Shown piece after piece: positions 1 through 24,314 of a stretch of DNA of 24,314 bases. Numbering within the stretch: position 1 is the first letter of the stretch; the number at the start of each line of letters is the position of its first letter. The notes under the pieces were generated by a model. The model saw nothing but the letters and a program-made list of their open reading frames with translations, made no database searches and was not told the DNA's origin. The position numbers and the translations under genes were made by a program. Source of the DNA: a virus; IMG/VR virus record IMGVR_UViG_3300010885_038393, positions 1 to 24,314 of that record. One strand, 5' to 3'.

Positions 1-1773
1 ACTGCATTAGAAACTGCAACAGGTTCATCAAATGTATCTATAACAAACTTAAATACGACAACTGCAAGTTTAAACACTTCAGTAAGTAATTTAAATACAT
101 TTAGTGGTTCTGAAAATACTAAATCTACTACATTACAAACTTACACCGCAAGTATTGATACAAGATTAACCGAAATCGGTGTTGTTAGTGGAAGTTTAAT
201 CACTTCAGCATCAGCAGCTAAAACTACAAATGACTCACAAGGAGTTTCAATAACAAATTTAAACACTACAACTGCAAGTTTAAATACTTCGGTAACTAAT
301 TTAAACACTACAACTGCAAGTTTAAACACTTCAGTAACTAATTTAAATACATATACATCTTCATTAAAAACCGCTTTATCATTAAGCGGTGCAGATTTAA
401 CAGTATTAGGTAATCTTACAGTACAAGGTGATACAACTACACTTAACACTGCAAACCTTTTAGTTGAAGATAAACTAATTGAATTAGCAATAGGTACAAC
501 AACTTCTGCAGGAGCAAACGGAGCGGGTATCTATATTAGTGGTGCAAATGCAAGTATTCTTTGGGATGATGCCAACTCTACTTTAGATATTAATAAATCA
601 ATTGATATTGTAGGAAATATTACATTAACAGGAAATGTTGATGGTGTAGATGTTTCGGTTTTAAATTCAAATATAAACACAACTACTGCAAGTTTAAACA
701 CTTCAGTAAGTAATTTAAATACATTTAGTGGTTCTGAAAATACTAAATCTACTACATTAGCTACATTAACTGGTTCATACGATACAAGATTTACCACAAT
801 AGGTAGTTATACTTCATCTTTAGAAACAAGAATGACCGCAGTAGGAACATCAACAGGTTCTTTAAACACTTCGGTAACTAACTTAAACTTAACTACTGCA
901 AGTTTAAACACTTCGGTAAGTAACTTAAATACAGCAACCTCATCTTACGAAACAAAAGGTAGAGGAATTGTATCGGGTTCAGCACAAATAGATGGTTCTT
1001 TATTAGGTTCAAACAAAACAATAACAGTCGGTTCAACTTCAATTACATTAGGTGGAACTGCAACAACAATAGCAGGTTTAACATCAGTTAGTTCGACTGG
1101 ATTTACAGGAGCATTGACAGGTAATGCATCAACCGCAACTACATTAGCAACTGCAAGAACAATTAACGGAACTTCATTTGATGGTTCTGCTAATATTACT
1201 ATTCCAAACTTAGTATCGGGCTCTTCTCAAATAACTTATGCTAGTATTAGTTCAATTCCTGCTGGAATCGTTAGTGGTTCTTCACAAACTATAATTAATT
1301 TAAACTCTGCAGCACCTGGTGTTGTTTCGGGTTCATCTCAAATTACACTAAGTTCAACAACGGGGTATGGTTCAATATTAAATCAGGCAGTATTAACTTC
1401 ATCTTCACCAACTTTTGCAGGTTTGACAATTAATGGAGCAATTACGGCAACGGGTGATATTACGGCATACTATTCTTCAGATAGAAGATATAAGAATAAT
1501 ATTCAAATTATACCAAACGCTTTAGAGAAAGTATCTAAATTGAATGGTGTAACTTGGGAATGGAATGATGATGTTAACGAAGTAACTAAGCAAGCACCAA
1601 ATACTGGTTTAATCGCACAAGAAGTGTTAGAAGTATTACCAGAAGTAGTAAAACAAAAAGAAGATGGATTCTTAGGTTTGGATTACGCTAAAATGATAGG
1701 TTTATTAGTTGAAGCAATTAAAGAACAACAATCTCAAATAGAAGAATTAAAAGCACAAATAGGTTCTAAATAA
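1..1773 (+). CDS. Tail fibre protein with C-terminal S74 chaperone (5' partial)
   Basis: The frame is open from base 1 to the stop at 1771-1773, so the window holds the last 590 residues of a longer fibre; the Met at 832 is internal. The first two thirds carry repeated 14-residue units of the type TASLNTSVTNLNTT, expected to form a trimeric coiled coil, around a beta-rich insert (LTVLGNLTVQGDTTTLN and after). Next come four xVSGSSQ-type repeats (near 964, 1210, 1264, 1318) and a segment of the TLATARTINGTSFDGSANIT type seen in many phage fibres. The C-terminus is an S74 intramolecular chaperone: SSDRRYKNNI, then IAQEVLEVLPEV and a terminal helix. In this family the chaperone trimerises the fibre and cuts itself off. 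The role is therefore host adhesion. The abundant Ser/Thr and the glycosyltransferase next door suggest possible glycosylation, which is inference. Confidence 0.88.
   Translation, partial: TALETATGSSNVSITNLNTTTASLNTSVSNLNTFSGSENTKSTTLQTYTASIDTRLTEIGVVSGSLITSASAAKTTNDSQGVSITNLNTTTASLNTSVTNLNTTTASLNTSVTNLNTYTSSLKTALSLSGADLTVLGNLTVQGDTTTLNTANLLVEDKLIELAIGTTTSAGANGAGIYISGANASILWDDANSTLDINKSIDIVGNITLTGNVDGVDVSVLNSNINTTTASLNTSVSNLNTFSGSENTKSTTLATLTGSYDTRFTTIGSYTSSLETRMTAVGTSTGSLNTSVTNLNLTTASLNTSVSNLNTATSSYETKGRGIVSGSAQIDGSLLGSNKTITVGSTSITLGGTATTIAGLTSVSSTGFTGALTGNASTATTLATARTINGTSFDGSANITIPNLVSGSSQITYASISSIPAGIVSGSSQTIINLNSAAPGVVSGSSQITLSSTTGYGSILNQAVLTSSSPTFAGLTINGAITATGDITAYYSSDRRYKNNIQIIPNALEKVSKLNGVTWEWNDDVNEVTKQAPNTGLIAQEVLEVLPEVVKQKEDGFLGLDYAKMIGLLVEAIKEQQSQIEELKAQIGSK
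61..135 (+). repeat. 75-bp exact direct repeat, copy 1 (in fibre gene)
   Basis: This 75-base stretch recurs without a mismatch at 685-759, exactly 624 bases (208 codons) downstream in the same frame. It encodes TASLNTSVSNLN followed by TFSGSENTKSTTL. The identity extends through synonymous positions, which indicates recent duplication or gene conversion rather than protein-level selection alone. Confidence 0.95.
271..354 (+). repeat. Tandem 42-bp repeat coding 14-residue coiled-coil unit
   Basis: Two adjacent near-identical 42-base units start at 271 and 313. Each encodes 14 residues of the type TASLNTSVTNLNTT. Single further units occur near 61, 685 and 895. The 14-residue period equals two heptads, with Leu and Val at core spacing, which fits a trimeric fibre stalk whose length can change by unit gain or loss. 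Confidence 0.85.
685..759 (+). repeat. 75-bp exact direct repeat, copy 2 (in fibre gene)
   Basis: Second copy of the repeat at 61-135. The flanks diverge at once on both sides (base before: a versus t; base after: c versus g), so the unit is sharply bounded. It encodes the same coiled-coil unit plus the SGSENTKST linker. Confidence 0.95.
1468..1773 (+). other. Peptidase S74 / intramolecular chaperone domain
   Basis: About 100 C-terminal residues of the fibre. The conserved Ser-Asp of YYSSDRRYKNNI lies at 1477-1482 and marks the expected autocleavage site. The motif is followed by the typical GLIAQEVLEVLPEVV block and a C-terminal helix (LLVEAIKEQQSQIEELKAQI) that forms the coiled-coil end. 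All family hallmarks are present, so cleavage is likely, but the exact bond is taken from family knowledge. Confidence 0.85.
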
Positions 1774-2772
1774 ATGTATGATGTTTACTACACCACCGCT
1801 GGAGGCCCTTGGTTCAATAGCGGTGCTGATATATGGGTAACTAATTGGATAAAAGAAGTGGCACCTTATTTAGAAGTAAAGCCACTTCTTCTTTTCCATA
1901 GACACAAACCTCAAAATTACGAAGAATTTCCAATTGATATCGACCATATTTGGGAAACATCGGAAGATGAAATCATAAAAATATTAGATGGTGCAAGAAG
2001 GATACATATATTGCATGGCCATTATACTCCAACCAGAGCTATTCATCAAAATTTGGAAAAAATTGATTCAATTATTTTTCATAATTTAACTAAAGTGTCA
2101 TTGATGGCACAGCAGGATAAAGATGAATATTTGCATTGGTATGGAAATTGGGAGTATGAAAATGAATTAATAAATAAAATTAAAAATAAAGTTTGGGTAG
2201 GATTGTATCATTTTCCATATGAAACGGAAAATTTACATCATATTCCAAATAATTATATTTTTACCAAAAACAATGAACTTTCTAAATCCACACAAATTGG
2301 ATATGCAGCAAGAGTTGAAGGTAGAAAGAATGTTGAATATATGGATGGATTAGGTGGATTCATTTCTACCAATTCAGAAACATTCAACAAATATTATAAA
2401 AAGAAATATGGATACAAATTTGAAAAATCAAAAATTTACAAATTTGATTACAAACATAAAGAAAGGTTCTACGGACTTGATTGGGGAATATCTCACTCTT
2501 GCTTTGAATTTGAACCATTTGGATACGGAATATTTGAAGCAGTGGATTGGGGTAAACTTCCAATATTACATGAAAAATGGCATGTTCCACTTGATTATAA
2601 ATACAAAGCGATTGACGAGGAAACATTTAAGGAGAACTACAAAACAATTTGTGAAGATGATTATGAAACCCGTAAAATCGAATTTGAAAAATTAAAAAAT
2701 TGGATGATTAAATACTTTTCTAATAAAGATGAATGGAAAGAAAAACTTTTAGATATTTATAACAGAGAATAA
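1774..2772 (+). CDS. Putative GT-B glycosyltransferase (GT4-like)
   Basis: 332 residues; the ATG directly abuts the fibre stop codon (TAAATG), implying translational coupling. The C-terminal half has the marks of a GT-B nucleotide-sugar transferase: GYAARVEGRKN (residues 176-186), where GT4 enzymes place the R/K that contact the donor phosphates, and FEPFGYGIFEAVDWGKLPIL, whose E247 and E255 form an E-x7-E donor-binding motif. The N-terminal half (IHILHGHYTP, then SIIFHN) fits an acceptor-side Rossmann domain. No membrane segment is visible, so it should be cytosolic. Its place between two adhesin genes suggests that it modifies Ser/Thr-rich fibre proteins; modification of host polysaccharide is an alternative. 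Fold assignment is fairly secure; donor and acceptor are unknown. Confidence 0.72.
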   Translation: MYDVYYTTAGGPWFNSGADIWVTNWIKEVAPYLEVKPLLLFHRHKPQNYEEFPIDIDHIWETSEDEIIKILDGARRIHILHGHYTPTRAIHQNLEKIDSIIFHNLTKVSLMAQQDKDEYLHWYGNWEYENELINKIKNKVWVGLYHFPYETENLHHIPNNYIFTKNNELSKSTQIGYAARVEGRKNVEYMDGLGGFISTNSETFNKYYKKKYGYKFEKSKIYKFDYKHKERFYGLDWGISHSCFEFEPFGYGIFEAVDWGKLPILHEKWHVPLDYKYKAIDEETFKENYKTICEDDYETRKIEFEKLKNWMIKYFSNKDEWKEKLLDIYNRE

Positions 2773-2782
2773 CACACAACTT

Positions 2783-4525
2783 ATGCCAAGGACAAATTTA
2801 TCATTAGGAAATTTATATAGAGCAGTGAGTGGTTCTGCAAGAACATCACAAGCAGTTTCAATCGGTGGATTAGGTGGTACTGCCGCTGGTAGTAATACTG
2901 CATTTACTTCATTCGCAGTAGATTCAATTACAGTAAACCAACCAACTTATACATATATTGTAGAAAGTACATCAGAAACAGCAACTTTTTCTTTTGGAAC
3001 ACAAGGTTCTTTGCATGGTACAAAAGTAGGAAGTGTAGCAGCAAACTATTCAGTAACATTTGATAATGCAAACTTTTCGGTAGGTTCTCCAACATTGGGA
3101 GCATCTCCATCTTTTCCAATTACACCTGCATCAATCGCAGCATCTAACTATTCGGAAGCATCTTCTGTTTTATCAATGAAATATGCCGATGGATATAATT
3201 TAAATGCAACAAATTACAATACTACAACTACTAAAACATTATACGCAGTTGATGTTTATAATACAATTAACCAACCGGATTTTTGTTTAGTATTTGGAAC
3301 TAAGGTAACTTTAGCAAATGGTAGCGAAGTAAATGTTGAAGATTTAAATGTTGGTGATGAAATTAAAGCATGGGTGCCAGCAGGATTACCGGATGAATCA
3401 TTAGATGGTACTGATACTCAATTAACTGAATGGAGATTTTATCAATTAGATACACAATCAGGTTCAGCACAAAATGTTGTTGTATCGGATGTAGTTTATA
3501 ACTTTGCAAGTGGATATTATTCAATAAATAACGGAGAAGTAAAAGCAACAGGCACACACCCTCTTTGGGTATTTGATTCTGAAATTGAAAAATATCATTT
3601 TAAAAACGTAGAAAATATACTTCCAGGTGATATGATTATCAAATGGGATGATTTTTTAAATGAAACGCAAGAAATTGAAGTAACTAATATAGAAGTTATA
3701 ACCGAAGATGTTGAAATTGCAACTATTAACGTAGAACAAGCTGACGTTTATATTGCAAATGGATACATTTCGCATAATAAAGGTACAACAACTCAACCAT
3801 ATATTCCATCAACGGGATTAAGAATGTATGTTGACCAATATAAAACAGTATCATACAATTCAGGAAGTGCAGGAGCAGATTGGTTAGATATGAGTGGTTA
3901 TGGTACAGGTGTAAGACCTGCAGGTGCACCAAACGCCGCAAGTATTACAGGTGATAACCCAACATCTACAAATGGTGCAAATAAGAAAGCATCATATGTA
4001 ACATTTAACGGAACTAACCAATTTTTTTATAAAGATACCGCAACAAATATTAATGGTGGATATTCTCAATTTAATGTTAATACGGGTACTATTCATATTT
4101 GGGTTAGACCTACAACAACATTAGGAACATCATCAAGATTCATTTTTGATTATGCAGGATTTTATGGTTTAGCAATTGAATCAACCGATAGTTCCACATT
4201 AAATAGAATAAAATTCTATGGTAGTTCATTAGGTAATTCGGCACAATTAACAACATCATTGACAGCTGGTACAAACTATTTGATTTCAGCAGCATTCCAA
4301 CCAAGTGGAACTTGTACAATTTATGTGGATGGCGCATCAATTGGTACGTTCTCATCAGCGGCCTTTACCGCACCGGCATCTACAAACTATGTAACAATAG
4401 GTTCAAATAGTGGTAGAACATCTTTTTGGAATGGTGGTATTCAAGCGGTATTGTTCTATAATGTGTTGCAAAACTCAACAAGCGTACAGCAAGTGTATAA
4501 TTATTTCTCTCCAACATTAAAGTAA
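2783..4525 (+). CDS. Virion adhesin with internal Hint (intein-like) domain and LamG lectin domain
   Basis: 580 residues in three parts. Residues 1-167 form a Ser/Thr/Ala-rich, probably beta-structured module that could anchor to the virion. Residues 168-332 are a Hint domain: CLVFGTKVTL at the start (block A, Cys168), VEDLNVGDEI, ATGTHPLWV (block B, T256/H259), and DVYIANGYISHN at the end (blocks F/G, H331-N332). Residues from about 345 to 578 resemble LamG/concanavalin-like lectin domains of phage proteins (GLRMYVDQYKTVSYNSG, ADWLDMSGYG, YVTFNGTNQFF, TIYVDGASIGTF). Lys333 stands at the +1 position where splicing inteins have Cys, Ser or Thr, so it resembles type A bacterial intein-like (BIL) domains, which mainly cleave. 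No homing endonuclease is inserted. A role in surface binding with self-processing is inferred; the N-terminal module is not recognised. Confidence 0.85.
   Translation: MPRTNLSLGNLYRAVSGSARTSQAVSIGGLGGTAAGSNTAFTSFAVDSITVNQPTYTYIVESTSETATFSFGTQGSLHGTKVGSVAANYSVTFDNANFSVGSPTLGASPSFPITPASIAASNYSEASSVLSMKYADGYNLNATNYNTTTTKTLYAVDVYNTINQPDFCLVFGTKVTLANGSEVNVEDLNVGDEIKAWVPAGLPDESLDGTDTQLTEWRFYQLDTQSGSAQNVVVSDVVYNFASGYYSINNGEVKATGTHPLWVFDSEIEKYHFKNVENILPGDMIIKWDDFLNETQEIEVTNIEVITEDVEIATINVEQADVYIANGYISHNKGTTTQPYIPSTGLRMYVDQYKTVSYNSGSAGADWLDMSGYGTGVRPAGAPNAASITGDNPTSTNGANKKASYVTFNGTNQFFYKDTATNINGGYSQFNVNTGTIHIWVRPTTTLGTSSRFIFDYAGFYGLAIESTDSSTLNRIKFYGSSLGNSAQLTTSLTAGTNYLISAAFQPSGTCTIYVDGASIGTFSSAAFTAPASTNYVTIGSNSGRTSFWNGGIQAVLFYNVLQNSTSVQQVYNYFSPTLK
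3284..3778 (+). other. Hint / bacterial intein-like domain (no endonuclease)
   Basis: 165 residues running from TGT (Cys168) at 3284-3286 to AAT (Asn332) at 3776-3778. Visible catalytic residues are the N-terminal Cys, the TxxH pair T256/H259 and the penultimate His331 with terminal Asn332. The next codon is AAA (Lys). The compact length leaves no room for LAGLIDADG or HNH homing domains. Activity is expected at the N-terminal Cys (thioester) and the C-terminal Asn (cyclisation), giving cleavage rather than standard splicing. Confidence 0.85.
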
Positions 4526-4554
4526 TAAATTAATTGTTGTTTTGAAATAAAAGA

Positions 4555-4565
4555 TTATATTTATA
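4555..4565 (+). promoter_or_regulatory. Candidate phage late promoter motif before sheath gene
   Basis: TTATATTTATA, 31 bases before the sheath ATG, in a 71-base intergenic stretch that has no other feature. The same 11-mer occurs before the genes at 9278 and 18826, with close variants before 6957, 8220 and 22893. Its complement contains TATAAATA, the T4 late promoter core. Confidence 0.5.
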
Positions 4566-4596
4566 GTAGACATTAAAAAATAAATTAAAGTATAAA

Positions 4597-6906
4597 ATGG
4601 CAGAGAAAATAGTATCACCAGGCGTATTTACAAAAGAAAACGACCTTTCATTCTTACAACAAGGTGTAGCTGATATAGGTGCAGCATTCATTGGTCCTTT
4701 TAAAGAAGGTCCTTTAACTCCAACAATCGTTAATTCTCAAGCAGAATTTGAACAATTATTTGGTAGTGTTGATGACACATATTATACTCCTTTAGCAGTA
4801 CAAAATTATTTAAGAGAAGCAGGAACTGCAACTATTTGTAGAGTAGCTGGAAAAACGGGTTATACCGAAGCCGCTCCTTTATTATTAATAGCAGCAACCG
4901 GTTCATATACAGGTGCATTGGGTATCTTATTTAATACATCAGGAAGTGCAATTGGTTTCACAGGAACAACGGTTTCCGATAGAGATGCTAGTGGTGATTT
5001 TTCAATTATGTTAAGTGGTAGTGGAATAGCTCCAACTGGATATAGTGCATCTTTAGAATTATCAGATGATAATGATATTGAATCAGTATTTGGTACATCT
5101 GCATATGGTACAAAAAGAGCTTACTCATACGCTTTTTTTAAAGAAAACGGATTTGTAGCTAATACAGGTTCCTATACATTATCTGGAGCAGATGGAATTA
5201 CTTCGGGTTCATTCACAGGTTCATTGGGTACACTTACTCCTTTAAGTGCAAGTGTTGTGGTATTAGGAAATCAATCATTTAGTGGTTCTGCACAAAATGG
5301 TGAAGCATGTGAGGCATTAACTCCAATGATTAAATCTCAATTAATTTCAGGCGATAGATATTCTTTATTCCAAATTGAAACAATTACTGCAGGAAATGCA
5401 GCAAATACTAAAATAAAAGTTGGTATTTCAAATGTAAAAGCAGCTGGTACTACAAACGGAACTGATTATGGTACATTTACTGTTGTAGTTAGAGATTTTA
5501 ATGATACTGATAAAAAGAAAGTAGTATTAGAAACATATTCAAATGTAAACTTAGACCCTAATTCTCCTAACTATATTAGTAGAGTAATTGGTGATAGAAA
5601 AAGAAGTATTGATTCTTTAGGTAAAATAACTGAAAGTGGCGATTGGGTTAATAATTCAAAATATATTAGAATTGTTAATGTAAATACTGAAGCTCCAGTT
5701 CAAGCAGTACCTTTTGGACACGCAGCATATCAATTACCTGTAAATGCAGGAAATTACGCAACTTATATCCCAAGAGCAACATTCTCAACGGGTTCAGTAG
5801 CAGATTCTTCAAAATATAGTGGTATTGATTTTGATAATAATGGTGATAATAAAATCTATATGAAGCCAGTTCCTGTAAGTGCAGGAAATGGAGCAAACGC
5901 AGTATTCTCTTTAGATACTATTTGTGGTTTAACATTATCTTCAACAACATCAGCAGAAATTGCAAAAAGACAATTTATTGTAGGATTCCAAGAAGGTTTT
6001 GATGGATACGCTCCAAACACGCATGGTTCTGATATAGACCCGGCAACAGCAGCTGGTAAATTAGCATACGGAAAACATATCGCAGCATTATCAAACGCTG
6101 ATGAATATGATATCAATATGGTAGTTGCACCACATGTTAATAGATATGACCACTCAGCAGTGTTTACTTCAATTTTAGATATGGTAGAGCAAAGAGCAGA
6201 TGCATTCTTTATTGGAGATGCAGGTAACGCTTCAACTTCATTATCAGCAACTATAACACAAGCACAATCGGTAGATTCTAACTACGCAGCAGTTTATTAT
6301 CCTTGGGTTAAAACAATTGATGTTAACACAAATAAATTAATTACTGTTCCACCATCAGTATTATTACCTGGCGTATTTGCAGCAAACGATAGAGTAGCAG
6401 CAGAATGGTTCGCACCAGCAGGTTTGAATAGAGGTGGATTAGTAGGAGCAGTTAGTGTATTGAATAGATTAACACAATCTGAAAAAGATGATTTATATGA
6501 AAATAAAGTAAATCCAATCGTACAATTTCCAGGACAAGGTATTGTAGTATTCGGACAAAAAACATTACAAGATAAACCATCAGCATTGGATAGAATCAAC
6601 GTAAGAAGATTATTATTGACTGTTAGAAAATATATCGCATCTACTTCTCGTTATTTAGTGTTCGAACAAAACACATCAACGACAAGAAATAGATTCTTAA
6701 ATATCGTTAATCCTTATTTAGAATCAATCCAACAAAGACAAGGTCTTTACGCTTTCAGAGTGGTTATGGATGATACTAATAACACACCAGATGTAATTGA
6801 TAGAAACATTATGAAAGGGGCTATCTATTTACAACCAACTAAGACAGCTGAATTCATTCAAATTGATTTCAACATCTTACCAACTGGCGCCGCTTTTAAC
6901 GGATAA
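4597..6906 (+). CDS. Contractile tail sheath protein (T4 gp18-like)
   Basis: 769 residues, longer than T4 gp18 (659). The N-terminus (IVSPGVFTKENDLSF, then IGAAFIGPFKEGP and TPLAVQNYLREAG) and the C-terminal core from about residue 649 (VVFGQKTLQDKPSALDRINV, RNRFLNIVNPYLESI, DRNIMKGAIYLQPT, AEFIQIDFNI) are typical of the sheath family. The C-terminal part forms the conserved inner domain that packs on the tube and links neighbouring subunits. The extra length lies mainly between about residues 90 and 260 and is Gly/Ser/Thr-rich, consistent with an outward-facing insertion domain. The gene starts a late unit with the tube gene, behind an AT-only promoter motif; no Shine-Dalgarno is visible and the start is preceded by an A-rich run. 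Confidence 0.95.
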   Translation: MAEKIVSPGVFTKENDLSFLQQGVADIGAAFIGPFKEGPLTPTIVNSQAEFEQLFGSVDDTYYTPLAVQNYLREAGTATICRVAGKTGYTEAAPLLLIAATGSYTGALGILFNTSGSAIGFTGTTVSDRDASGDFSIMLSGSGIAPTGYSASLELSDDNDIESVFGTSAYGTKRAYSYAFFKENGFVANTGSYTLSGADGITSGSFTGSLGTLTPLSASVVVLGNQSFSGSAQNGEACEALTPMIKSQLISGDRYSLFQIETITAGNAANTKIKVGISNVKAAGTTNGTDYGTFTVVVRDFNDTDKKKVVLETYSNVNLDPNSPNYISRVIGDRKRSIDSLGKITESGDWVNNSKYIRIVNVNTEAPVQAVPFGHAAYQLPVNAGNYATYIPRATFSTGSVADSSKYSGIDFDNNGDNKIYMKPVPVSAGNGANAVFSLDTICGLTLSSTTSAEIAKRQFIVGFQEGFDGYAPNTHGSDIDPATAAGKLAYGKHIAALSNADEYDINMVVAPHVNRYDHSAVFTSILDMVEQRADAFFIGDAGNASTSLSATITQAQSVDSNYAAVYYPWVKTIDVNTNKLITVPPSVLLPGVFAANDRVAAEWFAPAGLNRGGLVGAVSVLNRLTQSEKDDLYENKVNPIVQFPGQGIVVFGQKTLQDKPSALDRINVRRLLLTVRKYIASTSRYLVFEQNTSTTRNRFLNIVNPYLESIQQRQGLYAFRVVMDDTNNTPDVIDRNIMKGAIYLQPTKTAEFIQIDFNILPTGAAFNG

Positions 6907-6916
6907 TTTAAAAAGT

Positions 6917-6927
6917 AAATATTTATA
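6917..6927 (+). promoter_or_regulatory. Candidate late promoter motif before tube gene
   Basis: AAATATTTATA, followed by TAAA, 29 bases before the tube ATG. It matches the sheath-gene motif at 9 of 11 positions and keeps the TATTTATA core. It would let the abundant tube protein be transcribed independently of the sheath. Confidence 0.42.
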
Positions 6928-6956
6928 TAAAGAAAACAATTAAATAGAGAAATAAA

Positions 6957-7445
6957 ATGCCAGAAGTATTAGAATTCGATAAAATGTTCTATACCAACTT
7001 TGAACCAAAGTTAGGTAATAGATTTATAATGGAAATAGACGGAATCCAATCATATATGATTAAAACGGCTAATAGACCAACTTTCACATCGGAAGTAGTT
7101 GAATTAGACCATATCAACGTAAAGAGAAAAATTAAAGGTAAATCAACTTGGGATGATGTGACTATCACTCTTTATGACCCAATTGTACCATCGGGTGCAC
7201 AGCAAGTTATGCAGTGGGTTAGACAATCACACGAATCTTTGACAGGTAGAGATGGATACGCAGCTTTCTATAAGAAAGATATTACATTCTTCTTATTAGG
7301 ACCAGTAGGTGATAAGGTTGAACAATGGACATTAAAAGGAGCATTCATTTCTTCAGCAAACTTTGGTGAATTAGATTGGGCTTCAAATGACCCATTATCA
7401 ATAGAATTAACTCTAACTTATGATTACGCAATTCTTGAGTACTAA
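6957..7445 (+). CDS. Tail tube protein (T4 gp19-like)
   Basis: 162 residues, almost the length of T4 gp19 (163). Features of the family are the N-terminal FEPKLGNRFIMEIDGI, the loop SEVVELDHINVKRKIKGKST, then DDVTITLYDPI and a C-terminal strand pair ending SIELTLTYDYAI. It polymerises into the inner tail tube through which DNA passes and lies directly behind the sheath gene, the usual T4-like order. The gene is followed by a strong intrinsic terminator, which closes the sheath-tube unit. Identification is secure from length, pattern and context. Confidence 0.94.
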   Translation: MPEVLEFDKMFYTNFEPKLGNRFIMEIDGIQSYMIKTANRPTFTSEVVELDHINVKRKIKGKSTWDDVTITLYDPIVPSGAQQVMQWVRQSHESLTGRDGYAAFYKKDITFFLLGPVGDKVEQWTLKGAFISSANFGELDWASNDPLSIELTLTYDYAILEY

Positions 7446-7472
7446 TCTCTAATTGTAAAATTTAAAATAACT

Positions 7473-7504
7473 AAAGGGGGGTAGATTTTCTACCCTCTTT
7501 TTTT
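7473..7504 (+). terminator. Intrinsic terminator after tube gene
   Basis: Inverted repeat GGGTAGA (7480-7486) and TCTACCC (7489-7495) with a TT loop; the stem can extend outward through G-U pairs and is followed by a T7 run (7498-7504). Classical rho-independent form, closing the sheath-tube unit. Confidence 0.88.
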
Positions 7505-7511
7505 ATGTCTT

Positions 7512-7530
7512 ATTTAGAATCATTCTAAAT
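7512..7530. promoter_or_regulatory. Perfect 9-bp dyad, possible operator
   Basis: ATTTAGAAT, one C, ATTCTAAAT: a perfect palindrome 24 bases before the TTG of the next promoter. It has no T-tract and follows a complete terminator, so an operator for the winged-helix protein encoded just downstream is plausible. That it is bound is inference. Confidence 0.4.
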
Positions 7531-7553
7531 TTTAAAAATATTTTAAAAAAGGC

Positions 7554-7584
7554 TTGACTTTTAATGTAAAATGTATTACCTTTA
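7554..7584 (+). promoter_or_regulatory. Bacteroidota-type promoter of regulator cassette
   Basis: TTG (7554-7556) and TACCTTTA (7577-7584) are spaced as in the TTTG / TAnnTTTG promoters of Bacteroidota primary sigma. Transcription would start near 7590, downstream of the ATG at 7571, which excludes that ATG and supports the start at 7622. Confidence 0.5.
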
Positions 7585-7621
7585 CTATGTAATAAGAGTT
7601 AAACATAAAACAAATAAAGTT

Positions 7622-7891
7622 ATGAATATCACATGGTTAGAAGACAAGACACTAAGTACTTTCATCAGTTGTTTATACGCTGAACCAGGTTACTCCGATG
7701 TGGATGTAAACGATTTGAGTGAAGAATTGGGTATTCCTACAAAAACTATTAGAGGAGCTTTAGGTTCATTAGTTAAAAAAGGAATTATCACAATAGATAG
7801 AAACGATAGTGGATATGATATTATCTACTTAAACAAAAACTATTGGGGAATGGTTAATGAGAATTGGGCTGAAGCCGCTAAAGATAACTAA
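7622..7891 (+). CDS. Small winged-helix DNA-binding protein
   Basis: 89 residues from the ATG at 7622. The reading frame reaches up to an ATG at 7571, but that codon overlaps the predicted promoter, and the family-like sequence begins at MNITWLEDKTLSTF. Residues 29-58 (VNDLSEELGIPTKTIRGALG, then SLVKKGIITI) form a helix-turn-helix with recognition helix and the first wing strand; the C-terminus (YWGMVNENWAEAA) is conserved-looking. Small wHTH proteins starting with this WLEDKTL-type segment occur in many phages; their targets are unknown to me. With its own promoter, an upstream dyad and flanking terminators it looks like an autonomous regulator, perhaps of the shift between gene classes. Confidence 0.75.
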   Translation: MNITWLEDKTLSTFISCLYAEPGYSDVDVNDLSEELGIPTKTIRGALGSLVKKGIITIDRNDSGYDIIYLNKNYWGMVNENWAEAAKDN

Positions 7892-7903
7892 AATACAAAA
7901 GAT

Positions 7904-8122
7904 ATGGAACTATTAGATGTGCGTGGTATGAGTGTTAATGAGTATTGTGACTTTGTATTGAGCAGAGCTCTTCATTTGGGTGTTTCTCCATTTGATTTGA
8001 ATATGGAGTATTGTTTTGAGAGGGGATTGATTAGTGATGAGATGTTTGACCTTGCTAAATGGGAGTTGAATGCCAGAAGAAATGATATATTCTGGTTACA
8101 ACGTGGTGAGGTGGTTAGATAA
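7904..8122 (+). CDS. Small protein of unknown function
   Basis: 72 residues, starting 12 bases after the winged-helix gene and ending before a terminator, so probably co-transcribed with it. The sequence (MELLDVRGMSVNEYCDFVLS, then MEYCFERGLISDEMFDLAKW) reads as three or four helices with two Cys residues and no membrane segment. Base use is richer in G than in the neighbouring structural genes, a feature shared with the polymerase gene at 17508. I recognise no family. A partner or anti-regulator of the adjacent DNA-binding protein would fit the context, but nothing in the sequence shows it. Confidence 0.6.
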   Translation: MELLDVRGMSVNEYCDFVLSRALHLGVSPFDLNMEYCFERGLISDEMFDLAKWELNARRNDIFWLQRGEVVR

Positions 8123-8147
8123 TTAAAATATTTTTTGGGTAGTATAT

Positions 8148-8178
8148 AAAAGGAGGACAGAAATGTTCTCCTTTTTTT
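8148..8178 (+). terminator. Intrinsic terminator after regulator cassette
   Basis: A 12-bp stem, AAAAGGAGGACA (8148-8159) with TGTTCTCCTTTT (8164-8175, one G-U pair), around a GAAA tetraloop, followed by Ts up to 8178. It closes the two-gene cassette before the baseplate genes. Confidence 0.9.
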
Positions 8179-8190
8179 ATTTGTATATAC

Positions 8191-8201
8191 TTATATATAA
8201 A
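8191..8201 (+). promoter_or_regulatory. Candidate late promoter variant before gp26-like gene
   Basis: TTATATATAAA, 19 bases before the ATG at 8220 and just after a terminator, so a new promoter is needed here. It is a variant of TTATATTTATA seen at other late genes. Confidence 0.38.
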
Positions 8202-8219
8202 CATTAAGTTATTATAATT

Positions 8220-9047
8220 ATGGAACAACAAAACGTAGAACAACAAGTTACAAGAGGTTTAGGAACGCAACAAACCGCAACTCCACAACCTAAAAAATCA
8301 TACGATTTTCCAACAGAGGTTATTAGTTTACCATCAAAAGGATTGGGTTATCCCGAATCGCATCCCTTATTTAAAGGTGAGGTTACAATTAAATTAATGA
8401 CTGCCAAAGAAGAAGATATATTGGCATCTCCAAATTTAATTCGTAAAGGAGTTGTATTGGATAAATTATTGGAAGCAATTGTTATTGAAGATGGTGTAAA
8501 AGCTGATGATTTATTAATGGGAGATAAAAACGCCATTTTAATAGCAAGTAGAGTATTGGCATACGGACCAGAATACGATGTTAAAGTTACAGACCCTATC
8601 ACAGAAGAAAATGTCGATTATACAATTGATATGAGTAACGTTAAATTAAAAGAAATTGATTATTCTGTTCTTAGTAGAGATAATAAATACGAATTCACTA
8701 CTGCAAACGGAACTAAAATTGAGTTTCAATTATTAACGCATGGTTTAGAAAAGAAAATAGAAGCGGATTTGGAAGCATTATCTAAATTTAATAAAGATAA
8801 CCCATCCGAAATTACAACACGATTAAGATATATTATTACTTCTGTAAATGGAAATTCCGAATTAGGATATATTACAAATTTTATTAAGAATCAATTTTTA
8901 GCAAAAGATTCTAGAGTTTTTAGAAATTACATTCAATCTATTACACCTGATGTTGATTTAAAATTTGATTATGTAAGCCCAATTACTGGAGAGAGGGAGG
9001 CTCTTTCTATCCCATTTGGGATGGACTTTTTTTACCCTTCCATCTAA
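8220..9047 (+). CDS. T4 gp26-like baseplate/tail assembly protein
   Basis: 275 residues. After a Gln/Thr-rich leader, residues 30-100 show the hallmarks of the T4 baseplate family (PF12322, gp26): ISLPSKGLGYPESHPL, then GEVTIKLMTAKEEDILASPN and IRKGVVLDKLLEAIV. A second beta-rich part carries PITEENVDYTIDMSNV and a late PITGEREALSIPFGMDFF. Gp26 takes part in assembly of the baseplate hub. The position two genes before the tape measure gene is also where long-tailed phages encode their tail assembly chaperone. The 3' end overlaps a +1-frame ORF at a T7 run, so a longer fusion of about 340 residues may be made as a minor product. Family call fairly secure; chaperone role inferred. Confidence 0.78.
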   Translation: MEQQNVEQQVTRGLGTQQTATPQPKKSYDFPTEVISLPSKGLGYPESHPLFKGEVTIKLMTAKEEDILASPNLIRKGVVLDKLLEAIVIEDGVKADDLLMGDKNAILIASRVLAYGPEYDVKVTDPITEENVDYTIDMSNVKLKEIDYSVLSRDNKYEFTTANGTKIEFQLLTHGLEKKIEADLEALSKFNKDNPSEITTRLRYIITSVNGNSELGYITNFIKNQFLAKDSRVFRNYIQSITPDVDLKFDYVSPITGEREALSIPFGMDFFYPSI

Positions 9048-9243
9048 TTACTCATCTTTACTCCATTCGGAGATATTTGATTTATTATATTACTCAAATG
9101 GTTCATTCACTTGGAGCGATGTTTACAATATGCCTACAAAATTCCGTAAGTTTTATATGAAAAAACTATTGGATACCAAAAAGGCAGAAGCTGAATCATT
9201 AAAAAAGAATCAACCTAAGAAAGAATCAATAAGAAAAAGATAA
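9016..9243 (+). CDS. Frameshift extension or TTG-started tail chaperone partner
   Basis: The frame is open from 8977 to 9243 and has no ATG before an internal Met late in the ORF. The only near start is TTG 9016, without a well-placed ribosome signal. It overlaps the end of the gp26-like gene in the +1 frame, and residues after the T7 run (TLPSNYSSLLHSEIFDLLYY, then FTWSDVYNMPTKFRKFYMKK) look like a real, conserved-type protein with a charged Lys/Glu tail. Fusion at the T7 run would join 271 and 69 residues. Extension of an upstream chaperone just before the tape measure gene mirrors the G/GT arrangement of other long-tailed phages. T4 has gene 51 at this place; homology to gp51 cannot be judged by eye. 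Confidence 0.62.
   Translation: MGWTFFTLPSNYSSLLHSEIFDLLYYSNGSFTWSDVYNMPTKFRKFYMKKLLDTKKAEAESLKKNQPKKESIRKR
9027..9033 (+). other. Candidate +1 programmed frameshift site (T7 run)
   Basis: In the gp26-like frame the codons read GAC TTT TTT TAC. A Phe-tRNA on TTT 9030-9032 can re-pair perfectly on TTT 9031-9033, after which ACC 9034 opens the downstream frame. A -2 slip gives the same frame. The zero frame ends 12 bases later at TAA 9045-9047. A sequencing error in the homopolymer is the main alternative. Confidence 0.5.
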
Positions 9244-9245
9244 TC

Positions 9246-9256
9246 TTATATTTATA
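9246..9256 (+). promoter_or_regulatory. Candidate late promoter motif before tape-measure unit
   Basis: Exact TTATATTTATA, 22 bases before the ATG at 9278, in the short gap after the frameshift ORF. It lies inside an imperfect inverted repeat (TAATCTT 9241-9247 and AAGATTA 9260-9266), so a dyad-binding factor is also possible. Confidence 0.48.
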
Positions 9257-9277
9257 TAAAAGATTAAATAGAGAACT

Positions 9278-9514
9278 ATGTCTAAAATAACATTAAAAGA
9301 ATTTAAAGATTTAACCGATTTATTTGCAACCTATTATGCACAAAAAAGTGATAATAGAGAAGATGGTTGGATTGAAAAAACATTCCAAAAATATCCAGCT
9401 TTAAAAAATATTTGGAAAGATTTTGATAAAAAGATTAAAGATGCTGAAACTAGAATAGACAAAACAGCAGTTCCATATTTAAAGAAGCAAGGTATTGACC
9501 CAAATAACTTATAG
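9278..9514 (+). CDS. Small charged helical protein, unknown
   Basis: 78 residues, rich in Lys, Asp and Glu and predicted by eye to be almost all helix (LKEFKDLTDLFATYYAQKSD, then DFDKKIKDAETRIDKTAV). No Cys, no membrane segment. It lies between the probable tail chaperone pair and the tape measure gene, 14 bases before the latter, and has its own late-type promoter motif. Position suggests a role in tape-measure handling or tail length control, but I recognise no family. ATG choice is clear: the only in-frame Met near the start, preceded by an A-rich stretch. Confidence 0.7.
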   Translation: MSKITLKEFKDLTDLFATYYAQKSDNREDGWIEKTFQKYPALKNIWKDFDKKIKDAETRIDKTAVPYLKKQGIDPNNL

Positions 9515-9527
9515 TAGTTAATATCTT

Positions 9528-12377
9528 ATGGCTAAGAATACCAAATCATCGAAAGAACAAGAAATCTCAGCAGCAAATGCTAGAGATGCTAAGGCTTCAA
9601 AAGACTTAGATAGATACTATGCGCAATTAAAACAAATAAACATTGCGAGAGAAAAAGGTGTTGTCGTAGATGAGCAAGAAGTAAAATTATTAAAAGAAAA
9701 AATTGCTTTAAAGAGAAAAGAAGTAAAGGCTACAGAAGAGGCGGGTGAATTAGCTAAAACACAATTTCAGTATTATGATGATATTCTTTCTATTGCTGGA
9801 AAAATTAATAAAAACTTTGAAAAAACCAACTCTATTTCTTCAAAAGTTGGTAGTCAATTTAATGTACTTACCGGCTACGCCGGCGAATTGGCTAAAAATC
9901 TAAAAGAAGGTAATTACTATACAAAAGAAGGAGCTGATGCGGCTAAGAGTTCAGCGGTTGCAATGGAAAACTATTCGAGCGCTGTTTCCAATGCTATGAG
10001 AGAATTTAAAAAGGGAAATATGTCAGCCGATTCCCTTGTCAGTAGTATTCAATCAGCCGAAGATTCTTTATCGGATTTTATAGATGATTTGGATGATAGT
10101 AACGCTGAAGTTGCTAAATTAAAAGCAGGATTGATATCTACAACTGCGGCAACTAAAGATTTAACAAAATCATTTGGACAAAGTAAAAAAGCATTATCAG
10201 ATATATCAAGCGGATTGCAGGATGTAGCTTCAAACGCAGCTTCGGGAATACCAGGAGCAAGTGGATTAGTTCAAGCATTAGGCGGATTAGGTACGGCTGG
10301 ATTCATTGGTGGTATATTTGCGGTTGGTATGGCATTGGGAGAATTGGCCGGATATTTAAGAGATGTATTTGGTATAGCTGGATTAGCTTCAGGTCAAACA
10401 GAAACCGAAAAAGAAGCTAATTTAGAATTAACCAAATCTATTATTGGATTAAATAAAGAATTAGTTAGAACATCGGAAGCATTGGGGCAGAATATAGCTA
10501 TTGGTGGAGCAATGGTTGCCAATATGGCAAAAATGGGAGTATCTGCAAATGAATTCGGTGATGCTACGAAATACGCTTCAAATAATTTAGGATTAGCAGG
10601 GGCAAATGCTCAAAAAGCTGGAGCTGATGTAGCTATGATGGCTAATAGAACCGGAGTAAGTGCTGACCAATTAGGTAGTATAGCTAATACATTTAGAATT
10701 GTAGGAAATCTTAGTGGGCAAACGGCAGTTAATTCATTGGGAATGGCTGAAAGTATGGCTAAAGCTACTGGAATTCCAATCAATGCTATGATGGAAGATT
10801 TAGCAGAATCATCTGAATTATTATTACAAAATAACTATGGTAACGAACAAAGTTTGATAAAGCAAGTAGCAACACTTAGAGTAATGGGTGTGGCTGCACA
10901 AAAGGTTTTACAAGCTGGTCAAAATATGGTTTTGAACTACAAAGATAGTATCAAAGCCGAAATGAAATTATCTGCATTATTAGGAAAACAGGTAGACCTT
11001 TCAAGAGTTAGACAGAAGTTTGCATCTGGCGATGCCGCTGGAGCAGCTGATGCACTAAGAACTCAATTGAAAGGAATTGATATGGATAAGATGAACATGT
11101 TCCAAAGACAGGCTTTACAAGAAGCAACTGGAATGGATATGGATACCATTATGAAATTGGGCAAAGGTGGAAAGGGCGGCCCATTAAAAACACAACAAGA
11201 AGAACAATTAAAATCTCTAAATAATATAGGGACAATAATGGGGCGAATTGAAGACCAATTCAAAAATGGAACTATCAGTATACAAGAAAAAAACGCTCAA
11301 GCGGCAGCAAAAATATATGGTGCAGAAGTAGCAGCAGCACAAGCAATTAAAAGAGCTGAATTCGATAAATCGATGCTTGATTTTAAAGATAAAGCGTTGG
11401 ATTATTTAATGGGAATTGCTATAGCGTTAGCAGCTGGTGTACTTTTTAAAGGTGTGAAAGCGCTATTAAAAAAGCCCGTAGCCAACGTAGCATCTAAAAC
11501 AATTGCAAAAAAAGTAGCATCTAAAACAGTTGCAAAAAAAGTAGCAACAGAGACAGCTAAAAAAGCAGCTACAAAAGCGGTTACTAAAAAGGTAGCTACA
11601 AAAGCAGCTACTAAAGGTGGTACGGGTATATTAAGTAAAATTGCTAGTATCATTCCTGGAGTTGGTAATGCTGGTAAAGCAGGCGCTGGTGGTTTGATGA
11701 GTGGTATTGCTAAAGGTGGATTAAAAGGTATAATGGGTGGAATTGGTAAAGGACTTTTGAAAGGAGGACCAATTGGATTGTTAGGAACTGCAGCAGGTAT
11801 GGTTGGTGAATACTTTGGAGGACAGAGACAGGAACAGGGAATGGCTGAAGGAGATAGAGGTAAAGTTAATCAAGGTAAAGCACTCAAAACGGGAGCAACC
11901 GCACTTGAATATGCTGGATATGGCGCAGCAATTGGTAGTATTATTCCTGGAATTGGAACGGCAGTTGGTGGTGCTATTGGTGGTGTGGTTGGTGGTATCA
12001 AAGGTATATGGGATAATTGGTTTAGTGATGATGCCAAAGCAGCTGATGAACAATTAAAAAAAGTTGAAGAGCAAAATAAAGTAGCAGCCGCTCAAAAAGT
12101 ATTATCAGAAAGAGATATAGCAACTCAAGAGGCTATGAAAGGACAATCTGCAACATTAGCCGCAGCAGCGCAAGATACGGGATTTTGGCAAGCAGCTATG
12201 GTTGCACAATTAGTTGAAGCTACGAGATTAATAGAAATTATAGCATTCGCATCAGATGATGAAGATGATACTACTAAAGAAATCTACTTAGATGGTAAGA
12301 GAATTACTAGATTGAACTACGATAGAGCATCCACATTATATAATACAATGTCGACTCAAAAGGCAGCAGCAAAATAA
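9528..12377 (+). CDS. Tail tape measure protein
   Basis: 949 residues, far longer than T4 gp29 (590). The order is: Lys/Ala/Glu-rich coiled coil (1-230), a hydrophobic Gly-rich segment able to span a membrane (about 250-277), a long Ala/Met-rich helical middle (320-540), a second hydrophobic segment (626-643, YLMGIAIALAAGVLF), a Lys/Ala/Thr repeat (about 648-697), Gly-rich hydrophobic stretches (698-765 and 795-825), and a helical tail. This mix of coiled coil and membrane-active segments, directly before the tube-initiator gene, is typical of tape measures, which set tail length and exit into the host envelope during injection. At the usual 0.15 nm per residue a tail of about 140 nm is expected. 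No lysozyme or peptidase motif was seen. Confidence 0.88.
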   Translation: MAKNTKSSKEQEISAANARDAKASKDLDRYYAQLKQINIAREKGVVVDEQEVKLLKEKIALKRKEVKATEEAGELAKTQFQYYDDILSIAGKINKNFEKTNSISSKVGSQFNVLTGYAGELAKNLKEGNYYTKEGADAAKSSAVAMENYSSAVSNAMREFKKGNMSADSLVSSIQSAEDSLSDFIDDLDDSNAEVAKLKAGLISTTAATKDLTKSFGQSKKALSDISSGLQDVASNAASGIPGASGLVQALGGLGTAGFIGGIFAVGMALGELAGYLRDVFGIAGLASGQTETEKEANLELTKSIIGLNKELVRTSEALGQNIAIGGAMVANMAKMGVSANEFGDATKYASNNLGLAGANAQKAGADVAMMANRTGVSADQLGSIANTFRIVGNLSGQTAVNSLGMAESMAKATGIPINAMMEDLAESSELLLQNNYGNEQSLIKQVATLRVMGVAAQKVLQAGQNMVLNYKDSIKAEMKLSALLGKQVDLSRVRQKFASGDAAGAADALRTQLKGIDMDKMNMFQRQALQEATGMDMDTIMKLGKGGKGGPLKTQQEEQLKSLNNIGTIMGRIEDQFKNGTISIQEKNAQAAAKIYGAEVAAAQAIKRAEFDKSMLDFKDKALDYLMGIAIALAAGVLFKGVKALLKKPVANVASKTIAKKVASKTVAKKVATETAKKAATKAVTKKVATKAATKGGTGILSKIASIIPGVGNAGKAGAGGLMSGIAKGGLKGIMGGIGKGLLKGGPIGLLGTAAGMVGEYFGGQRQEQGMAEGDRGKVNQGKALKTGATALEYAGYGAAIGSIIPGIGTAVGGAIGGVVGGIKGIWDNWFSDDAKAADEQLKKVEEQNKVAAAQKVLSERDIATQEAMKGQSATLAAAAQDTGFWQAAMVAQLVEATRLIEIIAFASDDEDDTTKEIYLDGKRITRLNYDRASTLYNTMSTQKAAAK
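11487..11540 (+). repeat. Tandem 27-bp repeat in tape measure gene
   Basis: Two adjacent 27-base units differing at one position encode VASKTIAKK and VASKTVAKK. Degenerate copies follow (VATETAKKA, ATKAVTKK, VATKAATK), giving a basic Lys/Ala/Thr segment of about 50 residues that resembles histone H1 tails in composition. Confidence 0.85.
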
Positions 12378-12383
12378 TAATAA

Positions 12384-13673
12384 ATGGCAACAATAAAAGA
12401 TTTATTCAAAAAACAAAATAAAGACCTGTATGGGTTGAGTGGTAAACTTATTATTGAAAGTAGAGGTCTTATCAATCCGCCAAGAGCTGCCGCATTACTT
12501 ACATCTTCACCAAATGCGTTGGCTGATATGATTGGTAATCAAATTGGTGGTTTATTAAAAGGTTCTGCAAACAGACCATCTGATACTATATTTAAAAATA
12601 ACACACCATTTGCTAAACCAATAACATTAGGGAAAACACAAAGAGGTATTAAAGATGCAATCGAAGCTGGAGAAACTTATTATATAAAAAAAGACCCTGC
12701 ACCGGCATCTATTTTTGCTAAATTAAAGCAAGGTGGTACATCTCCATTAGGAATGTTGGGTAATGCGGCAATTGGGGCACTTAATAAATTTGGAAGTAAA
12801 AAAGGTTTAGAAGATATCAAAAAATACAGAGAGGAACTAAAGAACCAATCTAATGATATTAAACTTGCATTTAAAAAAGGAGAAAAGCCCGATGGAAAAA
12901 TTCAAAAAGAAAGTAAGTTAGGTAGTGAATATGAACCTATTTTTGGAATAAATAGAGATAAAGGACACACATTTCCAACTGTAATTGGATGGAAAGAATC
13001 TAAGAATACACATTGGGATGTTGCAAATACTTTTATACAAAATAATTTACATTTAAATGATACCGATACTAAAACCATAGAAAGTTCGAATTACACCTAT
13101 ATGAAAATTAAAGTATTAGGTGAAACCGATTCGGTACATTTTAATGGAACAATTTCTGGTATAAACGAAACTGTCACTCCTGAATGGAACACATATAAAT
13201 ACATTGGTTCTCCATTTAAGGTATATACATACGGCGGTGTTGAACGTAGTTTAAGCTTTGATTTTAAATTGTATTGTACAACTAGAAAGGAAAAGGATGT
13301 AATGTTACAAAAATTAAATTATTTAACATCATTAGCGTATCCTTACAAACAATTATCAAATGTTAGATACAATGAAACGGCAACTCAACAAACCATGTTT
13401 GCTCCAAACTTTATATTTTTAACAATAAAATCATTCTATAATAATATGTTTGGGTTTGTTGATAATTTGAGTTTTACAATTGATGATAATGTTTCTTGGG
13501 CAAACTTTGAAGGGGTAGAAAAAGATGAAGCAGATACTAATAAAGAATCTACACCATCTATTATAAATGTACAATTTGGTATGAAAATAGTAGATTCTAA
13601 AAATACATTAGGATATGATAATAAAGATAATCAATTCAAATATAATTTTAGAAATCAAAAAGAAATTAAATAA
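12384..13673 (+). CDS. Baseplate tube-initiator/cap protein (T4 gp48/gp54-like)
   Basis: 429 residues. The C-terminal half carries the pattern of T4 tube-initiator proteins, which have a tube-like beta domain: YTYMKIKVLGETD, FNGTISGINETVTPEWNTYK, then YTYGGVERSLSFDFKLYC and LQKLNYLTSLAYP (about residues 236-320), and FVDNLSFTIDD further on. The N-terminal half is basic and Ala/Gly-rich and probably lies in the hub. T4 places genes 48 and 54 directly after the tape measure gene, and this gene starts seven bases after it. It should cap the baseplate and nucleate tube growth. Only one such gene is present here, so it may serve for both gp48 and gp54. Its stop overlaps the next start (TAATG). Confidence 0.72.
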   Translation: MATIKDLFKKQNKDLYGLSGKLIIESRGLINPPRAAALLTSSPNALADMIGNQIGGLLKGSANRPSDTIFKNNTPFAKPITLGKTQRGIKDAIEAGETYYIKKDPAPASIFAKLKQGGTSPLGMLGNAAIGALNKFGSKKGLEDIKKYREELKNQSNDIKLAFKKGEKPDGKIQKESKLGSEYEPIFGINRDKGHTFPTVIGWKESKNTHWDVANTFIQNNLHLNDTDTKTIESSNYTYMKIKVLGETDSVHFNGTISGINETVTPEWNTYKYIGSPFKVYTYGGVERSLSFDFKLYCTTRKEKDVMLQKLNYLTSLAYPYKQLSNVRYNETATQQTMFAPNFIFLTIKSFYNNMFGFVDNLSFTIDDNVSWANFEGVEKDEADTNKESTPSIINVQFGMKIVDSKNTLGYDNKDNQFKYNFRNQKEIK

Positions 13674-13975
13674 TGGCAAGTAGATATTCAAATACTAAAG
13701 TTGTAGTTAAATCTGATACCAAAAGAAGATATTACGAATCTACTATATATCCAAAAGTAATACCATCCGATACTGATACTTATATTATTTCAGAAGCAGG
13801 TGATAGATTGGATATATTGGCTAAAAATTACTATGGCGATTCAAAACTATGGTGGATTATTGCAATCGCAAATAATATAAATGATGCTGTATTTTATATA
13901 GAACCGGGTGTTCAATTAAGAATACCACAAAATATTGGTAATATATTAAAAGATTTAGAAAAAATCAATAAATAA
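13673..13975 (+). CDS. LysM-domain baseplate protein (gp53-like)
   Basis: 100 residues. Residues about 38-92 form a LysM-like unit: YIISEAGDRLDILAKNYYGD, then LWWIIAIANNINDAVFYIEPG and LRIP. Such domains in short phage proteins (including the one in T4 gp53 and the LysM proteins of other contractile tails) glue baseplate or tube parts together rather than bind peptidoglycan in solution. The ATG overlaps the preceding stop (TAATG), and the stop overlaps the next ATG the same way, so it is translated with the initiator and hub proteins. T4 gp53 is about twice as long, so equivalence is by domain and position only. Confidence 0.75.
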   Translation: MASRYSNTKVVVKSDTKRRYYESTIYPKVIPSDTDTYIISEAGDRLDILAKNYYGDSKLWWIIAIANNINDAVFYIEPGVQLRIPQNIGNILKDLEKINK

Positions 13976-16332
13976 TGTTATATTTAAGACCTCTTAGTAA
14001 TTGGCTTCGAAGTGAATTAGAATTCAGAGAAGCTGCGCCAGAATTGGCTATGTTTAAAATGCCATTTGCATTGTTAACATCCGCAGCTGTTGTTTCCAAT
14101 AAAATTGAATTAGATGAACTTCATCAATTTAAAGGTACGGGCCCTACTTCATATAAAGGATGTATTATTGGTAATATATTGGATACCGAATTAAATTATG
14201 GAAAAGATTTAATTGGAACAAATGAAGCTAATAAAACTATTGTGGGTATTGATTTCGATGGTAAATATATAACTACTGATGGAGAATTTGGTTTGAGAAA
14301 ACCAATGCCAATAATAGAAAGAATTGAAATAAATACCGATGGTGAAAATAATGCATTAAAAGAAGCTCAAATAACTGTTAGATGTTTTACTTTAAAACAA
14401 TTAGAAATGTTTGAATTGTTTTATTGTAGACCTGGTATGAATTTATTATTAGAATTTGGAAATAATTTTGAAATAACTCAAAAGCAAATTGAAAAATATA
14501 AAGATTTTATAAAATTATCAAAAACTCCAAATACCAATACAATCGATACTATAAACAATTATACCGGAATGTCTTTTAATGATATGGAAGTAGATTCTAT
14601 CTTAGTATCAAAAAAAGATTACACCATATATACAGAAAAAACCTTTGCAAAATATTTTGCAATGAATGAAGATGATGATAAAGAGTATTTAGGAAAGATT
14701 GTAAAAAGTAAAGGACAATATGATGCATTCGCCGGTAAAGTTACCAATTTCACATATTCTATAAATGATGATTCAACATATGAAATATCAATTACAATTT
14801 CAGCAGGTAACACTGTTTCATTAGCTATACCAATAGCCAATGTTTCAAATACTGTAAAAATTGCATTAAAAGGAAATAAAAACTTAACAGAACAAGATAT
14901 TATATTAAAGCAAATGCAAATTGATTTTAATATACCATTATTAAAAATACCAAATAATGATTTAAAAACGCATACCTTTAATTTCATAAGACCAAATGAT
15001 ACAAAAAAAGACCAAACAATATCGGAATTGAGATATGTATCTTTATATCTTATATTAGAATATTTTGGAAATTACATTGTTTCGGTAGGTTCTCAATCTG
15101 CTAAAAATTTCGCAATTCAATATAAAAAAATAAATAATAAACCAACTATAATTTGCCAAAGCCATAGGAAAATAATATCTTCATCGGAAGATGTTTTATA
15201 TCCAGGACTGTTGCCGAAAATAAAAGTTGGAAAAGGTAATCCAAAATCGGATAATTTAATATTAGATGATAAAGAAACAATTGATGCTAAAATAAATGGA
15301 CTGGAATTTAATATACCCGAAAAGGATGTAGAAATAGAATTAATAGACCCTACATCTAAAGATGAAATTAAATTTAAAAAAGTAAAATATACAGCCGAAG
15401 GTGATTATAGATTAGGTAATGCTTTGAATATATTTGTAAACTATGATATAGTTCTTGAAGCTTGGCAAAAATCATCAACTAGAGCTGATTTTCTTGCATC
15501 AATACTTGGTACTATAAATGATAACTCATTTAATTTATTCAATTTGATAACTGCTCCAAATACATCAAATAGTGGATATTTAACAATTGTAGATACTAAT
15601 TTTAGAAAATTAGATAATATAACTGTTGATAGTTTAAAATCTGATAAAATTTATAGATTTAAAGCTAATACGATTAATAGTATTGTTAAAGCATTTACTT
15701 TTGAAATGGATTTAGGTAATTTGGTTGCCGGACAAACTGTATTTCAACAATCAACTGCTATTGAAGAAATATTAAGTGCTAAAACGAAAGGTGGGAAGAA
15801 GGGATATGATGAGGCATTGTTTGCTACAGTAAAGAGAAATGCATTATATACAAATTATAAAAATGCCGATGGGTATATATCTGCAGATGGAATTGAAGCT
15901 AATATCATTAAAAAAAATTTACAAACAGAAGAAACTACTCAAAATATATTTCCAGATGAAAAGGAGCAATCTAAACCAAAAAAGAATACAACCGAAAAAC
16001 AGCCAAGCGATACAGAAGTAATTGATGAAAAAGTAATTAAATTTAAAAATGGTAACAAAAACTTACCATATATATTTAATGATACGGGGGTTATTGTTAA
16101 AAGCATGCAAATTTCGGCACAAAAAGATGAGGGTACTTTAAGTGATTTTAGTGCAACATTGGTTATCGATGGTTTGAGTGGAATTAGTTGTGGTGAATTA
16201 TTTAGAATAGATGGTATACCTGAAATATACAACAAAACAGGCGCATTTCAAGTTATGAATGTAAAACATAGTGTTGAAGCAAGCGGATGGGATACTACAA
16301 TTGAAGCAAGTTGGAGAATTATAAGAGAATAG
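13975..16332 (+). CDS. Large baseplate hub protein (gp27-like)
   Basis: 785 residues, about twice T4 gp27 (391). N-terminal hub-like features are PIIERIEINTDGENNALKEA (residues 112-131) and LFYCRPGMNLLLEFGN (148-163), followed by AGKVTNFTYSINDDSTYEIS. The C-terminal end, GELFRIDGIPEIYNKTGAFQ and VKHSVEASGWDTTIEASWRI, is the standard closing strand pair of hub proteins of contractile tails. The part between about residues 290 and 690 is not recognised; it holds a Lys/Asp/Asn-rich variable linker near 640-700. The hub connects tube, baseplate and central spike. No spike or lysozyme domain could be seen. The ATG overlaps the LysM gene stop. Confidence 0.72.
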   Translation: MLYLRPLSNWLRSELEFREAAPELAMFKMPFALLTSAAVVSNKIELDELHQFKGTGPTSYKGCIIGNILDTELNYGKDLIGTNEANKTIVGIDFDGKYITTDGEFGLRKPMPIIERIEINTDGENNALKEAQITVRCFTLKQLEMFELFYCRPGMNLLLEFGNNFEITQKQIEKYKDFIKLSKTPNTNTIDTINNYTGMSFNDMEVDSILVSKKDYTIYTEKTFAKYFAMNEDDDKEYLGKIVKSKGQYDAFAGKVTNFTYSINDDSTYEISITISAGNTVSLAIPIANVSNTVKIALKGNKNLTEQDIILKQMQIDFNIPLLKIPNNDLKTHTFNFIRPNDTKKDQTISELRYVSLYLILEYFGNYIVSVGSQSAKNFAIQYKKINNKPTIICQSHRKIISSSEDVLYPGLLPKIKVGKGNPKSDNLILDDKETIDAKINGLEFNIPEKDVEIELIDPTSKDEIKFKKVKYTAEGDYRLGNALNIFVNYDIVLEAWQKSSTRADFLASILGTINDNSFNLFNLITAPNTSNSGYLTIVDTNFRKLDNITVDSLKSDKIYRFKANTINSIVKAFTFEMDLGNLVAGQTVFQQSTAIEEILSAKTKGGKKGYDEALFATVKRNALYTNYKNADGYISADGIEANIIKKNLQTEETTQNIFPDEKEQSKPKKNTTEKQPSDTEVIDEKVIKFKNGNKNLPYIFNDTGVIVKSMQISAQKDEGTLSDFSATLVIDGLSGISCGELFRIDGIPEIYNKTGAFQVMNVKHSVEASGWDTTIEASWRIIRE

Positions 16333-16333
16333 T

Positions 16334-16708
16334 ATGTATAAAGATATAGCAAAAAATATTGATAATTTTACTATTAAGATACCAAATACTATCGTACCAA
16401 CACCATCTGCTTCAGATTATGAAAATGGATTTATAGAACGATATTTTTTACAAGTTAGTTTTGATTCAAATGGGTTTGTATATGAAGTAACTGAAAAAGT
16501 ATTTGATAAATACATTGAAACTCCATTTTGGATTGGTGAAAGACTTTTTTGGAGAATCATAGGTCCAATGGATACTATGTATAATGAATTTGGAGATGAA
16601 AAAGATAAAGGAGTAATTAACTCAAATAAAGCATCAATTTCAATAGCTTCTTTGAAAATTAAAAATATTTCCTTATATTTACCAAACTTAAAACAATTTC
16701 ATAAATAA
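16334..16708 (+). CDS. Small conserved-type phage protein, probably baseplate-associated
   Basis: 124 residues, starting one base after the hub stop and overlapping the next gene by one base, so clearly part of the baseplate operon. The sequence shows NFTIKIPNTIVPTPSASDYE, GFIERYFLQVSFDSNGFVYE and TPFWIGERLFWRIIGP, a mixed alpha/beta pattern rich in aromatic residues and free of Cys. The GFIERYF segment looks like a conserved core of proteins found beside hub genes in marine T4-like phages, but I cannot name the family. A structural role at the hub is inferred from position. Confidence 0.65.
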   Translation: MYKDIAKNIDNFTIKIPNTIVPTPSASDYENGFIERYFLQVSFDSNGFVYEVTEKVFDKYIETPFWIGERLFWRIIGPMDTMYNEFGDEKDKGVINSNKASISIASLKIKNISLYLPNLKQFHK

Positions 16709-17469
16709 TGAAACACGTTAACAACACCGAAGCTGAAAACTTATTGCACGATTGGAAATACAAAGGATATGCAATTGTGGATTTTCTTACTGAATCCGAA
16801 GTCGATGAAATAATTGTTGAATTGGATAGATTAAGAATTAATAGAAATCAATCTGATACAAAATGGGGAGAATATGAACCATACATGCATCCACATAAAG
16901 AATCCGAATTGGTTAATAAGATGTTAGCACATCCAAAAGCCATTGAAATGATGGAATTATTATTTGATTCAGAAGTACAGGGTGTACAAACGTGGGCATA
17001 CTTCAAACCATCGGGTGAATTGGGAAGGGATGCGCATCAAGATGGATTCTACTCACAAGCAGGTTGGAATAAGATTGCAAACATATCAATATCATTAGAC
17101 CCATCAGATGAAACTAATGGTGGATTATGGGCATATGAAGGTTCTCACTATTTACCATTGTTGGATATTGAAGTGGATGAGGAAAGAATTAAAACAAACC
17201 CAGGCAATTGGAGAAACGAAAGAGGTAAAGCATCTAAAATGCCTGAAGGACACAATTTCCCAAAAATATATGCTACACTTAAAAAAGGACAAGCATTTTT
17301 AATACATTCGCATTTAGTGCACGGCTCTGATACAAATACGGGTAAGAATTCTAGATATTCCATTTTAAGTGGATATATGGTTAAAGGTGGGTTTCTTAGA
17401 CAAGGAGAGCATATGAAAAGAGAACCAATTGATATTTATGCATTAAGACAGAAATATTGGGAAGAATAA
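16708..17469 (+). CDS. Phytanoyl-CoA dioxygenase-like 2OG/Fe(II) oxygenase
   Basis: 253 residues of PhyH type. The metal-binding triad is visible: H110-x-D112 in DAHQDGFYSQAG and the distal H205 in HSHLVHGSDTNTG, with R216 eleven residues later to bind 2-oxoglutarate. SISLDPSDETNGGLWAYEGS, with its NG-W-x(2)-GSH pattern, is also typical. Length matches the family. The enzyme should hydroxylate a small molecule, lipid, nucleotide or protein in the cytosol; the substrate cannot be read from sequence. It overlaps the last baseplate gene (TAATG), so it is made late with structural proteins, which would fit modification of a virion component or of cell-envelope material. T4-like marine phages often carry such genes. 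Confidence 0.85.
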   Translation: MKHVNNTEAENLLHDWKYKGYAIVDFLTESEVDEIIVELDRLRINRNQSDTKWGEYEPYMHPHKESELVNKMLAHPKAIEMMELLFDSEVQGVQTWAYFKPSGELGRDAHQDGFYSQAGWNKIANISISLDPSDETNGGLWAYEGSHYLPLLDIEVDEERIKTNPGNWRNERGKASKMPEGHNFPKIYATLKKGQAFLIHSHLVHGSDTNTGKNSRYSILSGYMVKGGFLRQGEHMKREPIDIYALRQKYWEE

Positions 17470-17470
17470 T

Positions 17471-17501
17471 TTTGTAATTCCAAAAAAATTTATTATATTT
17501 G
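17471..17501 (+). promoter_or_regulatory. Bacteroidota-type promoter of polymerase gene
   Basis: TTTG (17471-17474), 19 bases, TATATTTG (17494-17501): an exact match to the Bacteroidota primary-sigma consensus. The ATG at 17508 lies only 6 bases beyond the -7 box, so transcription should start at or next to the start codon. Confidence 0.72.
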
Positions 17502-17507
17502 TAGGGT

Positions 17508-18773
17508 ATGAACCTAATAGAAACAAATAAAGCCCTACTATCATTTTACACATCTAATCATAGAGTTGTGCTAGTTGTTCCTATATGGAGTTCTCCAAAA
17601 GCACACGAATATGATACATCGATATCATTCATATATCTTAGAACAAACGATTCGGATTACATTATAAACTTTAATCATATTGATGGTAATAAATGCAATC
17701 TTATCAAATTTGACAAATTAATTTCAGAAAATACTTTAGTTTTAGGTAATCGTTATTTAGATACAAAAGGAATAGATTATGAGTGGGCATATTTTGAAGA
17801 GTATGGTAAACCATTCATATTGAATGAGTTCGCTGACGAGGTTTATAAGGGGTATAGAAGCGACTTTAAATATCTAAATGATTGTGTACCTATAATGAGA
17901 TGGTACGAGCTCTTACAACGAATTCCTATAATTTCAGAAATTAAACCTTGGTATAGAAAATACTCCAATTCCATTAAAATATTAGGGAGGCTGGAGGGGG
18001 CTGGGGTGAAAGTCGAAGAAGAAAAATTTATTGATAGATTTCATTTCAACAAAGAGTATTTGCCCAAAGGGTTTGCCTATACAAAATACAATCCATATAC
18101 GGTAACCGGTCGTCCATCCAATAGACACTTAGGGGTTAATTGGGCTGCGATGAATAAATCCGATGGTAGTAGGTCTAACATAGTAAGCCGATTTAATGGG
18201 GGTACGCTTCTTCAATTTGATTATGAATCCTATCATATCCGTATCATTGGTAAGATGGTGGGGTATGTGTTTCCGGAGGGGGAAACTGCGCACGAACATT
18301 TAGCAAAATATTATGGGGTTACGACAGAAGAATCTAAAGCCCTATCATTCCGATATCTTTATGGTGGTTTGGATGAATTTGCAAAGGGGATTCCGTTTTT
18401 TCAAAAGGTGGATGAATACATTAAATCCCTTTACCAAAAGTTCGTAATTTCGGGTCGTTTGACGACGCCTCTTTATAAGAGGGAAATCCCATTCCAACGA
18501 ATCGAATCTCCTAACGAACAAAAGGTATTTAACTACTTACTTCAGGCATTGGAAACTGAAATCAATTATACAAAGATTGATGAGGTACTGAAATGTTTGG
18601 AGGGTGGTAGGTCAAAAATGATACTTTATACTTATGATGCGTTCTTAATTGATGTACATCCATCGGAAAGGAGTTCAGTATTAAAGGATTTAACATTCAT
18701 ATTGGAACGAGGTGGATTTCCTGTTAAATCGTATGAGGGAACTAATTACGATAATTTAGAGGTTATTAAATAA
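17508..18773 (+). CDS. Short divergent family A DNA polymerase
   Basis: 421 residues. The palm and fingers motifs of family A polymerases are in order: TGRPSNRHLGVNW (200-212), motif A QFDYESYHIR (D238), motif B KALSFRYLYGG (K277, F281, Y285), NYLLQALETE (342-351) and motif C LYTYDAFLIDV (D377). Both metal-binding Asp are kept. By position against Klenow, the steric-gate Glu710 is His243, Arg754 is Thr273, and the Glu after the motif C Asp is Ala378. The first 150 residues could be a remnant exonuclease-like domain, but no DxE or other exonuclease motif is clear. T4 itself uses a family B enzyme. Base use is richer in G than in neighbouring genes. It may be a replicative or an accessory polymerase; the host-type promoter suggests early expression. 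Confidence 0.82.
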   Translation: MNLIETNKALLSFYTSNHRVVLVVPIWSSPKAHEYDTSISFIYLRTNDSDYIINFNHIDGNKCNLIKFDKLISENTLVLGNRYLDTKGIDYEWAYFEEYGKPFILNEFADEVYKGYRSDFKYLNDCVPIMRWYELLQRIPIISEIKPWYRKYSNSIKILGRLEGAGVKVEEEKFIDRFHFNKEYLPKGFAYTKYNPYTVTGRPSNRHLGVNWAAMNKSDGSRSNIVSRFNGGTLLQFDYESYHIRIIGKMVGYVFPEGETAHEHLAKYYGVTTEESKALSFRYLYGGLDEFAKGIPFFQKVDEYIKSLYQKFVISGRLTTPLYKREIPFQRIESPNEQKVFNYLLQALETEINYTKIDEVLKCLEGGRSKMILYTYDAFLIDVHPSERSSVLKDLTFILERGGFPVKSYEGTNYDNLEVIK

Positions 18774-18777
18774 AAGT

Positions 18778-18788
18778 TTATATTTATA
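18778..18788 (+). promoter_or_regulatory. Candidate late promoter motif before 821-aa protein gene
   Basis: Exact TTATATTTATA, 37 bases before the ATG at 18826. It suggests that the large protein is made late although it lies between replication-type genes. Confidence 0.48.
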
Positions 18789-18825
18789 ATCATATAATTA
18801 TATAGGAACAAACACGCAATAAATA

Positions 18826-21291
18826 ATGACTCCAAATTTCGAAGAAATATTATTGGAATTAAGTTACAGAATCCCACAAGGAATAGTTGATTTAACAAAT
18901 GAAGAACATCTAAATGAACTTATAATCATTTTAGAAGAGAACCGTATATACAATTCTCAAGCTATAAATAGTTTAAGAGAAAAAGCTAAAAAAACTCCAA
19001 AAGTTAAAACGTTAACTAAAACAAAAGGTGGTAAAGCTAAAACGCAAAAAGATTTAGATAATGTATTAGCCCAAAAGTTTACAAACCCAGATACAGGAAG
19101 AGAAGTATCGGTTGCAACTGCATTAGGATATGCAGAAGATTTTCCAAAAGCTTTTAATATAGCAAAAGGAAAGTTTAACACCGCCGGATTTAGTGATGAT
19201 GATATTGATATGGTCGATGTAGGTCCGGATGATAAAGAAACTCCTGCTCCAAAACAAAATCTTTTTCCAAAAGATAACACAAAGAAGCAAACAAATCCAT
19301 CAAATACAATTAAGGTTTCGGATGCAGAAAAAAGAGCTCAACAAACTTCCAAACCATCGGTTTCAATTCCAACTACAAAAGCCGGTAGTTCGTTTAAAGA
19401 TGCTTTTATATCCAATACTAAACAAAAAGGTGATAAGGCTGAAATTGAATTAAAAAAGAAACTAGAAAAAGCATATACCCAAATTGATTTAGCAGCAATT
19501 AAGAGTAGTGGTAAGAAAGGAATTTTTCAATTAGAAACGGAAGAAGGTAGTGGGAAATATATACAAATAAAATCATCTGAAGTTAAAGCAGCGTTGGAAA
19601 ACCTAATGTCAGGAAAAAAACTAACGGCTAGCGATAAAAAATTATTAAAATTAACAACTAAAATTGTTACTAACCCAGAAAATGGTGATGTAAAATTATA
19701 TTTTTCTCAAAAAATAGCAGGAAGGCATCCACAGCAAGGATATCAGAGTATAGAACTTGCAAAGAAAAATGTTGAAATGGGAGATGCATTACGAAAATAT
19801 GCATTGGATAATGGATTAACAGTTGGTAAATCTTCTGAAGGTGCTATTGGTAAAAAGGTATTTAATCCTTTAAAAACAGCCGGAGCAGTAAATCGAAACG
19901 AACCTACGAAAAAGACCAAAATAGAAAAAACTAAAGAAGGACTTGTTGTTAATGGTAAATTACGAAAATATAAAACAATTCCAAACGAAAAAAAATTAGT
20001 TGAGTATTATATAAAAAACGGAAAAAGTCCGGAAGAAGCACAAAAAGATGCTAGAACTACAATTAATCAGCATAAAGCTTGGAATGAAAAAATGGATGAT
20101 ATTGCAAAAGTATCTGAAGCAAATGGTGGCGAAATCGACTTTTGTAATTTTGGAGATGTAAGTAATCCAGAGGGAAGAAAACAAACAATAACCACAATAT
20201 TAAAAGGAGTTAGTTCTGGGTTTTTATCCGAACTTAAAAAATATGAAGAAACATTTGGAACTGAAGATTTATCAAAAAAGCCAGAGAACAAAATAATATT
20301 TGATACTTTAGTAAATTTAGAAAAAATAAATAGTAAATCCGATTTAGAAACGGATGAAAAAGCAAGAGAAACTTATAAGAGAGGATTGGATGAACTTATA
20401 AAGCATATGGCTAATTCTGTTGATTTTAAAGATGCCGTAGCTGACTTTACTGAAATGAAAGTTGGATTACAATATTTATCCGAAGGAAAGCAAGTGTATT
20501 TTCCATCAGCAGAAAATTTCCAAACAGCAGATATTATCATAATGCCAGATGATAGAAATTGGAAACAAACCGGCGCACAATCTTATGAAGAATATTTAGC
20601 TACAAACTTCCAATTATTAAATGTATCGGTGGAAGTAGTTGGTGGGATGAGTGTTAAATTTAGAGGAGGAGGTGGTTCTGCAACTTATAATAAAACATTA
20701 CAAAGTGTTTATAAAAATCCAGAAACACAGCAAAAATTATTAGATATTCAAGGAACATATAAGGTAACATATGGTAATCAACAAAATGTTGATAAAAAAG
20801 CTGTTAGTAAGACCGAAACGGATTTAAATGATTTATTTAAATACGCAATATCAAAAGGATTTATAAACAAAGAAGAAGCACAACGAATTAGAGAAATTGG
20901 TTTAAAGCAAGCACAAAGTGAAATTAAGGCGGCAGGGGATGCTGGAAATTGTGGAGGGCCGGCTAACCAAAAGTTATTACATAAAGCAATGGAACTACAA
21001 CATATTCAACAACATTTAACTGCTGTTATTCATAACGCAGATGTTGAATATACTAGATATAGTAATTTTAATCAAAAATTGGGTACAAAAGCTGGTAAAA
21101 TTTCAAGCGTAGAAGATGATATCGCAGATGGAGTTAGAACGCCATGTTATTCAAGCCCACACCACAATCCTGGATATTCGAAATCGGTAGATAAAAATGG
21201 ATGTGTTAGTATTACACCTACCAATCAAAACCCATCACATATTAAATCTCACAAACCAGATTTGATTAAAAACTTTAAAGACGAAGATTAA
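18826..21291 (+). CDS. Large protein of unknown function (possible virion or injected protein)
   Basis: 821 residues, unrecognised. The N-terminus is an amphipathic helical module (FEEILLELSYRIPQGIVDLT, then EEHLNELIIILEEN). Residues about 55-200 are Lys/Thr/Pro-rich and low in complexity, probably disordered. A folded core follows, with IDFCNFGDVSNPEGRKQTIT near 430-455, FTEMKVGLQYLSEGKQVYFP, TADIIIMPDDRNW and SVEVVGGMSVKFRGGGGSAT. The C-terminus has ELQHIQQHLTAVIHNADVEY and a His/Cys-containing tail (TPCYSSPHHNPG). There is no signal peptide or membrane helix. The core with its D/E-K spacing could hide a nuclease fold, but I cannot support that. A late-type promoter and size suggest a virion or internal protein. 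Confidence 0.7.
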   Translation: MTPNFEEILLELSYRIPQGIVDLTNEEHLNELIIILEENRIYNSQAINSLREKAKKTPKVKTLTKTKGGKAKTQKDLDNVLAQKFTNPDTGREVSVATALGYAEDFPKAFNIAKGKFNTAGFSDDDIDMVDVGPDDKETPAPKQNLFPKDNTKKQTNPSNTIKVSDAEKRAQQTSKPSVSIPTTKAGSSFKDAFISNTKQKGDKAEIELKKKLEKAYTQIDLAAIKSSGKKGIFQLETEEGSGKYIQIKSSEVKAALENLMSGKKLTASDKKLLKLTTKIVTNPENGDVKLYFSQKIAGRHPQQGYQSIELAKKNVEMGDALRKYALDNGLTVGKSSEGAIGKKVFNPLKTAGAVNRNEPTKKTKIEKTKEGLVVNGKLRKYKTIPNEKKLVEYYIKNGKSPEEAQKDARTTINQHKAWNEKMDDIAKVSEANGGEIDFCNFGDVSNPEGRKQTITTILKGVSSGFLSELKKYEETFGTEDLSKKPENKIIFDTLVNLEKINSKSDLETDEKARETYKRGLDELIKHMANSVDFKDAVADFTEMKVGLQYLSEGKQVYFPSAENFQTADIIIMPDDRNWKQTGAQSYEEYLATNFQLLNVSVEVVGGMSVKFRGGGGSATYNKTLQSVYKNPETQQKLLDIQGTYKVTYGNQQNVDKKAVSKTETDLNDLFKYAISKGFINKEEAQRIREIGLKQAQSEIKAAGDAGNCGGPANQKLLHKAMELQHIQQHLTAVIHNADVEYTRYSNFNQKLGTKAGKISSVEDDIADGVRTPCYSSPHHNPGYSKSVDKNGCVSITPTNQNPSHIKSHKPDLIKNFKDED

Positions 21292-21293
21292 AA

Positions 21294-21695
21294 ATGAATA
21301 CACAACTATTATGTTTATTTACATATAGACCAGAATTAGATATATCCTTACAATTTGTAATAAAAAATTATGTCTTAATAAATCCAAATATTTTTATATT
21401 AGAAAATAAACTAAAGGAGGATGACTTATTTATTACATTTAATGTGGAGAAAGGTTCATCACCAATAGATTCACAATGGAAAACTATTTTAGTTCATAGA
21501 AAGAAACAATCAAATACCATCTATACAATTAACGCCTTAAACGAAGTTATTAAATCTAAGACGGGTGGTCAATTGGATACATCATATCAATTAGATTGGG
21601 ATGAATTTAGAAATTGTATTATTACTACATCCAATTACGGATATAAAAAAATTCCTACAAAAGTTTTCAAAAATTTAAATTTATCTGATTTGTAA
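21294..21695 (+). CDS. Small protein of unknown function
   Basis: 133 residues, starting 2 bases after the 821-residue protein and so probably made with it. The pattern is alpha/beta: LLCLFTYRPELDISLQFVIK, NPNIFILENK, then WKTILVHRKKQSNTIYTINA and TGGQLDTSYQLDWDEFRNCI. The early beta strand followed by Tyr-Arg-Pro resembles no motif I can name. A Bacteroidota-type promoter for the next gene begins right after its stop. Confidence 0.65.
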   Translation: MNTQLLCLFTYRPELDISLQFVIKNYVLINPNIFILENKLKEDDLFITFNVEKGSSPIDSQWKTILVHRKKQSNTIYTINALNEVIKSKTGGQLDTSYQLDWDEFRNCIITTSNYGYKKIPTKVFKNLNLSDL

Positions 21696-21727
21696 TTTGG
21701 AAATTCCGAATTAATTTATTATATTTG
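21696..21727 (+). promoter_or_regulatory. Bacteroidota-type promoter of methyltransferase gene
   Basis: TTTG (21696-21699), 20 bases, TATATTTG (21720-21727), 24 bases before the ATG at 21752. TTTGGAAAT is shared with the promoter of the SSB gene, and TTTATTATATTTGT with that of the polymerase gene. Confidence 0.65.
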
Positions 21728-21751
21728 TTAAAATAAACAATTTAATAAATT

Positions 21752-22402
21752 ATGAAGGATATTTACCAAGGACCAGTTTACGAATTCCTTATAAATGAAA
21801 GCCTTAACAATAGAATGGGTTGGGGAGGAAATGCCGGAAGTATTGATGGTATTTCAGATTATGACCTAAACAATTCTAGACGTGGTACTACATTTATGAG
21901 AGAGTTTCTCAATGCAGAAAACCCATTTACAATTTTAGAAACAGGAACCAATTATGGTTCATTTAGTTACGTTTTATATGAAACGTTAAATGATTTCAAA
22001 TTATTTACATGCGATGCGCATTCTGATAATCAATCAATGCGATGTGTAAATTTCATTAATGAATACTACGATGATAATAAAGTTTTTTATCAGAACATTA
22101 ATAGTATTCAATTACTTACTCAATTAAATAATACGGGAGTTAAAGTTGATTTAGCTTGGTTAGATAGTACTCACACATACGATATGCTATTAGAAGAACT
22201 AATGTTAACTAAATCATTAGAAGCTAAATTTATTATGATTGATGATTTTTGGACTCAAAAGGAATTACAAAATGCAGTATTAGATTTTGTAAGACAAAAT
22301 GGAGAATATAGAATTCATTCTTTTTCAAATATCAGAGAAAACGTAGGTTCTATTATAATCCTTCAAAGAATTGAAGCAGACAATTTAAATTTAGATAAAT
22401 AA
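21752..22402 (+). CDS. Class I SAM-dependent methyltransferase
   Basis: 216 residues. The Rossmann-type SAM site is clear: ILETGTNYGSFSYVLYE (motif I, residues 61-77), LFTCDAHSD (D88, ribose contact), VDLAWLDSTHTYDMLLEEL (D138, H141) and FIMIDDFW (D164-D165). The W-L-D-S-T-H-T-Y segment and the following acidic pair match the small-molecule methyltransferase group that includes Methyltransf_24 and cephalosporin-hydroxylase-like proteins, where the acidic residues can bind a metal. There is no DNA-methylase DPPY or PC motif, so DNA methylation in the usual way is unlikely. A host-type promoter and the DUF1599 gene just downstream suggest early expression. Acceptor unknown: nucleotide, sugar or protein. 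Confidence 0.82.
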   Translation: MKDIYQGPVYEFLINESLNNRMGWGGNAGSIDGISDYDLNNSRRGTTFMREFLNAENPFTILETGTNYGSFSYVLYETLNDFKLFTCDAHSDNQSMRCVNFINEYYDDNKVFYQNINSIQLLTQLNNTGVKVDLAWLDSTHTYDMLLEELMLTKSLEAKFIMIDDFWTQKELQNAVLDFVRQNGEYRIHSFSNIRENVGSIIILQRIEADNLNLDK

Positions 22403-22407
22403 GTTAT

Positions 22408-22752
22408 ATGAAAGAAGAAACAGCAAGAGAACATTGCGAAAGAATTTACCCCGAAATGATGGCAGAGTTTGCAAAAATTCAAAATGAAATGTATGAAACA
22501 TTTTGTAAGAAACAAAGAAATTATGGACCTGGTAATATTTCAGTAGGAACTTCATTAGAAAGTAAAGAAGATATTAAATTATCACTTACAGGTCTTTGGT
22601 TTAGAATCAATGATAAGGTTCAAAGATTAAAGCAATTAGTGGTATTAGGACAGCCAGATGAAGTAGGAGAATCGGTGCAAGATACATATGAAGATTTATC
22701 AGTATATGGTATCATTGCCCAATTAGTACAAAGAGGAAAATGGGCAAAATAA
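22408..22752 (+). CDS. DUF1599 / nucleotide-modification-associated domain 1 protein
   Basis: 114 residues, all-helical. The pattern K35-x(2)-N-Y-G40, GLWFRINDKVQRL (R66, D69, K70), then E88, D92 and EDLSVYGIIA matches the DUF1599 family (PF07659), which is common in phages and was named for its association with nucleotide modification genes. The conserved Glu/Asp residues on helices recall MazG-type nucleotide pyrophosphohydrolases, but catalysis is not established to my knowledge. The gene lies 5 bases after the methyltransferase gene and before the SSB promoter, so the two form a small early unit. Confidence 0.8.
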   Translation: MKEETAREHCERIYPEMMAEFAKIQNEMYETFCKKQRNYGPGNISVGTSLESKEDIKLSLTGLWFRINDKVQRLKQLVVLGQPDEVGESVQDTYEDLSVYGIIAQLVQRGKWAK

Positions 22753-22764
22753 ACCTCAAAAATA

Positions 22765-22796
22765 TTTGGAAATATTGAAAAATAGTTGTAAATTTG
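22765..22796 (+). promoter_or_regulatory. Bacteroidota-type promoter of SSB gene
   Basis: TTTG (22765-22768), 20 bases, TAAATTTG (22789-22796). The predicted start near 22802 gives a leader of about 90 bases before the SSB ATG, long for this phage and compatible with leader regulation. Confidence 0.6.
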
Positions 22797-22817
22797 TTAC
22801 AACAAAAGATAAAAAGG

Positions 22818-22828
22818 TTATATTTAGA
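22818..22828 (+). promoter_or_regulatory. Possible second, late-type promoter in SSB leader
   Basis: TTATATTTAGA matches the late motif TTATATTTATA except at position 10. It lies in the transcribed leader of the host-type promoter, so the SSB gene may have tandem early and late promoters. Confidence 0.3.
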
Positions 22829-22831
22829 TAT

Positions 22832-22883
22832 AGGTAATATCGATATACACCTCAACTTTAAAAACAATTATTAACTTTAAAAC
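22832..22883 (+). promoter_or_regulatory. SSB mRNA leader: dyad plus AACTTTAAAA repeats, possible autogenous operator
   Basis: An imperfect hairpin with AGGT and ACCT at its ends and the perfect palindrome ATATCGATAT (22832-22852) is followed by two copies of AACTTTAAAA (22854 and 22873, 19 bases apart) and an A-rich run to the ATG. T4 gp32 represses its own mRNA by binding a structured element and then a single-stranded U/A-rich tract before the start. The layout here is analogous; function is inferred. Confidence 0.35.
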
Positions 22884-22892
22884 AAAAGAAAA

Positions 22893-23735
22893 ATGGACAT
22901 TTCATTAGCATTGAAACGATTCAATTCGTTACAAAACACTTCCAAAAAATCAGATTCACTTTGGAAGCCAACACCGGGAAAACATCAAATTAGATTAGTT
23001 CCCTACAAATTCAATAAGGACATTCCTTTTATTGAATTATTCTTCCACTACAATATTAACAACAAAACTTATCTATCTCCAATTTCGTTTGGTAGACCTG
23101 ACCCTATTGTTGAGTTTGCAGAAAAACTTAAACGTACAGGTGATACCGATGATTGGAAAGCAGGTAAGAAGATGGAGCCAAAGTTAAGAACTTTTGCACC
23201 CGTTATTGTAAGAGGTAAAGAAAGTGAAGGTGTTAAATTTTGGGGATTTGGTAAGACCGTTTACCAAGACATCTTAGGTTACATTGCTGACCCGGATTAC
23301 GGAGATATCACCGACCCAATGAATGGTAGAGATATCGTATTAGAAATTACTTCAGCAGAAGAATCTAATGCAGCTTATCCAACAACAACCATTCGTGTTA
23401 AACCATCTCAATCAAAGGTAGCTGATACAGCGGAAGGAATTCAAAGTGTATTAGAAAACCAAAAAGATATTACTGAATTATATTCAGAATTATCTTACGC
23501 TGAATTAAAAGGTGTATTGGAGAATTGGTTAAACCCATCAGCAGCAGTAGCTACCGATGATGTTGTTGAAGAATTGGAAGCACCAAAGGTATCGGCACCA
23601 AAACAATCATCAGTTGATTTAGGTGGAACATCTGATATTAGTGGTGATTTACCTTGGGAAAAGGAAGAAGCTCCAAAAGCGGCAGCACCAAAAGATGATG
23701 TAGCATCTGCATTCGATGATTTATTCAACAACTAA
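22893..23735 (+). CDS. Single-stranded DNA-binding protein (T4 gp32-like)
   Basis: 280 residues against 301 in T4 gp32. The order agrees: short basic N-terminal helix (LALKRFNSLQ) for cooperative binding, OB-fold core (LWKPTPGKHQIRLVPYKFN, FIELFFHYNI, then FAPVIVRGKESEGVKFWGFG and YGDITDPMNGRDIVLEIT), and an acidic tail ending DDVASAFDDLFNN for partner contacts. The gene lies directly before uvsX/recA. The whole protein contains no Cys, so the His-Cys3 zinc site of T4 gp32 is absent; the place where it would sit reads SPISFGRPDPIVEF (62-75). A host-type promoter and a structured leader precede it. It coats single strands in replication and recombination. Confidence 0.9.
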   Translation: MDISLALKRFNSLQNTSKKSDSLWKPTPGKHQIRLVPYKFNKDIPFIELFFHYNINNKTYLSPISFGRPDPIVEFAEKLKRTGDTDDWKAGKKMEPKLRTFAPVIVRGKESEGVKFWGFGKTVYQDILGYIADPDYGDITDPMNGRDIVLEITSAEESNAAYPTTTIRVKPSQSKVADTAEGIQSVLENQKDITELYSELSYAELKGVLENWLNPSAAVATDDVVEELEAPKVSAPKQSSVDLGGTSDISGDLPWEKEEAPKAAAPKDDVASAFDDLFNN

Positions 23736-23747
23736 AATTAGTTACAA

Positions 23748-24314
23748 ATGGCCAAAAGAGAAGAAGATTTAGCGAGTATCCTCGCTGATTCTCTAAACAA
23801 ACAAAATAAGGATGGTAAGATTGCCTACTTCTTAGATGATGATGGGGGCGACGCTCCTACCAACGTTAAGGATTGGTTATCTACGGGTAACGCAATGTTA
23901 GACGTAGCAATTTCGAATCGCCCTTATGGTGGTTTGCCGGTTGGTCGTATTAGTGAGATTACGGGTTTAGAGCAGAGTGGAAAATCTCTGCTCTCCGCCC
24001 ATCTCTTAGCAGAAACCCAAAAGAAGGGTGGTGTTGCAGTACTAATTGATACGGAAACCGCAGTAAGTAGAGAATTTTTAGAAGCAATTGGAGTAGATAT
24101 CTCAAAACTACTTTACGTTTCAGTTGATACTGTTGAAGGTATCTTCGAAGCGTGTGAAACAATTATTGAGAAAGTAAGAACGGGTGATAAAGATAGATTA
24201 GTTACAATCGTAGTCGATTCAGTAGCAGCAGCATCTTCTAAGAAAGAGATGGAAGCTGATTATGATAAAGATGGTTACGCAACTGATAAGGCAATTATCA
24301 TTTCAAAAGCAATG
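23748..24314 (+). CDS. uvsX: UvsX/RecA-like recombinase (3' partial)
   Basis: 189 residues run off the window end. The start is the ATG at 23748, twelve bases after the SSB stop, with MAKREEDLASILADSLNKQN as N-terminal helix. Then come the core start (VKDWLSTGNAMLDVAIS), Walker A GLEQSGKS (73-80), catalytic Glu in DTETA (E103) and Walker B VTIVVDS (152-158) followed by VAAASSKKEMEADYD. The protein forms ATP-dependent filaments on single-stranded DNA for strand exchange in phage recombination and replication restart. Walker A is closer to RecA (GPESSGKT) than to T4 UvsX, but position after a gp32-like gene argues for the phage UvsX role. Confidence 0.93.
   Translation, partial: MAKREEDLASILADSLNKQNKDGKIAYFLDDDGGDAPTNVKDWLSTGNAMLDVAISNRPYGGLPVGRISEITGLEQSGKSLLSAHLLAETQKKGGVAVLIDTETAVSREFLEAIGVDISKLLYVSVDTVEGIFEACETIIEKVRTGDKDRLVTIVVDSVAAASSKKEMEADYDKDGYATDKAIIISKAM

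Follow-up and report, generated by a model that had tools for sequence, protein, structure and literature searches.

What does an intein-like Hint domain do in a protein encoded among phage tail genes, when the residue that follows it is a lysine rather than Cys, Ser or Thr? This question is raised by a gene on a virus fragment of 24,314 bases (IMG/VR record IMGVR_UViG_3300010885_038393), the whole of which is referred to here as the window. To our knowledge, bacterial intein-like (BIL) domains have been known for more than 20 years with no clear natural role, and a search confined to the open-access literature turned up no phage tail protein described as carrying a BIL.

The gene set of the window is that of a T4-like contractile-tailed phage, including a tail-fibre-like protein, tail sheath, tail tube, baseplate hub and tape measure. 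Its sheath protein is nearest to those of Microcystis phage Mel-JY01, the uncultured phage LR756508 and Flavobacterium phage immuto (39-45% identity). A PhyH-type dioxygenase (16708-17469) and a methyltransferase-like gene (21752-22402) are also present among the phage genes. Translation of the open reading frame 2783-4525 gave the protein of 580 residues that had been described before, and its parts and neighbours are listed in Table 1.

Table 1. Features of the Hint-containing gene and its neighbours, in window coordinates.
Feature	Position	Strand	Basis or remark
Tail-fibre-like protein	1..1773	+	Upstream; match to long tail fibre PHROGs in the C-terminal region
332-residue partner gene, begins MYDVYY	1774..2772	+	Directly 5' of the Hint gene; no detectable family
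580-residue protein: N-module, Hint and LamG-like domain	2783..4525	+	Same three-part order in all complete homologues
N-module, residues 1-167, near-invariant extein end VYNTINQPDF	2783..3283	+	No PHROG match; homologue alignment
Hint domain, residues 168-332 (C168 to N332)	3284..3778	+	Family profile, predicted fold, Foldseek
Cys168, putative N-terminal nucleophile	3284..3286	+	Codon TGT in 167/167 sequences
Insertion of ~33 residues in the Hint, WVPAGLPDE...EWRFY	3371..3469	+	Family-conserved; not an endonuclease
Block B, T256-G-T-H259	3548..3559	+	T256 and H259 invariant
Block G, H331-N332	3773..3778	+	Invariant
+1/+2, Lys333-Gly334	3779..3784	+	Invariant
C-extein: conserved linker KGTTTQPYIPSTG and LamG-like jelly roll	3779..4525	+	Best Pfam stretch 4064-4480
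Tail sheath gene	4597..6906	+	Directly 3' of the Hint gene

The Hint domain and its flanks

The presence of a Hint domain at residues 168-332 was confirmed by profile comparison and by the predicted fold. The single protein scored 15.9 bits against the Pfam family Intein_splicing, which is below the cut-off of 35.8. A profile of the family, which took in two distant phage Hints (L298 and L399), matched the C. thermocellum BIL 2LWY (E=1.7e-5) and Tetrahymena BIL2 (E=3e-5) in the PDB, with inteins following at E=0.011. A model of the Hint alone, built from family sequences only, reached a pLDDT of 83.8 and a pTM of 0.81. When this model was submitted to Foldseek, BIL2 (6Y75) was the best match (E=3.8e-9), 2LWY (E=2.1e-7), a Hedgehog Hint (E=2.9e-7) and inteins were also retrieved, and the best 50 of the 53 matches at E<=1e-3 were all Hint-superfamily structures.

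Cys168, Thr256, His259, His331 and Asn332 were found intact, with Lys333 at +1 (window positions 3284, 3548, 3557, 3773, 3776 and 3779), exactly as the preliminary description had it; its claim that there is no endonuclease also agrees with a Pfam search of the protein, which returned no endonuclease family. At the block F position, where His is common in inteins, the family has an invariant Asp321. By sequence and fold, the domain fits a type A BIL, since it combines the Hint fold, Cys and block B TxxH with a C-terminal His-Asn and a non-nucleophilic +1 residue. With 2LWY, the type A BIL of C. thermocellum, it additionally shares the lack of an endonuclease and a mosaic host protein; unlike 2LWY, it lies in a phage tail-region protein, is fixed in its family, carries Lys at +1 invariably and Asp for the block F His, and has the insertion of ~33 residues, which is particular to this protein family. 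Hedgehog C-terminal Hints have in common with it the fold, the expected thioester chemistry and a domain downstream of the Hint, but in the 580-residue protein HN closes the Hint and 248 more residues, with a lectin-like domain, come after it, whereas a Hedgehog Hint stands at or near the C-terminus with a sterol-recognition region.

The LamG-like domain was recognised as Laminin_G_3 (E=6e-12, 46.4 bits versus a curated cut-off of 27.6), and a full-length model of moderate quality (pLDDT 71.9) was used mainly for its fold. Residues 1-167 had no match to any PHROG family, and a PDB search with the whole protein gave nothing for them. Hence, of the arrangement first proposed, a Hint between a virion module and a lectin domain, the Hint and the lectin side stand, while the name 'virion module' was not confirmed; attachment of residues 1-167 to the virion, for which gene position and LamG are the arguments, is not supported. 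The same gene position and LamG domain make it plausible that the 580-residue product is a phage adhesin.

Conservation and mosaicism of the family

Relatives of the protein are encoded on ~300 viral contig stretches. No relatives were found in the bacterial genomes searched, and no full-length relatives in the annotated phages searched. Invariance was counted in 167 distinct full-length viral homologues, with members down to ~53% identity. Across these sequences 52 of the 580 residues are invariant, among them C168, T256, H259, H331, N332, K333 and G334. All five catalytic residues belong to this set (hypergeometric p=2e-4 within the Hint), although the majority of positions in the domain are variable. 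Synonymous codon variation was observed at T256, H259, H331, N332 and G334; the Cys168 codon is always TGT and that of Lys333 nearly always AAA, which makes those two sites less informative. The dN/dS ratio was 0.28 for the Hint and 0.26 and 0.28 for its flanks, absolute values that are rough because dS is high. Invariance is concentrated next to the two junctions, the extein side included (20 of 37 residues versus 32 of 543 elsewhere, p=1e-13), as is expected if both junctions are substrates.

These data bear on whether the Hint might be a catalytically dead structural linker. The fold alone could serve as a spacer, and the Hint of LR756508 has indeed lost the block B His (its TxxH reads SASQ). 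Such a linker would nevertheless not account for five catalytic residues that stay the same in 167 sequences while most of the Hint around them varies, nor for the conservation of both junctions, and we consider it quite improbable in this family.

We found no Hint-free allele among 414 homologous ORFs with N-module, Hint and LamG, using as queries the N-module, the LamG domain, one distant member and a DNA pattern of the junction, a search that distant alleles could escape. ORFs that missed one part were explained by contig ends or frame breaks. In four loci (L039, L070, L079 and L335) the reading frame is broken in or after the Hint, perhaps through assembly errors. The lack of Hint-free alleles together with the lack of an endonuclease indicates that the domain is fixed rather than a mobile intein. 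An ordinary mini-intein that recently landed in the gene would have the same fold, and Hint ends of the intein type, with Cys, Ser or Thr at +1, are common in viral contigs. However, neither a +1 nucleophile, nor Hint-free host alleles, nor the (optional) homing endonuclease of inteins was found here, and the location of the Hint is a linker between two domains; this origin is therefore extremely unlikely.

The family of gene 2783-4525 is mosaic. Pairwise identities of the N-module, Hint and LamG parts are almost uncorrelated (r = 0.07 to 0.18), and in some phages the N-module and Hint are 97-100% identical with a LamG half at ~40%. The breakpoints of these lectin swaps, determined with pairs involving truncated sequences ignored, are mostly near residue 390 and in some cases near residue 330, the end of the Hint. 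As most swaps occurred near residue 390, the exchange point is not the Hint itself. Polymorphic proteins are known to have C-terminal parts that can be exchanged.

Lysine at +1 and the predicted reaction

Tabulation of the +1 residue in the family gave Lys333 in 167 of 167 sequences. To put this in context, Hint ends were surveyed with the pattern [FY]ANGxxVHN in bacterial and archaeal genomes, and the 115 matches listed had at +1 Cys (47), Lys (29), Ser (15), Thr (12) or Arg (5), among others. Where no more than 15 residues followed the Asn (n=23 among the matches listed), the +1 residue was Lys in 17 cases and Arg in 5 (Fisher p=5e-14, a value that is only a guide, given the bias that the pattern brings to the survey and the relatedness of the sequences). 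Many of the surveyed Lys/Arg ends belong to Rhs-like proteins of Bacteroidota, and several of the longer Lys+1 cases run directly into another Hint. The 120 matches listed for a similar pattern on viral contigs had at +1 Cys (96), Ser (15), Thr (4) or Lys (2), among others. One phage of the 2783-4525 family (G015) also encodes a multi-Hint protein with the exact end VHNK.

Taken together, the survey and this VHNK-ending protein indicate that Lys at +1 accompanies Hints that have nothing to ligate. With Lys or Arg in 22 of the 23 listed bacterial Hint ends that have almost no C-extein, the suggestion that Lys+1 is a special feature of the adhesin is weakened. In the 2783-4525 family, the Lys+1 Hint end is followed by the lectin-like domain. 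The His-Asn followed by Lys or Arg is shared with the PT-HINT, or C-terminal Hint, of the Bacteroidota Rhs-like proteins; unlike in those proteins, the C-terminal part here is LamG-like, resides in a phage and contains no toxin. The Lys+1 pattern favours a reaction through an N-terminal thioester, leading to cleavage or transfer, together with Asn cleavage, over efficient splicing.

The fold and residues of the Hint would make the following steps possible. Cys168, assisted by T256 and H259, would attack the carbonyl of Phe167 to form a thioester, and Asn332, aided by His331, would cyclise and free the Lys333 end. With Lys at +1 the usual branched ester could not form, so that the protein would mainly be cleaved at one end or both, or its thioester would undergo aminolysis. 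Candidate amines for the latter are the freed alpha-amine of Lys333, its side chain, or a Lys of a partner. After translation, the N-module may in this way be split from the exchangeable LamG domain or re-joined to it.

Type A BILs that lack a +1 nucleophile chiefly undergo cleavage; some ligation also occurs, when the freed amine attacks the thioester (PMC4031507). BILs in general yield mostly cleaved products (PMC7664689). BIL2 of the Tetrahymena BUBL1 locus (6Y75, 6TMM), the best structural match, transfers its own N-extein to a Lys side chain (PMC8616854); BIL2 differs from the phage Hint in its eukaryotic polyubiquitin context, its Zn-dependent switch and its acceptor Lys in the next ubiquitin-like domain.

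On balance, we favour, with moderate confidence, a tail-region surface protein with a fixed and active type-A-BIL-like Hint, of which cleavage or aminolysis is the main outcome. The preliminary preference for cleavage or transfer over normal splicing thus remains the best reading, in view of the fold, the HN end and the set of catalytic residues, the non-nucleophilic +1 residue and the absence of an endonuclease and of Hint-free alleles; what is weakened is the special role of the lysine in this adhesin. Cleavage with some ligation is ranked first because characterised BILs without a +1 nucleophile behave in this manner, and the active-site residues that are invariant in 167 relatives suggest that these phages probably cut or re-join their surface protein on purpose. 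Several points count against this reading: the loss of the block B His in LR756508, which means that the wider group is not active throughout, Asp321 at block F, the Pfam score of the single protein and the frame breaks in a few loci.

The choice among a released LamG, a ligated chain and an N-module on another amine is not one that sequence can decide. One course is efficient ligation in cis, in which the Hint would excise itself and a peptide or isopeptide bond would link the N-module to Lys333-LamG, making the Hint only a maturation or timing device. The ability of type A BILs to ligate without a +1 nucleophile (PMC4031507) would allow this, the extein sides of both junctions are conserved (VYNTINQPDF and KG...Q), and a Lys+1 Hint in a loop of another phage protein (L540) has homologues without the Hint, so that the flanks work as one protein there. 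Yet a +1 residue other than Cys, Ser or Thr, the prevalence of Lys or Arg where there is nothing to ligate (22 of 23 among the matches listed) and the mostly cleaved products of BILs (PMC7664689) all argue the other way, and there is no Hint-free allele to show that the joined form works. We regard efficient cis ligation as unlikely.

The partner gene and other phage Hint domains

The sheath gene lies directly downstream of the Hint gene in 389 of 389 loci with room for it, and gene 1774-2772 directly upstream in 293 of 293, with a median gap of 15 bases; in both counts the loci overlap and are non-independent. The sole relative of gene 1774-2772 in 50,697 phage records is in LR756508 (34%), where it is directly downstream of a 432-residue protein whose C-terminal Hint ends in HNKH and then a stop (L298:3499-4797). 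The pairing of gene 1774-2772 with a Hint gene is new here and, in phages this distant, was the least expected result. A scan for related loci with the LR756508 Hint protein as query found nothing. The product of gene 1774-2772 had no Pfam or PDB match. Its stretch EPFGYGIFEA resembles a GT-B motif by eye, and a profile comparison with the glycosyltransferase WaaG of E. coli gave nothing, being no better than an unrelated control protein. Likewise, 296 genomes of the L400 phylum yielded none, a search that shows little because it had no positive control.

The constant partner bears on a Hedgehog-like transfer, in which a glycan or the Lys of another protein would attack the thioester from outside and become covalently attached to the N-module. 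This nucleophile might be selected by LamG or prepared by the 1774-2772 product. Such a transfer agrees with the linkage in all 293 loci and with the HNKH-ending neighbour of the only relative, with other phage proteins that have C-terminal Hints and little or no C-extein (L298, L399 and L704), and with the conjugation by Tetrahymena BIL2 of its N-extein to Lys (PMC8616854). The linked gene, however, has no recognisable family, gene linkage is common in phages without any shared chemistry, and an intact HN end is unnecessary for such a transfer, for which reasons we judge it unlikely. More speculative, and improbable, is that the MYDV gene and the Hint protein form a two-gene unit in which the Hint bonds the N-module to an outside nucleophile, for example a lysine of a partner protein, or else a glycan or receptor that the exchangeable LamG domain holds, giving a covalent, self-activated phage adhesin. 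If the N-module were moved to another molecule, this would be a new way of building or attaching a phage tail protein.

The BIL-like Hint is fixed and invariant in its gene family and has a defined place between tail-fibre-type genes and the sheath gene; the lectin-like end of the protein is exchangeable, and the partner gene is constant. A BIL so placed makes a natural BIL function testable in the virion by ordinary protein chemistry.

Hint domains were also seen in other phage proteins. The virion structural protein family phrog_38766 (Erwinia phage pEa_SNUABM_2 gp110) likewise has a C-terminal Hint with intact C, TxxH and HN and is virion-annotated, but differs in its collagen-like stalk, Thr at +1, a short tail after the Hint and no lectin. 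A second protein of the phages studied here, which begins MKGT and has 735-765 residues (L294:2145-4442, minus strand; L295:944-3151 and L704:360-2624, plus strand), contains two or three tandem Hint-like domains, in one case with the exact VHNK end. The Lys+1 Hint of L540 (5742-8144, minus strand) is inserted in a glycine-rich loop of a protein among baseplate-type genes, and the homologues without a Hint are from Tenacibaculum, Chryseobacterium and Sphingomonas phages. In LR756508, a protein of 1386 residues that appears portal-like by eye (L299:3764-7924) carries at least two, apparently three, intein-like insertions. Finally, C-terminal Hints similar to that of gene 2783-4525 (E ~1e-14) were observed at L548:8207 (plus strand) and L615:4424 (minus strand), with Thr or Ala at +1 and tails of 19-21 residues.

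Follow-up and report, generated by a model that had tools for sequence, protein, structure and literature searches.

The gp26-like gene at positions 8220-9243 was concluded very probably to encode a tail assembly chaperone of a T4-related phage with a contractile tail, produced in a short and a long form by a +1 slip of the ribosome. That the shift occurs, how efficient it is, and that the product acts as a chaperone are points that we infer from comparisons of sequences. The window, as the whole analyzed stretch of 24,314 nucleotides is called here, was the IMG/VR record IMGVR_UViG_3300010885_038393, positions 1 to 24,314. A preliminary description of this DNA had proposed a frameshift joining the two reading frames of the gene, and the comparisons presented below supported that interpretation.

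The gp26-like gene and its neighbours

The features of the locus were as follows.

6957..7445, + strand: tail tube protein, gp19-like, upstream neighbour (profile matches)
8220..9047, + strand: short form, gp26-like protein, 275 aa, frame 0, C-terminus ..MDFFYPSI before the stop
9006..9025, + strand: predicted RNA hairpin 5' of the slippery site, putative stimulator
9027..9033, + strand: slippery site TTT TTT T (T7), frame-0 codons GAC TTT TTT TAC
9034..9243, + strand: +1-frame extension, 69 aa past ..MDFF, beginning TLPSNYSS, without a start of its own
9045..9047, + strand: frame-0 stop TAA, 11 nt past T7 (11-17 nt in relatives)
9528..12377, + strand: tape-measure-like protein, 949 aa, downstream neighbour (weak PHROG 167 match)

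The short form matched PF12322 (T4_baseplate) with 31.3 bits, above the curated cut-off of 24.5, and PHROG 150 with an E value of 6e-12. The second reading frame, shifted by +1, contained no ATG, had TTG 9016 as its sole listed start and ended at 9243; the fusion of the short form and the extension amounted to 340 aa. The sheath and tube (gp19) genes were located upstream of the gp26-like ORF, and the order of tube gene, gp26-like gene (8220-9243) and tape measure gene was that known for chaperones of the gpG/gpGT type, in agreement with the location proposed previously. The same order was found in phages immuto, LIS04 and SP-15 and was absent from the annotated region of RM378. The extension had also been placed before the tape measure gene; the order held, but the two were separated by an ORF of 78 aa (9278-9514), for which neither Pfam nor PHROGs gave a significant family match. 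No match to Rfam was obtained within 8500-9600, no tRNA genes were found in the window, and a PDB sequence search with the fusion protein returned nothing relevant.

Several other genes of the window were recorded. The ORF at 2783-4525 encoded 580 aa that included a LamG-like domain (PF13385) and, by eye, a Hint/intein-like segment (CLVFGTKVTLANGSEVNVEDLNVGDEI ... VYIANGYISHNKG). A PhyH-type dioxygenase (PF05721) was encoded at 16708-17469 amid the tail and baseplate genes, and the 421-aa product of 17508-18773, which matched DNA polymerase A weakly (E 0.005), was possibly a polymerase fragment. The LamG-like ORF, unrelated to the gene under study, carried a second in-frame T7 at position 4022, and therefore the presence of T7 by itself was not taken as proof of a slip.

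Conservation of the slippery site and selection on the extension

A scan of IMG/VR yielded 80 loci of 46-90% identity, which together with the window made up 81 sequences of the window clade. The exact heptamer TTT TTT T, preceded by a base other than T, was present in 80 of the 81; the single exception (L037) had TTC TTT T. The conservation of the T-run and of the overlap between the two frames, which the preliminary description had named as a check, was seen in the 81 close sequences and in more than 20 distant ones. The frame-0 codons behind T7 were TAC, TAT or TGG, followed by CCT or CCA. Among 34 representatives of less than 75% identity, 33 had TTT for both Phe codons, when 21 were expected from the Phe codon usage of the gene itself (p about 3e-6, calculated with phylogeny ignored). 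Of the remaining Phe columns that most representatives share, none was equally uniform over as many sequences, and the other conserved columns mixed TTT and TTC.

Past the frame-0 stop, a dN/dS of 0.22 was obtained for the +1 frame from 183 pairs, and values of 1.2-1.4 for the other frames. Stop codons downstream were found in the +1 frame at none of 78 loci, and in the other two frames at 78 and 73 of the 78. The +1-frame extension is a real domain under purifying selection, as had been suspected for this ATG-less ORF from the appearance of its translation.

In many loci of the window clade, a +1-frame stop was located 5-11 nt 5' of T7 with no start codon between them; the distance was exactly 5 nt in, for example, L002, L019, L036, L043, L048 and L051. 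The first +1-frame NTG of such relatives was situated deep in the conserved domain, usually at codon 16 or later. It follows that at those loci the extension domain is reachable from frame 0 only.

The proposed shift: direction, mechanism and other explanations

The +1 overlap was also retained in isolate phages and distant contigs with other slip sites: TTT TTT C in SP-15, TTC TTT C in GXN1, TTT TTT A in LIS04, TTT TTT T in RM378 and Mel-JY01, TTT CTT T in immuto and TTT C in LR756508. A further 14 contigs of the L199-L213 group combined TTC TTT T with a +1 overlap. At all of these sites except that of LIS04, the P-site codon UUU (or CUU) had a pyrimidine behind it, so that the P-site codon is able to re-pair at +1 on UUU-U or UUU-C, or on CUU-U in immuto; in LIS04 the slip would need the first UUU. 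The slip site was lost in L209, L214 and L089, where the extension was an independent ORF that starts with ATG. In the annotated records of immuto, SP-15, LIS04 and RM378 the extension was dropped or split. A -1 shift on a heptamer of the X XXY YYZ type does not fit the window, the frame of the product being +1.

It was proposed that most ribosomes would stop at the frame-0 TAA and release the 275-aa short protein. In a minority of them, the tRNA-Phe paired to UUU 9030-9032 in the P site, with UAC awaiting in the A site, would move by +1 to UUU 9031-9033 with perfect re-pairing before UAC/UGG was decoded, and the shifted ribosomes would then read ..FF-TLPSNYSS.. to give the 340-aa long form. 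UUU is reported to be one of the P-site codons most prone to +1 slippage (PMC10885494). If lambda gpG/gpGT is a guide, the tape measure protein would be coated by the short form, and the tail tube subunits would be recruited through the extension; the roles of short and long tail chaperones of the lambda type have been reviewed (PMC5009743).

The classical stimulators of +1 shifts, an A-site stop codon and a Shine-Dalgarno sequence 3 nt upstream, were absent at the site. The A-site codon of the window clade was UAC, UGG or UAU rather than a stop. Strong anti-Shine-Dalgarno pairing within the 24 nt 5' of T7 was recorded for 19% of the loci against a background of 11%, and a Shine-Dalgarno stimulator upstream of T7, barely above background, was rejected. 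No clear signal of a downstream stimulatory structure was detected 3' of T7. The 5' hairpin (9006-9025) exceeded synonymous recodings in stability (mean z of -1.9), with values of about 0 elsewhere in the gene; against dinucleotide shuffles the effect was weaker (z of -1.0 to -1.3), and covariation of the hairpin was not significant overall. We suggest no more than that this hairpin may stimulate the +1 slip. The starts of the genes in the window were preceded by A/T-rich sequence without a clear Shine-Dalgarno, typical of Bacteroidota hosts.

Other routes to the extension were weighed against the +1 slip. The preliminary description had left the shift as either +1 or -2, and a ribosomal frameshift of -2, which would leave one extra Phe in the product, is known in phage Mu. 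On T7 itself the second Phe-tRNA could re-pair perfectly after such a shift; however, it would find no re-pairing in L037, L199-L213, GXN1, LR756508 and immuto, where the +1 shift re-pairs fully or nearly so. The relatives with TTC TTT T, TTC TTT C, TTT C and CTT T thus favoured +1, and the -2 shift was considered very unlikely. Little credence was likewise given to transcriptional slippage on T7 producing a mixed mRNA population: a homopolymer does exist, but seven T are short for slippage of a polymerase, and the relatives without a homopolymer retain the overlap. An assembly error, in which a single base would merge the frames, or a decayed gene was regarded as extremely improbable, since the same junction was shared by dozens of independent contigs and by isolate genomes, and the extension was under selection. 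Sequencing error, raised earlier as a run of six T misread as seven, was thereby excluded for the family.

The extension might instead be translated alone, with TTG 9016 serving as the start in place of an ATG, or through re-initiation past the frame-0 stop. A TTG is indeed found in the +1 frame at 9016, cyanophage extensions carry an ATG right behind the slip site, and L209, L214 and L089 have the ATG-started ORFs mentioned above. Nevertheless, TTG 9016 sits within the short gene and is unconserved, the conserved domain begins directly at FF, and an independent start leaves the near-invariant T-run unexplained. The +1-frame stops 5-11 nt before T7 and the late first NTG in many relatives excluded initiation at TTG 9016 as a general mechanism. 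Separate translation was therefore judged improbable.

The proposed +1 slip was compared with systems already described. The locus resembled lambda gpG/gpGT in that the gene lay between the tube and tape measure genes, the slip site came shortly before the short gene ends, and the short protein would be joined by frameshifting to a C-terminal domain from an overlapping start-less ORF behind a conserved site. It differed in the direction and the site, +1 at UUU-U/C here and -1 at a heptamer in the lambda type, and in the protein family, PF12322. No significant sequence match was found between the lambda-type chaperones and the window family; the match of SP-15 to PHROG 508 was weak and not significant (E 0.19). 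As in prfB (RF2), a P-site tRNA would shift by +1 onto an overlapping U-rich codon, and CUU-U of immuto is the prfB slip sequence itself, but unlike prfB the window site had neither an A-site stop codon nor a well-placed Shine-Dalgarno. Flavobacterium johnsoniae is reported to shift poorly at prfB (PMC12421855). Shifts of +1 in structural or tail genes occur in Listeria phage PSA and haloarchaeal HSTV-2 as well, although PSA, unlike the window site, shifts on proline codons, in the capsid and tail-shaft genes (PMC5009743).

Relation to gp26 and gp51 of T4

Both gp26 (208 aa) and gp51 (249 aa) of T4 matched PF12322, with 215.6 and 177.5 bits, respectively. In PHROG 150, gp51 covered positions 13-280 and gp26 positions 14-235 only; gp26 stopped right past FF, and gp51 ran on into a C-terminal domain. 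Within this family, shared with the window protein, gp26 corresponded to the short form ending at FF and gp51 to the long form. Unlike the window locus, T4 has a gene for each of the two, transcribed divergently, and no frameshift. T4 gp28 was rejected as a counterpart of the extension, as it belongs to a separate family (PF11110). A PDB sequence search with T4 gp26 and gp51 returned no relevant chain, gp26 hitting zinc-finger look-alikes only; this is compatible with proteins absent from the virion but does not prove it.

A third arrangement was found in P-SSM2, S-PM2, the pelagiphage HTVC008M, Cr30, KVP40 and Atu_ph07. Like the window, these phages had a single PF12322 gene with FF at the junction, ending in FF plus V, A or L or directly in FF, and an overlapping extension resembling the C-terminus of gp51. 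Unlike in the window, the extension followed U UUU UUC/U and was read in the -1 frame, at the same codon pair. TTTTTTC was present in all 80 cyanophage-like contigs. The extension of the cyanophages contained an ATG and that of HTVC008M did not; the cyanophages with such an ATG may use both the frameshift and an own start. The extension ORF of P-SSM2 is annotated as gp51, and the annotators of KVP40 noted that its short ORF resembles the gp51 C-terminus.

In profile-profile comparisons, the window-clade extension and those of Firmicute phages were matched at 96%, the L199 clade and the -1 extensions at 93%, and the -1 extensions and the gp51 C-terminus at 97.9%; the window-clade extension reached 62% (E 8e-5) against the joint profile. 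Controls with unrelated slices gave at most 2.2%. With moderate confidence, and partly through such intermediates, the window-clade extension would be homologous to the C-terminal domain of gp51.

Searches of whole records revealed one PF12322 gene in the phages with +1 or -1 sites and two in T4, PhT2, Aeromonas 31, phiP4-3 and RB43. In Bacillus phage G, a PF12322 match was not found. The Campylobacter phage NCTC12673 (L113, NC_015464) had tandem PF12322 genes, the second of which (the long form) contained an internal in-frame TAA, which may reflect recoding or an error in the sequence. In the tree, KVP40, with one gene and a -1 site, was sister to gp26 and gp51 (support 0.83) within a well-supported -1 clade; the deep branches were long, and the timing of the duplication is therefore tentative.

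T4 thus seems to supply the short and long pair from two duplicated genes. We consider it reasonably probable, as a joint proposal, that gp26 (short) and gp51 (long) are duplicates of one frameshifted gene and represent a derived state, that the family switched among a -1 slip, a +1 slip on UUU-Y, separate starts and duplication, always at the FF junction, and that the 5' hairpin may aid the +1 slip where hosts ignore Shine-Dalgarno sequences. A duplication inside the -1 clade would explain the listing of T4 as an exception to tail-chaperone frameshifting. The proteins gp26 and gp51 are listed as hub assembly chaperones, gp51 being essential and not part of the particle (Leiman et al., PMC3004832). 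The long-standing description of gp51 as a 'catalyst', essential yet outside the particle, would fit a long form of which little is required. In the literature accessible without subscription, nothing was found that linked PF12322, gp26, gp51 or the term 'baseplate hub assembly catalyst' to frameshifting.

In this family, +1 and -1 slip sites form a natural series at a single homologous codon pair, on which the evolution of frameshift direction can be studied, including in phages without Shine-Dalgarno sequences at their gene starts. The long-puzzling T4 proteins gp26 and gp51 look like a short and long pair made by gene duplication.
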